Source: Spirochaetota bacterium (GTDB lineage: Bacteria; Spirochaetota; UBA4802; JAGODF01). From it: a stretch of DNA of 64,000 nucleotides. The position numbers and the translations under genes were made by a program. The stretch spans positions 1 to 64,000 of the forward strand of contig JARKUF010000038.1 in NCBI GenBank assembly GCA_029974015.1, in the 5' to 3' direction. Shown one piece after another: positions 1 to 64,000 of the stretch. Each line of letters begins with the position of its first letter. The stretch's first letter is position 1. The notes beneath the pieces were generated by a model. That model was not told where the DNA came from, did not search any database, and saw nothing but the letters and a program-made list of their open reading frames with translations.

Positions 1-33
1 GGGGCATTCTATGCGAAGGCTAAAAGTGAATAA

Positions 34-137
34 TTCTGGACAAAACCTGCCACCTCGTAGTTAACTGTTTATGCCCCTGGAACGGCTTTGAAAGTGGCAG
101 GTATTTTCCGGAATGGGTGGCAGGTTACGCCGGAATG
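34..137. mobile_element. IS21-like element terminus (multiple short end repeats)
   Basis: A motif of about 21 bp, approximately GTGGCAGGT followed by CCGGAATG after a short spacer, occurs twice in direct orientation at 94-115 and 117-137. It occurs once inverted at about 34-55 (attctggacaaaacctgcca). Several short repeats near an end are typical of IS21-family elements. No transposase is visible, so the element body would lie left of the window or has been lost. The assignment to IS21 rests on repeat style only. A related GGTGGCAGGTT sequence occurs at 52325-52350 beside an IS110 remnant. Confidence 0.4.
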
Positions 138-165
138 TGCATAAATATCAACGAATTAAATTTTT

Positions 166-188
166 AGCCCCCTTTCAAGGGGCTTTTT
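166..188 (+). terminator. Rho-independent terminator
   Basis: Stem AGCCCC (166-171) pairs with GGGGCT (179-184) around a loop and is followed by a run of T. It would end a plus-strand transcript entering from left of the window. Confidence 0.7.
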
Positions 189-222
189 GCCGGGGATGAG
201 ACGGCTACCCCAAATGGCGCTT

Positions 223-244
223 CCGATATAATGTCTTATATCGG
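223..244. promoter_or_regulatory. 22-bp perfect inverted repeat upstream of CAP-domain gene
   Basis: CCGATATAA (223-231) and TTATATCGG (236-244) form a perfect 9-bp inverted repeat with a 4-base spacer. It lies about 80 bases upstream of the start at 326. It is AT-rich and symmetrical, so an operator is plausible. A short mRNA hairpin is the alternative. Confidence 0.4.
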
Positions 245-325
245 GAGGGAGAGCGCTCCGAAATGGAAGCAGTTTCCTGGATATTCACTGCTAAGCTATT
301 TTATGTCCTTCATATAGGGGGTTTT

Positions 326-1420
326 ATGAGACACTTTGACCGGACTCAGTACAGGTGCCTTTTGCCGTTTTTAATATTTTCTTGTGCTAAGCGGAGTATT
401 TCTGTTGCCGGAACCCACTCTGCACGGAACTTTCCTAAATCTACAAAAGAGCAAAGCCTGTCAAAATTCGTTGAAAAATTTTATCTCTTCCTTCTCGTGG
501 TCCTGTTGGCGCTGGCGGGTTGCGCAGAATCGGACGACAATATCGACACCTCGGTCCCGCCTGTCAACACCAATGACCGTCAGGCCGTTGTCGCGCTCTA
601 TAAAGATTTTTACCTGCCTGGCTTCGAGGTGAAGATGGAGTGGACGGGCAGTGTCGCTGCGCAGAATCCGGGAACGGTCAGCCCCGCCTATAGTCAGGCA
701 ACAGTCCAGCGTCTGAATTATTTCCGGGCGCTCTGCGGCTTGCCCTCGGTGGGCTGGAATGCCTCCCAGTCCGCGAAATGCCAGCAGGCCGCCCTGATGA
801 TGTCGGCCAATAACGCGCTCAGCCATGAACCGCCTTCTTCCTGGCTCTGCTATACCGCCGACGGGGCCGAGGCGGCCGGAAAGTCCAACCTCTATCTTGG
901 CGTCGCCGGTCCTCGGGCCATTGACGGCTATATCGATGATTCAGGCGTGAATAACAGCGCGGTCGGCCACCGCCGCTGGATTTTCTACCCGCCCCTCTCC
1001 GAGGTCGGCACCGGTTCGGTAAACGCCGCTGGAGGATACAAAACAGCGGACGCGCTCTGGGTCCTCGGCAATACGGGTCCGCGCCCGGGCTCTCCGAAAT
1101 TCGTAGCGTGGCCTTCCGCCGGCTACTTTCCACGCCGGCACCTGCCCGCCTCCGGGCGCTGGTCCTTCAGCGTGGCCGATGCCAATTGGTCGAGTACCAC
1201 GATCACGATGACCCGGGACGGGTCTTCGGTTGGTGTGACGATGGAGCCCGATGACATAGGGTTCGGGGACCGAACGATTGTCTGGTTGCCTGAGAACGGC
1301 GGACCGGCCGGCTATCAGGGACCGGAGGATGTCTGGGTGGTGACGGTAAACGGGGTCAAGGTCGACAATGCCACCAAAAACTATTCCTATACGGTGCGGG
1401 TCTTCAATCAAGACGAATGA
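326..1420 (+). CDS. CAP-domain (SCP/PR1-like) putative lipoprotein
   Basis: The C-terminal 280 residues match the bacterial CAP (SCP-like) fold. Visible elements are the LNYFRALCGLPSVGW helix, the LSHEPP segment with a likely ligand His, and the NNSAVGHRRWIFYPP stretch typical of the family. Many bacterial members are exported and of unknown substrate. The ATG at 326 is chosen because TAGGGGG lies five bases upstream; an in-frame ATG at 263 has no clear site. Oddly, the hydrophobic lipobox segment ending ALAGC lies about 65 residues after this start, and a second hydrophobic patch with a Cys lies near the N-terminus. Either the true start is a non-canonical codon nearer the lipobox, or the N-terminus is rearranged. 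Confidence 0.7.
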   Translation: MRHFDRTQYRCLLPFLIFSCAKRSISVAGTHSARNFPKSTKEQSLSKFVEKFYLFLLVVLLALAGCAESDDNIDTSVPPVNTNDRQAVVALYKDFYLPGFEVKMEWTGSVAAQNPGTVSPAYSQATVQRLNYFRALCGLPSVGWNASQSAKCQQAALMMSANNALSHEPPSSWLCYTADGAEAAGKSNLYLGVAGPRAIDGYIDDSGVNNSAVGHRRWIFYPPLSEVGTGSVNAAGGYKTADALWVLGNTGPRPGSPKFVAWPSAGYFPRRHLPASGRWSFSVADANWSSTTITMTRDGSSVGVTMEPDDIGFGDRTIVWLPENGGPAGYQGPEDVWVVTVNGVKVDNATKNYSYTVRVFNQDE

Positions 1421-1542
1421 TGAAGTGGGCGCACAGGCTTATGCCGGGTCGCTTATATTCCACGATGCGATGACTCACCCCTAAGCGGAATCAGAGTAGT
1501 GGCCCGCCCGGGGGTGGCAATAGCTTTTCCCGCGAAGCGCCG

Positions 1543-3327
1543 TCACCCCTCCGCGGGCGCCTCCGACCGCTCGACGAAATCTTCTATGTCGCGGTGCATC
1601 CCCTCCACCCTGGCGACGATCGACTTTGTAGAGTCGGTAATCTGGAGTATCTGGTGCGCGTTGTGCTGCGAGAGCTCATTGATCGAGCCGATGGTCCTGG
1701 ATATCTCCTCGATGGCCCCCTTCTGCTCGGTCATTGCTATCGTGATTTGCTGTGAGCGCTCCTTGACCTTCTCCGCGTTCTCGTTGACGGTCTGGTTCGC
1801 CACCGTTTGCTGGGTCATCTGGTCGGAGATGACCGTGATCTTCTCAACGATCCGGCCAATATCTTCGATGATGTCGTTGATCTTCCCGACAGTCGCGGAG
1901 ACGTTCTGGTTGCCTACGGCAATCTCCTTCTCATTGGTCCTGATGAGCTCGCTGATGTTCTTGATCGACGAGGTGGTCTGGTCGGCCAGCTTGGATATCT
2001 CGTCGGCGACGACGGCGAATCCCCGCCCCGCCTCCCCCGCGCGCGCGGCCTCGATCGCGGCGTTCAGGGAGAGAAGGTTGATCTTGTCTGATATGTCATT
2101 GATGATCTCAATAACTCCGGACATCTCCTGTGAACTTTTCCTGATGTTTCCCATGCTCTCGCCCATGACCGCGAGGGAGTGCTCGCCGGACCGCGCGTTT
2201 TGGGATATCTGGTCTATCATGGCCAGGGCCTCCTCGACCAGTCCGTTCATCGTGACGATGATTCCGGAGAGATTCCGCATGGTCGTGAGAAGGAGCTCCA
2301 GGTTCTTGTACTGCTCGTCGGCGTTCGCCTTGACGTTGTCGGCCCCCGCGGTGATCTCCTCGATGGACGCGGACACCTCCTCCGTCGCGGCTGCCTGCTC
2401 CTGGCTCTGCAGGGTGAAGGCCGATATCGTCGCGGAGAGCGACTCCATCGATTCGACCAGGGCGAGCGAGCCTGTGTTGACCACATCCCTGATGAAGGTG
2501 ATCTTCTCCAGGTTTTTGCCTGCCTCGCGGCTCGCCTCCGCTTCGGCGACCGTCACTTCATGGGCCGCGTCGAAAAGTTTCCTGAACACGGCCGAGGTGC
2601 AGAAGAGTATCAACAGGGTGATGCCGACCGTAAACCGCGAGTGCTTGCTGAAGGGGAAGGGGTCGAGATAGAAATGGTTGGCCCAGATATTGACGATATC
2701 GACTACCGCGCCATGAATCGCGAGGAGGAAGCCGATGAAGGGGAGGATGATATAGCCGAGCCTGCGGTGCCGTATCATGTCCAGGATGAAGCACGCGACT
2801 GCGTAGAGAATCACCAGGAAGATCAGCGCGTCCCGCGCCATGTAGGCGGGCCCCTCCTGGCCGCGGCCGTATTCGCTCTGCATGAAGTCCCAGCCCTGTT
2901 TGTGGACCGTTTGCGAGATGTAGAGGTCGGGCCCGATGAAGGCTATCGCGAAAAACAGGAACCCCAGAACCAGACCCGCTATCGTGATCACGCGGTTCAC
3001 CTTCCGCCACCGCTCTCCCAGATCGACGATGCCGTGGATGAAAAAGGACGCGCCGAATATGAAAAAGGCGCCGCTGAGCTGTTCGACGCGATGGAACTGC
3101 ATGCCGAGGGCATGTTCGAGTCGAAACGCCCCCACGGAGAGAACCATCGATTCCGAAAACACAAAACCAAACCCGAAAAAAGAGAGAAAGAACATTGAGA
3201 GGTGAAGGATTTGCCGCGAACGGGCGTACATGTAGGCGAAAAGAACCCATGCCAGCAGGAGAACCCCCGAGCACATGACGGGAATAAAGTACTGCGACAG
3301 GGCTATGGGCGTCTTGAAGTCCGGCAT
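1543..3327 (-). CDS. Methyl-accepting chemotaxis protein with multi-TM N-terminal sensor
   Basis: A membrane chemoreceptor of 594 residues that would signal to CheA/CheW. The first ~240 residues hold about seven hydrophobic helices (for example GVLLLAWVLFAYMY and FTVGITLLILFCTSAVF) and no large periplasmic domain, so it probably senses within or near the membrane. A long helical region follows, with the highly conserved hairpin tip [17 protein letters not shown] and [11 protein letters not shown]. The start at 3327 is preferred because GGTGGAGG lies just upstream; a longer reading to 3384 lacks a site. It has no chemotaxis genes beside it and is likely a stand-alone receptor gene. Confidence 0.9.
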   Translation of the reverse strand: MPDFKTPIALSQYFIPVMCSGVLLLAWVLFAYMYARSRQILHLSMFFLSFFGFGFVFSESMVLSVGAFRLEHALGMQFHRVEQLSGAFFIFGASFFIHGIVDLGERWRKVNRVITIAGLVLGFLFFAIAFIGPDLYISQTVHKQGWDFMQSEYGRGQEGPAYMARDALIFLVILYAVACFILDMIRHRRLGYIILPFIGFLLAIHGAVVDIVNIWANHFYLDPFPFSKHSRFTVGITLLILFCTSAVFRKLFDAAHEVTVAEAEASREAGKNLEKITFIRDVVNTGSLALVESMESLSATISAFTLQSQEQAAATEEVSASIEEITAGADNVKANADEQYKNLELLLTTMRNLSGIIVTMNGLVEEALAMIDQISQNARSGEHSLAVMGESMGNIRKSSQEMSGVIEIINDISDKINLLSLNAAIEAARAGEAGRGFAVVADEISKLADQTTSSIKNISELIRTNEKEIAVGNQNVSATVGKINDIIEDIGRIVEKITVISDQMTQQTVANQTVNENAEKVKERSQQITIAMTEQKGAIEEISRTIGSINELSQHNAHQILQITDSTKSIVARVEGMHRDIEDFVERSEAPAEG

Positions 3328-3473
3328 ATGCGATCCTCCACCTGTTGGTTTGAACGGGAATAAGATTAACCATTGTTCTTTCATTACGTAAAGTAAAATT
3401 TCAACGCATGGGGCATATTTATGCGGCCGCTACAAGGACGGACTGGCCACCTGTGGTTAAGCGGCTGCGAGTC

Positions 3474-3566
3474 TCCCCTAAAATTAAAAATTTTTTTTTA
3501 AGTTCCCATAAATCGTAACTACCAGTATACTCAGGCCCCGCGTTTTCAGGATTATTAGAGCCTGCC
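3474..3566 (+). repeat. Palindromic intergenic element, decayed copy
   Basis: It keeps the left A/T-rich hairpin, the marker segment GTAACTACCAGTATACTCAGG and the right end ATTATTAGAG. The GC-rich palindrome has collapsed to a few bases. It abuts the stop codon of the Smr gene. Confidence 0.7.
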
Positions 3567-3574
3567 TTCCTGCA

Positions 3575-3871
3575 TCAGGGGCCTGGGGCCCGCCCTCGCG
3601 GCCCTTCCGGCCTGACGAGCCAGGCCAGAGTGGCCCCCCAGTTGGAGAAATCGTCAGCATATCTTTGAACGCTTTCCCGACGGGAAAGCTCACGGAGGAC
3701 CATCTCCTTGAGGGTCGACCGTCCCTTTCCATGGATGATCCTCACCATGGCATACCCTTTTTCCTCGGCGTGGTCCAGGAAGTCGGAGAGAATGCCACGG
3801 GAGTCCCTCGGATGGAAGTGATGGAGATCAATCTCCTCGGTGAACTCTATGCGCTCAACATCGTCGCTCAT
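3575..3871 (-). CDS. Small Smr-domain protein
   Basis: A 98-residue protein made almost entirely of a Smr domain, the nuclease-like domain also found at the C-terminus of MutS2. The signature DLHHFHPRD (near residue 16) and the HGKG motif in RIIHGKGRSTLKEMV are both present. Stand-alone Smr proteins are thought to act on branched DNA or on RNA at stalled ribosomes; which applies here cannot be told. ATG at 3871 has GAGGA seven bases upstream, whereas the ATG at 3877 touches that site. The decayed repeat copy lies immediately downstream. Confidence 0.8.
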   Translation of the reverse strand: MSDDVERIEFTEEIDLHHFHPRDSRGILSDFLDHAEEKGYAMVRIIHGKGRSTLKEMVLRELSRRESVQRYADDFSNWGATLAWLVRPEGPRGRAPGP

Positions 3872-4064
3872 CGCCATTCCTCACAAAAACGGGTACAGCA
3901 CCAGGGTGCGGGGATGCATCACCCGCAGGGCCGGTACTCACCCTTATCTTCCTCTTCCGGGCCTGTAAAGCAGGATATGCTCCCCCTTTTGTTTTTGCCC
4001 TCCGAGAAGAGGTAAAATCATTGACATAACTGCCCGGGCTTGAAAAAACTCCTGACGAGGCGCG

Positions 4065-4706
4065 ATGAAGATGGCATTAAATGCTAAGGCATTTCTTTTC
4101 GATTTTGACGGGACCCTTGTCGACACAATGGGCGGTTTCGCGGACATCGCCGGAAGGGTAATCCACGAGCACCACTCGGAAATGAGCTTCGAGGAGGCGC
4201 GTCGGCGCTACCTCGACACATCCGGCGTACCGTTTTTCCAGCAGCTCGAAATCATCTTTCCCGGAGACCCGAAAAACGCCGAAACCTCCGCAATCTTTGA
4301 AGAAACGAAGAAAACAGGGTTTTTCAACCAGCATTTTCACGATGATGTAATCCACACCATCACAGCCCTGCGCCGAAAGGGCATCATAGCCGGGGTCTGC
4401 TCCAACAACTTCCAGGAACTCATCGACCGATTCGTGTCCCGGGAAGGTTTGGAGTTCGATGTGGTCCTGGGTTTTCGTCCGGGCTTTGAGAAGGGAAAGG
4501 CCCATTTCGACTTTGTGATGGACAAATTCGGCCTCGGCAGGGAAGACCTCGTCTTTGTAGGCGATTCCCTGAAAGACGCCGAGAAGGCCCGCGCCAATGG
4601 CCTTCGCTTTGTGGGGATCTGCGGGACCTTCACTGCCGATGATTTCCGGCGCCGGGACCCGGATACCATTACCATTGAGAACATCAAGGAGCTGCTTGAC
4701 CTATGA
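4065..4706 (+). CDS. HAD-superfamily phosphatase (phosphoglycolate phosphatase-like)
   Basis: A soluble hydrolase of 213 residues. HAD motif I DFDGT is at residues 13-17, motif II is in GVCSNN, and the motif IV region is VFVGDSLKDAEKA, with the KGKAHF lysine as motif III. An alpha-helical cap lies after motif I, as in phosphoglycolate phosphatase and beta-phosphoglucomutase types. The stop overlaps the next start by four bases (ATGA), so it is translationally coupled to a nucleotidyltransferase. The pair probably acts on one phosphorylated small molecule or sugar, but the substrate is not evident. Confidence 0.85.
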   Translation: MKMALNAKAFLFDFDGTLVDTMGGFADIAGRVIHEHHSEMSFEEARRRYLDTSGVPFFQQLEIIFPGDPKNAETSAIFEETKKTGFFNQHFHDDVIHTITALRRKGIIAGVCSNNFQELIDRFVSREGLEFDVVLGFRPGFEKGKAHFDFVMDKFGLGREDLVFVGDSLKDAEKARANGLRFVGICGTFTADDFRRRDPDTITIENIKELLDL

Positions 4707-5434
4707 GAGCGATAGTACTTGCCGCCGGGACCGGAAGCCGCCTCGGGGAGATTACGAAGGCCAGGACCAAGGGGATGGTGCCGGTTAACGGGAAACCCTT
4801 AATCGACTGGCTCATGGAGTTCTTCCAGCCTGATTTCTTCGATGAGATACTGGTGGTTGGCGGGTTTTTTTATGAAGATTTGAGAGACCACCTCCACAGC
4901 AAAGGATATCCCCGAGTAAGGGTGATAGAAAACAGCGAGTATTTGAAGGGGAATATTTTTACACTGATGCGCGCCCTGAAGGAATTTGAGCGCGATTCGT
5001 TTCTCATCACCAATGTGGACCATGTCTATCCGCGTACCATGTTCGACCGCATGAAGCTCGCCCTGGAAGGAATTACCGCCATGTGCGACTTCGACCGCGA
5101 CCTGGGCGCCGACGACATGAAGGTGAAACTCCGCGGCGACGAAAGGACCGTCCTGTCCATCAGCAAACAGCTTGCGGATTTCGACTGCGGCTACATCGGC
5201 ATGACCTATGTGGACTCCCTTAAAGAGAAGCTCTACCGGGAAACCGTGGGCCGCACCGTGGAACGCTTCGGTGAAAAGGCGGTCGTGGAAAATGTCCTCC
5301 AGCTCCTGGCGGAGGACGAAAAAACCGCCCCGGTGATATGCGATCTTTCCGGCGTAGGCTGGTATGAAATCGACACCCCCGAAGAGCTGCGAAGCGCCGA
5401 GAAGCAATTGCTCTCCGACCGGAACTTTCGTTAA
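4703..5434 (+). CDS. NTP-transferase (LicC/GlmU-like nucleotidyltransferase)
   Basis: A 243-residue nucleotidyltransferase of the NTP_transf family. The N-terminal nucleotide-binding loop LAAGTGSRL is followed by the PVNGKPLIDW segment and an Asp-containing NVDHVYP metal-site region. Length and layout recall phosphocholine cytidylyltransferase (LicC-like) and short sugar-phosphate nucleotidyltransferases rather than GlmU, which has a beta-helix. It is coupled to the HAD phosphatase upstream. A role in activating a head group or sugar for surface lipids is an inference. Confidence 0.8.
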   Translation: MRAIVLAAGTGSRLGEITKARTKGMVPVNGKPLIDWLMEFFQPDFFDEILVVGGFFYEDLRDHLHSKGYPRVRVIENSEYLKGNIFTLMRALKEFERDSFLITNVDHVYPRTMFDRMKLALEGITAMCDFDRDLGADDMKVKLRGDERTVLSISKQLADFDCGYIGMTYVDSLKEKLYRETVGRTVERFGEKAVVENVLQLLAEDEKTAPVICDLSGVGWYEIDTPEELRSAEKQLLSDRNFR

Positions 5435-5520
5435 GGGAAGGCGGAAGCGCTTTCTCGCCGCCCGCGCAACAGTTTTAATCCGGACGAAGTCCGGCGAAAT
5501 AAACAATAAGGAGCTTTTTT

Positions 5521-6396
5521 ATGATAAAGAGAATCGGCCTTTTTCTGGCAACCAACATCCTTGTAGTCCTCACTATAAGCTTTATTCTGAACACAGTACT
5601 CCCGGCCTTCGGCATTGAAATTCGGGGGGCATGGGGCCTCGCGGTTTTCTGTGGGTTCTTCGGCATGGGAGGGGCCTTCATCTCCCTTTCCATCAGCCGC
5701 TGGATGGCGAAGCGGGCCTATGGCATAGTGCTCATCGACCGGATGGCACAGGACCCCGGGCTGCGGCAGATATACGAAATCGTAGCGACCCTGTCGAGGC
5801 GGGCCGGGCTTCCCGCCGTTCCGGAAGTGGGGATCTACGAATCGGGCGAAGTGAACGCCTTCGCCACGGGGCCCTCGAAAGCAAAGTCCCTCGTGGCATT
5901 CTCCACAGGCCTTTTAAACTCCATGAACAGGGAGGAGTTCGAGGCGGTCGCCGCGCACGAGGTGAGCCATATCGCCAATGGCGACATGGTCACCATGACT
6001 CTCCTAACCGGCGTGGTCAACGCCCTTGTGATGTTCCTGGCCCGCCTTCTGGCGAGCATCCTGAACAGCGCCCTGAGCGATGATGAAGGAGGGGGCCTCG
6101 GGTTCTTCGGTTATATAATGGTGGTGATGCTTCTTGAGACGGTATTCATGCTTCTGGCGTCGATCCCCCTGGCGGCCTTTTCACGCATGCGGGAATACCG
6201 CGCCGACGGAGGCGCCGCCCGCCTGACCTCGCCCGTCGCCATGATCAATGCCTTAAAGCGCCTTGGCAATATCCCGGGGACGCCTCCACTTAAGGATTCG
6301 ATGGCCATCGCAAAAATCAACTCCCATCGGCGGGTGTCCCTCTGGTCCACCCACCCCTCTCTAGAGGACAGGATCAGAAGGCTTTCAGGCGCGTAA
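5521..6396 (+). CDS. htpX: Membrane zinc metalloprotease HtpX
   Basis: A 291-residue M48 protease of the inner membrane that takes part in quality control of membrane proteins. Two N-terminal TM helices (residues 5-30 and 36-60) precede the zinc-binding HEVSH at 146-150. Two further hydrophobic segments follow, then the third ligand region REYRADGGAA. These match HtpX in order and length. AAGGAG lies seven bases before the ATG. The neighbours do not suggest a heat-shock operon, and no CIRCE-like repeat is seen upstream. Confidence 0.93.
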   Translation: MIKRIGLFLATNILVVLTISFILNTVLPAFGIEIRGAWGLAVFCGFFGMGGAFISLSISRWMAKRAYGIVLIDRMAQDPGLRQIYEIVATLSRRAGLPAVPEVGIYESGEVNAFATGPSKAKSLVAFSTGLLNSMNREEFEAVAAHEVSHIANGDMVTMTLLTGVVNALVMFLARLLASILNSALSDDEGGGLGFFGYIMVVMLLETVFMLLASIPLAAFSRMREYRADGGAARLTSPVAMINALKRLGNIPGTPPLKDSMAIAKINSHRRVSLWSTHPSLEDRIRRLSGA

Positions 6397-6434
6397 ATGC
6401 TGGATGCGGTCCCCTGTGCCGGGAACGCGCGCGC

Positions 6435-7724
6435 TTAAAAACTGCGGCCGATCTTCCGGTGGGCGAATTTCTTGCTCCCCCCGGCGTAATCGGCCACGAC
6501 CTGGCCGGAGCCCACAAGCTTGTACTTGTAGATGAGGAGCCCCTCAAGCCCCACGGGCCCCCTGGCATGGATCTTGTTGGTGCTGATTCCCACCTCGGCC
6601 CCCAGGCCGTAGCGGTATCCGTCGCTGAAGCGGGTGGAGCAGTTCCAGAACACGTTCCCCGAATCGACCAAGTCCATAAACTTCAACGCTCTGCTCCTGT
6701 CACCTGTTACGATTGAATCGGTGTGGCCGGAGCCGTAGCGATTGATGTGCTCAATCGCCTCATCCAGGGAATCCACGACGCGTACAGAAAGGCGGTAGTC
6801 GAGGTATTCCGTTTTCCAGTCCTCCTCACTTGCGGGGCCCGCCTCGATAATCGCCCGCGTCCTCTCACAGCCCACCAGCTCCACGCCCTTCGCGTCCATC
6901 GGCTTTTTCATCGCAGGAAGGAACTCCTTCGCGATGTCCCGATGCACCAGGAGCGTCTCAAGGGCATTGCAGACAGCGACATACTGGGTCTTTGAATCGA
7001 CCGCGATATTCACCGCCATGGCAGGGTCGGCTTTATCGTCCACATAGAGATGGCAGATGCCGTCGGCATGGCCAAGGACGGGAATATTCGAATTGTCCAT
7101 GATGTAGCGGACGAACTCATTGGACCCCCTCGGTATCACCAGGTCGATAAGGTCGTCCAGGGCGAGCATTTCCTTAACATCGGCCCGCGTCTCAAGGAGG
7201 TGGAGCCACCCGGCCGGAAGGCCCGCGCGCTCCGAAGCCGAAGAGATACAGGAGGCCAGGGCGCGGTTCGTCTCCAGGGCCTCCCTCCCCCCCTTCATGA
7301 GGACGGCATTTCCGCTTTTAAGGCACAGGGTCGATATCTGCACCAGGGCATCGGGGCGCGATTCGAAGATTACGCCAATGACGCCGATGGGGCAGCTCAC
7401 GCGGTAAAGCTCAAGCCCCTCGTCGAGCTCCGTGGCGGTCTGGGTGGTACCCACCGGGTCGGGAAGGGCAATGAGGCTCTCGATACCCTGAATTACCTCT
7501 TCAATTTTTTCTTCGTCGAATTTCAGGCGCTTCAAAAGGGGCGCCGGGAGGTCCTCTTTTTCACTGCGTTCAAGGTCGACGAGGTTTGCGGCGATAATCT
7601 TCTTCGCGTCGGCTTTAAGCGCCCCGGCGATTTCCCCCAGGGCCCTGTTTTTCTCCTCTGTTAATGCCGCGGCAAGGCGTATGGAGGCATCGCGGGCCGA
7701 TAAGGCATAGTCTCGTAAATTCAT
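6435..7724 (-). CDS. proA: Gamma-glutamyl phosphate reductase
   Basis: Second enzyme of proline synthesis, reducing gamma-glutamyl phosphate to glutamate semialdehyde with NADPH. The 429 residues match family length. The catalytic Cys lies in VAVCNALETLLV, and the C-terminal GLGAEVGISTNKIHARGPVG segment is characteristic. CAGGAG precedes the ATG. No proB lies beside it; proC is about 14 kb away, so the proline genes are dispersed. Confidence 0.95.
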   Translation of the reverse strand: MNLRDYALSARDASIRLAAALTEEKNRALGEIAGALKADAKKIIAANLVDLERSEKEDLPAPLLKRLKFDEEKIEEVIQGIESLIALPDPVGTTQTATELDEGLELYRVSCPIGVIGVIFESRPDALVQISTLCLKSGNAVLMKGGREALETNRALASCISSASERAGLPAGWLHLLETRADVKEMLALDDLIDLVIPRGSNEFVRYIMDNSNIPVLGHADGICHLYVDDKADPAMAVNIAVDSKTQYVAVCNALETLLVHRDIAKEFLPAMKKPMDAKGVELVGCERTRAIIEAGPASEEDWKTEYLDYRLSVRVVDSLDEAIEHINRYGSGHTDSIVTGDRSRALKFMDLVDSGNVFWNCSTRFSDGYRYGLGAEVGISTNKIHARGPVGLEGLLIYKYKLVGSGQVVADYAGGSKKFAHRKIGRSF

Positions 7725-7826
7725 ATTAATCTTCTCCTGTATACATAATGGCTGACGGTCTTGAAATAATTCGCCATAATGCCTTTTTTTAAATAGACAA
7801 ACCTGCGGCGATCTCTAATAATTCAG

Positions 7827-7898
7827 GGCAACCTCTAATAACCAGGTTTTTCCGCCCTCCATCGGCGGGCGGAAAAACCTGAGGCAAGCTCTAATAAC
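7827..7898 (+). repeat. Palindromic intergenic element, minimal copy
   Basis: Only the outer arms (GGCAACCTCTAATAACC and GGCAAGCTCTAATAACC) and the GC palindrome (GGTTTTTCCGCCC against GGGCGGAAAAACC) remain. An extra partial arm lies just left, at about 7811-7821. It ends 13 bases before the start of the acyl-CoA synthetase gene. Confidence 0.75.
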
Positions 7899-7911
7899 CG
7901 GGAAAGCACCC

Positions 7912-9747
7912 ATGATTGAGTACGACCATAATTCAATGGCGGCAATTTTCCAGAAGAATTCCGCGATTTTTGGAGAAAAAGCCTACGCTTCATACAAGAA
8001 GGACGGCAGATGGGCGGACATTTCATGGAAAGCCATGAATTCCCTCGTGCACGATCTCGCCAATTATCTTATATCGATCGGCATGAAAAAAGGCGACAGG
8101 GTGGGAATATTTTCTCCAAACCGCTGGGAATGGCATCTCGCCGCTCTGGCCATAAACTCCACAGGGGCCGTCGATGTGCCGATCTACGCTACAAATTCCG
8201 CCGAAGAAACGGAGTATATTTTAGGAAACTCCGATTCGAAAGCATGCTTTGTCGGCGCGGAAGAGCATCTGGCGAAGGTCCTCAAAGCCCGTTCGAAGCT
8301 CCCAATGCTGGAAAAAGTAATCATCTTCGATGAGGCGAACGTCAGCCAAAAACGGGAACTCACGCTTTCAAAGGCGCTGTCCATCGGCAAAGAAACGCCG
8401 AATAGCGGGACCCTGGAACAGCGCATGGGCTCCCTGCGGCCATCAGACCTCTCCACGCTGATGTACACCTCCGGCACGACCGGAAACCCGAAGGGAGTCA
8501 TGCTCACGCATGGAAATTTCGTCTCGAACGTTCAAAACACCTTTTCCGAGATGAAGGACCTGAAGACCGGACGGGGCCTCATAGGCCCCGATGATGTTTT
8601 TCTTTCCTTCCTCCCCCTCTCCCACTCCCTGGAAAGGACGGCAGGGTTCCACGGCGCCATACTGTCAGGCGCGAAAACGGTGTTCGCCGAGAACCTCGGC
8701 AAGCTCCTCGCCAACTGTAAGGAGGTGAGGCCCAGCATCATAATAAGCGTACCACGTATTTACGAGAAGTTCCATGCCGGCATACTGACGAAAAGCGCCA
8801 GAGTAAAGGGCCCGAAGAAAGCGATATTCAACTTCGCCATGCGCCAGGCCGAGAGGAACCTCCCCTATGTGTGCCGGGACCTTCGACGGAAGGGGCTTTT
8901 CGCCATTAAATACCGCATAGCCGAAAAGCTTGTCCTGTCCTCGCTCAAAAAAAACATGGGGATGGACAGGCTTCGCTTCGCGATATCCGGCGGGGCCCCG
9001 CTCTCGCAGTCAGATGCGGAATTTTTCATCGGCATGGGCTGTAAAATTCTCGAGGGCTTCGGCCTGACGGAGACATCTCCCATTATGACTTTCAACAGGC
9101 CCTGGAACATCAAGCCGGGCACCGTGGGACATCCCATTCCGGAAACGGAAATTAAAATATCCGACGATGGCGAGATTCTCGTCCGCGGTCCCCAGGTGAT
9201 GACGGGATACTATAAGAACGAGGAAGCGACCGGGGAAGCCCTCATGCCCGATGGTTTTTTTCGCACCGGCGACATCGGCATCATAGACGGGGAAGGCTTC
9301 CTGAAAATCACGGGACGCATCAAGGACATCATCGTCACGGCCGGTGGAAAAAACATATCGCCCCAGAACCTGGAGGAGAGCTTAAAGAAGTCACCTTTCA
9401 TAGAGCAGGCGGGGATAATCGGCGACGGGAGGAAATACCTCACGGCCCTCATTGTTCCGGAGTTCCGGGAGCTGAAAAAATGGGCCGGAGAAAATGGCGT
9501 AAAATTCTCGTCCCGGTCCGATCTTATCGCCAGCGAGGCGGTCCGAACGCTCTTCAGGAAAGAAATCGACGCCCATACCTCCCATGTATCCCGGGTGGAG
9601 CAGATACGCAAGTTCACCATTCTCGACGCGGAGTGGACCCAGGCATCCGGCGAGCTCACGCCCACCCAGAAGGTAAAGCGCAAAATCATCAACGGGAAAT
9701 ACGCGAAAGAAATTGAAGCGATGTATCCCCGCGGAGGGCCCGCCTGA
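7912..9747 (+). CDS. Long-chain acyl-CoA synthetase (AMP-forming)
   Basis: A 611-residue ANL-superfamily ligase activating fatty acids as acyl-AMP and then acyl-CoA. The P-loop-like motif MYTSGTTGNPKGV, the GFGLTETSP adenine-binding segment, and GFFRTGDIG and GRIKDII near the hinge are intact. A C-terminal lysine lies in the TQKVKRK segment. The sequence pattern is of the FadD15/FAA-type long-chain enzymes. It is monocistronic, with a palindromic repeat immediately upstream and convergent mntP six bases beyond its stop. No copy of the TetR operator found at 15.3 and 20.3 kb is seen in front of it. Confidence 0.92.
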   Translation: MIEYDHNSMAAIFQKNSAIFGEKAYASYKKDGRWADISWKAMNSLVHDLANYLISIGMKKGDRVGIFSPNRWEWHLAALAINSTGAVDVPIYATNSAEETEYILGNSDSKACFVGAEEHLAKVLKARSKLPMLEKVIIFDEANVSQKRELTLSKALSIGKETPNSGTLEQRMGSLRPSDLSTLMYTSGTTGNPKGVMLTHGNFVSNVQNTFSEMKDLKTGRGLIGPDDVFLSFLPLSHSLERTAGFHGAILSGAKTVFAENLGKLLANCKEVRPSIIISVPRIYEKFHAGILTKSARVKGPKKAIFNFAMRQAERNLPYVCRDLRRKGLFAIKYRIAEKLVLSSLKKNMGMDRLRFAISGGAPLSQSDAEFFIGMGCKILEGFGLTETSPIMTFNRPWNIKPGTVGHPIPETEIKISDDGEILVRGPQVMTGYYKNEEATGEALMPDGFFRTGDIGIIDGEGFLKITGRIKDIIVTAGGKNISPQNLEESLKKSPFIEQAGIIGDGRKYLTALIVPEFRELKKWAGENGVKFSSRSDLIASEAVRTLFRKEIDAHTSHVSRVEQIRKFTILDAEWTQASGELTPTQKVKRKIINGKYAKEIEAMYPRGGPA

Positions 9748-9752
9748 TTCCA

Positions 9753-10328
9753 TCAGAGCCATTCCATGTGTTCAGCCAAAATCTTAGCGCCAATCACTAC
9801 AAGCATGATGCCCCCGACGGCCTCGGCCCGGCGCCCCAGAAGGGCCCCTGCCCTCTTCCCGAGAAAGACCCCCACTGCGGAAAAAATAGCGCAGGTAATG
9901 CCAATTATGACGCTCGGCGCCAGGATGCCGCTTCCCAATACTCCAAGTGAAAGCCCCACCGCCAGAGCGTCGATGCTCGTGGCAACAGAAAGAACTATGA
10001 GGGACCATCCCCGGGAAGGGTCACGGCCTTTAAATTTCACTTCGCTTTCAACTTCACCGGAAAAGGCGCCCCGGACCATCCGGACCCCAATAAATGTAAG
10101 GAGCGCGAACACGACCCAGTGGTCATAGTCTCGAATAAGATGCTCCACATACATCCCGGCATAGTATCCGATGAGGGGCATTATGAACTGGAAAAGCCCA
10201 AAATGGAAAGAGAGGCGGAAGTAGTGTCCCATATCCGGTTTTTTGACGGCCATCCCGGCAGAAATGGAAACAGAGAATGCGTCCATGGCAAGCCCGCAGG
10301 CTATAAAAAATGTTTCTAAAAAACTCAT
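9753..10328 (-). CDS. mntP: Manganese efflux pump MntP
   Basis: A six-TM inner-membrane exporter of 191 residues, the usual MntP length. Two internally repeated halves contain conserved acidic motifs: AMDAFSVSISAG in TM1 and SIDALAVGLSLG in the second half. It exports Mn(II) and protects against manganese excess. AGGGGAAG lies upstream of the ATG. I looked for a yybP-ykoY manganese riboswitch upstream and could not recognise one. The 125 bases between the terminator at 10454 and the start hold only a 31-codon ORF without a ribosome site. Confidence 0.92.
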   Translation of the reverse strand: MSFLETFFIACGLAMDAFSVSISAGMAVKKPDMGHYFRLSFHFGLFQFIMPLIGYYAGMYVEHLIRDYDHWVVFALLTFIGVRMVRGAFSGEVESEVKFKGRDPSRGWSLIVLSVATSIDALAVGLSLGVLGSGILAPSVIIGITCAIFSAVGVFLGKRAGALLGRRAEAVGGIMLVVIGAKILAEHMEWL

Positions 10329-10453
10329 CCGCTTCCCCTGAAGGCTTTAGACGTTCACGGCAATTCCTTGGCCAGTTGTACCAAACCTTTGAATGTGGAC
10401 AGGATAGTGCGGGCCGCCTCTGTCAGCAAATACTTTTGCATCAGCGCCATGTC

Positions 10454-10492
10454 CAAAAAAAGACGGGCCCCTCATATACCGAAGGGCCCGTC
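10454..10492 (-). terminator. Rho-independent terminator of the SCP2/transketolase operon
   Basis: On the minus strand GACGGGCCC pairs with GGGCCCGTC across a 13-base loop and is followed by seven T. It lies about 40 bases after the stop of the last operon gene. Confidence 0.9.
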
Positions 10493-10533
10493 CGATAATG
10501 CCTTTTAGCGCTCTTTAACGCTTTTACACCTGC

Positions 10534-11313
10534 CTATGTCACGAGGGCCTGTATTCTCTGCATGAAGTCGTTTATCTGCGCGCCGTATTCAGGGGCCCCT
10601 TCAATGGTCACCTTCCCTTCGGCAACACCGCTGACAAACTCCACGTCCCGGAGAAGCACCGCAAGGGCCCCGTCAACGCCGTGGAACTTCATATGCACAA
10701 AGGGCCTGCGCCGCTGGTAAAAGCCCCTTCCCGCTTTGGAATTCCCTGCCTTCACGCGGAGATAGGCGGCGATATCCGTGCCCTCCACAGACATCTGGTA
10801 AATCCGGTCAGGCTGTTTCTTCGTCCACTTCACCATCTCCGGATTTCCCCCCTTGTTGTACTGGCTTAAGGCCGTTGTTATCATGTAGAAGGCGAGCTTC
10901 ACTTTTAAATGCTTTTTGTCCTCCTTTTTGGGCCTGGCGCTCGGCATCATGATCTTCAGGCTCATAAGGAGTCCCAACACCTTGATGAGAAGCCCCGGTT
11001 TTCCCCACCCCTTGATGGAGGGGAGAACGGGCTTTCCCGCAAGCATGTCGTTCATCTTTTTCACCGTTTTGAAGGAAAAAGTGATATCGGCGGATTCGCC
11101 CACGCCCTGCTCCACGGAAAAATCCCCATTGTCGAAAACCAGGCAGGCCCCGATTTTCTCCCCGTCATTGTCCGCGACAAACTGCACCCGGGCCTTCACG
11201 TTCTCGAATTTTTTCTTCATGGACGGTACGTCCGAAAGCATAACCTTGATCACAGGGAAGACCGCCCGCATGAAAATCCTCGCCGCCATCAGTTCCTTTT
11301 CGGTAGCAGCCAT
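10534..11313 (-). CDS. SCP2-like lipid-binding domain protein (operon distal copy)
   Basis: A 259-residue soluble protein without signal peptide. It appears to contain two SCP2-like modules. The first runs VQFVADNDGEKIGACLVFD, then GDFSVEQG, ADITFSF and a MLAG segment. The second ends VEFVSGVAEGKVTIEG. SCP2 domains bind acyl chains or sterol-like lipids and often act as lipid carriers or accessory subunits. It starts one base after the transketolase stop. The operon also begins with a protein of the same kind (14493-15254), so two carriers bracket three metabolic enzymes. The family call is by pattern only; the ligand is unknown. Confidence 0.6.
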   Translation of the reverse strand: MAATEKELMAARIFMRAVFPVIKVMLSDVPSMKKKFENVKARVQFVADNDGEKIGACLVFDNGDFSVEQGVGESADITFSFKTVKKMNDMLAGKPVLPSIKGWGKPGLLIKVLGLLMSLKIMMPSARPKKEDKKHLKVKLAFYMITTALSQYNKGGNPEMVKWTKKQPDRIYQMSVEGTDIAAYLRVKAGNSKAGRGFYQRRRPFVHMKFHGVDGALAVLLRDVEFVSGVAEGKVTIEGAPEYGAQINDFMQRIQALVT

Positions 11314-11314
11314 G

Positions 11315-12331
11315 TCACACCTCGTCTTCCCAGTTTTCGTCTTCCTCGAAATCTTTTCCCATCAACTGGCGGACCTTGGCAATGATTCCATTGGAGTCCA
11401 GGCCATAGTGGGAGTAGAGGTCCTCGGGGTATCCCACAACGCAGTAGCAGTCGGGTATGCCAACTTTTTCAAAGGCGCACCCCTTGCCGCTGGCGGCTAT
11501 CACGTCCGCCACCGCGGAGCCAAGGCCTCCGTGAATGTTGTGGTCCTCGAAAGTGATGATGCGGCGCGTCTCTTTAACGGCCTTGAGGATCGCCTCCTCG
11601 TCGATGGGTTTGATGGTGTGCATGTTCAACACCCGGACCGAGAGGCCGTCGTCCTCTTTCAGTGTTTTTGCCGCCTCGGCCGCCTGAAGCACCGTGATGC
11701 CGCAGCAGATGAGGGTGATATCGGTCCCTTCGTTGATGGTGACGGCTTTGCCGATTTCAAAACCGTAGTCCTCTTTCTCGTAGTACGGCGGCTCGAAACC
11801 GCGGCCAATGCGGATGTAAACCGGGCCCGGATAATTTACGCAGGCCTTTACGGCATTGGCGGTCTCTATTCCGTCCGCGGGGGCGATGACCGTCATATTC
11901 GCGAATGAGCGCGTGATGGCCAGGTCTTCGGTGCAATGGTGCGTGGTCCCGGCGGCGCCGAAGGAGGTCCCCGAGTGGGTGGCGATGATCTTCACGTCCA
12001 GGTTCTGGTAGCAGATATCGGTGCGGACTTGTTCGGCCGAGCGCATGGTGGTGAAGGCCGCCATGGTCGACACGAAGGGAAGGAGTCCGGCCTTCGCCAA
12101 TCCCGCTGAAATCCCAAACATATTCTGCTCGGCGATGCCTACGTTAAAAAAACGGTCCGGGAACTTGTCGCCAAATTTGCTTATCTTCGTGGATTTCGCC
12201 ATATCGGCGGAAAGCCCCACTATTTTCGGATTGGCCTTTCCCAGGTCGCAGAGGACTTCCCCGTAAATTTCCGCCTGGGTAAGGGTATTCGCGTCATATA
12301 CAGTCCAGGTTGTTCCGGTTACTTCTGCCAT
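11315..12331 (-). CDS. Transketolase-like, C-terminal subunit
   Basis: A 338-residue protein matching the pyrimidine-binding and C-terminal domains of transketolase, in the split form found in many bacteria and archaea. The catalytic-site stretch RFFNVGIAEQNMFGISAG carries the conserved Glu that activates thiamine diphosphate. GTSFGAAGTTHHCTEDLAI and VRIGRG follow. It pairs with the gene 14 bases upstream to make one active enzyme that transfers a two-carbon ketol unit. Its place with an aminotransferase and lipid-binding proteins suggests a specialised acceptor rather than the pentose pathway, which is an inference. Confidence 0.88.
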   Translation of the reverse strand: MAEVTGTTWTVYDANTLTQAEIYGEVLCDLGKANPKIVGLSADMAKSTKISKFGDKFPDRFFNVGIAEQNMFGISAGLAKAGLLPFVSTMAAFTTMRSAEQVRTDICYQNLDVKIIATHSGTSFGAAGTTHHCTEDLAITRSFANMTVIAPADGIETANAVKACVNYPGPVYIRIGRGFEPPYYEKEDYGFEIGKAVTINEGTDITLICCGITVLQAAEAAKTLKEDDGLSVRVLNMHTIKPIDEEAILKAVKETRRIITFEDHNIHGGLGSAVADVIAASGKGCAFEKVGIPDCYCVVGYPEDLYSHYGLDSNGIIAKVRQLMGKDFEEDENWEDEV

Positions 12332-12345
12332 GGTGTTCCTCCCGA

Positions 12346-13185
12346 TTATTTTCCATACATGGTATCAACGGACTTGTGGGCCCTTTCGGCAAGCGTGGAA
12401 TCGATGCTTCCGTAATGCCACTTCACTTCGTTCTCCATGAAGTCTACGCCTTTCCCCTTGACGGTGTGGGCTATGATCAGCACGGGGCCGCTCTTTTCGC
12501 TGTGCGAATAATCGATGGCTTCCGTGAGTTCCGCAAAGCTGTGCCCGTCGACTTCCTTCACTATCCAGCCGAAGGCCTTCCACTTATCTGCGAAGGGTTC
12601 CAGGTTCATCACCTGTTCCGTGCGCCCGTCTATCATGAGCTTGTTCCGGTCCACAATCCCGGTGAGATTGTTAAGCTTGAAATGGGACGCCGACATGGCG
12701 GCCTCCCAGATGGTCCCTTCATTGCATTCACCGTCACCCATGATGCAGTAGGTCCACCAGGATTTATTCTGCATGCGCGCCCCGAGGGCGAGGCCAACCG
12801 CAATAGAAAGCCCGTGGCCCAGGGAACCCGTGGAGACATCCACGCCCTTCACTTTACAACTATCCAGGTGCATTCCGAAGGGTGACATGAAGTGGTTGAA
12901 TTCCTTAAGCTCTTCCTTATCGAAATACCCTTTGTTCGCCAGGACGGGGGCGTAGCCTACTCCGCCGTGGCCCTTGCTGAGCACAACGCGGTCGCGGTCT
13001 TCCCAGTCCGGCCTCTTAGGATCAACTTTGAGATATTTAAAATACAGGAGCGTTAAAATCTCCACCATGCTCATGGCGCCCCCTATATGGGCACCTCCGG
13101 CCCACACGGTGGTATCGATGATGTCCCGGCGTATCTGCCAGGCCTTTTCGTTCAGTTCTTTCAATTCGGCATCGGTCAGCGGCAT
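12346..13185 (-). CDS. Transketolase-like, N-terminal (ThDP-binding) subunit
   Basis: A 279-residue subunit with the thiamine diphosphate pyrophosphate-binding motif GDGECNEGTIWEAAMSAS. Active-site His segments AHIGGAMSM and SKGHGGVGY are also present. AAGGAGG precedes the ATG. It is the third gene in the operon, directly before its partner. Split transketolases also occur in nucleotide-sugar and cyclitol gene clusters, so the true substrate could be a modified sugar or ketose. Confidence 0.88.
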   Translation of the reverse strand: MPLTDAELKELNEKAWQIRRDIIDTTVWAGGAHIGGAMSMVEILTLLYFKYLKVDPKRPDWEDRDRVVLSKGHGGVGYAPVLANKGYFDKEELKEFNHFMSPFGMHLDSCKVKGVDVSTGSLGHGLSIAVGLALGARMQNKSWWTYCIMGDGECNEGTIWEAAMSASHFKLNNLTGIVDRNKLMIDGRTEQVMNLEPFADKWKAFGWIVKEVDGHSFAELTEAIDYSHSEKSGPVLIIAHTVKGKGVDFMENEVKWHYGSIDSTLAERAHKSVDTMYGK

Positions 13186-13227
13186 GACATCCTCCTTAGG
13201 ATAAATTTTGGGGAGCGCCCGGCGCCC

Positions 13228-14469
13228 CTAACTGTATTTCTTTTTCACTACCTTGAATGCCTCGTCCGCGATGGCCCAGGTACGCTTGATGTCGGCGTCG
13301 GTGTGGGCCGTTGAAATGAACCAGTTGTGGTGGGACGTGAAAAAGGCCCCCCGGCGCGTGCATTCTCCGCACCAATCCTGATGGAGCATGAGGCTCTCGT
13401 CGTCGGTTATGCGAAGATACGGCATGGAGGCGGCGCCCGACACCTTCAAATTGTACCCATATCCGGCGGCGATTTTCACCAGGCCGTCCAGAAGTTTCTT
13501 CCCCTTCTCAAGCATAATCTTCGGCGCGTTTATCCTTTTCATTTCCTTGAGGCACGCCAGGGACGCCGCCATGGGGGCAGCCTGATACCAGTAACTGCCG
13601 GTGAAAAACACCCGGGCCGCTTCCCCCTTCAATGCCCCGGTACCCACCAGGGCCGATATGGGATGTCCATTGGCGATGGCCTTGCAGAAACAGATGAGGT
13701 CGGGCTTAAAGCCAAAATACTCGCAGGACCCTCCCATAGAGAGCCTGAAACCGCAACGCACATCGTCTATGATGAGGACGATGCCTTCCCTGTTACAGAG
13801 GGCCTGTACCTTCTGCCAGTACCCGTCGGCGGGGAGCTCATTGTCGACGAAAGTGGGATGATGATAGGGCGTGGCGATGAAGGCCGCGATCTGACCGGGG
13901 TTTTCATTAACCGCCCTTTCGAACTCCTCGTAACGGTTCCAGTTGATGCGGACAATATTCCGGTAATCTTCCTCAATGATTCCGTGGTGTCCCGGGGCCT
14001 GCATCCAGGGTGATACCCCGTGATATCCTCCTCCGACCATCACCACCTTTTTCCTTCCCGTGGCCGACCTGGCGATCATCACCGCGTAGTTGGTCACGTC
14101 CCCGCCGTTTTTCGCAAAGAAGGCCCAGTCGGCTACAGGAATGAGGTCCACCAGGTATTCAGCGAGCTCCACCATCACCGAGGATGCTCCCATGAGACAG
14201 CTTCCGGATTTCTGGTACTTCGCCGCGGCGGCCTCCACCTTCGGATGGTTGTACCCGAGCACCATGGGGCCATAGGCGCACATATAGTCGATGAAATCAT
14301 TGCCATCCACATCTTTGAAATGTGAGCCCCTTCCGCTGGCGGCAAAAAAGGGATAGTGGGCCGCGGGGATAAGCGGGGCCGGGCTGAAATGACCGTAAAT
14401 ACCGCAGGGGATCACCTTCGCCGCGCGCTTAAAAAGGTTTTGTGAATTTTTATAGCTGTAGGTTTTCAT
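13228..14469 (-). CDS. Class III PLP-dependent aminotransferase (GSA aminotransferase-like)
   Basis: A fold-type I aminotransferase or aminomutase of 413 residues. The PLP lysine lies in CFCKAIANGHPISALVG, the cofactor Asp in LIIDDVRCGF, and FFAKNGGDVTNYAVM forms the phosphate-binding region. The pattern is closer to glutamate-1-semialdehyde aminomutase-like enzymes of surface glycan clusters than to HemL itself. Within the operon it could aminate the ketone made by the split transketolase. CGGAGA lies upstream of the ATG. No heme gene is adjacent, so hemL is unlikely. Confidence 0.8.
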   Translation of the reverse strand: MKTYSYKNSQNLFKRAAKVIPCGIYGHFSPAPLIPAAHYPFFAASGRGSHFKDVDGNDFIDYMCAYGPMVLGYNHPKVEAAAAKYQKSGSCLMGASSVMVELAEYLVDLIPVADWAFFAKNGGDVTNYAVMIARSATGRKKVVMVGGGYHGVSPWMQAPGHHGIIEEDYRNIVRINWNRYEEFERAVNENPGQIAAFIATPYHHPTFVDNELPADGYWQKVQALCNREGIVLIIDDVRCGFRLSMGGSCEYFGFKPDLICFCKAIANGHPISALVGTGALKGEAARVFFTGSYWYQAAPMAASLACLKEMKRINAPKIMLEKGKKLLDGLVKIAAGYGYNLKVSGAASMPYLRITDDESLMLHQDWCGECTRRGAFFTSHHNWFISTAHTDADIKRTWAIADEAFKVVKKKYS

Positions 14470-14492
14470 CGCATTCTCCGGTTCATAAGGTT

Positions 14493-15254
14493 TTACGAAA
14501 GATACTTCGGTATTAAATCGAGAATCAGACTCAGGTTGTCGAGCATCGACGTCTGTCCCTTGATGACCACATCGCCAGCGGCGATGGCCGTGAAAGCGTC
14601 CATTTTACCGTTAAGAAAATCATTTGCTGTTTTGATTCCCATCAGGTTCATGATCGCCATCGGCTTTGTGGCATCTCCCTTTGTCACCGTGATATCACCG
14701 TCATTAAAATCGATATAGACGCCGGGGCCGTCCGGGTATATCTTGAATTGGACTTTCCCATTTATCATATGGGACGCCGCCATTTTTCCAACCGGATCGA
14801 GAAGCGCCAGCTCCCGCGCGGCAAATGCCGCGGTGTTGATGGTGAAGCGGGTATTCATTTCCAAATATTTCTTGTCCTTTAAAAGCTCATCCGTGGGTTT
14901 GAGATAATATTCGAGCTTTTCCGTGAGTTTAGGGAACTTTTTGGTGAGGAACCCTATTTTGGTGAATCCCCGTAAAGGAATTGGGTTCCCCTTTCCGTCG
15001 AACATCCTGTTCAGATGAGCCGGTGAGGTGAAGAAAAGTATTATGGATGGAGATTTGCATTTCCCCCGCCCCACAGTGCATTTGCCATCTTTGAATATGA
15101 TATGGGCCCTGGGGCCTCCAGCCACGGAGAACTGGATGGAAATGTTCCAATCCCGCGCCATTTCGGCCATTTCCCTGTCATAGGTCACTAAATCTTCCAG
15201 ATTTTGAATGACCGCGTACAGATTCAAGTTTGCCTTGATAAGATCAATGGACAT
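14493..15254 (-). CDS. SCP2-like lipid-binding domain protein (operon proximal copy)
   Basis: First gene of the TetR-controlled operon, 253 residues and no signal peptide. It shows two SCP2-like halves: ISIQFSVAGGPRAHIIFKDG then PSIILFFTSPAHLNRMFDG, and VQFKIYPDGPGVYIDFNDG then FTAIAAGDVVIKG. It resembles the operon's last gene in layout. A longer reading from a TTG at 15326 is possible but would begin at the -35 box and run through the operator. The ATG at 15254 is therefore chosen, with a weak GGGG site upstream. A lipid-carrier role is likely and the ligand is unknown. Confidence 0.6.
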   Translation of the reverse strand: MSIDLIKANLNLYAVIQNLEDLVTYDREMAEMARDWNISIQFSVAGGPRAHIIFKDGKCTVGRGKCKSPSIILFFTSPAHLNRMFDGKGNPIPLRGFTKIGFLTKKFPKLTEKLEYYLKPTDELLKDKKYLEMNTRFTINTAAFAARELALLDPVGKMAASHMINGKVQFKIYPDGPGVYIDFNDGDITVTKGDATKPMAIMNLMGIKTANDFLNGKMDAFTAIAAGDVVIKGQTSMLDNLSLILDLIPKYLS

Positions 15255-15277
15255 TGGAATACCCCGATGATAAAGAT

Positions 15278-15295
15278 TGAGTGAGTACTTACTCA
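15278..15295. promoter_or_regulatory. TetR-type operator, site 1
   Basis: TGAGTGAGTACTTACTCA is an almost perfect 18-bp palindrome just downstream of the -10 box of the SCP2/transketolase operon. It is the exact reverse complement of the site at 20265-20282. A protein bound here would block transcription start. Confidence 0.8.
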
Positions 15296-15297
15296 AA

Positions 15298-15326
15298 ATA
15301 CTATCTGTACTTTCAATTTTCGTCAA
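15298..15326 (-). promoter_or_regulatory. Sigma-70 promoter of the SCP2/transketolase/aminotransferase operon
   Basis: -35 TTGACG (15326-15321), 17-base spacer, -10 TAGTAT (15303-15298). The operator follows after two bases. The same architecture is repeated at the pnt promoter. Confidence 0.8.
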
Positions 15327-15356
15327 GCAAAAATCAAAACAAATTCAAAAAAAAAT

Positions 15357-15374
15357 TGAGTGAATAATCACTCA
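15357..15374. promoter_or_regulatory. TetR-type operator, site 2
   Basis: TGAGTGAATAATCACTCA is palindromic except at two central positions. It lies about 30 bases upstream of the -35 box of the minus-strand operon and about 235 bases ahead of the TetR start. It fits cooperative repression or autoregulation. It resembles the palindromes bound by TetR-family FadR regulators of fatty-acid genes in Bacillus. Confidence 0.75.
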
Positions 15375-15425
15375 TAAAAGTGTTTTTTAGTTGCAAAGAA
15401 CCGCTCACCCCCAACAGTAGCCATC

Positions 15426-15516
15426 GGGAACCAATAATAATTAATGGCAGTCACAAAAAAATATGTTTTCCCGCCCGCCGAAGGCGGGCGGGAAAGCCTG
15501 ATTATTAGAGGTTGCC
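15426..15516 (+). repeat. Palindromic intergenic element, short form
   Basis: The left half carries TTAATGGCAGTCACAAAAA instead of the A/T-rich hairpin. The GC palindrome GTTTTCCCGCCCGCC / GGCGGGCGGGAAAGC and the right end ATTATTAGAGGTTGCC are intact. The loop is GAAG-type rather than TTCG. It lies between the operators and the TetR gene. Confidence 0.85.
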
Positions 15517-15608
15517 ACAATTTTAAGGTTGGCTGCAGATATTTGGTTTTTATAAAGCACAGAGCTTCCAAAGCTCCCGTCATAGAATGAGAATCCGAGG
15601 ACATATAC

Positions 15609-16307
15609 ATGAAATGGGCGGCACTGACTCAATTTGATACCAATAAAACCCCGAAGCACGAACGGTTTTACAAGGACGCCTTCGATAAGATTTCATCCCA
15701 AAAACGCGACAGGATCCTAAGCGCCGCTATCACCGAATTTTCAAAAAAAGGCTTCAATGCCGCCAACATTAACGTCATCGCGAAAAATGCCGATATCAGC
15801 ATCGGCTCCATGTACAACTACTTCGCCTCCAAGGAAGACCTCTATCTCACCCTTATAGATTATGGATACCAGCTCCTGGAATCGGTTATATCCAGGATAG
15901 ACCTCTCCAAGGGGAATATCTTCGACAAATTAGAGAAACTCCTCCGCGCGGCCCAGGAGTATTCCCGCAACTACCCGGAAATCAATCAAATTTATTTGGA
16001 TATTTCCACGGAAGGGCTCGCACATCTTTCGGACAAGCTCTCCCTGAAGATGGAATCGATATCGGCCATATATTATCGTTCTCTCATCGGCAAGGCTAAG
16101 GAGGAGGGGCTCGCCTCCCCCGACATCGACCCCCATATCGCGTCCTTCTGCATCGACAACATCATCATGATGCTCCAGTTCTCCTACGCCTCCCAGTACT
16201 ACAGGGAGCGAATGAGGATTTTCGCCGGAGAAAAAACCGTCGAGGACGACGACGCCATCATCGACGGCATCATGAAGTTCATCAGAAAGGCCCTCTCGCC
16301 GGAATAA
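15609..16307 (+). CDS. TetR/AcrR-family transcriptional regulator
   Basis: A 232-residue regulator. The N-terminal helix-turn-helix lies at roughly residues 35-80. It includes RDRILSAAITEFSKKGF, then NVIAKNADISIGSMYNYF and SKEDLY, the classic TetR recognition region. The C-terminal ligand domain is helical and unassigned. It is transcribed away from the SCP2/transketolase operon, with two palindromic operators in the gap. The identical operator lies at the pnt promoter 4.7 kb away. The probable role is repressor of both operons, released by an acyl-CoA or similar ligand. CGAGGA precedes the ATG. Confidence 0.88.
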   Translation: MKWAALTQFDTNKTPKHERFYKDAFDKISSQKRDRILSAAITEFSKKGFNAANINVIAKNADISIGSMYNYFASKEDLYLTLIDYGYQLLESVISRIDLSKGNIFDKLEKLLRAAQEYSRNYPEINQIYLDISTEGLAHLSDKLSLKMESISAIYYRSLIGKAKEEGLASPDIDPHIASFCIDNIIMMLQFSYASQYYRERMRIFAGEKTVEDDDAIIDGIMKFIRKALSPE

Positions 16308-16631
16308 TGGGCCGTCCCGCCGCGGGAAATGACTTAGTACAACATAGCCTCCACGCTGAAGCGCGTTTCCGGCCCTGCTGGACCGAACTGTGCTTCTCGG
16401 CGGCCGTCCCTTCCGCAAACCCGAGAGCCCGGCCACCACGATTGCAGAGTAGCGATTTCTCCTTATGCCAAGTGTCCCGGGATTTTCGCGGTCCCCTGAT
16501 ATCTCGTGACATGGTGACATAATAATCCTATTCTCCGAAAGCGGGGAAGAACTGTGGTTTTACGTCACCAAAAACCAAAAATGTTTGACAAAATAAACTT
16601 ATACCCGCAAAAATTGTTGCACAGTCAAGCG
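16308..16631. other. Non-coding spacer after TetR gene
   Basis: No convincing gene is seen on either strand. A TTGACA at about 16584 has no good -10 at normal spacing. The right part runs into a full-length palindromic element. Confidence 0.5.
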
Positions 16632-16749
16632 GGAACCTCTAAAAAGTAAATTTTTGAGGTTCCAATAAATTGTAACTACTTGCATATTCAGGACCCAGGT
16701 TTTCCTCCGCCTTCGGCGGGCGGGAAAACCTGGTTATTTAGAGATTGCC
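16632..16749 (+). repeat. Palindromic intergenic element, full-length copy
   Basis: A 118-bp reference copy. The outer ends are GGAACCTCTAA and TTTAGAGATTGCC. The left hairpin is ACCTCTAAAAAGTAAATTTT plus TGAGGT. The linker contains TTGTAACTACTTGCATATTC. The right palindrome is CCAGGTTTTCC..GCC TTCG GGC..GGAAAACCTGG with a TTCG loop. It ends 75 bases before the Rnk-like gene. Confidence 0.9.
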
Positions 16750-16824
16750 AGGTGTTTGCCTGAGAAAGCATGTGCTAATTCATGTATTGACGTAACCCCG
16801 CATCCGCAATGTTTCGGAGGAACC

Positions 16825-17247
16825 ATGAACGGGAGCAAGGCCGTACCCAAGGTTGTCACTAGAAATGACCGGGAAAAGCTGCTGAAACTGCTGGAGGAGG
16901 CGCGCCACACCACTTCGGCGGAGGAACAGAGCATCAGGAAATTGCGTCACTGCCTTGAAAAAATCAAACCCGTGGACTCCCGTAAAATCAAGCCCTTCAT
17001 AGTGACCATGAATTCCACCTTCAGCCTTAAAAACCTCGGCAACGGTTCAAAGGAAACCTACCGCCTGGTCTATCCTCCCGATAGCGACCCGTCGAGGAAC
17101 AACATCTCCGTTCTCTCCCACATCGGCTCCGAGGCCCTGGGAACACCTGAAGGGACCATCATAAAGACGGATTCCCGGGGAGAACAGTACTACCTCATCG
17201 AGGAAATCATCTATCAGCCCGAGGCCGCGGGCAATTACACCCTGTAG
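16825..17247 (+). CDS. GreA/GreB C-terminal domain protein (Rnk-like)
   Basis: A 140-residue protein. A short helical N-terminus (KLLKLLEEARHTTSAEEQSI) precedes a GreA/GreB C-terminal FKBP-like domain with TYRLVYPPDSDPSRNNISVL and SHIGSEALGTPEG. This layout is that of Rnk, a regulator of nucleoside diphosphate kinase that can bind RNA polymerase's secondary channel. The long Gre coiled coil is missing, so it would not act as a cleavage factor. CGGAGGA precedes the ATG at 16825, which I prefer to an ATG at 16756. It converges on pntB. Confidence 0.75.
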   Translation: MNGSKAVPKVVTRNDREKLLKLLEEARHTTSAEEQSIRKLRHCLEKIKPVDSRKIKPFIVTMNSTFSLKNLGNGSKETYRLVYPPDSDPSRNNISVLSHIGSEALGTPEGTIIKTDSRGEQYYLIEEIIYQPEAAGNYTL

Positions 17248-17257
17248 CACCTGTCTT

Positions 17258-18667
17258 CTACATCTTCCCAATAATCGAGGTCAGGGTTTCTTCGGCGTTT
17301 CCAAGCATCAGGATGGTGTTCTCGCGCCCATAGAGTGGGTTGTCCACACCGGAGTATCCGGGCTTGGTATCGAGATTGCACACCACCACGTTTTTTGCCT
17401 CATGGACAAGGAGGATCGGCATCCCGTAAATCGGCGTTCCCTCGGCGGTGATGGCGGAAGGATTCACCACGTCGCAGGCGCCCACGATAACGGCGACGTC
17501 CGTTGACGCGAACTCCGGGTTGATATCTTCAAGCTCGTAAAGCCGGTCGTAGGGCACGTCCACTTCCGCCAGGAGGACGTTCATGTGCCCCGGCATTCTC
17601 CCCGCAACGGGATGTATGGCGAATCGTACGTCCTTGCCCCTTCCCACAAGCAGGTCGAACAATTCCTTCACCTTTCCCTGGGCCTGGGACAGGGCCATTC
17701 CGTAACCCGGAACGAAGATCACCCGGTCCGCCCCATCCAGCGTCCTGGCGATCCTCGATAAACGCTCCTCCACGCTTTCCTGTGTCCGCGGCAGTGTCCC
17801 GGTCCCGACACACTCCTCGGGGGCTGACGCGACTGCTGAAGTTCCTTTCGCATAGGAAGTCCTTCCCGTAAGTATGTCCATGAGGGACCTGTTCATTGCC
17901 CTGCACATGATCCTGGTGAGAATCAGTCCCGCCGCACCGACAATTGCCCCGATGGCGATGAGCATGTAATCGTTTACGGCGAATCCGCAAATGGACGCCG
18001 CGAGGCCCGAGTAAGAATTTAGCAGTGAAATGGTGATCGGCATATCGGCCCCGCCTATCCTCACCGCGAAGATCGCGCCGAAAGCCAGGGAAACGAGGGC
18101 CGCCGCGACGGCAATGACGATCGATTCACCGCGGCCCTCAAAGGGCCCCGCGGCGGCGAGGACAGCCATGACGATAATAAGCTGGAGGCTCAATGCACTG
18201 TGGCCCCGCATCACCAGGGGCTGTTGGGATATCCTCTTGTCGAGCTTCCCTGCCGCGACGAGGCTTCCGGAAAATGTAACTCCTCCAACTATAATCGCCA
18301 ACTGGCCCGCCAGGAGGTTCACTCCGTCAAGCCTGTCGTACTGCTCAAATAGCACCACAAGCGCCACGAGGAGAGACGCTAACCCGCCCAGGCCGTTAAG
18401 AAGGGCCACGAACTGCGGTATCTTCAGCATGGTGACCCTTACGGACAGAGCGGCCCCTATTACGGAGCCCACGAGGAGCCCCGCAATGAGAAGCGGCATG
18501 TCGATGATGTCGTTGTGCAGAAGCACCGCCGCTATGGCGAAGAGCATTGCCAGGGCGCCAAGCCGGTTCCCCGCGACAGAGGTGCGCGGAGAGCTCAGGA
18601 GGCGTATCCCCAGGAGCGTCACAAGCACTACGGCGGCGGATATTAGTTCATAGGTCCCGAAATCCAT
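17258..18667 (-). CDS. pntB: NAD(P) transhydrogenase subunit beta
   Basis: A 469-residue membrane subunit of the proton-translocating transhydrogenase, which makes NADPH from NADH using the proton gradient. Nine or so TM helices occupy the first ~265 residues. A NADP-binding domain III follows, with the VIFVPGYGMALSQAQ dinucleotide fold, FAIHPVAGRMPGHMNVLLAE, and VIVGACDVVNP. It is last in the pntAA-pntAB-pntB operon. Confidence 0.95.
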   Translation of the reverse strand: MDFGTYELISAAVVLVTLLGIRLLSSPRTSVAGNRLGALAMLFAIAAVLLHNDIIDMPLLIAGLLVGSVIGAALSVRVTMLKIPQFVALLNGLGGLASLLVALVVLFEQYDRLDGVNLLAGQLAIIVGGVTFSGSLVAAGKLDKRISQQPLVMRGHSALSLQLIIVMAVLAAAGPFEGRGESIVIAVAAALVSLAFGAIFAVRIGGADMPITISLLNSYSGLAASICGFAVNDYMLIAIGAIVGAAGLILTRIMCRAMNRSLMDILTGRTSYAKGTSAVASAPEECVGTGTLPRTQESVEERLSRIARTLDGADRVIFVPGYGMALSQAQGKVKELFDLLVGRGKDVRFAIHPVAGRMPGHMNVLLAEVDVPYDRLYELEDINPEFASTDVAVIVGACDVVNPSAITAEGTPIYGMPILLVHEAKNVVVCNLDTKPGYSGVDNPLYGRENTILMLGNAEETLTSIIGKM

Positions 18668-18674
18668 AATTGTC

Positions 18675-18953
18675 TCACTTGTCCGATTTAAACATTCGAA
18701 GCATCCGGTCCGTCACGAGGAACCCCCCCACGACGTTCACCATGGCCAGGACGATGGCGAGAACTCCCAGCGAGCGGCTTCCCAGCGCCACGGCGAAGGC
18801 CGTAGCCACGAGGGCGCCGAGGACGGTAACGCCCGAGAGGGCGTTCATTCCCGACATGAGCGGGGTATGCAAAAGCGACGGCACATCGGAAATGAGTTTA
18901 TATCCTGCCAGTGTCGCCGCAATAAAGACCAAAAGAGAAATCCATATATTCAT
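18675..18953 (-). CDS. pntAB: NAD(P) transhydrogenase subunit alpha, part 2 (membrane part)
   Basis: A 92-residue subunit with three to four TM helices (ISLLVFIAATLAGYKLI, ALSGVTVLGALVATAF, VLAIVLAMVNVVGGFLVTDR). It corresponds to the C-terminal membrane part of E. coli PntA. It overlaps the pntAA stop by four bases and precedes pntB by seven, so the three are one translational unit. Confidence 0.93.
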   Translation of the reverse strand: MNIWISLLVFIAATLAGYKLISDVPSLLHTPLMSGMNALSGVTVLGALVATAFAVALGSRSLGVLAIVLAMVNVVGGFLVTDRMLRMFKSDK

Positions 18954-20143
18954 TTCGAAGCACCTCCGGCAATTCCTTTCATCGCTTCCAGTGTCCCTTC
19001 ATGGAGGATTTTCCCTTCGAAGGTCACGATGGCGGACTTTACGATTTCGTCGTTCATATCAATAGCTATCGCCCCGTCCTTCACCAGGATGGAAACAAAA
19101 TTCAGGATGTTTTTGGCAAACATAAATGTGGAGGTGACAGGCACGGACCCGGGGATGTTCTTTGTGCCGTTGATGGTTATATCGTGCCTGGTCACCATCT
19201 TCCCCGGTTCCGTAAGTTCGCAGTTCCCCCCCTGGTCAATCGAGATGTCCTCGATAATGGAACCGTATTGCATGCTCTTTACCATCTCCTCGGTGAGGAG
19301 TATGGGCGCGAGCCTCCCCGGCACCAGGGCCGACAGGACCACTATATCTATTTCTTTAATGATTTCCTTGAAAGCCTCTCGTTCCTTAAGCAAGAGGTTT
19401 TCCGGCAAATGACGCGCGTATCCCCCTTCCCCCACCGCATCGGCGGGGCCGATGCCGGTGTCGATGATCTTCGCCCCCAGGCTCTTAGCCTGCTCGGCAG
19501 CATCAGGGCGCACGTCCGCCGCATAGGTCACGGCGCCGAGCCGCTTGGCCGTCGCCAGGGCCTGGAGCCCCGCCACGCCCACACCCACCACGAAGACCTT
19601 CGCCGGCTGGATCATGCCGACGGCTGTGCCCACCATTGGCATGAACTTGGGCAACATGGAGCTTGCGGAGATGATGGCCTTGTATCCCGCCACCGTGCTC
19701 ATTGAGGTAAGGGCGTCCATAGACTGGGCGCGGGATATCCTCGGTATGCAATCCAGGGAGAGGCTAATTACGCCTTTCTTGGCCATGGCCCGGACCATAT
19801 CGTGGTTAGAGGGATTGGCCGGGTGCAAAAAAGTCACAAGCAGCTGCCCGGAACGCATGAGGTCCACCTCGTGTTTGCCCAGGGCCTCGTTCCGCATCGG
19901 TTCCTTCACCTTCAGGATTATGTCGGATGAGGAAAAAAGCTTCCCAACGTCCTTCTCCATAACCGCCCCGGAAGCGCGGTATTCGTCATCCTTGAAAAAA
20001 GCCCCGAGCCCAGCCCCCTCCTGTATGAGGACCGCGGCCCCTTCGGCGGCGAGTTTTTTCACCGTTTCCGGGGTTGCCGCCACTCTGTTCTCCCCGGGCA
20101 TAATTTCCTTTGGAATGCCGATCGTCAGACCTTTAAATTTCAT
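18950..20143 (-). CDS. pntAA: NAD(P) transhydrogenase subunit alpha, part 1 (NAD-binding)
   Basis: The soluble NAD(H)-binding domain I as a separate 397-residue subunit. The N-terminal alanine dehydrogenase/PNT region IGIPKEIMPGENRVAATPE precedes a Rossmann motif VVGVGVAGLQALATAKRLGA and the mobile loop near GYARHLPENLLLKERE. ATG at 20143 has AGGTGAAA upstream; an upstream in-frame ATG at 20257 would add about 38 unrelated residues. A promoter and TetR-type operator lie about 120 bases upstream. Confidence 0.95.
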   Translation of the reverse strand: MKFKGLTIGIPKEIMPGENRVAATPETVKKLAAEGAAVLIQEGAGLGAFFKDDEYRASGAVMEKDVGKLFSSSDIILKVKEPMRNEALGKHEVDLMRSGQLLVTFLHPANPSNHDMVRAMAKKGVISLSLDCIPRISRAQSMDALTSMSTVAGYKAIISASSMLPKFMPMVGTAVGMIQPAKVFVVGVGVAGLQALATAKRLGAVTYAADVRPDAAEQAKSLGAKIIDTGIGPADAVGEGGYARHLPENLLLKEREAFKEIIKEIDIVVLSALVPGRLAPILLTEEMVKSMQYGSIIEDISIDQGGNCELTEPGKMVTRHDITINGTKNIPGSVPVTSTFMFAKNILNFVSILVKDGAIAIDMNDEIVKSAIVTFEGKILHEGTLEAMKGIAGGASK

Positions 20144-20264
20144 CGTTTCACCTGTGTTACACCGTAAAAGTTGCCATTCCCATTTTAACATGGCCCTTTC
20201 CGGCGCCATATACAGAAGACCGGACAAGGGCGATACAGGGAAATGGATATTGTACATGTAAATG

Positions 20265-20282
20265 TGAGTAAGTACTCACTCA
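20265..20282. promoter_or_regulatory. TetR-type operator, site 3 (pnt operon)
   Basis: TGAGTAAGTACTCACTCA is the exact reverse complement of site 1 at 15278-15295. It starts two to three bases downstream of the pnt -10 box, so binding would block initiation. Confidence 0.8.
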
Positions 20283-20284
20283 CC

Positions 20285-20313
20285 AAAATACAGTATTCCC
20301 TTCACATCGTCAA
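20285..20313 (-). promoter_or_regulatory. Sigma-70 promoter of the pnt operon
   Basis: -35 TTGACG (20313-20308), 17-base spacer, -10 TATTTT (20290-20285), followed directly by the operator. The -35 hexamer and spacing are identical to the promoter at 15298-15326. Confidence 0.8.
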
Positions 20314-20358
20314 TTAAAAATGGGAAAAAAAATCAAAAAAGTTTTCGCTATGGGGCGG

Positions 20359-20427
20359 GGCAACCTCTACTAACCAGGTTTCCCCGCCCGCTTTCAGCGG
20401 GCGTGAATACCCAAGTCTCAGTTTGCC
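20359..20427 (+). repeat. Palindromic intergenic element, minimal degraded copy
   Basis: The left arm GGCAACCTCTACTAACC, a GC palindrome with mismatches (TTTCCCCGCCCGC against GCGGGCGTGAA) and a degraded right arm CAGTTTGCC remain. It lies between the pnt promoter and the 3' end of the M23 peptidase gene. Confidence 0.65.
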
Positions 20428-20467
20428 AGTAGACAATTTAGTAGAGCTGTCCTGAAATTCGAAGGAC

Positions 20468-21436
20468 TCACCAGATAAAAAGAAGCGGATTGATGAACTC
20501 CCCATGCCGTTTCATGACGAAGTGCAGATGGGGCCCCGTTGAACGGCCCGTGGTGCCCAGTTGGCCGATCACGTCCCTCTTCTCAACAATATCGCCTTTC
20601 CTTACGAGTATCTTCGAAAGATGGCCATACATGCTCACGTAGCCGTCCTGGTGTTGGATGACGATAGTCTTGCCATACCCGTCCATCCACCCCTCGAAGG
20701 ACACGATGCCCCCGCGCACGGGGCGTATCGGGTCGCCGATGCGTCCTGAAATGTCGATGCCATTGTGAAAGGCAAGGCCGCCGTAGTGCGAATCGTGCCG
20801 CATGCCGAACATGGAGGTGAAATATCCAAACACCGGCGCCTGGAACTGCCTCTTGATTTCATAGAGGCTTTCCATCCGTTCGTTCACCAAAACGGGCCTG
20901 CAGTTTTTAAAAAACGCGAACCTCACCTGGTCCAGGGAAAAGAGGTCGAAGATGCCGTGGCGGTACGCCCCGCGGATAGGCCCATCGTTGGACAGGCGCC
21001 GCGACATCCTCCATGCATCGGTAATCTGGTCGATGGGGAGGAGCACCCCCTCCTCGAGGGGAACGACGATTTCCATTCCGCCCCTTGTTTCAAGGGAAGT
21101 AAGAAATGGGTTGGCGGCGATGATGGTGTCGACGGAAATCCTGTAGTTATGGGCGATCATCCAGAGCGACTCCCCGCTGCGCACCTGGTGCACCCGAATG
21201 GGAACGCCAAAGTCATGGGGATAGCTTTTTATGAGACGTATATATTCCTCGGCGTCGGTAAAGACCGGGAAGCCGTCAACGAGGACAAACGATGAAGGCT
21301 TTACGGCAACGCGGTCCTTTATGAGCGCCTTGATAAGGTTTCCTGAAAGAAACACCGCCACGAGAAGAGCGGCGCCGACTTTTGAATAATACGAAAGTCT
21401 GGTCACCTGATAGCGAGTTAGGGGTATCCAGCTCAT
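20468..21436 (-). CDS. LysM/M23 peptidoglycan endopeptidase
   Basis: A 322-residue envelope protein. A single N-terminal membrane anchor (about residues 20-35, VGAALLVAVFLSGNLIKAL) precedes a LysM domain with VRSGESLWMIAHNYRISVD near residue 105. A C-terminal M23 zinc peptidase domain follows. Its ligands are visible in HNGIDISGRIGD, YGHLSK and GPHLHF. It would bind peptidoglycan and cut cross-links or activate amidases. The start overlaps the proC stop by four bases. The operon order is yggS-proC-this gene. Confidence 0.9.
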   Translation of the reverse strand: MSWIPLTRYQVTRLSYYSKVGAALLVAVFLSGNLIKALIKDRVAVKPSSFVLVDGFPVFTDAEEYIRLIKSYPHDFGVPIRVHQVRSGESLWMIAHNYRISVDTIIAANPFLTSLETRGGMEIVVPLEEGVLLPIDQITDAWRMSRRLSNDGPIRGAYRHGIFDLFSLDQVRFAFFKNCRPVLVNERMESLYEIKRQFQAPVFGYFTSMFGMRHDSHYGGLAFHNGIDISGRIGDPIRPVRGGIVSFEGWMDGYGKTIVIQHQDGYVSMYGHLSKILVRKGDIVEKRDVIGQLGTTGRSTGPHLHFVMKRHGEFINPLLFIW

Positions 21437-22275
21437 TCCTTCTTTCCTCCCAATGATGCGCCATGAGTCGCGTCATGCGCCGCGCCGAGTGCCGCGGATT
21501 TCAGCGCAGCCGTCTCCACGGCGTCCATGAGAATTCCCGAGAATCCCGCCCTCTCCAGGCAATGGACCGCCTCTATGGTGCTTCCTCCGGGAGAGGTCAC
21601 CATGCCGCGCAGGGCCATCGGCTCGCGGCCAGTATCCATCACCATGGCGGCGGCGCCCGCCATGGTCTGGGCCGCCAGGAGAACGGCACTGTCCCTGGGT
21701 ATGCCGAGCTTTACGCCCCCGTCCGCCATTGCATGGATCATCGTGAAGGCGTAAGCCGGCCCGCAACCCGATAGTGCGGTGACCGCATCCATCAGTTTTT
21801 CCGGAAGCACCATGGTTTTCCCAACAGCGGAAAAGACCGCCTCTGCAAGCTCCATCTGTTCCAGGGACGCACCGCGTCCCGCGGCCAAGACCGTCATTCC
21901 GCAGTTGACCAACGCGGGGGTGTTGGGCATCCCCCGGACCACGGCGCCCCCTCCGATGGCGTCCTCCAGGGCGACCGTCCCCACGCCAGCGGCGATGGAG
22001 ATGACGGTTTTCCCTTTCAGGTGTTCCCGGAGTTCTCGGGCAAGGCCAAGCAGGATGTCCGGCTTCACCGCGAAAATCACCGCATCGGAGATACCGCAGA
22101 GTTCCCGGCCTCCCGGGCATACCTCCGCTCCCGTAGCATCGCCCAGGGCCCGCGCCTTCGCTTTGTCAACATCGTAGAGGCATATCTTCGCCTTACCGGC
22201 AAGGCCGGAGATGATGGCCCCCCCCATGTTGCCGACGCCGATACAGCCGATCGTCTTATTATGAAGTATGTCCAT
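21433..22275 (-). CDS. proC: Pyrroline-5-carboxylate reductase
   Basis: Last step of proline synthesis, 280 residues. The N-terminal Rossmann motif IGCIGVGNMGGAIISGL and the C-terminal signature ALSGCGPAYAFTMIHAMADG, then MVTSPGGSTIEAV, are characteristic. It follows yggS by four bases, an arrangement common in bacteria, and is coupled to the LysM/M23 gene. Confidence 0.95.
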   Translation of the reverse strand: MDILHNKTIGCIGVGNMGGAIISGLAGKAKICLYDVDKAKARALGDATGAEVCPGGRELCGISDAVIFAVKPDILLGLARELREHLKGKTVISIAAGVGTVALEDAIGGGAVVRGMPNTPALVNCGMTVLAAGRGASLEQMELAEAVFSAVGKTMVLPEKLMDAVTALSGCGPAYAFTMIHAMADGGVKLGIPRDSAVLLAAQTMAGAAAMVMDTGREPMALRGMVTSPGGSTIEAVHCLERAGFSGILMDAVETAALKSAALGAAHDATHGASLGGKKE

Positions 22276-22279
22276 GATA

Positions 22280-22963
22280 TCAGGCCCTCGAACCGAAGAT
22301 GGCCGTGCCTATCCTCACGAGGGTCGCCCCCTCTTCAACGGCGATACGGTAATCCGACGACATTCCCATGGAAAGCTCCGTCATCGACGTTCCCAGGGAG
22401 CGGTTTATTGTCCCAAGAAGTTCCCGAAGCGACGAGAAGGATGACCGCACGGAATCCTCATCTCCCCCCAGGGGACCTATGGTCATGAGGCCCATGATCT
22501 CCACATGATCCAAACCGAGGACCGCCCCGCAGAGCCTCTCCGCTTCATCCGGGGGAACGCCGTTTTTCGAGATTTCCCCGGAGGTGTTTACCTGGATAAG
22601 TATTCTCTGGCGCTTTCCGGCCCTGGCCGCCTCTTCGTCGACACGGCGGGCCGTTCCTTCCTTGTCGATGGAATGAATCAGGTCGAAAAGCGCCACGGCG
22701 TCCCGAGCCTTGTTAGATTGGAGATGCCCCACTAAATGAAAAGAAAAATTCCCCTTCAACCCCGGGATTTTTCCTTTTGCCTCCTGCACCCTGTTTTCCG
22801 CGAAAAGACGTATGCCGGCGTCGATGGCGCTCTGGATAGCTTCGCGGGAAACGGTTTTACTCACGGCAGCTATTTTCACCGACTCCGGGGGCCTCCCGGA
22901 CCGGGAAGCGACATCATTAATTTCAGCCAGTATTCGAGAATAATTTTCAATTATTGGCATCAT
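22280..22963 (-). CDS. YggS-family pyridoxal phosphate homeostasis protein
   Basis: A 227-residue single-domain PLP-binding protein with the alanine racemase-like barrel (COG0325), involved in PLP and amino-acid homeostasis. The lysine lies in VKIAAVSKTV and the family motif FHLVGHLQSNKAR is present. Near the C-terminus ELSMGMSSDYRIAVEEG and TLVRIGTAIFG bind the phosphate. Two adjacent ATGs at 22963 and 22960 start the conserved part. An upstream ATG at 23056 would add a non-homologous leader. A promoter lies at 23124-23151. Confidence 0.9.
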   Translation of the reverse strand: MMPIIENYSRILAEINDVASRSGRPPESVKIAAVSKTVSREAIQSAIDAGIRLFAENRVQEAKGKIPGLKGNFSFHLVGHLQSNKARDAVALFDLIHSIDKEGTARRVDEEAARAGKRQRILIQVNTSGEISKNGVPPDEAERLCGAVLGLDHVEIMGLMTIGPLGGDEDSVRSSFSSLRELLGTINRSLGTSMTELSMGMSSDYRIAVEEGATLVRIGTAIFGSRA

Positions 22964-23123
22964 TGAACGCCTGCCCCGCCTTTCCATTAAAGGACCGGCA
23001 CCGCTTGCTCCGTAATGTCCGGAGTTTTTCGGATGGGGCGTCTGTTCCCCGTCCATGATTCAACGGATGATACCAAATGGCCGCGCCGGGATATTTTTAC
23101 GAGAAAAATTATTAACGCCGTTA

Positions 23124-23151
23124 TATATAAAACAAATGGCAAGAAAGTCAA
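23124..23151 (-). promoter_or_regulatory. Putative promoter of the yggS-proC-LysM/M23 operon
   Basis: -35 TTGACT (23151-23146), then TATATA after 16 bases; TATATA also recurs at an 18-base spacing. The expected transcript start lies about 150 bases upstream of yggS. Confidence 0.55.
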
Positions 23152-23467
23152 GTTATTTTAGCATTTACAATCCTTGTTTTTGTATAGTAGACTTGTTGCC
23201 TTTTTAAGATCGCCAAGTCGGCCTGCGGCCTTTTTGCGATGACATTTTTATCAGTTATGCAACAACTCAAGTACATTCAACCATAAGGATGGCGATAATC
23301 AGGGTGCCGGGGGTGGTCGGATGACCTGGAATTCCGCATTGAGATAAAAAATTCAATTCAATACGAAAAACCCGGCAATATTCTATTGACTTTTTTCCCC
23401 GCCTCGGGTTCAACACTCTACTATCCGCATAAGGCAAATCCAAGGTCATTACGGTAAACTGCAGCCC
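23152..23467. other. Non-coding divergent spacer
   Basis: No gene is seen. A short GC hairpin GGCCTGCGGCC followed by TTTTT lies at 23219-23235. It sits inside a larger imperfect inverted repeat whose arms contain CTTGTTGC (about 23192) and GCAACAACTCAAG (about 23259). It could be the end of a small RNA or a decayed repeat. Confidence 0.4.
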
Positions 23468-24286
23468 ATGAACATATCCGCAACCGAAATTACGCTCTCA
23501 CTTCTGCCCATTATTATTCTTAACGGCGCCCTAATACTTTCCTGGATTATCTTCGCCTTCATCTACCCGAGGCGGGAAAAATCGACCCAGGTATTGGAGA
23601 GGATGCACCCCTCGTTTCTGGGGCTTTTTCTACGGGAATGGGTGTACTGGATACTCCGCCCGGTTTTACTTGCTTCCCGGGCCATTGGCCTGACGCCCAA
23701 TATGATCACGGGGTTTTCACTGCTTCTCGGTTTCGTATCCGCCGTATATTATTTTTTCGGCAGCTTCGCCGCGGCTGGATGGATACTCGCCTTCAGCGGG
23801 GCCCTGGACCTGATAGACGGGAGCCTTGCCAGAATGACCGGAAAGGTCACGAAGGAGGGGGCCTTTTTCGATTCCTGCGCGGACCGCTTCACCGAGTCCG
23901 CCATCTTCACGGGGATCGCCCTTTACTTCGCCACGAAGCGCGACATAACCGTTTTCGGAAGCGATACCTGGCTCTACCTCATCCTCCTTTCCATACTGGC
24001 AATGACGGGCTCGCAGATTGTAAGCTATGCAAAGGCCCGTGGCGAGGCCGTGGGCTTCACCACAAATAAAGGCATCATGCAGAGGGCGGAGCGCATCGCC
24101 GTTTTGGTTTTTTTCTCCGTGTTCTACCCGTTTTTCAAGCTCCTCCTCGTCAACAACGGCATGGACGAGCACTGGCCCCTGATCTTCGCCGTGGCCGTCC
24201 TTGCAGTGTTCACCAACTACACCGCCATTGCCCGTATAATCTTCCTCTTCAGGGACATCAGGCGGTCTGGCGCGGGAAATGCCTAA
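23468..24286 (+). CDS. CDP-alcohol phosphatidyltransferase family membrane enzyme
   Basis: A 272-residue integral membrane enzyme that transfers a phospho-head group between a CDP-alcohol and an alcohol in phospholipid synthesis. The full signature DGSLAR-x8-G-x3-D-x3-D is present, ending EGAFFDSCADR, at about residues 117-140. About six TM helices surround it. An extra N-terminal helix (IIILNGALILSWIIFAFIY) precedes the core. The family includes phosphatidylglycerophosphate, inositol and choline phosphotransferases, and the motif alone does not decide among them. Its stop overlaps mtaB by eight bases. Confidence 0.88.
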   Translation: MNISATEITLSLLPIIILNGALILSWIIFAFIYPRREKSTQVLERMHPSFLGLFLREWVYWILRPVLLASRAIGLTPNMITGFSLLLGFVSAVYYFFGSFAAAGWILAFSGALDLIDGSLARMTGKVTKEGAFFDSCADRFTESAIFTGIALYFATKRDITVFGSDTWLYLILLSILAMTGSQIVSYAKARGEAVGFTTNKGIMQRAERIAVLVFFSVFYPFFKLLLVNNGMDEHWPLIFAVAVLAVFTNYTAIARIIFLFRDIRRSGAGNA

Positions 24287-25556
24287 GACTTTCAGCATCA
24301 AGACCCTGGGCTGCAAACTCAACCAGTACGAATCCTCCCTCATCGCCCACCATTTCCTCACCCGGGGATGGGCGGCAGTCCCTTTCGGCGATGAGGCAGA
24401 CGCCGTCATCGTCAACACCTGTACCGTCACGGACCGAAGCGACAGGAAATGCCGCACCCTCATCCGACAGGGGGCCCGAAGCTCCCGTTGGGGAGGCGTT
24501 TTCGTAACGGGCTGCCTGGCCGAATCGTCGAAGAAAGAGATAGAATCAATGCCGGAGGTCCTCGGGACCTTTGGAAATTCCGAGAAGGGCGAAATGGCGG
24601 CGCGGATTGAGGAGTCCATAGATAACGCCGCTGTTTCCGAAAGGAGCAGCGATATCGACGCTCCCCTCCCTTTTCTCCACACCAGGGGGTTTCTCAAGAT
24701 CCAGGAGGGTTGCGACAATAATTGCAGCTACTGCATCGTCCCCTCGGTGAGAGGAAGGGCCCGGAGCAGGCCCTTCCGCGAGATCATGTATCACGCCGAA
24801 AAGCTAATTGATGCCGGGTGCCCGGAGCTCGTCCTTTCGGGCATAACCATCGGGAGTTATGCGGACAGCGGGATGGACCTGGCCGGACTGGCCGAGTCCC
24901 TGCTGGGCCTTGAGGGGAATTTTCGAGTCCGAATAACCTCCATAGAGCCGAACCACGTAACCGGGAAGCTCATTGAGCTCCTGGGGCATCCAGGAATATG
25001 CCCCCATCTCCATCTCCCCCTCCAATCCGGTTCGGACAGCATACTCTCCCTGATGAACCGCCCTTACACGGAAAAACAGTATCTGTCCGTTGTGGGCGAA
25101 GTCCGCAGAGCCAGCCCGGAAATTGCCCTTGGAACGGACATCATCGTGGGATTTCCCGGCGAAAGCGAGGACGATTTCCTCCGGACCCTGGGACTCGTGG
25201 ACCGCGCGGGCTTCGCGTATGTGCACCAGTTCACTTTCTCCCCGCGGCGGGGCACCGCCGCGGCGTCGATGAAGCCGGCGGCCACTCAACAGGAGATCGC
25301 CGAACGCGGCGCGAGGCTTCGCGAAAAGGCGTTTCGCGCCGCCCTGGAGTACCGGCGATCGTTCCTGGGGAAAACACTTCAGTCGGTGGTGGAGAAGGAC
25401 CGCTCCGGGGAGGGATTCACCGCAGTAAGCGGCAACTATCTTAAAATTTCGCTGGAAAATACGGCGGAGGCGAAGGCCCTCTACGGAGGCATTGCCGCCG
25501 TGGCATTGGACACCGTCGCTCCCGAGGGAAACCGCGGGCGCATCATCATATCATGA
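24279..25556 (+). CDS. mtaB: tRNA (N6-threonylcarbamoyladenosine-37) methylthiotransferase MtaB
   Basis: A radical-SAM enzyme of 425 residues converting t6A37 to ms2t6A in ANN-decoding tRNAs. The N-terminal UPF0004 domain begins FSIKTLGCKLNQYES with cluster cysteines at GCKLN, NTCTVT and TGC. The radical-SAM CxxxCxxC lies in GCDNNCSYCIVPSVRG. The LxLPLQSGSD region (HLHLPLQSGS) and a C-terminal TRAM-like segment follow. KLNQYES-type starts distinguish MtaB from MiaB. It overlaps both the phosphotransferase upstream and the 3' end of the opposite hypothetical gene. Confidence 0.93.
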   Translation: MPKTFSIKTLGCKLNQYESSLIAHHFLTRGWAAVPFGDEADAVIVNTCTVTDRSDRKCRTLIRQGARSSRWGGVFVTGCLAESSKKEIESMPEVLGTFGNSEKGEMAARIEESIDNAAVSERSSDIDAPLPFLHTRGFLKIQEGCDNNCSYCIVPSVRGRARSRPFREIMYHAEKLIDAGCPELVLSGITIGSYADSGMDLAGLAESLLGLEGNFRVRITSIEPNHVTGKLIELLGHPGICPHLHLPLQSGSDSILSLMNRPYTEKQYLSVVGEVRRASPEIALGTDIIVGFPGESEDDFLRTLGLVDRAGFAYVHQFTFSPRRGTAAASMKPAATQQEIAERGARLREKAFRAALEYRRSFLGKTLQSVVEKDRSGEGFTAVSGNYLKISLENTAEAKALYGGIAAVALDTVAPEGNRGRIIIS

Positions 25557-25929
25557 CAGGCTTTCCATTCTCGTCGAAGAATTCACCCTCAAGCTCCGTT
25601 ACATATACGTTCTGATACCGCCTGACACTGAATGAGATAATCTTCCTCCCTTCCCTGTTGTAAAACGCAAGAGCATCGGGGTCACGGTCCTCCCGGCACC
25701 CCTCGCCGAGGGCCCCGGTTTCATTGCGGAGTATCGAAACGACGAGACGCCCCTTTTCGTCGAATAGATTGCAAGATATCTTAGGAAAAGGTTCCGGATA
25801 CACGGACTCGGCGGCATGGAAGTAAAAGCCGTCCCCCTCCGTTCCGAAAGTAATTTCCTTCTTTAAAATTCCCCCAAACTTGTAGTTGTGATACGAGCTT
25901 ATCGCCGTTATCGCCGTTTTCAACGCCAT
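25546..25929 (-). CDS. Conserved-looking hypothetical protein
   Basis: A 127-residue protein I do not recognise. It has no signal peptide or TM segment. The sequence alternates short beta-strand-like stretches (GFYFHAAESVYPEP, KISCNLFDEKGRLVVSIL, NVYVTELEGEFFDENGKPV), suggesting a small all-beta domain with two similar FDEKGR / FDENGK turns. It overlaps mtaB tail-to-tail by 11 bases and is followed on the same strand by a chemoreceptor gene. Confidence 0.6.
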   Translation of the reverse strand: MALKTAITAISSYHNYKFGGILKKEITFGTEGDGFYFHAAESVYPEPFPKISCNLFDEKGRLVVSILRNETGALGEGCREDRDPDALAFYNREGRKIISFSVRRYQNVYVTELEGEFFDENGKPVMI

Positions 25930-25993
25930 GGCCGACTCCGTTTAAAAAGAGGATATCCAATGCCGAAGGACCAGGGCCGGGAAAATTTGGTCC

Positions 25994-27544
25994 TCACTGT
26001 CTTTCCCTCGAAAGCCCTACAAGCTCCTGTATGGAATTGGCGATCTCCCGGGAGGTGGCGGTGAGTTCCTCGGACCCTCCGGCAATCTCCTGGGCCCGTT
26101 GATTTATATGGGAGATGCTCCTCGATATTTCGTCGAAAGCCAACTTTTGCTCGTCCACGGCGGCGAGGATACCATCGGCCCCCTGGAGAATCCCCTGGAG
26201 TGAATTCCGGGCATGCTGGTTAAGTTCCATGTCCTGATGTGCCAGGGACACCACTCCGTCTATGCGGGAACTTATATCGGCGATATGGGTGATCATCTGG
26301 TTCAGCGATTCGATAAAGGTCTCCAGGCTACCGTAAGAGCGCTCTATTTCCGTATTGCTTCGGAGGAACATATTGTTGATCGCCTTGGCATTTTCGGAAG
26401 TACTGTCGGCGAGCTTGCCTATCTCATCGGCCACGACGGCGAAACCGCGCCCATGCTCCCCCGCCCGGGCCGCCTCGATGGAGGCGTTCAAGGAAAGGAG
26501 GTTTATCTGGTCCGAGATGTCCTGGATGACGTTCACGGTGTCCTGTACGTCCCGAAACGTGGAGGTGGCGCTGGTCATCAGCTCCCTCGTGACGCCAAGC
26601 TCCTCCTTGGATTGCCCAACCATGGCATTGAGGGAATCACGTATAGTCAGGACCGCCTTCATGTTCTCGTCCACGCTGGTGACGATACGGTACAGGTTTT
26701 CCATTTCGCCGTTCACCGTACGCGCCAGGTCCACCTGGACCTTCGCCATTTTATGCACTCCTTCTCCGCTCGCGGCGATCTCCTCCACCGTGGAGGTAAT
26801 TTCTTCCACAGAGGCCGCCTGCCCCTGTGCCCCCTCGGCAAAGACCCCCACGGTGTCGCTCATTATTTCCGTGGTCCCGTCAAGGCGCCGTGCTATTTCG
26901 TCGGTCTGCCCTAAAATTTTCTCTATGCTTGCGCTGAAAGCCCTGTTTTCATTAAGGGAGTTTTCCATCTGCCCATAGGCCCCACGGGCGAGGGAGAGAA
27001 AAAAATAACAGCCCGCAGCGCTGGCCAGGAGGGTCACCATGCTGTCGACGATAAAATCCGCCGCCTGGGCGGGGTTAAGGACCCCCGAGGATTGCGAGCT
27101 TACGCCTAAGATCACAACGAGGACCAGGTTGGCCGCCGTGTACACGAGCATCCATCTCGCTTCGGTCATGATAGAGGAAAAGATGATGATGGGGAAAATA
27201 TAATCGATGGTGTTCATCCGGGAAACAAGGTCCTGGGTACCCCGGAAAAAGATGAACCACACCGCGGAAACGCAGATAATCAGAATCAAATGAGTTGCGG
27301 TTTTTCTATAACCCATCCTATGGATGATGAACGCTAAGATAAGCATCCCCTGAACACAGAGGATGCTTATCACGCTTGGATGGGTGATGCCCCTCCCAAG
27401 CCGTATTGTAAACACGGCAAGAAGGGCAGAAAGAAGAAAAAACAGGATAAAGATCATCGCGAGGAGGATCTTCATCTGCTGTTTTTCCATGTACGAGCTA
27501 TGCTCGAATTTTTCTTGTAAAAAGCCGAAAATTGCGCCGCTCAT
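25994..27544 (-). CDS. Methyl-accepting chemotaxis protein (membrane-embedded sensor)
   Basis: A 516-residue chemoreceptor. The first ~190 residues hold six hydrophobic helices in a compact bundle ([53 protein letters not shown] and others) without an extracytoplasmic domain. The cytoplasmic helical hairpin carries [20 protein letters not shown] with [16 protein letters not shown] at 27544 has AGGAGGGTG upstream; a GTG six bases earlier is less well placed. A TATAAT at 27578-27573 with a weak -35 is the likely promoter. The sensor bundle differs from that of the receptor at 1543-3327. Confidence 0.9.
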
Positions 27545-27764
27545 AAACACCCTCCTGTTGTGAAAACTTCGAATTATACGGTTTTTGCGACTGCGCTTAA
27601 TTTTTTCAAAGCTGCCCTTATGCCAGAACGCACCGTACGCTGGTCGATTATACCGTCAGAATGGCGGTTATAAGCTTCATCTCGGAAGTATTCAAACAAA
27701 TTACTCAACGTGTTGGAAAAACCGCTGATCTTGCCCCCTTGCCTCCGCAGTAATAAAAAAGACG

Positions 27765-27853
27765 GGGACCTCTAATAATTAAGGGCAGTCACAAAAACTT
27801 CGTTTTCCCGCCCGCCTTCGGCGGGCGGGAAAACCTGATTATTAGAGGTTGCC
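27765..27853 (+). repeat. Palindromic intergenic element, short form, overlapping lnt 3' end
   Basis: The left arm GGGACCTCTAATAATTAAGG, GGCAGTCACAAAAAC, a perfect palindrome GTTTTCCCGCCCGCC TTCG GGCGGGCGGGAAAAC and the right end ATTATTAGAGGTTGCC are present. The lnt reading frame runs through most of it. Confidence 0.9.
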
Positions 27854-29468
27854 AGGCCTTTTCTTTCATAATGATAACTAAAAGGACCGCTATACCCGCC
27901 AGGACAATAAAGAAAAATACGTCCCCAAACCTCCCATAGAAAGTGCCGTGGTTGAGGCGATAGTCCATGTCCCCTGTGACATACCCCTTCGTGAGGATAT
28001 TCATTGAGGCCCGGACCCTCCCGTAAGGATCGATGAGAGTGGAGTATCCCGTGTTCCCCGCCCGTACCACCCAGAATCCGTTCTCCACGGCCCGGAAGAC
28101 CGAGGCGGCGAAGTGCTGCATGTGGCCGCTGTAGGTGTCGGTCCAACCGTCATTGGTAATGTTCACCAGGAAATCGACCCCAAGGGCGACGTAGCGGCGC
28201 ACATGGCGGAAGAAGATCCCCTCATAGCAAACGAGGACGCCGAACTTCCTTTCCCGGACATCAAAGGTAGCCAGCTCCGTTCCCGGCGTGAAGCTTGAGG
28301 CGCCGAAGCTGTCGACTATATTCTTCACCCAGCCAAACCATCGCTCGTAGGGAAACCACTCCCCGAAGGGGACCAGGTTGATCTTCGAATACGATTTCAC
28401 CACGTTCCCGCCGGCATCGATGAGGACTGCGTTGTTCTGGTAGGACGTAACTCCATGAATGCCGTCTACCAGGCGCCCAATCTCACCGGTGAGAAGGGGC
28501 GTACCGATCTCCCTCACCAGTTCGAAGACCGCCTCTTCGAATACATTGAGATTGCCATGGAAAAAATCGTAGGAAAACATCTCCAGGGTGGCGGATTCCG
28601 ACCAGACGACCAGGTCGGGATTCTCCGCCGCGGCCCGGCGGGTGTAGCCCGCAAGCTGATCAAAGTACCTCATGCGGTTCCGCATCCAGTTGTCCCAGGG
28701 GTTGATGCACGACTGGACCATCGCCACGCGCAGGTCCCGCCGGGGCTCCGGATTGTTAGCCAGAAGCAGAACGCGTCCGGCGGCAGTGATGATGCCGATT
28801 GCCACGAGGGCCACGGCGAGGCGCTTAAACGACACCAGGCGAAAAACGCCCTTTCTATTGCTCCTGAGAAAATCGCCGTTCAGGGCCTCGTGAAAGAACT
28901 CTGAAACCATATAGTTGAACATAACCAGGGAGAAGGTTACTCCCATAACGCCGGTGAAGCGCGCCATCTGGATGAAGTCCGTAAAGGGATACTGGCTATA
29001 CCCCCAGTAAGTCCAGGGAAATGCCAGAAACCCCAGGGACTGGACCCAGTCGATCATTATCCACAGTGAGGGGTAAATGAGAAACCTTAGTTTTTCAAAA
29101 CGGCGGGCAAGGAACTCCGCGAGGAGGACCTTCGTCACCATGAAGGCCGTGAGGGCCGGGATGAGGAGCGCCACAATGAATGTGAATCCACCCGAAACTT
29201 TCGCGCCGAAATATCCGATCCAGCTGAACGTCAACAGGTTTCCAAAGAAAAACGCTACAAAGGAATAAAACACAAGCTCTCCGTATTTCCTTCCCCTGAC
29301 GAAAAGAAATACAGGCACCAGGGAAAACCACGCAAAGAAAGGAAATCCCTTGAGGAACCAGATATCATAGGCTGGAAACGAAAGGTACATCAGAAGGGAA
29401 GTGGCGAGATAGTAATTACCGGCAGCGAATTTCATACCCCCCTTCACTATTTTTTTCATAAGCCCCAT
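27789..29468 (-). CDS. lnt: Apolipoprotein N-acyltransferase
   Basis: Final enzyme of bacterial lipoprotein maturation, N-acylating the diacylglyceryl-Cys. About eight TM helices fill residues 1-235 and a nitrilase domain fills 250-510. The catalytic triad is visible as Glu in VWSESATLE, Lys in YSKINLVPFGE, and Cys in VLVCYEG. A C-terminal TM helix (VFFFIVLAGIAVLLVIIM) follows. The last ~24 residues, beginning WQPLIIRFSRPPKAGGKT, are encoded by a palindromic repeat and are not part of the family. It starts directly after the ligA stop, in a ligA-lnt operon. Confidence 0.92.
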   Translation of the reverse strand: MGLMKKIVKGGMKFAAGNYYLATSLLMYLSFPAYDIWFLKGFPFFAWFSLVPVFLFVRGRKYGELVFYSFVAFFFGNLLTFSWIGYFGAKVSGGFTFIVALLIPALTAFMVTKVLLAEFLARRFEKLRFLIYPSLWIMIDWVQSLGFLAFPWTYWGYSQYPFTDFIQMARFTGVMGVTFSLVMFNYMVSEFFHEALNGDFLRSNRKGVFRLVSFKRLAVALVAIGIITAAGRVLLLANNPEPRRDLRVAMVQSCINPWDNWMRNRMRYFDQLAGYTRRAAAENPDLVVWSESATLEMFSYDFFHGNLNVFEEAVFELVREIGTPLLTGEIGRLVDGIHGVTSYQNNAVLIDAGGNVVKSYSKINLVPFGEWFPYERWFGWVKNIVDSFGASSFTPGTELATFDVRERKFGVLVCYEGIFFRHVRRYVALGVDFLVNITNDGWTDTYSGHMQHFAASVFRAVENGFWVVRAGNTGYSTLIDPYGRVRASMNILTKGYVTGDMDYRLNHGTFYGRFGDVFFFIVLAGIAVLLVIIMKEKAWQPLIIRFSRPPKAGGKTKFL

Positions 29469-29469
29469 G

Positions 29470-31530
<2,061 letters not shown>

Positions 31531-31574
31531 ATAATTTTATTACTACTATTTTTTTAGGCACTCCACACTGTCCC

Positions 31575-32849
31575 TTACAGTTTCGTCGATTTAAAAAGAT
31601 TCAGGTTCGAGGCGATGACCGCCGGCACGAAGGCCGAAGCCGCCGCGACCGCGGCCGAAAGAAACGCGGCGGGGGCCAGAAATTTCATCGGAGGGGGCGA
31701 AATCTCGAGGCCCGCCAGGAGGGGCACCCACTTGGGAAGCATCCTCGAAAGATGGGCAATGCCCATCTGACCAATGAAAAATCCCCCGGCCCCGAAAATT
31801 GCCCCCACGGCGGCCGCTTCGACAATGAAGGAGAGTACCACCCGTAGCTTCGACTGCCCCACAATCCTTCTTAGGACGATTTCCTGGCTTCGATTGTACA
31901 CCACGGCCATGTATGAATTCGCGATGGCCGTCACGGTAAGGGCAAGAATGATGATCATGACGATGAAGAAAACACCGTCCACAAGCGCAAGGGCGCGGTT
32001 CGTCTTTTCCGCGATGTCCCGGCGGGACTGGACCTGAAGGTCGAGCCTTCGGATACCGTCCACGAGGGACGGGACCTTCGCGGGGGACCGGGACGTTATG
32101 TGCAAAAGTATAGTGGACCAGGTGTTCCCCGGATTGTCCCGGCAGTAGCGCCTGATGAAGTCCGAGGGCACCACTATGCCGGCGGAGGAGACCCTGTCGC
32201 TGAAACCCGCAACCTTCGCAGGGAAGCGGCTCTCCTTTCCTCCGGGAATAAAGGATGATTTTCCTATGGATAGGTCCATCATAAACCCGGTGAGGGCCTT
32301 TTTACCAAGCTCCGGGAGTCCGCTTGCGGCGGCGAAGTTATTGTAGAGGTCCAGGGCGAAATACGGTATTACTACGGGGAGGCGCTCCCCGGGGACGAAG
32401 CGCTTCCAATTTATATCGGTACCCCTGAAAAAATCCGGTTCCACGCCGCTCACGAGGATGTCCGTTCGCAGGTGCGTGCCGAAGGCCCCGGCGTACAGCA
32501 TCGCCGGGGCGTTGAGGCGTATAACCCGGTATATGGACCCCACGCCGTCCAGCTTCCTTATTGCCCTTATTTTCGACTCGGGAATTTCGTTGGCCCGTGT
32601 TGAAGAGAAATCAGGCCCTCTCCCTTCCGGTAATGGCCGGGGCATCACCCGGACCTCGTTGATGTCGAGGCGCCCAAAAATCCGATTCTCCATATACGAG
32701 CTCACGGAATCGCGAAGCGCCATAAAAAAGGCAAGAAAGGCGATGAGGAAAAAGACGCCAAAACTCGCCAGGAGGACCCTGGGTATCCGCCCTAAAAGGT
32801 CGCGGACTTCCAGGCGGAGGTTTCGGAAAATATAATAAAGGTATTTCAT
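31575..32849 (-). CDS. ABC transporter permease (FtsX/MacB-like)
   Basis: A 424-residue membrane protein of the MacB/LolC permease type. One TM helix near residues 25-45 (VLLASFGVFFLIAFLAFFMA) is followed by a ~210-residue extracytoplasmic MacB-like domain. Three C-terminal TM helices (FFIVMIIILALTVTAIANSY, AAAVGAIFGAGGFFIGQMG, AFLSAAVAAASAFVPAVIA) contain the FtsX domain. No ATPase gene lies beside it in the window, which is unusual. Export or lipoprotein release is the likely role, with the partner elsewhere. Confidence 0.82.
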   Translation of the reverse strand: MKYLYYIFRNLRLEVRDLLGRIPRVLLASFGVFFLIAFLAFFMALRDSVSSYMENRIFGRLDINEVRVMPRPLPEGRGPDFSSTRANEIPESKIRAIRKLDGVGSIYRVIRLNAPAMLYAGAFGTHLRTDILVSGVEPDFFRGTDINWKRFVPGERLPVVIPYFALDLYNNFAAASGLPELGKKALTGFMMDLSIGKSSFIPGGKESRFPAKVAGFSDRVSSAGIVVPSDFIRRYCRDNPGNTWSTILLHITSRSPAKVPSLVDGIRRLDLQVQSRRDIAEKTNRALALVDGVFFIVMIIILALTVTAIANSYMAVVYNRSQEIVLRRIVGQSKLRVVLSFIVEAAAVGAIFGAGGFFIGQMGIAHLSRMLPKWVPLLAGLEISPPPMKFLAPAAFLSAAVAAASAFVPAVIASNLNLFKSTKL

Positions 32850-32869
32850 CTCAGCCCGGTCCGGGCGTA

Positions 32870-33613
32870 TTAGAAAAGCGTCCCCTGGACATCATCTTCC
32901 TCCTTTTTTTCCTCCAGCGCCGCAACGATCCTTTCGTCCAGGACTGCCCCTGAGTTCACCGCCCCGCCGCCATCCGGCGTAACACCGCTACGGGTGCTCA
33001 GCCGAGAGATGATCTTTTTGATGTCCTCCCACACGTCTTTTTTAAGGGGGCTCGCGTCACCGCCATTGCGGAGCACATAGGAGGGATGATAGGTGGGCAT
33101 GACGGGAATGCCATTGTACGAAAACCATTTTCCCCGTACTTTCGTTATCCCTTCCATTATTTCGAGGAGAAACTTAGTCGAGGGATTTCCCAGGGTGACT
33201 ATTACTTCGGGCCCGATAATCTCTATTTGCTTTTTTAAAAACCCGCCACAGGCCGCGGTCTCTTCCGCGTCGGGGGGACGGTCGCGCTGGAAAGCCAGAT
33301 CGATGGTGGGGCGGCACTTCACCACATTGGCAATGTAGACGTCTCCCCTGGCAAGCTTCATGCCCTTCTCTATGATGGCCGTCAGAAGCACGCCCGCGCG
33401 TCCAACGAAGGGCCTTCCCTGGATGTCCTCCTCCTTCCCGGGGCCTTCTCCGATGAACATCACCCTCGCCGCGGGATTCCCCTCGCCGAATACAATGTTG
33501 TTCCTCGTGGATGCAAGCTTGCACCGCCGGCAATCCCCCATCTCCCCGCGAAGTTTTTCCAGGAGGGCGGCCCTATCGCCCCCCTCTCCCTTGCCTTTTC
33601 CAATCATATCCAT
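32870..33613 (-). CDS. Type 4 uracil-DNA glycosylase (iron-sulfur)
   Basis: A 247-residue repair enzyme that removes uracil from DNA. Cluster cysteines are visible in CRRCKLASTR, VVKCRPT and AACGGFLKKQ. The active-site motif is VMFIGEGPGKEEDIQGRPFVGRAG without a canonical Asp-His pair, as usual for family 4, and the second motif is PTYHPSYVLRN. An upstream extension to 33886 only shadows the patatin gene, so ATG at 33613 is chosen; it overlaps the patatin stop. The C-terminal ~40 residues are low-complexity and acidic. Confidence 0.88.
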   Translation of the reverse strand: MDMIGKGKGEGGDRAALLEKLRGEMGDCRRCKLASTRNNIVFGEGNPAARVMFIGEGPGKEEDIQGRPFVGRAGVLLTAIIEKGMKLARGDVYIANVVKCRPTIDLAFQRDRPPDAEETAACGGFLKKQIEIIGPEVIVTLGNPSTKFLLEIMEGITKVRGKWFSYNGIPVMPTYHPSYVLRNGGDASPLKKDVWEDIKKIISRLSTRSGVTPDGGGAVNSGAVLDERIVAALEEKKEEDDVQGTLF

Positions 33614-34584
33614 GGCTTTATTTTTCTTTGAAGTTGACCCTGTACGCGCCGGCATGCGGCATACCCCTCCTCGATGGCCCGGGAGGCGTGGGTGAAATCC
33701 AGGGTGGGCATGTCGATGAGGTCCGGCTGTATGAGGACGGCGGGCTTGAAGGCCCTGAGTATCATCAGGGTGTTCATGTATTCCATGATATCGATGGCCT
33801 GGGAAATGATTTGAAAGAGGTTTGGGGCGGGGTCCTTTTCCTCCTTGCTTTTCCGGTGTGAACCAATAAGATTCGAGATGCGCCACCGGCCATCCTTCCC
33901 CGCCGTGGCGCCAGAGGACATTGCGCCTCCGTCTTCGATTGCAGAGGCGTCCGCCATGGCGGCCGAGTCCAGTGCTTCCCTTACAGTCTTTTTTAGAAAG
34001 CGCCGAGGCAGTGTGGGATGGAGGTTCACCGCGATGGTGAGCCCCGACTTCATGCGCGCCAGGACGTCCACGGGAAGCGGGTTTGACACCCCCCCGTCGA
34101 TAAGGAATGAATCGCCATACTTCACCGGCGTGAAAACCCCCGGTATGGCTATACTCGCCCTTAGAGCATCCAGGACATTTCCCCTTGTGAACACCACCGG
34201 GAGGCCCGAGAAATAATCAGTGGCCACGACAGAAAGGGGGACCGGAAGGTCCTCGAGATTTGCTTTCTCAGGAATAAATTTTGAAAGAAACCCCCTTAGC
34301 TTCTTTCCCTCCACAAGGCCCATGCGGGGAAACACGGGGTCCACCAGGGAGAGGAGCTCCTTCCAGTCCATCTTAAGGAGCTCGTCGCGGTACCGTTCCA
34401 TAGCGCCGATGCTGTACAGCGCCCCGATAACGGCGCCAATGCTCGATCCGGCGAGCCTGTGAACGGGGACGCCCTCGGTCTTCAGATAATCGAGGACGGC
34501 GATATGGGCCAGGCCCTTGGCGCCTCCGCTCCCCAGGGCGACGCCGACAGTGCGGTTGCGGAAATATTTCAGAGGATTCAGCAT
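33604..34584 (-). CDS. Patatin-like phospholipase (RssA-like)
   Basis: A 326-residue serine hydrolase. The glycine-rich oxyanion loop GVALGSGGAKGLAH is followed by the nucleophile elbow GSSIG at about residue 45. The catalytic Asp lies in DGGVSNPLPVD. No signal peptide is evident, so it probably acts at the cytoplasmic face on phospholipids or acyl esters. Residues ~215-265 (rich in Gly, Ser and Lys) look like a linker insertion. It is coupled to the uracil-DNA glycosylase gene downstream, without an obvious shared role. Confidence 0.87.
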   Translation of the reverse strand: MLNPLKYFRNRTVGVALGSGGAKGLAHIAVLDYLKTEGVPVHRLAGSSIGAVIGALYSIGAMERYRDELLKMDWKELLSLVDPVFPRMGLVEGKKLRGFLSKFIPEKANLEDLPVPLSVVATDYFSGLPVVFTRGNVLDALRASIAIPGVFTPVKYGDSFLIDGGVSNPLPVDVLARMKSGLTIAVNLHPTLPRRFLKKTVREALDSAAMADASAIEDGGAMSSGATAGKDGRWRISNLIGSHRKSKEEKDPAPNLFQIISQAIDIMEYMNTLMILRAFKPAVLIQPDLIDMPTLDFTHASRAIEEGYAACRRVQGQLQRKIKPWI

Positions 34585-34702
34585 AATGGAGACGGTTTAA
34601 AATACTGTAAAGACGATATTACTTCTGCTCCAGCGCAGGCGGGACGTCAACTATTTTTGAGTATTGCCATTTATGTTCTAATCCGGCCCTATTTATCCGG
34701 CC

Positions 34703-34738
34703 TCTGGCGGCAAAACCGCTCCAGAGACCGCCTTTTTT
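34703..34738 (+). terminator. Terminator-like hairpin with T-run
   Basis: CTCTGGCGG pairs with CCGCTCCAGAG around CAAAA, or GGCGG with CCGCC, followed by TTTTTT. No plus-strand gene ends here, so it may end a short untranslated transcript. The region 34585-34809 otherwise holds nothing recognisable. Confidence 0.4.
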
Positions 34739-34809
34739 ATCGTGGTAAGGCCAATTTGTGAAAAATACATCTTTCTTCAACAGGTAATCTTAGTATTTCA
34801 AAAAAATAA

Positions 34810-34838
34810 TTGACACCCGGGGCTCCCAGCACTATCTT
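34810..34838 (+). promoter_or_regulatory. Promoter of the tRNA pair
   Basis: -35 TTGACA (34810-34815), 17-base GC-rich spacer, -10 TATCTT (34833-34838). The tRNA begins 12 bases later. Confidence 0.8.
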
Positions 34839-34849
34839 GGTCATAAGAT

Positions 34850-34922
<73 letters not shown>

Positions 34923-34927
34923 ATTCC

Positions 34928-35001
34928 GGCGGAGTAGCCCAGCTGGTTAGAGCAGCGGAATCATAATCCGCGTGTCGGGGGTTCGAGTCCCTCCTCCGCT
35001 A
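34928..35001 (+). tRNA. tRNA-Met (CAU), probably elongator
   Basis: A 74-base cloverleaf. The acceptor stem GGCGGAG pairs with CTCCGCT, with a G-T first pair. The anticodon arm is GCGGAATCATAATCCGC. The CAU anticodon could also belong to tRNA-Ile modified by lysidine. The elongator Met reading is preferred because it sits five bases after the initiator tRNA. Confidence 0.85.
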
Positions 35002-35004
35002 ATA

Positions 35005-35023
35005 CGGACCCCCCAAAGGTCCG
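35005..35023 (+). terminator. Hairpin after tRNA pair
   Basis: CGGACC pairs with GGTCCG around CCCCAAA, followed only by GCTTATT. A second hairpin, GGGCAGA/TCTGCCC, lies at about 35040-35061. One of them probably ends or trims the tRNA transcript. Confidence 0.4.
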
Positions 35024-35207
35024 GCTTATTACACCCTCCGGGCAGATTGTTCTTCTGCCCCTCATGTCGTAACCGCAAAAAGATATAATCAATCAACAAC
35101 ACGAATTATTAGAAACGGACGGCTCCTCAACCGCGGCGATGAGCGCAGGGGGGCCCGTTCGTGCGCTTGCATAAGTTATCAACTGCCGCTTACGTAATCA
35201 GGGCTGC

Positions 35208-36329
35208 CTATAGCCCGGAGTCCCCGGACGGGCCTTCTTCGCCCGCCACTGAGAGGATGTCCTTTATCATCGGGAAACCCCTTGATTTCTCAATGATCTT
35301 GCCATGGGCGGGGCTTACGCGTATAGAGATTTTTTTGAAAGCTGAGAGGTTTTTTGTGAAGAGCTGGGCCATCGAAAGGGCCGTGTTTTTGTCGATGGCG
35401 CACTTATCGTCAACATTGAAGACGATCTCCTCGTTGAAGCTGAACTTTTTTTTGTCCCCCAGGCCCTTTTGGAGAACGTTCGCTATCTTCCTCGCCAGAT
35501 CGAGCTCCGTAGCGCCGGTCCAGGAGCCGACAAGGTAGAATTCATTTTCCTTAAGGCCCCTGTGCTCCGCCGAAAGGCTTTCAGGGAATTCGCCATCGTC
35601 GTACACGGTGTTTTCGTCGAGGCGATAGAGGACCCTCGCGGCCGTATTCAAAGGAGCGGACATGCTCCGGTCTTCCGTGCTCACTCCATTCTTTTTAGAA
35701 GTATCCACAGAAGACGGTACCGGTCCATCATCTCGAAGAGAGCCGGCCAGCAGGCCGGTTATAATTTCTTTCATGGACCCCGAAGGGATGTCCGGGTCCA
35801 CTATCCTGATAGTGAACAGTTGGTCGAAGCGGGCCTTGTTTTCCTTAAGCTCTTCTATGAAAAAGTTGATGTCCGGGTTTTTGGTCGCCAGGAGGTCGAG
35901 GATGCGGTGAGTTCCGCTTCCAAGGCCGTATTCCTTCTCGAAATCCTTTCCCCTGGCCAGGAGGATAAACCTCCCATGAATGCCGTCAGTGTCCTTTCCC
36001 TTGCTTAATATGATATAGGAAATGAGGAACGTCTTCAGAAGCTTGATGTGGCCAGGGTCTTCACCCGGTCCCAGCTCGAGGTCTATCCTTGCATCCATTA
36101 TGATCGCCCGCGGAAAGCCCCGCTCCCTGATGAAGCGCAGCAGTTCCGTTCGGATAAAGGCCGTCCGTCCCGAACGGGCTATACCTTTCTTTATAGCGGG
36201 AATCGAATGGAGGTTAAGGAATTCGGTTTCGAGCACTATTCCGAGACCCGAGAGGGCCTGACGGATAGGCGCTGCGATCCTCGTGTTTTCGGTGATTAAA
36301 AACACCCTGTTGGAGAATTCTATAGACAT
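35208..36329 (-). CDS. Unrecognised protein with receiver-like N-terminus
   Basis: A 373-residue cytoplasmic protein I cannot assign. The first ~130 residues resemble a response-regulator fold: a hydrophobic strand VFLITENTRIA, a helix, then AIIMDARIDLELG, whose Asp is where a phospho-acceptor would be. A later strand FILLARGKDFEKE follows. The C-terminal ~100 residues hold a second alpha/beta region (FSFNEEIVFNVDD, KKISIRVSPAHGK). A Ser/Asp-rich linker near residue 215 separates them. The gene has its own promoter at 36560-36588 and a ~220-base leader containing a palindromic repeat. Confidence 0.6.
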   Translation of the reverse strand: MSIEFSNRVFLITENTRIAAPIRQALSGLGIVLETEFLNLHSIPAIKKGIARSGRTAFIRTELLRFIRERGFPRAIIMDARIDLELGPGEDPGHIKLLKTFLISYIILSKGKDTDGIHGRFILLARGKDFEKEYGLGSGTHRILDLLATKNPDINFFIEELKENKARFDQLFTIRIVDPDIPSGSMKEIITGLLAGSLRDDGPVPSSVDTSKKNGVSTEDRSMSAPLNTAARVLYRLDENTVYDDGEFPESLSAEHRGLKENEFYLVGSWTGATELDLARKIANVLQKGLGDKKKFSFNEEIVFNVDDKCAIDKNTALSMAQLFTKNLSAFKKISIRVSPAHGKIIEKSRGFPMIKDILSVAGEEGPSGDSGL

Positions 36330-36352
36330 GGCTTTTTCATCTAGTTATAGAA

Positions 36353-36473
36353 GGAAACCTCTAAAAATTAAATTTTTTAAGGTTCCCATGAATTGTAACT
36401 ACTGGCATACTCAGGACTCAGGTTTTTACGCCCGCCTTAGGCGGGCGGGAAAGCCTGAATATTAGAGGTTGCC
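36353..36473 (+). repeat. Palindromic intergenic element, full-length copy in a 5' leader
   Basis: A 121-bp copy with both hairpins (ACCTCTAAAAATTAAATTTT / AAGGT and GGTTTTTACGCCCGCC TTAG GGCGGGCGGGAAAGCC). The hexamer AGAAGG is found on both sides (36349-36354 and 36474-36479), a possible target duplication. A further decayed palindrome, GGTTTTTCC/GGAAAAAACC, lies at 36494-36532. Confidence 0.9.
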
Positions 36474-36559
36474 AGAAGGGAGCCTCAAATTTTTGGTTTT
36501 TCCAGCCCGTCAATGGCGCTCGGAAAAAACCAATAATGATCGCCAAAATATTCAAAGAT

Positions 36560-36588
36560 ACAGTAGACATACCCGCAACCTGTGTCAA
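36560..36588 (-). promoter_or_regulatory. Promoter upstream of the 35208-36329 gene
   Basis: -35 TTGACA (36588-36583), 17-base spacer, -10 TACTGT (36565-36560) on the minus strand. The transcript would cross the repeat at 36353-36473 before reaching the start codon. Confidence 0.7.
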
Positions 36589-36638
36589 GCCATAAGCGGA
36601 AGGGGCCCGGTTTCGGAGAACCCCCGGGCCGCACGCCT

Positions 36639-38636
36639 TCACCTCTGTTTGAAAGGAGCGTGCTCCACGCGGTTTCTTCCATTATGCTTCGCCGCATAGA
36701 GGGCCTTATCTGCCTGTTCCCTGAGTTCCGCCAGAGTGGAGCAGGTGGCAGGGAAATTCGAAATTCCCATGCTCACGGAAAGATGAAGGTCCGGGCCTTC
36801 GAGGTTTTTCAGGAAGTCGAGCCTTTCAACGTTCCTCCTCACTTCCTCGGCCACCGCCATGGCAGTGGCGAGGTCCGTGTCGGGGAGAAGGATGGTGAAC
36901 TCGTCGCCGCCGTATCGCGATACGATGTCGGTTTTGCGGAACGACGAGGTGAAGACCTTCGCCACCTCGACGATGTACCGGTCCCCCACCTCATGGCTGT
37001 ATCCTTCGTTCACCTCCCGGAAGAAGTCCATGTCCGCCATGACCAAAGACAGGGGAGCAGCGTCCTTTTGTGCTTTGGTGAAACGGTTCTCCGATTCGCT
37101 TTCCATGTATCGGCGGTTGAAGACACCCGTGAGTTTGTCGGTGACGGCCCGAAGGCTCGCGTCCTCGCCCCATTTCACCATCTGGGTGATGAACTGCCCG
37201 CTGGCGTTGAGGCGGTCCGTGGTTTTATTCAGCATGTTCTTCATAATGTTGATGGCGGCGTGTGGGGAATGCTTCATTAAATCAAAAAAATCTTCTTTAT
37301 TGAGTTTTAAAATTTCGCACTCCTCGGCGGCAATGCAGGTGGCGGACCTGGGGGCGTTCTCGAAGATCGCCATCTCGCCGAAGAACTCTCCGGCTTTCAG
37401 GAGGGCAATTTCCTTTTCGGCGCCATCTTGTAGAGAGATGCGCACGGAGGTGGAGCCGGACTTAATAATAAAAAGCTCGTTCCCCTCCTCTTTCGCCCGA
37501 AAGATTACGCTTCCCATGGGATAGCGCACGAGGTCCAGGCGCTGGGAGACCAGATGAAGCTCCGACATCTTGAGGCTTGAAAGCATCCCCACGTTCTTCA
37601 GAAAATTGTACAGCTCGTCCCCTCCCGCCGAGGCGACGCGGACCCCGTTCCCTCCGACTTCGCGCTGTTCGAAAACCTTGGTAAAGGCCTTCTCCACCAG
37701 GTCCAGGAATTCCTTCTCATGGTCCGGATACGACGCGACACCGATGCTGAACTTCTGAAAGAGGCTGTCGCGCTTCATCTCTTTGCCGATATCAAAGCCG
37801 TTCATCTCCCGAAGATACATGCGGGCCAGGTCGACCGCCTCTTCGATGGGCGTTGAAGGAAAGAGGACGATGAACTCGTTGCCCCGGTACCGCACAGCCA
37901 GATCGTCATTTCGCAGGAGGGACTGGAGCTTTCCGGAAATGGCCTGGAGGGCCCCATCGCCGGCCTCGTGGCCGAAGGTGTCATTGATGAGTTTGAAATT
38001 GTCGGGCTTGATCACCAGGAGGCTGAAAACCGTTCCAAGGAAAGCGTAGTTTTTCGCCAGCTCGTCCTCCAGATAGGTACGGTTGTAAACCCCCGTGAGC
38101 TTGTCGAAAAACATCTGCTTTTTCAGCTCCTCTATCCACCCCGTCTTCTCGCTGATAAGCCTGTGGGTGAGTCGCTGGCGGCCTGCGTTGACGGAGATCA
38201 ACCTGTGGTAAATCTTCGCGAAGATGTGGGCGTACTCGTCGAAGAGTCTTTCCAGATCTTCCCCCTCCCATGGAAAAACCAGGAGAGAGGATTCCTCCGC
38301 GGCGGCGGCAAAGGCGGTCCGTATGTCGTTCTCAAAGAACTCGAACTCCCCGAAGATTTCCCCGGCGATAAAACGGGCGATGGCCTGTTCTCCTGCCGAT
38401 CCGCCCCGTGAAGCCGCGTCCATGGAGCTGGTGATGGCCACCTCCCCCCGTGCAATGATAAAAAGACTGCGGCTTTTGTTCCCCTTCTCGAAGATGACCT
38501 CGCCTTTTTTATAATCGCGGAAACCGCAAAACCCCGCAAGGACCGCGAGATCATCGTCGGGAAGGCGGCTGAAGATATCGGTCTTCCTGAAACAGTCCAT
38601 TATGGCTGCGGGTGATGTATCTATGATAGCTGGCAT
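36639..38636 (-). CDS. Tandem cNMP-binding/GGDEF protein (one degenerate, one intact cyclase domain)
   Basis: A 665-residue soluble signalling protein. The order is a cyclic-nucleotide-binding-like domain (~15-135), GGDEF 1 (~165-330), a second cNMP-binding domain (~345-465), and GGDEF 2 (~490-660). GGDEF 2 has YGGDEF at 575-580, a metal-binding DMDFF and an RxxD inhibitory site (RKTD 567-570), so it should make c-di-GMP. GGDEF 1 reads RGNEF at 251-255 and has lost the first metal Asp, though RNDD remains, so it is probably catalytically dead. The second cNMP domain, with GEFFGEMAIFENAPRSAT, is closer to canonical. No clear ribosome site supports the first ATG. Confidence 0.9.
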   Translation of the reverse strand: MPAIIDTSPAAIMDCFRKTDIFSRLPDDDLAVLAGFCGFRDYKKGEVIFEKGNKSRSLFIIARGEVAITSSMDAASRGGSAGEQAIARFIAGEIFGEFEFFENDIRTAFAAAAEESSLLVFPWEGEDLERLFDEYAHIFAKIYHRLISVNAGRQRLTHRLISEKTGWIEELKKQMFFDKLTGVYNRTYLEDELAKNYAFLGTVFSLLVIKPDNFKLINDTFGHEAGDGALQAISGKLQSLLRNDDLAVRYRGNEFIVLFPSTPIEEAVDLARMYLREMNGFDIGKEMKRDSLFQKFSIGVASYPDHEKEFLDLVEKAFTKVFEQREVGGNGVRVASAGGDELYNFLKNVGMLSSLKMSELHLVSQRLDLVRYPMGSVIFRAKEEGNELFIIKSGSTSVRISLQDGAEKEIALLKAGEFFGEMAIFENAPRSATCIAAEECEILKLNKEDFFDLMKHSPHAAINIMKNMLNKTTDRLNASGQFITQMVKWGEDASLRAVTDKLTGVFNRRYMESESENRFTKAQKDAAPLSLVMADMDFFREVNEGYSHEVGDRYIVEVAKVFTSSFRKTDIVSRYGGDEFTILLPDTDLATAMAVAEEVRRNVERLDFLKNLEGPDLHLSVSMGISNFPATCSTLAELREQADKALYAAKHNGRNRVEHAPFKQR

Positions 38637-38841
38637 AGCGCATTCGGCTCCAGGTACAGGATAAGGCCCTGGGGAGCGGTCCCCTTTTCCTTATGAAGCG
38701 GAAGGCCATATTTGTCAACCTTTGTATTTTCCGCAACGGCGCCGCGGCCCTCGATGATGAAGAGCCCCGGCCAGACAGGCAAAAAAAGTGCTTGAAATCG
38801 ACGGACAGTGCAGTACATTTGCGCTTATTCTCGGAGAAAAT

Positions 38842-39192
38842 ATGCAATTCAAGACCATATCATCGTCCAGAAGGGCCTACCAACCCCTAACAATAGCAAA
38901 GAAGGACATCGAGTCGAAAATCAAGGCAAAGGCGCGTGAAATTGTCAAGAACAACTGGTCCGAAAACGATCCGTTCACCGTCACCCATGAATTGAGGTTC
39001 ATCTTCGCCGGCAAGCGAATGCAGTCCTCCGTGGAAGTCCATTTCTCCAGAGTCAAGGTCAAGGCGCCGGACAAGCAGTACTCAATCCAAATCCACATCG
39101 AGTACGACAACCACAAGACCTATCCTATCGGCGTCGGGTACGTCACAAAGAAAGGCGAGATATCCTTCGATCCCTTCAACGCAATGAACTGA
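38842..39192 (+). CDS. Small hypothetical protein
   Basis: A 116-residue basic protein I do not recognise. It has no signal peptide or TM helix. After a helical KKDIESKIKAKAREIVKN stretch it has regular beta strands (HELRFIFAGKRM, SVEVHFSRVKVKAP, SIQIHIEYDN, PIGVGYVTKKG), suggesting a small alpha+beta fold. The ATG at 38842 is chosen because CGGAGA lies just upstream. A plausible promoter, TTGAAA at 38792 and TACATT at 38814, gives a very short leader. It is followed by citrate synthase 115 bases on. Confidence 0.65.
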   Translation: MQFKTISSSRRAYQPLTIAKKDIESKIKAKAREIVKNNWSENDPFTVTHELRFIFAGKRMQSSVEVHFSRVKVKAPDKQYSIQIHIEYDNHKTYPIGVGYVTKKGEISFDPFNAMN

Positions 39193-39307
39193 CCCCGGGA
39201 CTTGGTATAAGTTTTTTCCGGCCCCCGGGCCGGGACTACCGTGCAATGCTTGACGCGGAAGGACCGCCGAAAAAAATGCCGCATTATCCTAAAAAACGGA
39301 CACACAC

Positions 39308-40585
39308 ATGAAACAGGCCGAGATCATCATTGACGGAACTACATACGCGTTTCCCATCATCGAGGGCACCGAGGGCGAAAAGGCCATCGACATAACAGCG
39401 CTCCGCGATAAAACGGGGCACATCACCTTAGATGTGGGATACCAGAACACCGGCTCCTGCCTCTCCGCCATCACCTACATTGACGGCGAGAAAGGGATCC
39501 TTCGCTATCGGGGCTACCCCATCGAAGAGTTGGCGGAAAAATCGAGCTTCACCGAGACCGCCCACCTCCTGGTCTATGGGCATCTACCCTCCCCCGAGGA
39601 GAGGAAAGTGTTCTCGCAGCGCCTTACGGAAAACTCGATGATCCATGAGGAAATGATCCGCTTCTTCGACAGCTTTCCCTTGAAGGCGCATCCCATGGCG
39701 ATCCTCTCCACCATGGTAAACGCCCTGACGGTTTACTACCCGGAATTTTTCACCGTGGATTTCGAGAGCGACACTTTCGACATCATGGCGGCGAGGCTCA
39801 TCTCAAAGATCCGCACCATCGCGGCCTATTCGCACAAACACTCCATCGGCGAGCCCTTCGTCTATCCCCGCCACGATTATCCGTATTGCACAAACTTCCT
39901 CTACATGATGTTCGACAGTCCGGTCCACCCCTACGAGGTGGACCCCGACATCGAAAAAGTCCTGAACATACTCCTGATACTCCACGCCGACCACGAGCAG
40001 AACTGCAGCACCTCCACGGTGCGCCTCGTGGGAAGCAGCATGGTGAACCTTTATTCGTCGATCTGTGCCGGGATATGCGCCCTCTGGGGCCCACTCCACG
40101 GAGGGGCCAACCAGGAGGTGATCGACATGCTGAAGAACATCCAGAAAGACGGGATGACCCCGAAACAGTGCATGGAAGCGGCAAAGGACCGCAGCAATTC
40201 CTTCCGCCTCTTCGGTTTCGGCCATCGGGTGTATAAAAGCTACGATCCCAGGGCGAAAATATTAAAAACCCTGTGCGACGCCATGGTAGCGAAGCTCGGC
40301 GTGAAGGAGCCCCTCATCGACATCGCCCTGGAACTTGAGCGCCTGGCCCTGGAGGACGAATTCTTCCGGGAAAAGAAGCTCTATCCCAATGTCGATTTTT
40401 ACAGCGGGATCCTCTACCGCCTCATCGGCATCCCCACGAACATGTATACCGTGATGTTCGCCATCGGGAGGCTCCCGGGGTGGATTGCCCAGTGGAAGGA
40501 GATGCACGACACGAAGCCGTTTAGGATCGGGCGCCCCAGGCAGATATACACAGGCCCGTCCTTAAAACGCTATGAGGACGAATAG
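39308..40585 (+). CDS. gltA: Citrate synthase
   Basis: Condenses acetyl-CoA and oxaloacetate, the entry to the TCA cycle. The 425 residues match the hexameric type II (GltA) length. Active-site regions HADHEQNCSTSTVR, GPLHGGANQEV (catalytic His) and FGFGHRVYKSYDPRAKI (second His) are intact. A C-terminal GRPRQIYTG completes the fold. The N-terminal extension before the main domain is as in E. coli-type enzymes. It stands alone between a small hypothetical gene and a regulator. Confidence 0.96.
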   Translation: MKQAEIIIDGTTYAFPIIEGTEGEKAIDITALRDKTGHITLDVGYQNTGSCLSAITYIDGEKGILRYRGYPIEELAEKSSFTETAHLLVYGHLPSPEERKVFSQRLTENSMIHEEMIRFFDSFPLKAHPMAILSTMVNALTVYYPEFFTVDFESDTFDIMAARLISKIRTIAAYSHKHSIGEPFVYPRHDYPYCTNFLYMMFDSPVHPYEVDPDIEKVLNILLILHADHEQNCSTSTVRLVGSSMVNLYSSICAGICALWGPLHGGANQEVIDMLKNIQKDGMTPKQCMEAAKDRSNSFRLFGFGHRVYKSYDPRAKILKTLCDAMVAKLGVKEPLIDIALELERLALEDEFFREKKLYPNVDFYSGILYRLIGIPTNMYTVMFAIGRLPGWIAQWKEMHDTKPFRIGRPRQIYTGPSLKRYEDE

Positions 40586-40681
40586 CGGCGCGCCGCCCAT
40601 TGATCGGGGAAATTTTTGTTGCAATAATTCCGACGCGAAGGCCTGCTATCATTACAGTCGTGCTTTAATGGCAGGGACCCC

Positions 40682-41239
40682 ATGCAGATCGGACCACATC
40701 TCAAGAAGATACGCCTTTCAAAGGAATATACCCTCAACGATGTCGCTTCAAGGCTCCACATATCAGCAAGCCTTCTTTCACAGATAGAGAACGACAAGAC
40801 ATCACCGTCCCTCCAGTCACTTGAGGAACTGTTGAAATTTTACGCGGTCAACTTTTCAGATTTCTTCAGGCAGGTGGAACAGAAAAGATACATTATCGTC
40901 AGAAAGGCCGAGACCGAAACTCTTAGAAACCCCGAAAATGGATTCACCCTTACTCTTCTTGCTTCGAAGCTCCAGAACAACGCCCTCGAGTCGTTCATAG
41001 CAGAGATCGGTCCCGGCTCAACCGTGGAAGTCGGCGTGCTTGGTGAAGAAATAAACGGGGAAAGGATCGTCGTGGTAATCGAAGGGCTCATTCATGCCAC
41101 CATCGACAGGGGAGATCCCCACGCCCTGGAAGCGGGGGATTCGCTGAATTTCAAGTCGTACGTCCCTTGCTCCCTCCACAACGGCGGGCGTACTCCCGCC
41201 AGGTTTTTTATTTCCGGGATTCCTCCGGTCTTTTTTTAA
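40682..41239 (+). CDS. XRE-cupin transcriptional regulator
   Basis: A 185-residue regulator. The N-terminal helix-turn-helix IGPHLKKIRLSKEYTLNDVA, then SASLLSQIENDKTSPSLQSL, is of the XRE/Cro type. The C-terminal beta-barrel cupin domain (~70-185) would bind a small ligand; its second motif lies around HALEAGDSLNFKSYVPCSLHN. Such proteins control amino-acid, polyamine and stress genes. It lies directly upstream of hemC with a ~175-base gap, so control of that operon is possible but no palindromic operator is obvious. Confidence 0.88.
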   Translation: MQIGPHLKKIRLSKEYTLNDVASRLHISASLLSQIENDKTSPSLQSLEELLKFYAVNFSDFFRQVEQKRYIIVRKAETETLRNPENGFTLTLLASKLQNNALESFIAEIGPGSTVEVGVLGEEINGERIVVVIEGLIHATIDRGDPHALEAGDSLNFKSYVPCSLHNGGRTPARFFISGIPPVFF

Positions 41240-41416
41240 GACGAAACCACTGGAGAGCCATGGCTTCGGATGATGCGGCGTGCGGAGCATAATTCAGGGT
41301 ACGCATACGTCGCTCCCTTTGTCTTGACAAAAACCGCCGGGAAGCGGAAAATCGCATAATAGCAGGACGGCCCCTCCCGGCGCGGAAATCCGGGCCCGTC
41401 ACTTCAGGAAACGAGA

Positions 41417-42316
41417 ATGATACGAATCGGCACCCGGGGAAGCGCCCTGGCCCTCTGGCAGGCAAAACACATAGCCGGGCTCATCGGAAACGGCAGGACC
41501 GAGATAGTCACCATCAAGACGAAGGGGGACAGCATCCAAAACATCACCTTCGACAAGATCGAAGGTAAGGGCTTTTTCACGAAGGAGATAGAGGAGGCCC
41601 TGCTTGAGGGGTCCGTGGACTGCGCGGTCCACAGTTTAAAAGACCTTCCCGTTGAAAACACCCCCGGCCTTGCCCTGGCCGCCATCACCGCCCGTGAGGA
41701 CCCCTCCGATGTGCTTCTTGTGCGCCGGGACCGCTACGACCCGGGCAACACCGTCCCCGTGGTGGCCAGCGCCGTCGTCGGCACAAGCTCCCTGCGGCGG
41801 GCGTCCCAACTTGTCCACGAGATGCCATCGGTGTCGATTAAGCCCCTCCGTGGCAATGTAACCACCCGCGTGAAGCGGCTGCGGGAAAAAAAATTCGACG
41901 CCATCATCCTCGCCCGTGCGGGGCTCAAACGGCTCGATATAGACCTCTCGGAGTTTGTGGAGTTCACCCTTCCCTACAGCTATTTTCTTCCGGCCCCGGG
42001 CCAGGGGGCCCTGGCGGTCCAGGTGCGCAATGGCGACTCCGATACGAAAAACGCCCTGGCCTTTCTCAACGACACCGACACGGCCCGGGCCGTCACCGCC
42101 GAGCGCGCCTTCCTAAACCGTTTCGGCGCCGGGTGCCATGTTCCACTGGGGGCCCTGGCCCATGTGGACGGCGGCCTCGTTTATCTAAGCGGCGTCATTG
42201 CATCGACGGACGGGAAGCGCCTCCTCAGGGACGCCGTCTCGGGATCGGACCCGGAGCTTTTAGGCTTTGAACTCGCCGCTGCATTAAAAAACGCAGGAGC
42301 CGACGAACTTCTATGA
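41417..42316 (+). CDS. hemC: Hydroxymethylbilane synthase (porphobilinogen deaminase)
   Basis: Polymerises four porphobilinogens to hydroxymethylbilane in tetrapyrrole synthesis, 299 residues. IRIGTRGSALALWQAKHI at the N-terminus, the arginine-rich VGTSSLRRASQL cofactor contacts, and the dipyrromethane-binding Cys in GAGCHVPLGA are present. It overlaps the next gene by four bases, making a hemC-cobA/hemD unit. A TTGACA lies at about 41323 without a well-spaced -10. Confidence 0.95.
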   Translation: MIRIGTRGSALALWQAKHIAGLIGNGRTEIVTIKTKGDSIQNITFDKIEGKGFFTKEIEEALLEGSVDCAVHSLKDLPVENTPGLALAAITAREDPSDVLLVRRDRYDPGNTVPVVASAVVGTSSLRRASQLVHEMPSVSIKPLRGNVTTRVKRLREKKFDAIILARAGLKRLDIDLSEFVEFTLPYSYFLPAPGQGALAVQVRNGDSDTKNALAFLNDTDTARAVTAERAFLNRFGAGCHVPLGALAHVDGGLVYLSGVIASTDGKRLLRDAVSGSDPELLGFELAAALKNAGADELL

Positions 42317-43815
42317 AAAAAGGAAAGGTGTATCTTGCCGGTGCGGGCCCCGGCGATCCCGGGCTAATCACGCTCAGGGCGCTGGAAGCGCTGGAGGAAG
42401 CGGACTGCGTCATCTACGATTTTCTGGCAAACGCCGGCCTGATCCGCCGGGAGGGCCTCGAATCGATCTACGTTGGAAAGAAAGGGGGCGACCACACCCT
42501 CCCCCAGGAGGAGATACAAGCCCTCATTATAAAGAAGGCCCTTGAAGGCAAAACCGTCGTGCGCCTGAAGGGAGGGGACCCTTACATATTCGGGCGCGGC
42601 GGGGAGGAGGCCGAGGAGCTCGTGAAGCATGGGATACCCTTTGAAGTGATACCGGGAGTATCGTCCTTCTACTCCGCCCCGGCCTACGCCGGGATACCCG
42701 TGACCCACCGCGACCTTGCCGACCGTTTCGAGGTGATAACAGGGCACCGCCGGACCGACGGCCCCGGGGACCTCGAGGTGACCCTCCCCGGGTACGCGCC
42801 CGGCAAAACCTTCATCTTCCTCATGGGAATGAAAAACCTGGCCTCGATTGCCCGGGGCCTCGTGGAGAAGCGGGGCTTCCCGGAAAGCACCCCGGCCGCG
42901 GCCGTCTCCTGGGGGACCACGGCCCGCCAGAAGACGGCAACGGGGACCCTTGCGACAATCGCGTCAGCCGCCCAGGATGCGGGGGTGAAAGCCCCGGCCG
43001 TCTTTATCATTGGGGACGTGATAAACCTTAGGGAAACCCTCAGGTGGTTCGACAACAAACCCCTCTTTGGAAAGAAAATCGTTGTGACCAGGACCCGTGA
43101 GCAAGCCTCGGAGCTTTCAAAGAAGCTCGCTCGCCTGGGCGCCGAGGTGGTAGAATTCTCAACGATAACTATTCAGCCCAGGAAAAATACGGAAGACCTC
43201 GACAGAGCAATCGACGCCCTCCCGGCATTCGATTGGACGATATTCACGTCCCAAAACGCGGTACGCATCTTCTTTGACAGACTCCGTTCCCGGGGCCTCG
43301 ACGCGCGGGCCTTCCAGGCGTGCCGACTCGCTGCAATTGGGCCCGCCACTGCCCGAGCCCTGGAGGAGCGCTCCCTCCTCTGCGACATCGTCCCGGGAGA
43401 GTTCGTGGCCGAGGCCCTTCTTGAGGAGCTTGAAAAGCAGGGCGTCCGCGGGGAGAAAATGCTCATTCCCTGCGCCGCTGAAGCCAGGGACGTTCTTGCA
43501 GAGGGGCTCCGGAGCCAGGGCGCCGAGGTGACGAGGGTCCACCTTTACGATACGGTGAAACCGGACACAGTAGACGAGGCGCTCCGGGAGGCCGTTGAAA
43601 GCGCCGACATGATCACCTTCGCGAGCTCTTCGACGGTGCGGAATTTCTTTTCAATCTTCGGAAAAACTGAAGCGAAGCTCGCCTGCATTGGGCCTGTCAC
43701 CGCCGAGGCGGTGCGCAGAACAGGAAAGGAACCCGACGTGATTGCCGCTGAGTACACCATCGACGGCCTTGTGGACGCGATTGCCGGGTACTGCGAGAGG
43801 GAATACCCGCGGTAA
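42313..43815 (+). CDS. Fused uroporphyrinogen III methyltransferase / uroporphyrinogen III synthase
   Basis: A 500-residue bifunctional protein. Residues 1-250 are SUMT (CobA/SirA type), with VYLAGAGPGDPGLITLRA, the SAM-binding VRLKGGDPYIFGRGGEE and VTHRDLADRFEVITGH. Residues ~255-500 are HemD-like, with VVTRTREQASELSKKL and the FTSQNAVRIFFDRL loop. It turns hydroxymethylbilane into uroporphyrinogen III and then precorrin-2, serving siroheme and B12. This fusion is known in several phyla. It pairs with hemC and converges on tgt. Confidence 0.94.
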   Translation: MKKGKVYLAGAGPGDPGLITLRALEALEEADCVIYDFLANAGLIRREGLESIYVGKKGGDHTLPQEEIQALIIKKALEGKTVVRLKGGDPYIFGRGGEEAEELVKHGIPFEVIPGVSSFYSAPAYAGIPVTHRDLADRFEVITGHRRTDGPGDLEVTLPGYAPGKTFIFLMGMKNLASIARGLVEKRGFPESTPAAAVSWGTTARQKTATGTLATIASAAQDAGVKAPAVFIIGDVINLRETLRWFDNKPLFGKKIVVTRTREQASELSKKLARLGAEVVEFSTITIQPRKNTEDLDRAIDALPAFDWTIFTSQNAVRIFFDRLRSRGLDARAFQACRLAAIGPATARALEERSLLCDIVPGEFVAEALLEELEKQGVRGEKMLIPCAAEARDVLAEGLRSQGAEVTRVHLYDTVKPDTVDEALREAVESADMITFASSSTVRNFFSIFGKTEAKLACIGPVTAEAVRRTGKEPDVIAAEYTIDGLVDAIAGYCEREYPR

Positions 43816-43860
43816 AACCTGGAAAAAGGCGAAGTTAATCCCACATTTTATGTGCTTTTT

Positions 43861-44994
<1,134 letters not shown>

Positions 44995-45043
44995 TCAGGC
45001 CCCGGCCGTCCCCTCAGGCAGACGCGAAAGCTGGTCCGCGCGT

Positions 45044-46426
45044 TTAGACTCCTAACATGAACTTCGCCGTGGCGAAGTAGATGGCGATACCGCCTATGTC
45101 CACCAGGGTGGCGATGGCGGGGCTCGATACCACGGCCGGGTCGATTTTAAAGCGGTTTGCCGCCATGGGAATGAGCGCCCCGAGGACCGTGGCCCATATC
45201 ACCTGGACCGCGAGGGCCAGGGAAATCATAAGGGCGATCTTTCCTATCCAGAGCTGGGGCGGTATACCCTCATGCCCCGTAGGGGCCAGCATCACCCGGG
45301 CAAAGACGAGGGTCCCCACGCTGAGCCCAATCATTAGGCTTACGGCAAACTCTTTTTTAATTACATGGAAGATATCCTTCGCCGAGAGCTGGTTTAGCGC
45401 AATAGCGCGGATAACCATGGTGGCGGACTGGGAGCCCGTGTTCCCTCCCGCGGAGTTTAAAAGGGGCATATAGTAGGCCAGTATGATGAGGTATTGGAGC
45501 GTCTCGCGGAACCCTTCGATTATCATCCCCGATATGAACTGCAGGGCCGCCAGGACCACCACCCAGCCGACGCGCTTTCGGAAATGCACCCAGACCGGGA
45601 CTTCAAGATACTCGTCCTCCTCGGGGCCCCCGGAGATGGCCATCAGCTTCTCCATGTCCTCGGTCTGCTCCTCCCGGATGATGTCGATGGCATCGTCGTA
45701 GGTGATGATCCCTACGATGCGGTGTTCGGCGTCCACAACGGGAAGCGCCAGGAGGTCGTACTCATCGATGAGGTGGGCCGCTTTCTCCTGGTCATCGTCC
45801 ACTAGAGCGTAGATCGCGTCTCCCTTCATGAGATTGCCTACCGGCTCACGGGGCTTTGCGAGGATGAGTTTTCTGAGGGACACGATCCCCAGAAGGACCC
45901 CTCGGGGATCGGTCACGTAGATGTAGTAGATGGTTTCCTTCCCCGGGGCGTCCCGGCGGATTTTCCGCACCGCCGCCTCGGCGGTGTCGGTGATCAGGAG
46001 GGTAGCGTAGTCCGTGGTCATTATGGCGCCGCAGGTTTCCTCCCGGTACGATGTAAGCCGAATCACATCGGCCCGGTCCTTCGCCGGAAGGAGGAGGAGC
46101 AGGCGGTTTACCACTTCCCTGTCAAGGTGTTGGAAAAGATAGGCCCGGTCGTCGTGGGACATCTCCTGGACCAGGGTCTTCAGGTTCGCCTTGAACTTTC
46201 CCGAGGCCATGGAGACCTGGACGTCAATATCCAGGTATCCGAAAATTTCAGAGGCTGTGTACTTGTCCAGAAGGCCTAATATCTTCCATATCTCCTCGGG
46301 CTGGAGGAATCCGATAAACTCCGCGCTGTCACGGGGGTGCTGGTCTTCGAAGAACGACTTGATGACTTTAAACCGCTTCCGTTTCAGGAGGTCTTTTAGT
46401 TCAGGTACGAGTATCGGGTTTTTCAT
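45044..46426 (-). CDS. mgtE: Magnesium transporter MgtE
   Basis: A Mg2+ channel of 460 residues. An N-terminal superhelical domain (~1-130) precedes a pair of CBS domains (~130-255) that sense cytoplasmic Mg2+. Five C-terminal TM helices follow, with the pore-forming AYYMPLLNSAGGNTGSQSATM signature. The ATG at 46426 has GGAG and AGGA upstream; an in-frame ATG at 46447 is not supported. A strong promoter lies at 46593-46621, giving a ~160-base leader with a small ORF and a strong hairpin but no M-box motif. Confidence 0.93.
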   Translation of the reverse strand: MKNPILVPELKDLLKRKRFKVIKSFFEDQHPRDSAEFIGFLQPEEIWKILGLLDKYTASEIFGYLDIDVQVSMASGKFKANLKTLVQEMSHDDRAYLFQHLDREVVNRLLLLLPAKDRADVIRLTSYREETCGAIMTTDYATLLITDTAEAAVRKIRRDAPGKETIYYIYVTDPRGVLLGIVSLRKLILAKPREPVGNLMKGDAIYALVDDDQEKAAHLIDEYDLLALPVVDAEHRIVGIITYDDAIDIIREEQTEDMEKLMAISGGPEEDEYLEVPVWVHFRKRVGWVVVLAALQFISGMIIEGFRETLQYLIILAYYMPLLNSAGGNTGSQSATMVIRAIALNQLSAKDIFHVIKKEFAVSLMIGLSVGTLVFARVMLAPTGHEGIPPQLWIGKIALMISLALAVQVIWATVLGALIPMAANRFKIDPAVVSSPAIATLVDIGGIAIYFATAKFMLGV

Positions 46427-46473
46427 ATCCTGTCTCCGCCATGGCAAATGCCGGGACAGGACAACGCGGGCGA

Positions 46474-46492
46474 CGGCGCCTCAGGGGCGCCG
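46474..46492 (-). promoter_or_regulatory. Hairpin in the mgtE leader enclosing an upstream stop codon
   Basis: CGGCGCC and GGCGCCG pair perfectly around a five-base loop. The loop, CCTGA on the minus strand, contains the TGA that ends the small leader ORF. No T-run follows, so it is not an intrinsic terminator by itself. Confidence 0.6.
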
Positions 46493-46543
46493 CAGTCCCA
46501 TTCCTGCCCGGGATCCGTCGCATGGGGCCAATTCATCGTCCAT
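46481..46543 (-). CDS. Possible mgtE leader peptide (20 residues)
   Basis: MDDELAPCDGSRAGMGLRRP would be translated from an ATG with GGGGG five bases upstream, inside the mgtE leader. The acidic N-terminus and prolines recall leader peptides such as MgtL, whose translation is sensitive to Mg2+. Its stop lies in a hairpin loop. Evidence is positional; coding constraint cannot be judged from one sequence. Confidence 0.35.
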   Translation of the reverse strand: MDDELAPCDGSRAGMGLRRP

Positions 46544-46592
46544 GGGTACCCCCGGTTGAAGATGGGTGAAGGATGGCGTGAAATCTTTCGGC

Positions 46593-46621
46593 ACAATATA
46601 TCCCCTTTTTAATTTTGTCAA
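46593..46621 (-). promoter_or_regulatory. Sigma-70 promoter of mgtE
   Basis: -35 TTGACA (46621-46616), 17-base A-rich spacer, -10 TATTGT (46598-46593) on the minus strand. Confidence 0.8.
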
Positions 46622-46688
46622 GACCGGAAGGGATTTTTTGTTACATAAACGGCATGCGTACACACAAAGATCCCCACACAATGAACAA

Positions 46689-46715
46689 AGCGGGGGCGCC
46701 GAAATCACCCCCGCT
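46689..46715 (-). terminator. GC-rich hairpin, probable terminator
   Basis: AGCGGGGG and CCCCCGCT pair around an 11-base loop. On the minus strand TTGTTC follows. It would separate transcripts coming from the restriction gene from mgtE. Confidence 0.5.
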
Positions 46716-46789
46716 ATCTTGTCCGCTGTTGGCTTTTTTTATAGTTCGGTGACCACCAGTTTCGCCCTTGATGTGGCGGTAATCCCTAA

Positions 46790-46903
46790 CGGAACCGCAA
46801 GGGGCTGCTGCAAGGTGCTACAGCCCCTTGTTCTGGTGCAAGATTGGTCCGGCGATTCGGCTGGCTCCCTTCACAGAGAGCAAGGGGCTGTAGCCCCTTG
46901 TGG
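46790..46903 (+). repeat. Direct repeat DR-1 with terminal palindromes
   Basis: A 114-bp unit, from CGGAACCGCAAGGGGC to GCCCCTTGTGG. It contains GCAAGGGGCTGTAGCCCCTTG at its right end and the inverse arrangement at its left. It carries a 13-bp internal insertion (around CTGCTGCAAGGTG) compared with the second copy. Confidence 0.85.
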
Positions 46904-46996
46904 CCGTTGGTGCTCGTTGTGACCGATGACGCAGCTTGTGGAAGCTGATGTCGTTTATGATTGTACTGCTGGCCCCCTACGGCCGTTCGCCCGTGG

Positions 46997-47097
46997 CGGA
47001 ACCGCAAGGGGCTACAGCCCCTTGTTCTGGTGCAAGATTGGTCCGGCGATTCGGCTGGCTCTCTTCACAGAGAGCAAGGGGCTGTAGCCCCTTGTGG
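46997..47097 (+). repeat. Direct repeat DR-2 with terminal palindromes
   Basis: A 101-bp second copy, nearly identical to DR-1 outside the insertion. Both ends are self-complementary (CAAGGGGCTACAGCCCCTTG and its inverse), so each end can fold alone and the two ends can pair. The ~90 bases between the copies are unrelated. It lies 70 bases downstream of the type IIG gene. Confidence 0.85.
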
Positions 47098-47168
47098 TAG
47101 ATGATGATTCTTGTGGCTGATGACGCACTTTGTGTTCGTATGAAACCCCTGCCGGCCGGTTCCGCATT

Positions 47169-50100
47169 TTAATCCCGCCCATCTCCCTCCACCACGGCTA
47201 TCTCCTCGTCGGTGAGGCCGTAGAGCTCGTAGACGAGCGCGTCTATGCGCGCGTCGGTGGACTCGATCTGGCGCTGGAGGGCCGTGCGCTGGTGCGGCTC
47301 GCGCGCGGCGGCGAGCTCGCGGTGCAGGGAGAGCATGCGCTCCACCAGGGCGACCATGCGGTCGTGGCGGTCGCGGTCGGCGGGGTCGTCGAAGTTGATG
47401 GGGCGGATGGGGAGTTGGGAAAGGTACATGGGCTTGTATTCAAAGTATCCACCCTGTTTAGTGGAGGAAATGTTGTGCATTACGTAATCGGGGACCTTGG
47501 AATTGAGAACTCCTAATAGGTACATGTCCTCTGTGGGAATAATAGTTGTTTTATCATTGGAATAATATGCATTGGTATCATATTGATATGAAGCTCTTTG
47601 TACGATCGCTGGAACAATAATTTTCGGCTTTTCAAATTCTATAAAATAATCAACCGTATCTTGAATTTCATACCATTGATAATTGCCCGGCTTTCGCCCT
47701 TTCCATTCCTTGCCGGAACATCCTTTTGGTTTAGGAATTAACCTGTCTTTATGTTTTGATAAATATCTCTCAATTGCGGGATAATTTTTAATGCTAATCC
47801 CCCGGCGTGTAAATATCAGAAAGCGATCAGCGGAAGGATGACCGTATCTTTTAATGTCTCTTCCCACCAGAAACGGTTTGATCACCTCCGCGCTCTTCGG
47901 GTCCTCTTCGACGAGCCTGCGGCGCGTTACCTCGTCGATGACGAAGGCTTTGTTATACCCTGTCTTGATTCCATAGTATATTTTACCTTCCACATACGTG
48001 CCCAGCGGAACTCCGGCGGCCTTGATCTTTTCCAGCAGGGCCTGCGAGCGCTCGTCGGCAAGCGACCAACCGGCGTCGTCGAGCGAATCGACCGCCACCG
48101 TGTGTGCGTGCTCGTCGACGTAGGCGGACAGGTCGGCGAAATCGAGTGTACCCACCCTGACCGCACGGAATTCGCGGGCGGGCTTTCGCATCCCGCGCAA
48201 TCGAATAATGCAGGGATAGGTGGTAGCCCGCTGGAAAACCGGGAGGTCGCCGAAATCCAAGATTTCAACGATGTTCCGCGCCTTCAGCCAGCGGCGGAGC
48301 GGTTCGCCGTAGTTGGCGCGCAGCCATTTGTTCGCGACGATGAACGAGAAATATCCGTCCTTGCGTGTGAGTTTAATCGCCTTTTCGATGAAGTATGCGT
48401 AAATGTCGGCCACTCCGTGGTACACCTCGTAGGTCCGCGCGAAGTAGTCCTTGAATTCCCTCAGCCCTTCTTGCCGTATATACGGCGGGTTCCCTATCAC
48501 CGCGTCGAAGCCGCCGCCTGCGCCGATAAAGGGAAACTCGCGTTCCCAGTCGAAGACGTTCACGCGGTAGCGCTCCTCGTCGTCCAGCAGGCTTAGCTGC
48601 GTGTCCTCGTAGAAGTCGGGGCCTATGAGCGAGTTTCCGCATTTGATGTTGGCGCCCAGGTCCGGAAGCGCCCGCTCGCGGAAAAGCGAGAGCTGGCTTG
48701 TGAGCGTCTGCTCCGACTCGTTTTCGAGAACCTTAAGCGCCAGCGAAAGCTTTGTGACCTCCACCGCCTGCGGGTCTATGTCGACGCCGTAGATGTGGTC
48801 CAGCAGAATCCGCCGCTTCTCCCGCGTGGTGAGCCGCCAGCCGCCTGGCGAGCGGTAAAGCACGGGCGATTTTCCTTTCGCGTGCTTTTCGGGATCGCCC
48901 TCCTCGTAGCGCTCGAGGTACCAGTCCAGAAGAAGCTGGTAGGCCACGATTAGAAACGAGCCAGAGCCGCAGGCCGGGTCGAGCACCCGCACCGGTGCGC
49001 CGCCGCGCGTTCCGCGCGCCTGGTCGATGGTTTTGCCATCGAGGAGCGCTCCGAGCGTGTGCTTCACGATATAGTCGACGATGTACGAGGGCGTATAGAA
49101 CACGCCGCCGGCCTTCTTTACCTCGGGCTTGTCCTCCACCTGCGCCCGGTGCCCGGCGGTAAGGCGGATCACCTTGCCCAGAAACTGCTCGTACACCTGT
49201 CCTAAGATTTCGGCCGGCAGCACCGAAAACTCGTAGGGGCTTTCGGGATAGTACAGGCTTTTAATGATGTCCCTAAGCGGAGGGCCGTCCACGGTGAGCG
49301 CGGGCGTAAGGAGGTCGGGTTCCTCGGACTGGCCCTTTTCGTTTTCGAAGTGGAAGATGCCGGAGTTGTAGCGCGCGTCGGCGCGGCGGAAGAGCTCGAC
49401 AAGGCGCGGATAGACACGGGGCCCGTTGGGAAGCTGCATGAGCTGTCCGTACGGCTCGATGCCGCGGTCCTCGCAGATACGAAGAAAGATGATGCGGTCT
49501 ATGGTGCGCTGCACGGCAAAATTGAGCTCGCGCGTGGAGAGCGAGGGATTGCGAAGCGCGATGTTCCGCGCGAGCGCCTCGCGCCAGGATTCTATTTCGC
49601 GCAGAAACGCCTCGTCCACGTCGGCCGTCCCTTTTTTCCGGTCCGGGGAGTCCGCGTAACGGTCGAACGAGCCTTTAAGCACCGCCTCGCGCGAGTAGAG
49701 CGCGTACAGATCGTCCCAGCGTTCGGCGTACTCGCGAAAGGTGATGTAAAGCACGCGCGCGGTGGCCGCGCTGTCGGTGTGAACGGGCTTGATCCGGGTG
49801 TCGTACACGGCGAACTCTTCGAAATCGGTGAGGATGCTCAAAGGGAGCCTGGCCGACCAGGCGTACCGGCGCAGTTGGTAAGCGGGGTGGATGTCGCCTT
49901 TTATGTCCACCGAGGGTTTTTTGGCCTCGAGAAAAAACTTGCGCGCGCCGCCCACCCGGAAACAGTAATCGGGCGCCTTGGTGGACTGGTCTATCTTGAT
50001 GGAGTCCTCGTGCACCACGTCCTTGTAGGCCTCGGCATAGCCCTGCCGGTTGTCAACGTCCCAGCCCAGCTCGGAAAAGAACGGGTCAATGAACTCGCGG

Positions 50101-50195
50101 CGCACCTGCGTTTCGTTGTACTGGCCCGATTTATACGCTTCGATGTTGCCCTCGAAACGCTCTACCAGCTCTATGACCCTGGAGGGGACGCTCAT
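47169..50195 (-). CDS. Type IIG restriction enzyme/N6-adenine DNA methyltransferase
   Basis: A single-chain restriction-modification enzyme of 1008 residues. The N-terminal PD-(D/E)XK-like nuclease has Asp 76 and the EAKK motif at about 90-93. A helical connector follows. The gamma-class methyltransferase has SAM motif DPACGSGSF near 406 and catalytic NPPY at 569-572 (GNPPYIRQEG). The C-terminal target-recognition domain lies at about 770-920. GAGGAG precedes the ATG at 50195. The recognition domain is encoded by DNA far richer in A/T than the rest of the gene. There is no separate specificity or methylase gene, consistent with type IIG. Confidence 0.9.
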   Translation of the reverse strand: MSVPSRVIELVERFEGNIEAYKSGQYNETQVRREFIDPFFSELGWDVDNRQGYAEAYKDVVHEDSIKIDQSTKAPDYCFRVGGARKFFLEAKKPSVDIKGDIHPAYQLRRYAWSARLPLSILTDFEEFAVYDTRIKPVHTDSAATARVLYITFREYAERWDDLYALYSREAVLKGSFDRYADSPDRKKGTADVDEAFLREIESWREALARNIALRNPSLSTRELNFAVQRTIDRIIFLRICEDRGIEPYGQLMQLPNGPRVYPRLVELFRRADARYNSGIFHFENEKGQSEEPDLLTPALTVDGPPLRDIIKSLYYPESPYEFSVLPAEILGQVYEQFLGKVIRLTAGHRAQVEDKPEVKKAGGVFYTPSYIVDYIVKHTLGALLDGKTIDQARGTRGGAPVRVLDPACGSGSFLIVAYQLLLDWYLERYEEGDPEKHAKGKSPVLYRSPGGWRLTTREKRRILLDHIYGVDIDPQAVEVTKLSLALKVLENESEQTLTSQLSLFRERALPDLGANIKCGNSLIGPDFYEDTQLSLLDDEERYRVNVFDWEREFPFIGAGGGFDAVIGNPPYIRQEGLREFKDYFARTYEVYHGVADIYAYFIEKAIKLTRKDGYFSFIVANKWLRANYGEPLRRWLKARNIVEILDFGDLPVFQRATTYPCIIRLRGMRKPAREFRAVRVGTLDFADLSAYVDEHAHTVAVDSLDDAGWSLADERSQALLEKIKAAGVPLGTYVEGKIYYGIKTGYNKAFVIDEVTRRRLVEEDPKSAEVIKPFLVGRDIKRYGHPSADRFLIFTRRGISIKNYPAIERYLSKHKDRLIPKPKGCSGKEWKGRKPGNYQWYEIQDTVDYFIEFEKPKIIVPAIVQRASYQYDTNAYYSNDKTTIIPTEDMYLLGVLNSKVPDYVMHNISSTKQGGYFEYKPMYLSQLPIRPINFDDPADRDRHDRMVALVERMLSLHRELAAAREPHQRTALQRQIESTDARIDALVYELYGLTDEEIAVVEGDGRD

Positions 50196-50464
50196 GTATT
50201 GGCTCCTCTTTCGTGTGTTCGCCGAAAATCCCCGGCGTTTTGCTGAAGGGCCCACATTATCAAAATGTGGCCGGTTCGCAAGGATTTTTCAGTGACGAAA
50301 GAACAGGCGCCCCCCTGAAGCCGGCAACCAATATCACCCCCAATAATTATGTTGACAGAAAGCGCCCCCATGAATAATGACACCCGGCATTTACACAACT
50401 GACGGTATACCTTTTTTCTCCCCGAAGCGCGTCCCGGCAGCATCTAATACAATATGGTCCAACA

Positions 50465-52105
50465 ATGAACAAACTTAAGTTTGAAGAACTGGAATTATCA
50501 CCCTCCATGAAGAAGGCCATCGCCGACATGGGGTTCGAGGAGGCCTCTCCCATACAGTCCGCGGCGATACCCCCGCTCCTTTCGGGGCGCGACATCATAG
50601 GGCAGGCGCAGACAGGGACCGGTAAGACCGCGGCCTTCGCCGTCCCCATGATAGAGAACCTCGACCGGAACCTGGCCGACCTGCAGGGGCTGGTGCTCTG
50701 CCCCACTCGCGAGCTCGTCATCCAGGTGACCGAGGAGTACCGCAAGCTCCTGAAATACATGTACGGCATCACGGTGGTCCCGGTGTACGGCGGGCAGGAG
50801 ATAGAACGCCAGCTTAAAGCCCTGCGGAAAAAACCGCTGGTGATAGTGGGCACCCCGGGCAGGCTCATGGACCACATGCGCCGCGGCTCCATCAATCTCA
50901 AGACCGTGCGCCAGGTGGTGCTCGACGAAGCGGACGAGATGCTCGATATGGGCTTCCGCGACGACATCGAGTTCATCCTCAAAGAAACCCCCTCGGAACG
51001 GCAGACGGCGATGTTCTCAGCGACCATGTCGGATGATATCCTCCGCCTGGTGAACGCCTATCTGCGCGAACCGCAGCGCATCGACGTGAGCGGCCACCGC
51101 GTGAACACCCCGAAGATCGACCAGGCGTATTTCGAGATACCGGAGAAGTCCAAGCCCGAGGCGCTCGCGCGCCTGCTCGACTTCCACAACATAAAGCTCG
51201 CCCTCGTCTTCTGCAACACGAAAAACCAGGTTGACACGCTGGTGGAGAAACTCAAAAACCGCGGCTATTTCGCCGATGGGCTCCACGGCGACATGGGCCA
51301 GAACCAGCGCGACAAAGTCATGGGCTCGTTCCGAAACGGGAGCGTGGACGTCCTGGTGGCCACCGACGTGGCGGGCCGCGGCATCGACGTGAACGACATC
51401 GAGGCGGTGTTCAACTACGACCTGCCCCGCGACGACGAGGACTATATCCACCGCATCGGCAGGACAGGCCGTATGGGCAAAACCGGTAAGTCGTTCACCT
51501 TCGTCTCCGGCAGGCAGATGTACGCGCTCCGGCGGATCGAGAAGATGAACGGCATCACTATCGCGCGGCAGAAGGTCCCGACGATAGGCGACCTGGACGA
51601 GACAAGGGTCAGGGCGCTCGCGGAATCGGTGCGCGGCATCGCGGAGAAGGGAACTCCTGGCCGCTACATGGAGATGGTGGAGTCGCTCATGGGCGATGAT
51701 CTCACCGCCATGGACATCGCCGCGGCGCTTTTGAAGATCAACTTTGACAGCCGCAAGGAGAGTTACGACGGGAAGGCAAACTTTGAAGCGCCCGCGGCCT
51801 TTCACGGAAAAAAGCCCGCGCACGGGAAACCTGGCTACGGCAAGAAACCGTACCGCGCAAAAGCGGCGAACGGGGAAAGACCGCGCCATGACGGACCGAA
51901 ACGAAACGGAAAACCCCACAGGGACACGCCGGACCGCGAACCCCCCCCCCGGGGAAAGGAAACCGTATCGCGACGCGAAACCGCGGGGGATGAAGCACCG
52001 GCATTCCGACGCGCCACGGGACAGGAAGCCCCGCCGCGAAGGCGGCCCTTTCGGCGAAGCGCCCTGGCCGGGGAACCGTCCTCACGGAGGGCCGCGCCCC
52101 TTTGA
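50465..52105 (+). CDS. DEAD-box RNA helicase (C-terminus altered by poly-C frameshift)
   Basis: An ATP-dependent RNA helicase. Two RecA domains fill residues 1-370, with AQTGTGKTAA, PTRELVIQ, DEAD in VLDEADEMLD, SAT in MFSATMS, and HRIGRTGRMG. Some 180 further residues include a basic, Lys/Arg/Gly-rich tail. As written the frame ends at 52105 in an atypical Pro/Arg/Glu tail. At 51941-51950 there is a run of ten C. With nine C the frame would continue to 52241 and end KFYEKKAARKRRG, a far more typical helicase tail, giving about 591 residues. The annotated end may thus be a sequencing error or a switchable state. Confidence 0.88.
   Translation: MNKLKFEELELSPSMKKAIADMGFEEASPIQSAAIPPLLSGRDIIGQAQTGTGKTAAFAVPMIENLDRNLADLQGLVLCPTRELVIQVTEEYRKLLKYMYGITVVPVYGGQEIERQLKALRKKPLVIVGTPGRLMDHMRRGSINLKTVRQVVLDEADEMLDMGFRDDIEFILKETPSERQTAMFSATMSDDILRLVNAYLREPQRIDVSGHRVNTPKIDQAYFEIPEKSKPEALARLLDFHNIKLALVFCNTKNQVDTLVEKLKNRGYFADGLHGDMGQNQRDKVMGSFRNGSVDVLVATDVAGRGIDVNDIEAVFNYDLPRDDEDYIHRIGRTGRMGKTGKSFTFVSGRQMYALRRIEKMNGITIARQKVPTIGDLDETRVRALAESVRGIAEKGTPGRYMEMVESLMGDDLTAMDIAAALLKINFDSRKESYDGKANFEAPAAFHGKKPAHGKPGYGKKPYRAKAANGERPRHDGPKRNGKPHRDTPDREPPPRGKETVSRRETAGDEAPAFRRATGQEAPPRRRPFRRSALAGEPSSRRAAPL
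51941..51950 (+). other. Poly-C tract (10 C) causing a reading-frame switch
   Basis: Ten C followed by GGGG, inside the helicase tail. Upstream the 50465 frame is clearly coding. Downstream the basic repetitive tail continues in the frame that ends at 52241. Removing one C joins them. Confidence 0.75.
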
Positions 52106-52362
52106 CGGCACGCCGAAACACGGCCGCGACAACCGTCCCCACGAAGGGAAGCCGAAGCGCCCCGGGAAGAGCGGCGTCTCACGCGCGGCCCTGGAGAACA
52201 AGTTCTACGAGAAGAAGGCGGCGAGGAAAAGAAGGGGGTGATGCCCTCCCAACATTGATCGGTTGATTTTCCGCTTGTCCCCGCCGGTAAACACCGCGCC
52301 CGGCTTCCTCGTTGCAGGCATGCAAAAACCTGCCCAAACCTGCCACCCGTTAAACCTCCGCA

Positions 52363-52494
52363 TGGAATGTCCCCGCGGAATATTCGTATTTCTTTCCCGA
52401 TTCCGGCGCCCATAATGCAGGCCGCGGCAGTGTCCTTATGGACATCGAGTCCGCACGCGTTTTCAATCAGTATTTCCATCCCTATACTTCTCAT
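52363..52494 (-). pseudogene. IS110-family transposase remnant (N-terminus only)
   Basis: The first ~44 codons (MRSIGMEILIENACGLDVHK, then DTAAACIMG) match the DEDD-type catalytic start of IS110/IS1111 transposases, including the Asp in GLDVHKD. After IRIFRGDIP the homology stops. The sequence changes into GGTGGCAGGTTT repeats like those at the left window edge. No other part of the element is seen. Confidence 0.8.
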
Positions 52495-52548
52495 GATTAT
52501 TGAAATGGATTGTACTTGACTTCCCGGATTGGGAAAAAATAACCTGTA

Positions 52549-52666
52549 GACAACTTCTAATAATCAGGTTTTTCCGCCCGCCTTAGGCGGGCGAAAAAAC
52601 CTGAGCCATGAGTATGCCGGTAGTTACAATTTATGGTAACTTTAAAAATTTAATTTTTGAGGTTCC
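52549..52666 (-). repeat. Palindromic intergenic element, full-length inverted copy
   Basis: A 118-bp copy in the opposite orientation to that at 16632. The GC palindrome GGTTTTTCCGCCCGCC TTAG GGCGGGCGAAAAAACC comes first, then GAGTATGCCGGTAGTTACAA and the A/T-rich hairpin ending TTGAGGTTCC. It lies between the IS110 remnant and the outer-membrane protein gene. Confidence 0.9.
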
Positions 52667-52757
52667 CAGATGTTAATAATTCAGGAACGGTTTGTTTGAT
52701 TGTCCGGTGCGGGCTTCGTCCGTGATGTACCACTCCACGCGTTTCAAGGAGATGACG

Positions 52758-54242
52758 ATGAAAAGATTATGCGGTATCCTGTTGCTCGTCGTGCTGTCGT
52801 TCACGGCGGGACTATCGGCCGAGGAGGGGGGAAGCGGCGCGGTGGTCCAGCCCGCCGATGGGCCCGGCCCCGTGGACTTCGGCATGGGCGGCGTTTTCGG
52901 CGCGGTCCAGATCAACGGCAAGAACTATCAGCAGATCGGCCTCCGGCCCGAGCTTAAGCTCTGGAAGCTCGGCATCGGCCTCGACGTGACCGTGCTCCTG
53001 GACGACGACGGCAAGGCGCGCAAGGAGGACTGGAACGACTGGCAGGACTATCTTGACAAGATGTACTATATACGCTGGGGCCAGAAGGGCGACCCGTTCT
53101 TCTTCCGCTACGGCGGCCTGGAGTGGACCACCCTGGGATTCGGCACGCTCATCTACGGCTACACCAACATGCTGGAGTATCCCACCTACAAGCGCCAGGG
53201 CCTGGACCTGGGCATAAACCTGGAGCACGCGGGGATGGAGCTGGTGATCAACGACTTCAAGGAGCTCTCGCGCGACCGGAGGGGCTTCATGGGCGGCGGT
53301 CGCGTTTTCGTGAAGCCGTTCTCCCGCCTCCAGATAGGCGCGGCGATAGCGGGTGACCTGAACGAGTACAACGGCCTGCGCGACACAGACGGCGACGGGT
53401 ACCCCGACGAGATCGACAAATATCCTGAAGACAGACATTACGTCACCGATATAGATTATTACCGCGGCAAGGGGGTGGCCGAATCAACAATAACTGAACT
53501 TAAGGGGCTGGGACTTCTTTCCCCTATTGAAAAGACCGACCTGCAGAGCATCAAGGAGATCAGGTCGCGGACCTGGTTCTGGTCCGCGGACGCCGGGCTG
53601 AGTGTCGCCGATTTCGAATTCCTGAAGGTGGACATCTACGCGCAGTTCGCCCAGAACATGCAGACCTACGGCTGGGGCTATGCCGCCCCGGGAATCAGCG
53701 TGAAGATCGGCGGCTTCGTCGAGCTTTACGCCGACTACCGCCAGCAATCCGACGAGTTCATCTTCAACTACTACAACGACACTTACGATCTTGAAAGGGC
53801 CAAGTACGTGGACGACGGCACTGGCATGCTCTCGATCATCACCAAGCGGCAGAAGCTCCAGAATGCGGTGGAGTCCAAAGGCTACATGGCCGGGATGAAG
53901 CTCAACCTGTTCAACATCGTCACGGGCCGGGCTGAGTACCAGGACATGCAGTGGGGCGACCTGAACGACAAGTCGCTCCGGGGGGAGCTCTCTTTGAACA
54001 AGGACATCATCCCCATGATCACCAAGGCCAAGGTCTACTACGTGCAGAACAACGTGGAGAAGCTGAGGTGGAGGACCGAGAGCACGGTGATGAGCGCGGT
54101 CCTCGGCGTGGGCCTCGCCCAGGGCGTGAGCGTCGATTTCAAGTACCTCGTCACCTTCGAGGACAAAAACGGCGACGGGGAGATCAGGGGCAACGAGGAG
54201 ACCATCACCAACGTGAGCGTGTCCACGAGCGCGCTCTTCTAG
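52758..54242 (+). CDS. Outer-membrane beta-barrel protein with calcium-binding-like loop
   Basis: A 494-residue exported protein. The signal peptide LCGILLLVVLSFTAGLSA is followed by mature sequence of alternating amphipathic strands (LGIGLDVTVLLDDDG, DKMYYIRWGQKGDPFFFRYG, VSVDFKYLVTFEDKNG), ending in Phe as many outer-membrane proteins do (STSALF). A loop near residue 215, DTDGDGYPDEIDKYPED, matches DxDGDGxxD calcium-binding repeats, and EDKNGDGE near the end is a second such motif. Function is unknown; porin or surface structure is plausible. AAGGAG lies six bases before the ATG at 52758. Confidence 0.75.
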   Translation: MKRLCGILLLVVLSFTAGLSAEEGGSGAVVQPADGPGPVDFGMGGVFGAVQINGKNYQQIGLRPELKLWKLGIGLDVTVLLDDDGKARKEDWNDWQDYLDKMYYIRWGQKGDPFFFRYGGLEWTTLGFGTLIYGYTNMLEYPTYKRQGLDLGINLEHAGMELVINDFKELSRDRRGFMGGGRVFVKPFSRLQIGAAIAGDLNEYNGLRDTDGDGYPDEIDKYPEDRHYVTDIDYYRGKGVAESTITELKGLGLLSPIEKTDLQSIKEIRSRTWFWSADAGLSVADFEFLKVDIYAQFAQNMQTYGWGYAAPGISVKIGGFVELYADYRQQSDEFIFNYYNDTYDLERAKYVDDGTGMLSIITKRQKLQNAVESKGYMAGMKLNLFNIVTGRAEYQDMQWGDLNDKSLRGELSLNKDIIPMITKAKVYYVQNNVEKLRWRTESTVMSAVLGVGLAQGVSVDFKYLVTFEDKNGDGEIRGNEETITNVSVSTSALF

Positions 54243-54422
54243 CGCCGGGTGGCTTGATAAAAAAGGGATGGGCGCGTCGCGCGGGGCGAGTTTGATGGAA
54301 TACCGCATACTCTACAGGTAGACCTTATCGCGACATGAAAAACTTGATTTTTTCGGGATTATGGTTTAGCCTGTTAATCGTTCGAAAAGTATTCTGGGAA
54401 AATTCCTTTTCGAGTAGCAGCC

Positions 54423-55805
54423 ATGGCCCGATTTTCACTCAACCTGATCAGAGAGACGCAGGCCGGCGTCCTGGCCAGCTACGAAGCTGAAATTGAGCGC
54501 CAGTCGCGCTTTATCGCCATCTTCGGCTCCATCGCCGCACTCCTCGGCATGCCGCTGTACATCCCCATCGACATGCGCCTCGTTCCGGGCGAGATGCTGA
54601 TCCCGGTGTTCAGGCTCGCCGTCTGCGCCATCGCACTCATCGTGCTCATACTTGGTTTTGTCCCTTACTTCAGGGGGCGTTCATCGCTTCTGGTGAAAGT
54701 CCTGGGCTATTCCGTCCTCAACGCCACGGCGATATGGACCGGACTCGCGAAGGGCGAGCCGACGTACATGGGCGGCTACTTCTTCGTGCTCATGCTGGCC
54801 TTGCTCTCGCCGCTCCCGCTTGCCTGGAACTACGGGATGCTGGCAAGCTCCCTGCTGACGTTCTTCGCGGTCGGCCTTTCTCTGGGGATGGATGTTACCA
54901 CGCTGCATTTCCGGTTCAGTATCATGGTCCTGCTGGTGGAACTGCTCGTGATATGCTTCTCCGCCTACCTCTTCGACTACCTCCGGAGGGACAATTACGC
55001 CAAGTCGAAGGCGCTCATCGCCGAGAAAAACGCGCTGGCCAGGAGAAATGAAGAGATAGAATTGGAGCTCAACCTCGCGAGGCTGATACAGGAGCGCCTC
55101 ATCCCGTCGTCATGTCCCATCCCGGGCGTTGCGTCGCTCTACAGACCGATGAACCTGGTGGGGGGTGATTTCTTCGATTACGTCCATTTCAGGGAGACGA
55201 ACGAGCTTGGCATCTTCCTCTCCGACGTGTCGGGACACGGCGTGCCGGCGGCGTTCATCACCTCAATGATCAAGAGCTTCATCCTCCAGGCGGGAGAGGT
55301 CCGAAGGGACCCGGCGCTACTGCTCGGACGTCTCAACGGCCATCTCTTCAACCAGACGAACGGCAATTTCATCACCGCCTTCTACGGGATCTTCAACTTC
55401 ACCACCGGCAGGCTCCTGTATTCGAACGCGGGGCATCATCCTCCCATCGTCCTGGGGCCGGGCGGAATGAGGGAGCTCGATGTGCCGCGTGGCGGCCTGC
55501 CGCTCGCGATACTTAGCGGGCGCGAGATGGAGGAGGCGGGCAGAAAGTTCGTAAACGCGGAAGCGGTCCTCCCACCCGCCACCAAACTGGTCTTCTACAC
55601 CGACGGCCTCACCGAGACGACCAGCGTGCACAGTCCCGGCGACGATTTTCGCTCGGCGCTGCTTGAGCGCACGATGGAAGAGCTGGAGCGCTCATCTTGC
55701 CGCGACTTCATCGACAGGATGTTCCACAGGCTCGTCGAGTTCCGCGGCAGCGACCGGTTCGAGGACGACATATGCCTCATCTGCATCGACATCGCGGGCG
55801 GGTGA
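54423..55805 (+). CDS. Membrane-bound SpoIIE-type PP2C phosphatase
   Basis: A 460-residue protein. The N-terminal ~185 residues contain six hydrophobic helices (FIAIFGSIAALLGMPLYIPI through IMVLLVELLVICFSAYLF). A short coiled coil of about 40 residues (ALIAEKNALARRNEEIELE) follows. The C-terminal PP2C/SpoIIE domain has LIQERLIPS, NLVGGDFFDYV (metal Asp), IFLSDVSGHGVPAAF, and FYTDGLTET with FEDDICLI near the end. It would dephosphorylate an anti-sigma antagonist or similar serine phosphoprotein in a partner-switch. No such partner lies nearby. Confidence 0.9.
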   Translation: MARFSLNLIRETQAGVLASYEAEIERQSRFIAIFGSIAALLGMPLYIPIDMRLVPGEMLIPVFRLAVCAIALIVLILGFVPYFRGRSSLLVKVLGYSVLNATAIWTGLAKGEPTYMGGYFFVLMLALLSPLPLAWNYGMLASSLLTFFAVGLSLGMDVTTLHFRFSIMVLLVELLVICFSAYLFDYLRRDNYAKSKALIAEKNALARRNEEIELELNLARLIQERLIPSSCPIPGVASLYRPMNLVGGDFFDYVHFRETNELGIFLSDVSGHGVPAAFITSMIKSFILQAGEVRRDPALLLGRLNGHLFNQTNGNFITAFYGIFNFTTGRLLYSNAGHHPPIVLGPGGMRELDVPRGGLPLAILSGREMEEAGRKFVNAEAVLPPATKLVFYTDGLTETTSVHSPGDDFRSALLERTMEELERSSCRDFIDRMFHRLVEFRGSDRFEDDICLICIDIAGG

Positions 55806-55872
55806 GGAGGAAGAACTGAAATAGGCTTCTGAAAACACAGGTAAAAAAGGAATGACAGCCAGAATTTATTAT

Positions 55873-55990
55873 GGCAACCTCTAAAATTAGGTTTTCCCGC
55901 CCGCCTTCGGCGGGCGGGAAAACCTAAGTCCTGAGTATGCCAGTAGTTACAACTTTTGGGAAACTCAAATATTTAATTTTTAGAGGTTCC
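55873..55990 (-). repeat. Palindromic intergenic element, full-length inverted copy
   Basis: A 118-bp copy with a perfect GC palindrome (AGGTTTTCCCGCCCGCC TTCG GGCGGGCGGGAAAACCT) and the linker GAGTATGCCAGTAGTTACAA. It ends with an A/T-rich hairpin finishing TTAGAGGTTCC. It lies 40 bases upstream of lemA. Confidence 0.92.
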
Positions 55991-56031
55991 CTTATCTCAA
56001 TAATTATTATTCAAAAATTCAGGGGGAAAAA

Positions 56032-56619
56032 ATGAAAAAAATCATAACACTCATCGCGGCAGTCGCCGCTGTATTCAGCCTGACTTCATGCGGATATAAC
56101 ACGATGCAGGCAAACGAAGAGGAAGTGTTGGCTAAATGGGGGGACGTTGAGGCCGCATACCAGAGAAGGATGGACCTCATCCCGAACCTGGTGGAAGTGG
56201 TTAAAGGTTACGCGGCCCATGAAAAGGATACTCTTACCGCCGTGACCGATGCAAGGTCAAAAGCAGGTTCATTCCAGGTAAGCAAGGATGTGATGGATAA
56301 TCCTGCCGCGCTCCAGAAATTCCAGAGCATCCAGGGAGAACTTTCATCCGCACTTTCTAAGCTCATGGTGCTTGTTGAAAAATATCCGGACCTGAAGGCT
56401 AACCAGAATTTTATGGACCTTCAGCATCAGCTTGAAGGCACGGAGAACAGGATAAACGTCGCCAGGGTAAGGTACAACGAGGCCGTTCAGAAATTCAACA
56501 CATCCATAAGAACCTTCCCCAACAGCATTACCAACAGCATGCTGCTGCATCTTAAGCTGAAGGAGCCCTTCAAGGCCCAGGAAGGCGCGGCAACAGCTCC
56601 AAAGGTTAACATCAGGTGA
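56032..56619 (+). CDS. LemA family lipoprotein
   Basis: A 195-residue protein with a lipoprotein signal (AAVAAVFSLTSC, Cys at about residue 21), so it is anchored to a membrane outside the cytoplasm. The LemA core follows: YQRRMDLIPNLVEVVKGYAAHEKDTL, then YPDLKANQNFMDLQHQLEGTENRI and RYNEAVQKFNT. It is mainly alpha-helical. LemA proteins commonly sit next to TPM-domain (YgcG-like) genes; here three follow in the same operon. Role unknown, with an envelope association likely. Confidence 0.9.
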   Translation: MKKIITLIAAVAAVFSLTSCGYNTMQANEEEVLAKWGDVEAAYQRRMDLIPNLVEVVKGYAAHEKDTLTAVTDARSKAGSFQVSKDVMDNPAALQKFQSIQGELSSALSKLMVLVEKYPDLKANQNFMDLQHQLEGTENRINVARVRYNEAVQKFNTSIRTFPNSITNSMLLHLKLKEPFKAQEGAATAPKVNIR

Positions 56620-57485
56620 AAAAGCGCCTTAACATAACCATCGCAGCGCTGTTGTTTATCACGGCATCGGCCGCATACGCGCTTGAGGCGCCAGCGCTGA
56701 AAGGGCGACTGAATGATTATGGCGACATGATATCACCCGCAGCGGAAAGTTCAATCGAGCAGAAACTTGCTTCTTTTGAAGCGTCGGATTCGACCCAGGT
56801 CGTAATACTCACGATCAATTCCCTCGATGGTGACGCCATGGAGGATTTCACCATCAGGGTCGCTGAAAAATGGAAAATCGGGCAGGCCAAGAAAGACAAC
56901 GGCGTTATACTTTTCGCTTCGAAGAACGACAGGCGTCTCAGGATTGAAGTCGGCAGAGGGCTGGAGGGGGTCCTCACGGATCTGCTTGCCGGCAGGATAC
57001 TGGACACTGTAATAAGACCGAAGTTCCAGGCAGGGGATTTTGACGGAGGATTCACCGACGGCATTGATGCCATAATCAACGCGTGCAGGGGCGAGTTTAC
57101 AAGCGATGGTTTTGCAAGTTCCGCCCGCAATGACGGGAATTATAGCGATTTTATAATCATACTTTTTTTCGGTTTTCTTTACTTTGTTAGAATGGTGACA
57201 AAAAAATCAAAAATCCTCAGCGGCCTTGGGGGCGCCGTGGCAATCCCGATTTGGGTTCATAATGCGTTCATGCCTCTTGGGCTTACGGGAATAATAATAG
57301 CTGCCGTTTCAGGATTTATATTCGGGCTGGTAAATTCATATATTCTCTTAATCGGAGGCAATACCGGAAGGGGTTCCGGAGGGGGTTCCAGTTTCGGAGG
57401 ATTCTCCGGAGGGGGTTCCAGTTTCGGAGGATTCTCCGGTGGAGGAGGAAGTTTCGGAGGCGGGGGATCATCAGGAGGATGGTAA
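56616..57485 (+). CDS. TPM-domain (YgcG-like) membrane protein with Gly-rich tail
   Basis: A 289-residue protein starting with GTG, overlapping the lemA stop by four bases. A signal peptide (ITIAALLFITASAAYALE) precedes a TPM domain with ALKGRLNDYGDMISPAAES, VVILTINSLDGDAMEDF and RRLRIEVGRGLEGVLTDL. Two TM helices lie at about 180-240. The C-terminus is a low-complexity Gly/Ser/Phe tail ending GGW, in which a 30-bp unit is tandemly repeated at 57376-57435. The family is linked to membrane protein turnover or photosystem repair in plants; in bacteria its role is open. Confidence 0.88.
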   Translation: MKKRLNITIAALLFITASAAYALEAPALKGRLNDYGDMISPAAESSIEQKLASFEASDSTQVVILTINSLDGDAMEDFTIRVAEKWKIGQAKKDNGVILFASKNDRRLRIEVGRGLEGVLTDLLAGRILDTVIRPKFQAGDFDGGFTDGIDAIINACRGEFTSDGFASSARNDGNYSDFIIILFFGFLYFVRMVTKKSKILSGLGGAVAIPIWVHNAFMPLGLTGIIIAAVSGFIFGLVNSYILLIGGNTGRGSGGGSSFGGFSGGGSSFGGFSGGGGSFGGGGSSGGW

Positions 57486-58201
57486 TGAAAAACAAATCAG
57501 ACAATTTTTTTACGGAAAAAGAGAAAACCGCGGTGGAAACCGCGATTAAACAGGCCGAGTCCAGGACATCGGGCGAGATCGTGGCCATGGTAGTGGAGAA
57601 AAGCAGCGCATACTTGGACATAGACGTGCTGACCGGGATCATTTTTTCCGCCCTGATAGCGGTATATCCGGCGGAAATTGCGTATCTTCATTCATCGTCA
57701 ATACTTCGGAAAATCATTCCTTCGTTAAACTGGGTTGATCATGTGCCTGACAGCGAGAGGTTTCTCACAGGGCTGTTTGTATTTGTTACAATAACGGTCC
57801 TGCTTTACTTTCCCATAAAAATGCTTTTCAGGAAATTCCCCGCCATTAAAAGAAACCTGCTGCCCCTGAAGAGGAAGGAATTCGAGGTAAGGGAAAGGGC
57901 TATCAGGGCGTTCCACGAACACGGCCTGGCCAACACCCGCGACGCGACGGGTGTGCTGTTCCTCATATCGCTCCTTGAAAGGAAAGTCTATGTTCTTGCG
58001 GACAGGGGCATCTATACAAAGATCACTCAGGCCGCGCTGGACGGGTACGCTGCGTCAATAGCCAGAGGCATAGCAGACGGGAAAGGCGGCGAAGCCCTGT
58101 GCAACGCCATATTAGACGCAGGAAAGGAACTTGAGAAACATTTCCCGATCAAAAGCGATGACACAAACGAACTTAGCGACCGCATAATTTTTGAGAAATA
58201 G
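57485..58201 (+). CDS. TPM-domain membrane protein without signal peptide
   Basis: A 238-residue protein. KEKTAVETAIKQAESRTSGEIVAMVVEKS begins a TPM-like domain that lacks an export signal and is interrupted by two TM helices (VLTGIIFSALIAVYPAEIAYL and FLTGLFVFVTITVLLYFPI). The second half (ATGVLFLISLLERKVYVLADRG) completes it. It lacks the Gly-rich tail. AGGAGG lies six bases before ATG at 57485, which shares one base with the preceding TAA. It is similar in kind to genes found third in lemA-TPM operons. Confidence 0.83.
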   Translation: MKNKSDNFFTEKEKTAVETAIKQAESRTSGEIVAMVVEKSSAYLDIDVLTGIIFSALIAVYPAEIAYLHSSSILRKIIPSLNWVDHVPDSERFLTGLFVFVTITVLLYFPIKMLFRKFPAIKRNLLPLKRKEFEVRERAIRAFHEHGLANTRDATGVLFLISLLERKVYVLADRGIYTKITQAALDGYAASIARGIADGKGGEALCNAILDAGKELEKHFPIKSDDTNELSDRIIFEK

Positions 58202-58216
58202 TACAGGGGAAAAGCC

Positions 58217-59101
58217 ATGATAAAAAAAATAGTGGCGGCAGCCGTACTGTTTATCGCCGTACCTTTAATTGCGTCAGATGTCGTTCTGCCAGCTCTTACA
58301 GGGCCTGTAGTGGACAAGGCAGGTGTCCTGACCAGGGAGCAGATTATAAAACTTTCCGCAATATCCAGGGAATTCGAAAAAGTAAAAGGCAGCCAGATCG
58401 CGGTATGCATTGTACCAACAGTCCAGCCTCTTCCAATTGAGGATTTCGGGATCAAGCTCGCTGAAAAATGGAAAATTGGACGCGCTAAAATAAGCGACGG
58501 CATAATAATTATTGTGGCGAAAAACGACAGGAAGATGCGCATCGAAGTGGGACGCGGACTTGAAGGAATAATAACAGACCTTATGGCGGGCAGGATAATC
58601 AGCCGGATAATGGCCCCTGAATTCCGCAAAGGCAATTTTTTCAACGGTATCGAGGGCGCAATGGAAGCAATGATAGCGCTCATAAATCGCGGGGAGCTGC
58701 CAGGTATATCATCATCCGAAGCCGCGGCCGACACAGGCGTATCCGGGCGCATATTGGGGATAACCCTGATAGTGTTTGCCGTAATCCTGGTGATTTTATT
58801 TATCGTGATGAGGAAAGTATTGCCCTCCTTACTCATGCTTGCAGGCTCATACATAGCGGTTTTCGCCGCCTTCAGAGTAATAGGAACAACGCTAACGGTT
58901 GGGGAATCAATCGGGATTACCAGCGTTATCATGGTGCATATATGTTTATTTGCCTTAGGTGCGAAATATGCCCTTGGAGGATCCGGCTCTTCGTCAGGTT
59001 CTTATTCATCATCCGATTCATCGTACAGCAGCAGTTCATCAGCCAGCTACAGCGGCGGCGGCGGGGATTTCGGTGGAGGCGGATCTTCAGGAGACTGGTG
59101 A
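58217..59101 (+). CDS. TPM-domain (YgcG-like) membrane protein with Ser/Gly-rich tail
   Basis: A 294-residue paralogue of the 56616 gene. A signal peptide (IVAAAVLFIAVPLIASDVVL) precedes a TPM domain with GPVVDKAGVLTREQIIKLS, GIIIIVAKNDRKMRIEVGRG and LEGIITDLMAGRI. Two or three TM helices lie at 175-250. A Ser-rich then Gly-rich end (GGGGDFGGGGSSGDW) is comparable to the tail of its paralogue. GAAAAATGGAAAATCGGACG-type segments are shared with the first copy, indicating duplication. Confidence 0.87.
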   Translation: MIKKIVAAAVLFIAVPLIASDVVLPALTGPVVDKAGVLTREQIIKLSAISREFEKVKGSQIAVCIVPTVQPLPIEDFGIKLAEKWKIGRAKISDGIIIIVAKNDRKMRIEVGRGLEGIITDLMAGRIISRIMAPEFRKGNFFNGIEGAMEAMIALINRGELPGISSSEAAADTGVSGRILGITLIVFAVILVILFIVMRKVLPSLLMLAGSYIAVFAAFRVIGTTLTVGESIGITSVIMVHICLFALGAKYALGGSGSSSGSYSSSDSSYSSSSSASYSGGGGDFGGGGSSGDW

Positions 59102-59304
59102 ACAGTAATTATATTCCGGCGCGTGTTTTCTGATGAACCCGCGTACTCCGTTCGCCCACCCCGCCGACATGCGCATACATTCTTCGGACCATTCCTCATC
59201 GACCTGCACATACCCAATCACGCCGTGTTTTTCGTAATTATCGAGACATACCAGAAATAATTAGCAAAATCCCAATCGTTCCCGATGACGTGGTCGTGGA
59301 ACGA
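59102..59304 (-). pseudogene. Degraded gene fragment
   Basis: On the minus strand two segments in different frames read as one protein: HDHVIGNDWDFANYFWYVS, then (after a one-base shift) NYEKHGVIGYVQVDEEW and SEECMRMSAGWANGVRGFIR. It has stops upstream and runs into the TPM gene end. I do not recognise the family. The codon-like quality and the single shift suggest a dead gene rather than chance. Confidence 0.4.
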
Positions 59305-59471
59305 TTAGTGCCAGCGAAACGGGGGATGCGGGTATTAAAATATTGAAAGCATCCAAAACACAAATCCCCTCGGCGGCAGCTATGCTGCCGCAATATTTCC
59401 CCCTCCCGAAGGAATATCACTTGATTTTTCACGGGGAGCCGCAGAATACTAACCGCGCAGGAGGAGCCAAG

Positions 59472-60380
59472 ATGTCCAGGGAACTGATGAACACGAAGGA
59501 AGTGGCCGAGTATCTGAGCATACACGAGAAGCAGGTCTACGCCCTCATCAAAGAGAACCGCATACCCTGCACCAGGGTCACGGGGAAATGGGTGTTTCCC
59601 AAACACCTCATCGACGAATGGATTGATAAAAGCGCCCTGGAAGGACGAAGCGATGGGAAAGGCGACCGGCCCGCCATGGATGCAATTTTCGCCGCCGGAA
59701 GCAATGATCCCGTCCTGGACATTTTGATGAACAGCGTCAAACGCTCGGAGTTCTACATCTTCAGCTCGAGCACGGGGAGCACAGAGGGGCTTCGTCTCTT
59801 GAAGGAAGGGCAAATTGACCTCGCATGGTGCCACCTCCTTGACCCTGAAACCGGAAGCTACAACATTCCCCAGATCACTGAAATGCTCTCGGGGATGAAG
59901 ATTGCCCTGGTCCACCTCTTCTTTCGGGAACTCGGTTTCGTCTCCTCGCCAGGCCTGTCCAAGCCGGTGCGGAGCTTTGACCAGTTGGGCGCCGGGGAAA
60001 TCAAGTTCATAAACCGCCAGGCCGGTTCCGGCACGAGAATTTTAGTGGATTACAATCTCGGCCGTGAGGGGATTTCCCCTTCAAAGATTCCGGGATACGC
60101 CCGGGAGGTCTACACCCATATGGAAGTGGGCCTGGCGGTCAAGTCGGGTTTGGCGGAATGCGGCGTCGCCACTGTGGCGGTATCGCAACTTCTGGGCCTC
60201 CCCTTCGAACCCCTGGTGAAGGAGAGCTTCGATATGGTCCTCACCCAGGAAACATTTTTTCGAAAAGGGGTCAGGCGCTTCATCGACACCCTTTCCACGA
60301 AGGAGCTGAGAAAGGTCGTGGAACCTCTGGGTAACTACGATTTCAACGAATCGGGAAAGATTATTCACAGCGCATCATGA
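59472..60380 (+). CDS. Excisionase-type HTH plus periplasmic-binding-like domain regulator
   Basis: A 302-residue cytoplasmic protein. The first ~55 residues are a MerR-like/excisionase helix-turn-helix (MNTKEVAEYLSIHEKQVYAL, IPCTRVTGKWVFPKHLID). Residues ~75-295 look like a substrate-binding-protein fold of the kind found in molybdate/tungstate regulators (LDILMNSVKRSEFYIFSSST, IKFINRQAGSGTRILVDY, GLAVKSGLAECGVATVAV). It probably senses an oxyanion or similar ligand. GGAGGAG precedes the ATG at 59472; the upstream in-frame ATG at 59343 is unsupported. It overlaps mltG by four bases. Confidence 0.85.
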   Translation: MSRELMNTKEVAEYLSIHEKQVYALIKENRIPCTRVTGKWVFPKHLIDEWIDKSALEGRSDGKGDRPAMDAIFAAGSNDPVLDILMNSVKRSEFYIFSSSTGSTEGLRLLKEGQIDLAWCHLLDPETGSYNIPQITEMLSGMKIALVHLFFRELGFVSSPGLSKPVRSFDQLGAGEIKFINRQAGSGTRILVDYNLGREGISPSKIPGYAREVYTHMEVGLAVKSGLAECGVATVAVSQLLGLPFEPLVKESFDMVLTQETFFRKGVRRFIDTLSTKELRKVVEPLGNYDFNESGKIIHSAS

Positions 60381-61375
60381 AATACATTCGCATACTCATT
60401 TTCCTCGGAATTGCCGCCGCGGCCGCCCTGGCGGGCCTCTACTATTTCAACGCCCCGCCGCGCCTCATGCGGGACGACATCATCCGCGTGGCGCCAGGGG
60501 ACGGCGTCATCACCCTGGCCCATCGGCTGAAAGACCGAAACCTCATTGAGAGCAGGCGCTTTTTTTCGTCCATGGCCTCCCTCTTGAAAATGACGGCTGT
60601 TAAGCCGGGAAAATACAAAATACCGGTCGGCATTACTTCGTTCGGAATCCTCTCGAAGTTAAACAGGGGGGACATCATGAAGGCCCGGCTCACAATCCCC
60701 GAGGGGTTCAACATCTACCAGATCGCAGAACGCCTGGAAAAACTAAACGTAGCCAAAAGGGACGATATCCTCCATCTCTCGTCCAATACTCCCTTCCTCC
60801 GTTCCATAGGCATCCTGGCCTCCTCCGCGGAAGGATACCTCTTCCCGGACACGTATATCTTCCCCGAGGAAAGCGACCCCAAAGCGGTGCTAAAAAACAT
60901 GCACGAGCGCCTCAACCTCGTCCTCGGCCAGGTGGACCTTTCGCGGATGAACGAACTCAACCTCGACAGGCACCGCCTCCTCACCATGGCCTCACTCATC
61001 GAGAAGGAGGCGAAGATCGGTTCCGAGCGCCCCCAGGTCTCGGCTGTATTCCACAACAGGATGAAAAAAAGGATGAAGCTCGACTGCGATCCTACGGTGC
61101 GCTACGCCGTGAAGCGGTTCACGGGCCCCATCTACCTGAAAGACCTCAGGGACCCATCACCCTATAATACTTATATCCACCCGGGACTGCCGCCCACCCC
61201 CATTTGCTCCCCGGGGAAGGCGGCCATCACCGCCGCCCTGAACCCGGCCCCTTCGGACTACCTCTACTTTGTGGCGAGAAACGACGGTTCCCATTTCTTT
61301 TCGCGCACATACCGGGAGCACGCCAGGGCGGTGAACAAATACCAGAGGGGAGGAAATGGCCCGTACGGAAAATAA
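60377..61375 (+). CDS. mltG: Endolytic murein transglycosylase MltG
   Basis: A 332-residue inner-membrane enzyme that cuts glycan strands and sets their length. An N-terminal TM helix (ILIFLGIAAAAALAGLYYF) precedes a LysM-like part and the YceG catalytic domain. The catalytic Glu lies in ASLIEKEAKIGSERPQVSAV, followed by FHNRM, LDCDPTVRYA, SPYNTYIHPGLPPTPI and YFVARNDGSHFFSRT. It overlaps the regulator upstream and the U32 gene downstream (20 bases). Confidence 0.95.
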   Translation: MKYIRILIFLGIAAAAALAGLYYFNAPPRLMRDDIIRVAPGDGVITLAHRLKDRNLIESRRFFSSMASLLKMTAVKPGKYKIPVGITSFGILSKLNRGDIMKARLTIPEGFNIYQIAERLEKLNVAKRDDILHLSSNTPFLRSIGILASSAEGYLFPDTYIFPEESDPKAVLKNMHERLNLVLGQVDLSRMNELNLDRHRLLTMASLIEKEAKIGSERPQVSAVFHNRMKKRMKLDCDPTVRYAVKRFTGPIYLKDLRDPSPYNTYIHPGLPPTPICSPGKAAITAALNPAPSDYLYFVARNDGSHFFSRTYREHARAVNKYQRGGNGPYGK

Positions 61376-62594
61376 ACGCGCCTCCCTCGTCGTCCCGGCT
61401 GGAAATTTCGAAAAGCTCCGTTTCGCCGTGCGCTATGGCGCCGACGAGGTGTATTTCGGCGGCGATGGTTTTAACCTCCGCGCCGGGAGCGGAAATTTTT
61501 CCCTGGACGACCTCCCCGGCGCCCTGAAGTTCTGCGCGGAAAGCGGCGTTCGAACGGTCTTTCTGCTGAACGCCTTCCTCCACGACGGCCAAATTGCCGC
61601 CGCACGGGAGTACATTTCCTGCCTGAAAGAATTCCGCTTCGACGCCGTGATGGTTTCGGACCCGGGGATGATGGCCCTCATCAGCGAAGCGGGCGCCCCA
61701 TGGCAACTGCATCTCTCCACGCAAATGTCCACCCTCAACCGTTACGCCGCGAAGTTCTGGGAGGACGCGGGGATATCCCGCATCGTCCTGGCCAGGGAAG
61801 CTACCCTGGATGAAATCCGGGCCGTCCGGGAACATACTTCCGCCGAGCTTGAGGTCTTCGTCCACGGGGCCCTCTGCATCTCCTACTCAGGACGCTGCCT
61901 CCTCAGCCGATATCTCTCGGGGCGTGACGCCAACTTAGGCGAGTGCTCCCACCCCTGCCGATGGCGCTACGCGCTGGTGGAGGAAAAGCGCCAGGGAAGC
62001 CATCTTGAAATACTGGAGCACGCAAGTGGGACGGAAATCCTCTCATCAAAGGACCTCTGCCTCATCCATCGCATTCCCGAATATCTGGCGGCAGGCGTGG
62101 ACGCTTTCAAAATCGAGGGGAGGATGAAATCGGTCTACTACACGGCGAACACCGCGCGCCTCTACGCCGAGGCCGTCTCCCTCGCCGGGGACCCGGCGGC
62201 TTTCGCGGAACGCCTTCCCTTCTGGCGAAAGGAGCTAAACCTCATCAGCCACCGCCCTTACACCGATGACCTCTTTAACGAATTTAGCGCCATGGAAGCG
62301 TCCCGAAGCGTGCCCTACCTCCGGGGAGCGCTGTACCTCGGGCATTATGAAGGGCCTGGGCGCGACGAGACTGAATGCCTCGCGACAGTCCGAAATCCCA
62401 TAAGGGCGGGAGAGGCCATTGAGGCGATCTTTCCCATCGAGGACAGCATTGTTCGCGACAGAAGCTACATCGTAAGGGAAATCATCGATGGCGATGAAGC
62501 GACGCGGATGGCGCGCCCCGGGCGGGTGTGCATGCTTCGATTCGACACTCCAGTGTACAGGGACGCGGTGTTCAGGCGGGCGCCGAAAGTGTAG
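61356..62594 (+). CDS. Peptidase U32 family protein
   Basis: A 412-residue protein of the U32 family (YegQ/RlhA/UbiU relatives). ELEVFVHGALCISYSGRC begins the signature, followed by SRYLSGRDANLGECSHPCRW. These four conserved Cys are thought to hold an iron-sulfur cluster in relatives. KDLCLIHRIPEYLAAGVDAF and KIEGRMKSVYYTANTARLYAEA complete the barrel. Members hydroxylate tRNA or rRNA bases or ubiquinone using prephenate as donor; YegQ-type tRNA hydroxylation is the best guess. GGGAGGA lies upstream of the ATG. Confidence 0.9.
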   Translation: MARTENKRASLVVPAGNFEKLRFAVRYGADEVYFGGDGFNLRAGSGNFSLDDLPGALKFCAESGVRTVFLLNAFLHDGQIAAAREYISCLKEFRFDAVMVSDPGMMALISEAGAPWQLHLSTQMSTLNRYAAKFWEDAGISRIVLAREATLDEIRAVREHTSAELEVFVHGALCISYSGRCLLSRYLSGRDANLGECSHPCRWRYALVEEKRQGSHLEILEHASGTEILSSKDLCLIHRIPEYLAAGVDAFKIEGRMKSVYYTANTARLYAEAVSLAGDPAAFAERLPFWRKELNLISHRPYTDDLFNEFSAMEASRSVPYLRGALYLGHYEGPGRDETECLATVRNPIRAGEAIEAIFPIEDSIVRDRSYIVREIIDGDEATRMARPGRVCMLRFDTPVYRDAVFRRAPKV

Positions 62595-62619
62595 GGCCGC
62601 CCCGCGCCTGAACATAAAT

Positions 62620-63111
62620 TCACTTTCCGCCCCCGATATCGCAAGCGCCTTCCAGCTCTTCCCGCCAGGCTCGTCCGCGGAAGGTGTTGTTGCAGAGATT
62701 AGCAAACCGCATGGTCCGCATGAGCTTCAGTATATACTTCCGCTCTCTTCCGCCATACTCCGCGCGAAAATCGTCCATATAATCGCCCGCCGGCTCCGCT
62801 CCGTCGAGGCATGCCCAGTCACGGGCGTACTTCAAGGCGAGCCACTCTCGGCGGTCAAAATCTTTTTTATCGAGGGCGATGAGCTTCTCAATCTCGTCCC
62901 CGGAGACGCCTACCCTCCCTGCCAGGGAGGAGTGGGCCTTCATTCACCCATAGCAATTGTTCACCACGGAGACGGTCAGGAGGACTTTCTCACGGAAACG
63001 CGGGTCTACCCGAAGAAAGGTCATTAAAAACGTGGGGCCCCGAAAAAGGTCCGCCATGCGGGCCAGAAAATCGGCGAAGGAATTAAATTTTCTCATTTGA
63101 ATACCGCTCAT
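62620..63111 (-). CDS. AhpD-like thiol oxidoreductase, probable selenoprotein (in-frame TGA = Sec)
   Basis: A 163-residue AhpD/carboxymuconolactone decarboxylase-like protein if the TGA at 62946-62944 is read through. The protein reads VNNC-Y-G-(TGA)-M-K-A-H, which puts the TGA exactly at the second Cys of the family's CxxCxxxH active site (Cys 53, Sec 56, His 60). Both sides are in the same frame and continue the fold (FLRVDPRFREKVLLTVS before, GVSGDEIEKLIALDK after). Thirteen bases past the TGA is a perfect stem-loop, the expected place for a bacterial SECIS. ATG at 63111 has GGAGG five bases upstream. The alternative is a nonsense-mutated gene. Confidence 0.8.
62914..62930 (-). promoter_or_regulatory. 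SECIS-like stem-loop
   Basis: On the mRNA, CCTCCCT pairs with AGGGAGG around GGC. It begins 13 bases after the TGA. G residues in the apical loop and this spacing are features of bacterial SECIS elements recognised by SelB. Confidence 0.65.
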
Positions 63112-63213
63112 CTTTCCTCCACAACGGCTTCTTGCACTTTCTCCCATGCTTCCATCTCTACTTCCATGGAAAACCGGCCTCTGGCAGGGAGGTCATGTCC
63201 GCCCCGGAGGCAT

Positions 63214-64000
63214 TTACCGGGGACCTCTTTTTTTTAGCACCCGTTCCATGCGGTACGCCAGGTAATTCGCATAGAAGGCGACCCTTCCGCCGAATCCCAC
63301 GAAAGCGATGGTGAGCACCAGCCCGGCCATGGAGAGGGAAATGAGAAGCCAGCGCTCGGCAAGGCGCCGGGTGACCGTTTCCGAATAGGCGATGACCGGG
63401 GACGGCTCCAGGGGAGTTTCTATGGTGAAGGTCCGTACCACAGGGTCCGTCCAGTAATACACTTTTTTCCCCCTAACGGTTTTATGATACTTTCCTTTAT
63501 AGGCAAGATAATAGGTCCCGTCCTTCAAATCTTTGATGCTAATTACATTGCTTCGGAGGTTCACTGCATCGCCGGGCATGGTTTTCTTTTTATCAAGCAC
63601 CACGGAATATCCCGCCACGTTCTGCTCCCGTATATTACGTGGCGAAATGAACACGTCAAAGGACCCGCCGCCATAGCTCCGATCGGTATCGAAGGGAAAA
63701 TTCAGCACAAAAGCGGGCGCCCGTGGGACCGCCCTTCTTTTCACCACCGTAGTATCGGGCCTTTCCTTGTTCATCTCCCTGGCCACTCGTTTTATATACT
63801 CTAAATCGAGGGCCTCGGCCTGGCCTACTATGATTTCATAGCTGGACAGGGCGCCGGGTTTATTGGTCTTGTCCACTGCCCGTATGCTAAAGAAATAACG
63901 CCCCTCACCCAGGTCCCGAAAGTCGGCCGAAAAGTCCGTAGTGAAGGTCACCGGCTCCGCGATCTTGTCCCTTGTAAGGCCGACAAGGAAGCCCTTTGTC
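63214..64000 (-). CDS. Membrane-anchored protein with Ig/FN3-like domains (5' end outside window)
   Basis: At least 262 residues, open to the window edge. Two beta-sandwich-like stretches are visible, DLGEGRYFFSIRAVDKTNKPG and DLKDGTYYLAYKGKYHKTVRG. The first type is typical of Y_Y_Y or fibronectin-III-like repeats found in surface and sensor proteins. A single TM helix near the C-terminus (WLLISLSMAGLVLTIAFVGF) is followed by a short basic tail, so the bulk would be extracytoplasmic. Function unknown. Confidence 0.65.
   Translation of the reverse strand, partial: TKGFLVGLTRDKIAEPVTFTTDFSADFRDLGEGRYFFSIRAVDKTNKPGALSSYEIIVGQAEALDLEYIKRVAREMNKERPDTTVVKRRAVPRAPAFVLNFPFDTDRSYGGGSFDVFISPRNIREQNVAGYSVVLDKKKTMPGDAVNLRSNVISIKDLKDGTYYLAYKGKYHKTVRGKKVYYWTDPVVRTFTIETPLEPSPVIAYSETVTRRLAERWLLISLSMAGLVLTIAFVGFGGRVAFYANYLAYRMERVLKKRGPR

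Follow-up and report, generated by a model that had tools for sequence, protein, structure and literature searches.

A conserved five-gene cassette joining a FumI-like aminotransferase to a split transketolase, a candidate route for sphingoid-base breakdown

A five-gene operon in the DNA analysed here, a 64,000-nucleotide stretch from a Spirochaetota bacterium (hereafter the window), probably encodes a sphingoid-base pathway, most likely one of breakdown; I put the probability of this reading at roughly 0.6. I infer its substrate and direction from the likeness of the aminotransferase to FumI, the conserved gene order, changes at Asp469 and Arg91 of the transketolase, the SCP2 folds, a shared operator and the dehydrogenases found as neighbours. 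In the proposed route, the aminotransferase (AT) would shift the C2 amino group of a base CH2OH-CH(NH2)-CHOH-R to pyruvate, a chemistry demonstrated for the AT homologue FumI with an analogue of sphinganine as substrate, yielding alanine and the 1,3-dihydroxy-2-ketone CH2OH-CO-CHOH-R. Such a ketone, derived from a transaminated sphingoid base, is exactly a transketolase donor: it has a ketose head group, and the split transketolase could therefore cleave it between C2 and C3. An aldose phosphate would take up the glycolaldehyde unit, and the fatty aldehyde R-CHO would be freed for oxidation and activation by ordinary enzymes. Two SCP2-like proteins would carry the long-chain intermediates, which are insoluble, for AT and the transketolase, and alanine dehydrogenase, where present, would regenerate pyruvate. 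Natural sphingoid bases are 3R and transketolase donors 3S, so that an epimerase or an altered specificity is required.

A preliminary description of this DNA had proposed a two-carbon extension followed by amination. The kind of chemistry stands, with a substrate of lipid type, a C2 reaction tied to transamination and an amino-alcohol made or used; the direction is doubtful and likely the reverse, since breakdown is the better fit for the FumI likeness, for the presence of alanine dehydrogenase and ceramidase in the regulon and for the aldehyde dehydrogenase neighbours.

A conserved cassette

All five genes lie on the minus strand, separated by 1-42 bases, and a single promoter and a single terminator, each located as a consensus match, frame them as the preliminary description had it:

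15298..15326, minus strand: putative sigma-70-like promoter of the operon (TTGACG-17-TAGTAT, 9/12; consensus match)
14493..15254, minus strand: SCP2A, first gene (ATG at 15254), two-module SCP2-like protein, predicted lipid carrier (Pfam SCP2, AlphaFold model, Foldseek)
13228..14469, minus strand: AT, class III aminotransferase of a FumI-like group (Pfam, PDB match, tree)
12346..13185, minus strand: TKN, N-terminal chain of a split transketolase (Transketolase_N, PDB match)
11315..12331, minus strand: TKC, C-terminal chain of the split transketolase (Transket_pyr and Transketolase_C, PDB match)
10534..11313, minus strand: SCP2B, last gene, second two-module SCP2-like protein (hhalign, AlphaFold model, Foldseek)
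10461..10493, minus strand: putative strong intrinsic terminator (14-pair stem, then a T run; consensus match)

Gene neighbourhoods were counted in the best 80 of 572 candidate loci. Among these 80, the five-gene order is intact in 45 of the 57 loci with room on both flanks, SCP2A lies directly upstream of AT in 68 of the 74 loci with room, and the hosts span at least seven phyla. Since 45 of 57 roomy loci keep all five genes in order, the order is beyond chance and the five genes form a conserved cassette. The preliminary description had named scattered, unlinked genes in related genomes as evidence that would speak against it; the order instead persists from phylum to phylum, and in relatives belonging to family f4, which have a split cassette, the transketolase-SCP2B half is still preceded by the cassette operator described below. 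Carriers in culture include Desulfatibacillum alkenivorans, Desulfosarcina widdelii, Draconibacterium aestuarii and Lutispora saccharofermentans.

An aldehyde dehydrogenase adjoins the cassette in four of the best 80 loci and an alanine dehydrogenase in three. FadD and MntP also lie nearby in the window; they were dropped as parts because they are absent from the recurrent neighbour clusters. Cassette variants with E1-type enzymes also exist (locus L103).

Enzymes and predicted lipid carriers

AT matches Pfam Aminotran_3 (4e-39), and its best PDB match is the aminopentol aminotransferase FumI (6hbs/6hbv, E 7e-91), as against 5e-43 for the best GSAM. In the tree it forms a sister group to the FumI clade (support 96/95), with E. 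coli HemL outside, and it is 37.7 percent identical to FumI. By sequence, then, AT groups with FumI and not with GSAM. FumI is described as deaminating hydrolysed fumonisin B1 with pyruvate (PMC2933618).

TKN matches Transketolase_N (5.5e-46) and TKC both Transket_pyr (6.5e-39) and Transketolase_C (1.3e-30); their best PDB matches are split transketolase structures, 6yak (1.8e-79) and 6yaj (5.3e-81), respectively. The predicted thiamine diphosphate site and catalytic residues are present, with His26, His66, His100, Asp155 and Asn185 in 54/54 cassette TKN chains and Glu411 and His473 in 51/51 TKC chains. In sugar transketolase, Asp469 is the contact for alpha-hydroxylated acceptors. It is lost from cassette TKC (Ala in 50 of 51 chains, Gly in one), Arg91 is Asn in 53 of 54 TKN chains, and Arg358 also mostly differs. 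Residue 469 is among those changed in E. coli transketolase variants engineered toward non-polar, non-sugar aldehydes (PMC5073344). Three phosphate contacts, Ser385, His461 and Arg520, are retained, which counts against the sphingoid-base reading. The cassette enzyme thus appears to have the fold and mechanism of a transketolase, and, with Asp469 replaced, is unlikely to be a canonical sugar transketolase.

Six full-length transketolases from cassette genomes retain both Asp469 and Arg91, and the window's own genome encodes a full-length enzyme apart from the cassette. A role in the ordinary pentose pathway, which the preliminary description had named as a way in which its proposal might fail, is unlikely given that separate enzyme and the missing Asp469, and with Arg91 and mostly Arg358 differing as well it was rejected as first choice. 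A broader form of this idea, in which the operon would serve a sugar or small amino-sugar pathway and the SCP2-like proteins would be scaffolds and not lipid carriers, is very improbable. The split transketolase of Carboxydothermus does use glycolaldehyde and other small aldehydes (PMC7661550), and a phosphofructokinase in one relative carries a cassette-type operator; against this stand, besides the second transketolase and the lost Asp469, an AT that among solved structures comes closest to FumI and not to a sugar aminotransferase, and a regulon with serine palmitoyltransferase and ceramidase in it.

Both SCP2-like proteins are predicted to consist of two SCP2 modules, as had been claimed beforehand (AlphaFold mean pLDDT 95.0 for SCP2A and 95.6 for SCP2B), and SCP2 chains are among the best Foldseek matches for both models. 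SCP2A has a Pfam SCP2 match at 1.2e-11; that of SCP2B, at 0.0057, falls below the curated cut-off, and SCP2B is homologous to SCP2A along its whole length (hhalign probability 99.6). The models therefore place the SCP2 fold in both proteins.

The combination of SCP2-like proteins with a class III aminotransferase also brought to mind synthesis or breakdown of aminohopanoids. This was rejected because a terminal amine gives no transketolase donor; in addition, no hopanoid gene is found among the annotated neighbour proteins. More generally, the substrate of this chemistry could be a different amino-polyol with a long chain, for example a 1-deoxy or sulfonolipid base, a fumonisin-like compound or a hopanoid amine. 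Several of the carriers, members of the Bacteroidota and Desulfobacterota, have unusual lipids, and the E1-type variants would suit a ketone CH3-CO-CHOH-R; an amino-polyol of this sort is also the substrate of FumI (PMC2933618). I consider this quite unlikely, as a transketolase, unlike an E1-type enzyme, fits a C1 hydroxyl, the terminal hopanoid amine fails as above, and serine palmitoyltransferase and ceramidase in the regulon indicate ordinary sphingoid bases.

Operators and regulon

A TetR-family regulator diverges from the operon, and three operators lie in the window:

15278..15295, no strand: operator directly 3' of the -10 box, where transcription is predicted to begin (TGAGTAAGTACTCACTCA)
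15357..15374, no strand: second operator, between the operon and the TetR gene (TGAGTGATTATTCACTCA)
15609..16307, plus strand: TetR-family regulator (TetR_N 5.1e-13)
17258-20257, minus strand: transhydrogenase operon behind the third operator (downstream gene PntA-like)
20265..20282, no strand: third operator, at the promoter of the transhydrogenase operon (exact match, promoter geometry)

Both cassette operators are the 18-base palindrome TGAGTRANNNNTCACTCA. The TetR protein, whose homologues adjoin the cassette in 20 of the best 80 loci, is presumed to be their owner; it would bind these sites and repress the operon from the one at its start point.

In relatives, the cassette operator stands upstream of serine palmitoyltransferase in 11 of 13 genes examined. 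Among 13 ceramidase genes it occurs exactly in one (G035) and with at most two mismatches in one more, and it precedes alanine dehydrogenase in two genomes (G008 and G025), which indirectly supports the proposed transamination of a long-chain base with pyruvate by AT. As judged from matched sites, an operator common to the cassette and to committed sphingolipid genes is thus present in relatives; it is not so in the window's own genome (G000), because serine palmitoyltransferase (searched to E 1e-60) and ceramidase are both absent there. This absence counts against a sphingoid reading, as do regulon members beyond the sphingolipid genes, namely phosphofructokinase (G035), transhydrogenase and unknowns. 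So does the picture outside Spirochaetota, where in 6 of 16 genomes the exact operators are found at the cassette and nowhere else, and two more genomes have sites elsewhere. Ceramidase co-occurrence, tested as proof, was weak: it was not significant with AT (6/18 versus 9/41 genomes, p 0.52), it reached p 0.03 with AT or SCP2B (9/21 versus 6/38 genomes; within the order, p 0.22), and none of the 15 ceramidase stretches examined contained the cassette.

The operator shared with serine palmitoyltransferase, a synthesis gene, could also be taken as a sign that the route runs in reverse: a ketose phosphate would supply glycolaldehyde, which the transketolase would add to a fatty aldehyde, and AT would aminate the ketone with alanine, so that a sphingoid base is made without serine palmitoyltransferase, or remodelled. 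Both enzymes are reversible, and several cassette genomes, the window's own included, have no close serine palmitoyltransferase. Synthesis is nevertheless unlikely, given that FumI acts as a deaminase (PMC2933618), that ceramidase and alanine dehydrogenase bear the operator, that an aldehyde dehydrogenase is beside four of the best 80 cassettes, and that no acyl reductase, which would supply the fatty aldehyde, is found among the annotated neighbour proteins.

Breakdown, the preferred direction, has a cost, in that one operator over a synthesis gene and a breakdown operon needs the assumption of a dual regulator. For fatty acids, FadR is such a regulator, repressing breakdown and activating synthesis. 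A tentative hypothesis, to which I give somewhat less than even odds, is that bacteria from a wide range of phyla, a good many being anaerobes, catabolise the sphingoid backbone as a sugar: a FumI-like aminotransferase would make long-chain ketoses, a dedicated transketolase would cut these with the help of two SCP2 lipid carriers and send the head carbons directly to the pentose phosphate pool, and one TetR protein would, like FadR, repress breakdown and activate serine palmitoyltransferase. In relatives, the sister solution would pair a carbohydrate kinase with a class II aldolase beside ceramidase.

Comparison with known systems

The preliminary description knew of no named pathway with this gene set, and none was found here either: in a search of literature from PMC, neither the gene set nor a transketolase acting on sphingoid bases was described. 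If the proposal is true, the transketolase cut is a new way of breaking a membrane lipid, linking lipid breakdown to sugar metabolism by a route that requires neither oxygen nor a phosphorylated base. The gene set, operator and regulator are named and hence testable at once in cultured carriers, and the cassette suggests new enzymes with a possible role in detoxifying fumonisin-like compounds.

In the route through sphingosine kinase and sphingosine-1-phosphate lyase, the base is phosphorylated and the amine then stays with the two carbons that are split off, as ethanolamine phosphate. That route, too, turns a sphingoid base into a fatty aldehyde plus a two-carbon piece of the head; in the proposed one, by contrast, the amine would leave first, to pyruvate, and C2 would end in a sugar phosphate, and neither kinase nor lyase is among the five operon genes.

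Fumonisin degradation in Sphingopyxis sp. MTA144 includes FumI, an aminotransferase homologous to AT that depends on pyruvate and takes the C2 amine from a sphinganine analogue, although one without the C1 hydroxyl of the proposed AT substrate. The fum cluster may also contain an acetolactate-synthase-like thiamine enzyme. Unlike the cassette, FumI has no transketolase or SCP2 partners in the FumI papers drawn on here.

The sphBCD operon of Pseudomonas aeruginosa is also a regulated bacterial operon for sphingoid-base metabolism, but is described as encoding a cytochrome c, a periplasmic oxidoreductase and a PLP aldolase (PMC11893366). For this organism, the same source gives the product made from sphingosine as unknown (PMC11893366).

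The Carboxydothermus hydrogenoformans enzyme (6yaj, 6yak) has the same two-chain architecture and is the closest solved relative of both chains; it is reported to be that organism's only transketolase (PMC7661550), whereas the cassette enzyme coexists with a full-length one. In the alignment it has the Asp469 that the cassette enzyme lacks.

Taurine degradation consists of Tpa, alanine dehydrogenase and Xsc. It differs in its small soluble substrate, in its thiamine enzyme and in having no SCP2, yet it follows the same logic: a pyruvate-dependent class III aminotransferase and alanine dehydrogenase, then a thiamine-diphosphate enzyme.

Organization and spread of the operon

The preliminary description's run of five tightly packed genes is borne out: the genes lie on the minus strand at 10534-15254, in the order SCP2A, aminotransferase (AT), N and C chains of a split transketolase (TKN, TKC) and SCP2B, with gaps of 1-42 bases. 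Each was confirmed by domain search, the score of SCP2B falling under the Pfam cut-off, and profile comparison of SCP2B with SCP2A gave 99.6 percent over 250 columns. SCP2A and SCP2B had been taken for double-module SCP2-like proteins, and confident models of both indeed show two SCP2 modules each; in a structure search these models match SCP2 chains and alkylsulfatases. Promoter-like and terminator-like sites frame the run, and two 18-base palindromes, hereafter operators, separate it from a divergent TetR gene.

10534-15254, minus strand: five-gene operon (the cassette)
15609-16307, divergent from the operon: TetR gene
20265-20282: third operator of the window, at the promoter of the transhydrogenase (pnt) operon 17258-20257; the same arrangement is found in relatives

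The window also carries a dispersed, recurrent GC-rich hairpin, CCCGCCCGCC...GGCGGGCGGG (15465-15497, about 20385-20400 and the end of ORF 27789-29468), which extends into ORF ends, and a 1028-residue protein (47169-50255) that by eye resembles a single-chain restriction-modification enzyme.

Conservation was assessed in 80 loci fetched with the AT as query, the best 80 of 572. Among these, SCP2A lies directly upstream of the AT in 68 of 74 loci with room, and 47 of 61 with room have TKN, TKC and SCP2B next to it in that sequence; all five genes are ordered in 45 of the 57 loci with room on both sides. Going by record titles, the hosts of these best 80 loci include Spirochaetota, Desulfobacterota, Candidatus Hydrogenedentota, Myxococcota, Bacteroidota, Clostridia, Paenibacillus and Thermoleophilia, with single records labelled Verrucomicrobia and Nitrospiraceae. 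Since the flanking genes vary between hosts across the 80 loci, the cassette behaves as a unit. Among 59 genomes (the window's own, G000, and 58 relatives; AT counted at 67 percent identity or more), 18 carry the AT and 20 carry SCP2B, one of the latter as a contig-end fragment; both occur in 17, one alone in 4 and neither in 38 (Fisher p 7e-11, kinship ignored). In one family of relatives, f4, the cassette occupies two places, SCP2A-AT and TKN-TKC-SCP2B. The operon is real and widely conserved, and apparently undescribed.

Aminotransferase, transketolase and the proposed chemistry

The nearest solved relative of the AT is an aminopentol aminotransferase (6hbs/6hbv, E 7e-91), followed by a glutamate-1-semialdehyde aminomutase (GSAM, 5e-43). 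I take 6hbs to be FumI, the fumonisin-degrading aminotransferase of Sphingopyxis MTA144, which fits the name of the PDB entry; the window AT is 37.7 percent identical to it. In a 39-row tree, the 22 cassette-type ATs cluster together, with FumI and four plasmid relatives as their sister group (96/95), and E. coli HemL stands apart from all of these, some long branches being flagged. Paralogous FumI-like ATs (39-42 percent identity) occur at L146-L149 with a glyoxalase-fold protein, and at L148 also with a DUF819 membrane protein, a layout suggesting another amine pathway.

Transketolase cleaves ketoses between C2 and C3. In the FumI reaction, pyruvate receives the 2-amino group of hydrolysed fumonisin B1 and becomes alanine, the substrate being left as the 2-ketone (passages of PMC2933618), and fumonisins resemble sphingosine and sphinganine (passages of PMC9858248). 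Removal of the C2 amine from a sphingoid base would yield CH2OH-CO-CHOH-R. This is a ketose head whose C2-C3 bond is the one cut by transketolase; applied to this operon, such logic would account for the linkage of an aminotransferase and a transketolase to lipid carriers. The stereochemistry at C3 requires an epimerase or an altered specificity. In 8 of the best 80 of 572 loci the gene after the cassette encodes a glyoxalase-fold protein, which, speculatively, might fill this need.

The transketolase active site was compared with E. coli TktA, whose numbering is used, in cassette chains filtered by length, the window included. The catalytic and cofactor residues are retained: His26, His66, His100, Asp155 and Asn185 in 54/54 chains, Glu411 and His473 in 51/51. 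In place of Arg91, 53 of 54 chains have Asn and one has Gly; in place of Asp469, 50 of 51 have Ala and one has Gly. Six full-length transketolases of cassette genomes retain both Arg91 and Asp469, as does a seventh long protein, L183, excluded from that count as DXS-like; the full-length enzyme of G000 itself is L182. In the E. coli enzyme a salt bridge links Asp469 to Arg91, and D469T belonged to the changes by which non-polar aldehydes replaced phosphorylated ones as acceptors (passages of PMC5073344). Arg358 is kept in just 10 of 51 cassette chains; Ser385, His461 and Arg520 are retained throughout, so that a sugar-phosphate partner is still plausible. A counter-result, however, is L178, a different split transketolase of G000, which has Asn at 91 and Gly at 469 and lacks His26 and His66. 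This second pair (L178 5389-10284; G000:C4) has an acyl-CoA dehydrogenase bearing a rubredoxin-like end on one side and a RuBisCO-large-like protein on the other.

The shared operator and the direction of the pathway

Upstream of SCP2A, TGAGTGANNNNTCACTCA (up to two mismatches) occurs in 22 of 67 loci, against 0 of 67 shuffled sequences. Of 16 genomes of the order that carry the cassette, 13 contain an exact match to TGAGTRANNNNTCACTCA, a reversed control pattern giving one match; of 16 genomes from outside Spirochaetota, 8 contain exact sites, 6 of them solely at the cassette. Among nine unlinked TKN-TKC-SCP2B modules, four have a site upstream of TKN (L135, L139, L140, L141; one or two mismatches) and five have none (L136, L137, L138, L150, which starts at a contig end, and L152, with only about 300 bases upstream).

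The operator also precedes a neutral ceramidase (start 27 bases downstream) and a phosphofructokinase in genome G035, alanine dehydrogenase in G008 and G025, a PntA-like transhydrogenase gene in G000, G003, G016, G021 and G024, and serine palmitoyltransferase in G021 (SerpalmtaseCFB 5.8e-150, under that model's cut-off; best PDB match a serine palmitoyltransferase, 7e-122). A FadD-like ligase in G027 is uncertain, its operator being about 1.1 kb away. Fifteen genes of the order encode close serine palmitoyltransferases (at least 53 percent identity); 11 of the 13 examined have two tandem sites (up to three mismatches, at least one site with up to two; the shuffled control applies to the two-mismatch limit at the cassette), the exceptions being in G007, where the cassette is absent, and G028, where it is present. 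Repeatedly adjoining the operator is a family of proteins ~330 residues long whose N terminus resembles a signal peptide (L220 4063-5055, L233 4146-5207, L246 4255-5244); its L220 member gave no Pfam match, and it is possibly a new regulon member.

I infer that the operon belongs to sphingoid-base metabolism, on four mutually independent lines: AT homology, head-group logic, the transketolase active site and the shared operator. This link accounts for neither the phosphofructokinase, the transhydrogenase nor several unknowns in the regulon, and co-occurrence of ceramidase and AT is not significant among the 59 genomes.

Breakdown of the sphingoid base is favoured over synthesis by about three to one, because FumI acts as a deaminase, the operator precedes both alanine dehydrogenase and a ceramidase, and aldehyde dehydrogenase (4/80), alanine dehydrogenase (3/80) and a FadL-like porin (at least one) adjoin cassettes among the best 80 of 572 loci. 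Synthesis, the less probable direction, draws on the membership of serine palmitoyltransferase in the regulon and on the absence of that gene from several cassette carriers, G000 included. Outside Spirochaetota, matches to serine palmitoyltransferase are mostly 30-43 percent identical and could represent related enzymes, for example glycine C-acetyltransferase; the match in G071 reaches 52 percent. Ceramidase occurs in 5 of the 16 genomes outside Spirochaetota. Operator position bears on regulation: at cassettes the median distance to the start is 44 bases, with a promoter -10 just upstream of the operator in 13 of 23, which suits repression. At serine palmitoyltransferase the operators lie 95 to 367 bases upstream, 0 of 11 at the predicted start (promoter calls being weak in this AT-rich DNA), which would suit a different action, perhaps activation.

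Related designs

At L103 (565-4137) the AT is followed by a single 779-residue protein that combines SCP2, E1 alpha and E1 beta domains, by its domain content a putative natural fusion of a carrier and an acyloin-type thiamine enzyme. In L098, L102 and L108 an SDR accompanies the AT; the top NCBIfam match of the L098 protein is 3-ketodihydrosphingosine reductase (2e-64, under cut-off). L136, L137 and L138 have TKN-TKC-SCP2B without AT, adjoining a Zn-alcohol dehydrogenase (at L136 also an epimerase-like SDR), and may obtain the ketone from an alcohol in place of an amine.

A neutral ceramidase gene at L175 (2457-10696; G031:C33) is accompanied by an AraC/GAF regulator, an FGGY carbohydrate kinase, a class II aldolase and a class III aminotransferase closer to GSAM than to FumI; L165 (9664-19473; G026:C16) has the same arrangement, by layout only. 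These sets look like a phytosphingosine route through kinase and aldolase, in which the lipid would again be handled as a sugar and the products would be DHAP and a fatty aldehyde. On a Novosphingobium capsulatum plasmid (NZ_CP140001; L189, 7101-10245), an AT 62 percent identical to FumI itself has a class II aldolase on one side and a carbohydrate kinase on the other, and lies near TetR, a TonB receptor, an esterase, an aldehyde dehydrogenase and a P450.

Follow-up and report, generated by a model that had tools for sequence, protein, structure and literature searches.

An AhpD-like gene with a conserved in-frame TGA in Spirochaetota predicts a selenoprotein subfamily for which no cysteine orthologue was found

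The AhpD-like gene and its reading frame

The stretch of DNA analyzed here (the window; 64,000 nucleotides) comes from a 3.26-Mb genome that groups with Spirochaetota, its same-genus and same-order relatives being Spirochaetes MAGs. With TGA translated as U, one frame on the minus strand, 63111..62620, encodes a 163-residue protein of the AhpD/CMD fold; the features of this locus are collected in Table 1. The TGA at codon 56 is the only interruption of the frame (the first base past it is 62943): the first and second pieces are contiguous in the frame translation, with no frameshift between them, and the gene contains no further stop or frameshift. The original prediction had described just this arrangement, two contiguous in-frame pieces split by TGA only, and had placed the TGA on the second cysteine of a CxxCxxxH motif; both points hold at the locus, where the active-site residues read NNC-YG-U-MKA-H. 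It had also anticipated that a plain annotation would split the gene, and table 11 indeed gives two pieces. Standard gene calling under table 11 breaks up or shortens the gene, so that the subfamily is easily overlooked in annotation.

Table 1. Features of the AhpD-like locus in the window
Feature	Position	Strand	Basis
AhpD-like/CMD-like gene of a predicted selenoprotein, 163 aa, Sec56	62620..63111	-	U translation; Shine-Dalgarno-like GGAGG; PF02627 and TIGR00778 above cut-off; dN/dS well below 1 on both sides of the TGA
ATG start	63111	-	Shine-Dalgarno-like GGAGGAAAG immediately 5'
Terminal stop TGA	62622..62620	-	End of frame
In-frame TGA predicted to encode selenocysteine (U56) at the second Cys position of the motif, C53-x-x-U56	62944..62946	-	TGA at that codon in 19/19 orthologues
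Upstream region with Shine-Dalgarno-like GGAGGAAAG	63112..63147	-	Sequence
Codon of C157, family-specific C-terminal tail Cys	62641..62643	-	In 18/19 Sec proteins, a Cys lies 104-109 residues past the first Cys of the motif
SECIS-like hairpin CCTCCCT-GGC-AGGGAGG; 20 nt from TGA to loop	62914..62930	-	Fold tests; rules of PMC13188914

A second candidate ATG at 63147 is also in frame; the extension from it is unconserved among orthologues. One orthologue (L013:1297-2043; G027:C84) has a TAA in frame 5' of the conserved start, which is consistent with the use of that start. Upstream of the AhpD-like gene lies a same-strand gene of 816 aa (window 63214-63999 together with L093:1215-3665, minus strand), which by eye is repeat-rich and of surface type, with a C-terminal transmembrane segment; its in-window part has no Pfam match.

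When C is substituted for U, the product matches the Pfam model CMD (PF02627; 31 bits, cut-off 23) and the AhpD core domain model TIGR00778 (32.6 bits, cut-off 27.8). The motif E-x11-C-x2-[C/U]-x3-H corresponds to E41, C53, U56, and H60. The positions that are invariant or nearly so in the orthologue alignments include R40, E41, K42, C53, position 56, and H60: the C, position 56, and the H are invariant in all aligned orthologues, and the E is present in all except L088, which has Lys. The AlphaFold model is nearly all helical (mean pLDDT 91.8). Among solved structures, PA0269 and Atu0492 match it best, and the sequence profile search agrees with this. We computed dN/dS against the same-genus orthologue separately for the portions before and after the TGA and obtained ~0.13 before it and ~0.18 after it (dN 0.16, dS 0.89). 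Selection on the gene is purifying past the TGA.

Conservation of the TGA among orthologues

A protein search over 59 genomes (the window's own and its relatives) gave matches of at least 36% identity in 16 genomes, the window's included, and all 16 have TGA at the CxxU position. When 393 genomes of the phylum were searched with a profile, the 16 Sec genes scored 210-252 bits; after a clear gap, the next matches scored 68 bits or less, and none of them has a TGA. Three more orthologues came from scanning ~85,000 species representatives, one each in a Desulfobacterales MAG (L082), a Syntrophobacteria MAG (L088), and an unclassified bacterium (L086). All three have TGA, and the sole other match was a distant haloarchaeal CxxC protein. 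The resulting set comprises 19 Sec orthologues (16 from Spirochaetota, including that of the window, 2 from Thermodesulfobacteriota, and 1 from an unplaced bacterium), and the codon is TGA in every one. No Cys orthologue was found in the 393 genomes of the phylum or among the ~85,000 representatives, the latter scan relying on conserved peptide patterns.

Homologues with Cys at position 56, which the original prediction had expected from an alignment, do exist, but only as distant paralogues: the nearest non-Sec relatives are deep CxxC paralogues outside the Sec clade. A single branch with support of 100/99 divides the Sec from the Cys set in the tree, which was built from 19 Sec and 20 Cys proteins (the Cys relative L061 was left out). 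As read from the codon, every member of the clade found so far has Sec. The viral contigs searched contained no relative, and the plasmids searched contained only distant relatives (<32% identity) annotated as CMD family. Across families there is no conserved gene neighbour, only local synteny between close relatives; therefore, no operon-based function can be proposed, and partner and substrate have no neighbourhood support. In the Syntrophobacteria MAG (L088:5986-6981), the Sec AhpD-like domain appears to be fused to a membrane domain resembling PEMT/isoprenylcysteine methyltransferases, which follows it in the same frame.

This distribution bears on two other ways of reading the locus. The two pieces under table 11 are what one would see if an AhpD-like gene were decaying and the TGA were a plain nonsense mutation in it. 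However, the same TGA codon is kept in 19/19 orthologues from at least two phyla, the gene has no other lesion, selection after the TGA is purifying, and the Sec machinery of the genome is complete (see below), which makes a pseudogene exceedingly improbable. Cys-bearing close relatives lacking the hairpin, combined with further lesions in this gene, had been named at the outset as grounds for giving up the selenoprotein reading, and neither was seen. The locus could also encode two small proteins, the second of them starting from an ATG directly after the TGA (TGA ATG). An ATG does follow the TGA in the window and in several relatives, and it offers a 107-aa ORF to a table-11 caller; however, the next codon is GTA, GTT, ATC, ATT, or ACC in L011, L012, L014-L017, L082, L086, and L088. 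Moreover, the cut would run through the catalytic CxxU helix, and neither half would have a whole active site. We consider two separate proteins very unlikely and favor a single protein with selenocysteine at position 56.

The SECIS-like hairpin and the selenocysteine machinery

After 13 intervening bases from the TGA begins a perfect 7-bp hairpin (stem CCTCCCT, 62930..62924; loop GGC, 62923..62921; AGGGAGG, 62920..62914), exactly as originally described; an added T.G pair extends it to 8 bp. According to published rules, a bSECIS has a loop of 3-9 nt, a stem of 4-16 bp, a G in the first two loop positions, a distance of 16-37 nt from the UGA, and an MFE of -7.5 or lower (PMC13188914). A comparison of the bases after the TGA with these rules, a check suggested with the original prediction, showed agreement on every point: the loop is 3 nt, the stem is 7-8 bp, the loop sequence is GGC (G first), the distance is 20 nt, and the energy is -11.6 kcal/mol for the simple stem.

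When the peptide was recoded synonymously 1000 times, only 0.8% of the recodings gave a hairpin as strong at the SECIS position (p = 0.008 for the window gene alone). Combining this test across the 19 Sec genes yields p ~1e-7, a value that is too optimistic because the genes are related and their independence is overstated; for 12 Cys relatives it yields p ~1. In the fold test, 16 of the 19 Sec genes passed the published SECIS rules versus 3 of the 12 Cys relatives, and the three Sec genes that missed the strict rules are L006, L012, and L015. The RNAalifold fixed-register consensus of the hairpin is weak because the stem register varies by ~2 nt between members. An Rfam scan of the region returned nothing at gathering level.

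The original prediction had implied that the organism possesses selA, selB, selC, and selD, and all four are present in the genome. selC (tRNA-Sec, anticodon UCA), selA, and selB are contiguous on one strand (L091 4364..1060); selD (L092; G000:C11:15000-17500) itself holds an in-frame TGA (GSGU). With this set of four, the Sec trait is complete in the genome. The gene preceding selD is by eye methionine sulfoxide reductase B-like, in a Cys form. Other TGA-containing redox genes had also been suggested as a check, and besides SelD we found a peroxiredoxin with an in-frame TGA in TFVUATE (L095; G000:C27:72105-72713, plus strand). At least three genes of this genome, those for the AhpD-like protein, SelD, and the peroxiredoxin, appear to use Sec. 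The peroxiredoxin gene has a hairpin downstream of its TGA, and its TGA form, at 78-100% identity, occurs in 24 of the 59 genomes searched, counting the window's own. selA was detected in 15 of the 16 spirochaete genomes that carry the AhpD-like Sec gene, the exception being G002, which is 69% complete. The contrast in selA between gene-bearing and gene-lacking genomes of the order is not significant alone (p = 0.10), because the Sec trait is common in the order.

A full-length product would result from any read-through, and the UGA might thus be decoded as a residue other than Sec, either by code reassignment or by near-cognate read-through. On the other hand, TGA is also the terminal stop of the window gene and of several relatives, the paralogues align Cys at position 56, and the genome has both tRNA-Sec (UCA) and selB. 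We give such decoding next to no weight. Neither of the genes whose absence would have told against Sec insertion, selB and selC, is missing. The TGA in 19/19 orthologues, the hairpin conforming to SECIS rules, and the full machinery thus support the original claim that the enzyme is a selenoprotein. On these sequence data, we estimate the probability that the gene encodes a functional AhpD-fold selenoprotein at about 0.96, a figure that excludes the substrate, the partner, and the relay through the tail Cys.

Proposed mechanism and comparison with known AhpD-like proteins

The gene would encode a stand-alone AhpD-like (CMD-fold) thiol/selenol oxidoreductase. Given the complete machinery and the SECIS-like element, the hairpin 13 nt past the UGA is predicted to recruit SelB with Sec-tRNA(UCA), leading to the insertion of Sec at position 56. 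In the folded enzyme, E41, C53, U56, and H60 would make up the AhpD proton-relay active site; by analogy with AhpD, U56 would be the attacking selenolate and C53 would close the selenenylsulfide.

The family-specific C157 sits in a short tail, GACDIGGGK in the window protein. This tail is the lowest-confidence part of the AlphaFold model, as expected if it is mobile, and most Cys paralogues end in hydrophobic C-terminal extensions and share no such Cys. Mobile tail redox residues are known in other selenoenzymes. The analogy suggests that C157 is a third redox residue, a tail thiol resolving or shuttling electrons: it would probably exchange with the C53-U56 pair and pass electrons in or out. 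The conserved tail Cys offers a concrete, testable mechanism.

Physiologically, the protein may support peroxide detoxification of the peroxiredoxin type, as an adaptor or as a reductase, or it may reduce peroxides directly; such a role in peroxide detoxification, although weakly supported, is the most likely one. The Sec peroxiredoxin encoded in the same genome has no Cys after the Sec in its translated frame, which would make it dependent on an external reductant. We considered this peroxiredoxin as an obligate partner but do not claim it: their co-occurrence has p = 0.024 in the order but is not significant within Sec-using genomes (p = 0.09), and so does not establish a link.

A broader reading is that these proteins form an undescribed AhpD-like subfamily with obligate Sec and no Cys form, in which the C53-U56 pair and a mobile C-terminal Cys make a three-centre relay, Sec has been locked in by the changed mechanism, and the Syntrophobacteria member carries a PEMT/ICMT-type fusion. 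Taken as a whole, we offer this reading tentatively, with odds somewhat short of even.

Of the characterized proteins, PA0269 (2O4D, 2IJC, 7XW1) and M. tuberculosis AhpD share with the window protein the all-helical fold and the E-x11-C-x2-C-x3-H proton relay, to which Glu36, Cys48, Cys51, and His55 of PA0269 correspond in spacing (PMC3141380). However, both have Cys where the window protein has the predicted Sec, and the window protein is only ~20% identical to PA0269. In addition, the AhpD relay position His132/Tyr50 is unconserved in the Sec subfamily, where it is Gly, Thr, Ala, or another residue.

As the original prediction had stated, AhpD-like proteins include known selenocysteine forms: CxxU members date back to genome and metagenome surveys (PMC1794560, PMC2398784), and several have been catalogued (PMC13188914). 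The marine (GOS) survey lists AhpD-like 1 (COG2128) and AhpD-like 2 (PF02627) (PMC2398784), and the 2026 catalogue lists a CMD-like protein (PMC13188914). All of these belong, like the window protein, to the CMD/AhpD family, with Sec in place of the second CxxC cysteine and bacterial Sec insertion. The Sec forms of the marine survey occur alongside many Cys homologues, whereas no Cys orthologue was found for the window subfamily. AhpD-like 2, which is defined only by PF02627, might include the window subfamily.

Two NCBIfam models have related names. The GSU3128 family (seleno)protein model NF041047 (84 positions), listed as a distant AhpD homolog, shares the AhpD core with CxxU. However, the window protein is unmatched by it at E 0.001 and failed the equivalog test, and the matching relatives, scanned singly, score 19-23 bits over ~40 positions against a cut-off of 110. 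The GroundWater_YciW (seleno)protein model NF053654, also AhpD-like, gives the best of the weak matches beyond the core domain, but the window protein, which failed this equivalog test as well, scores 19.9 bits, and the best score is 34, against a cut-off of 310. Among the curated NCBIfam equivalogs, none covers the window subfamily. With scores this far below both cut-offs, the window protein is a new addition to the known AhpD-like CxxU selenoproteins, and its subfamily is apparently uncatalogued; this all-Sec group seems to be undescribed, unless it falls within the published AhpD-like 2. For nearly all selenoenzymes, the Cys homologues are said to be far commoner (PMC13188914). Against this background, a clade of 19 in which no Cys orthologue was found would be a useful case for asking why Sec is retained.
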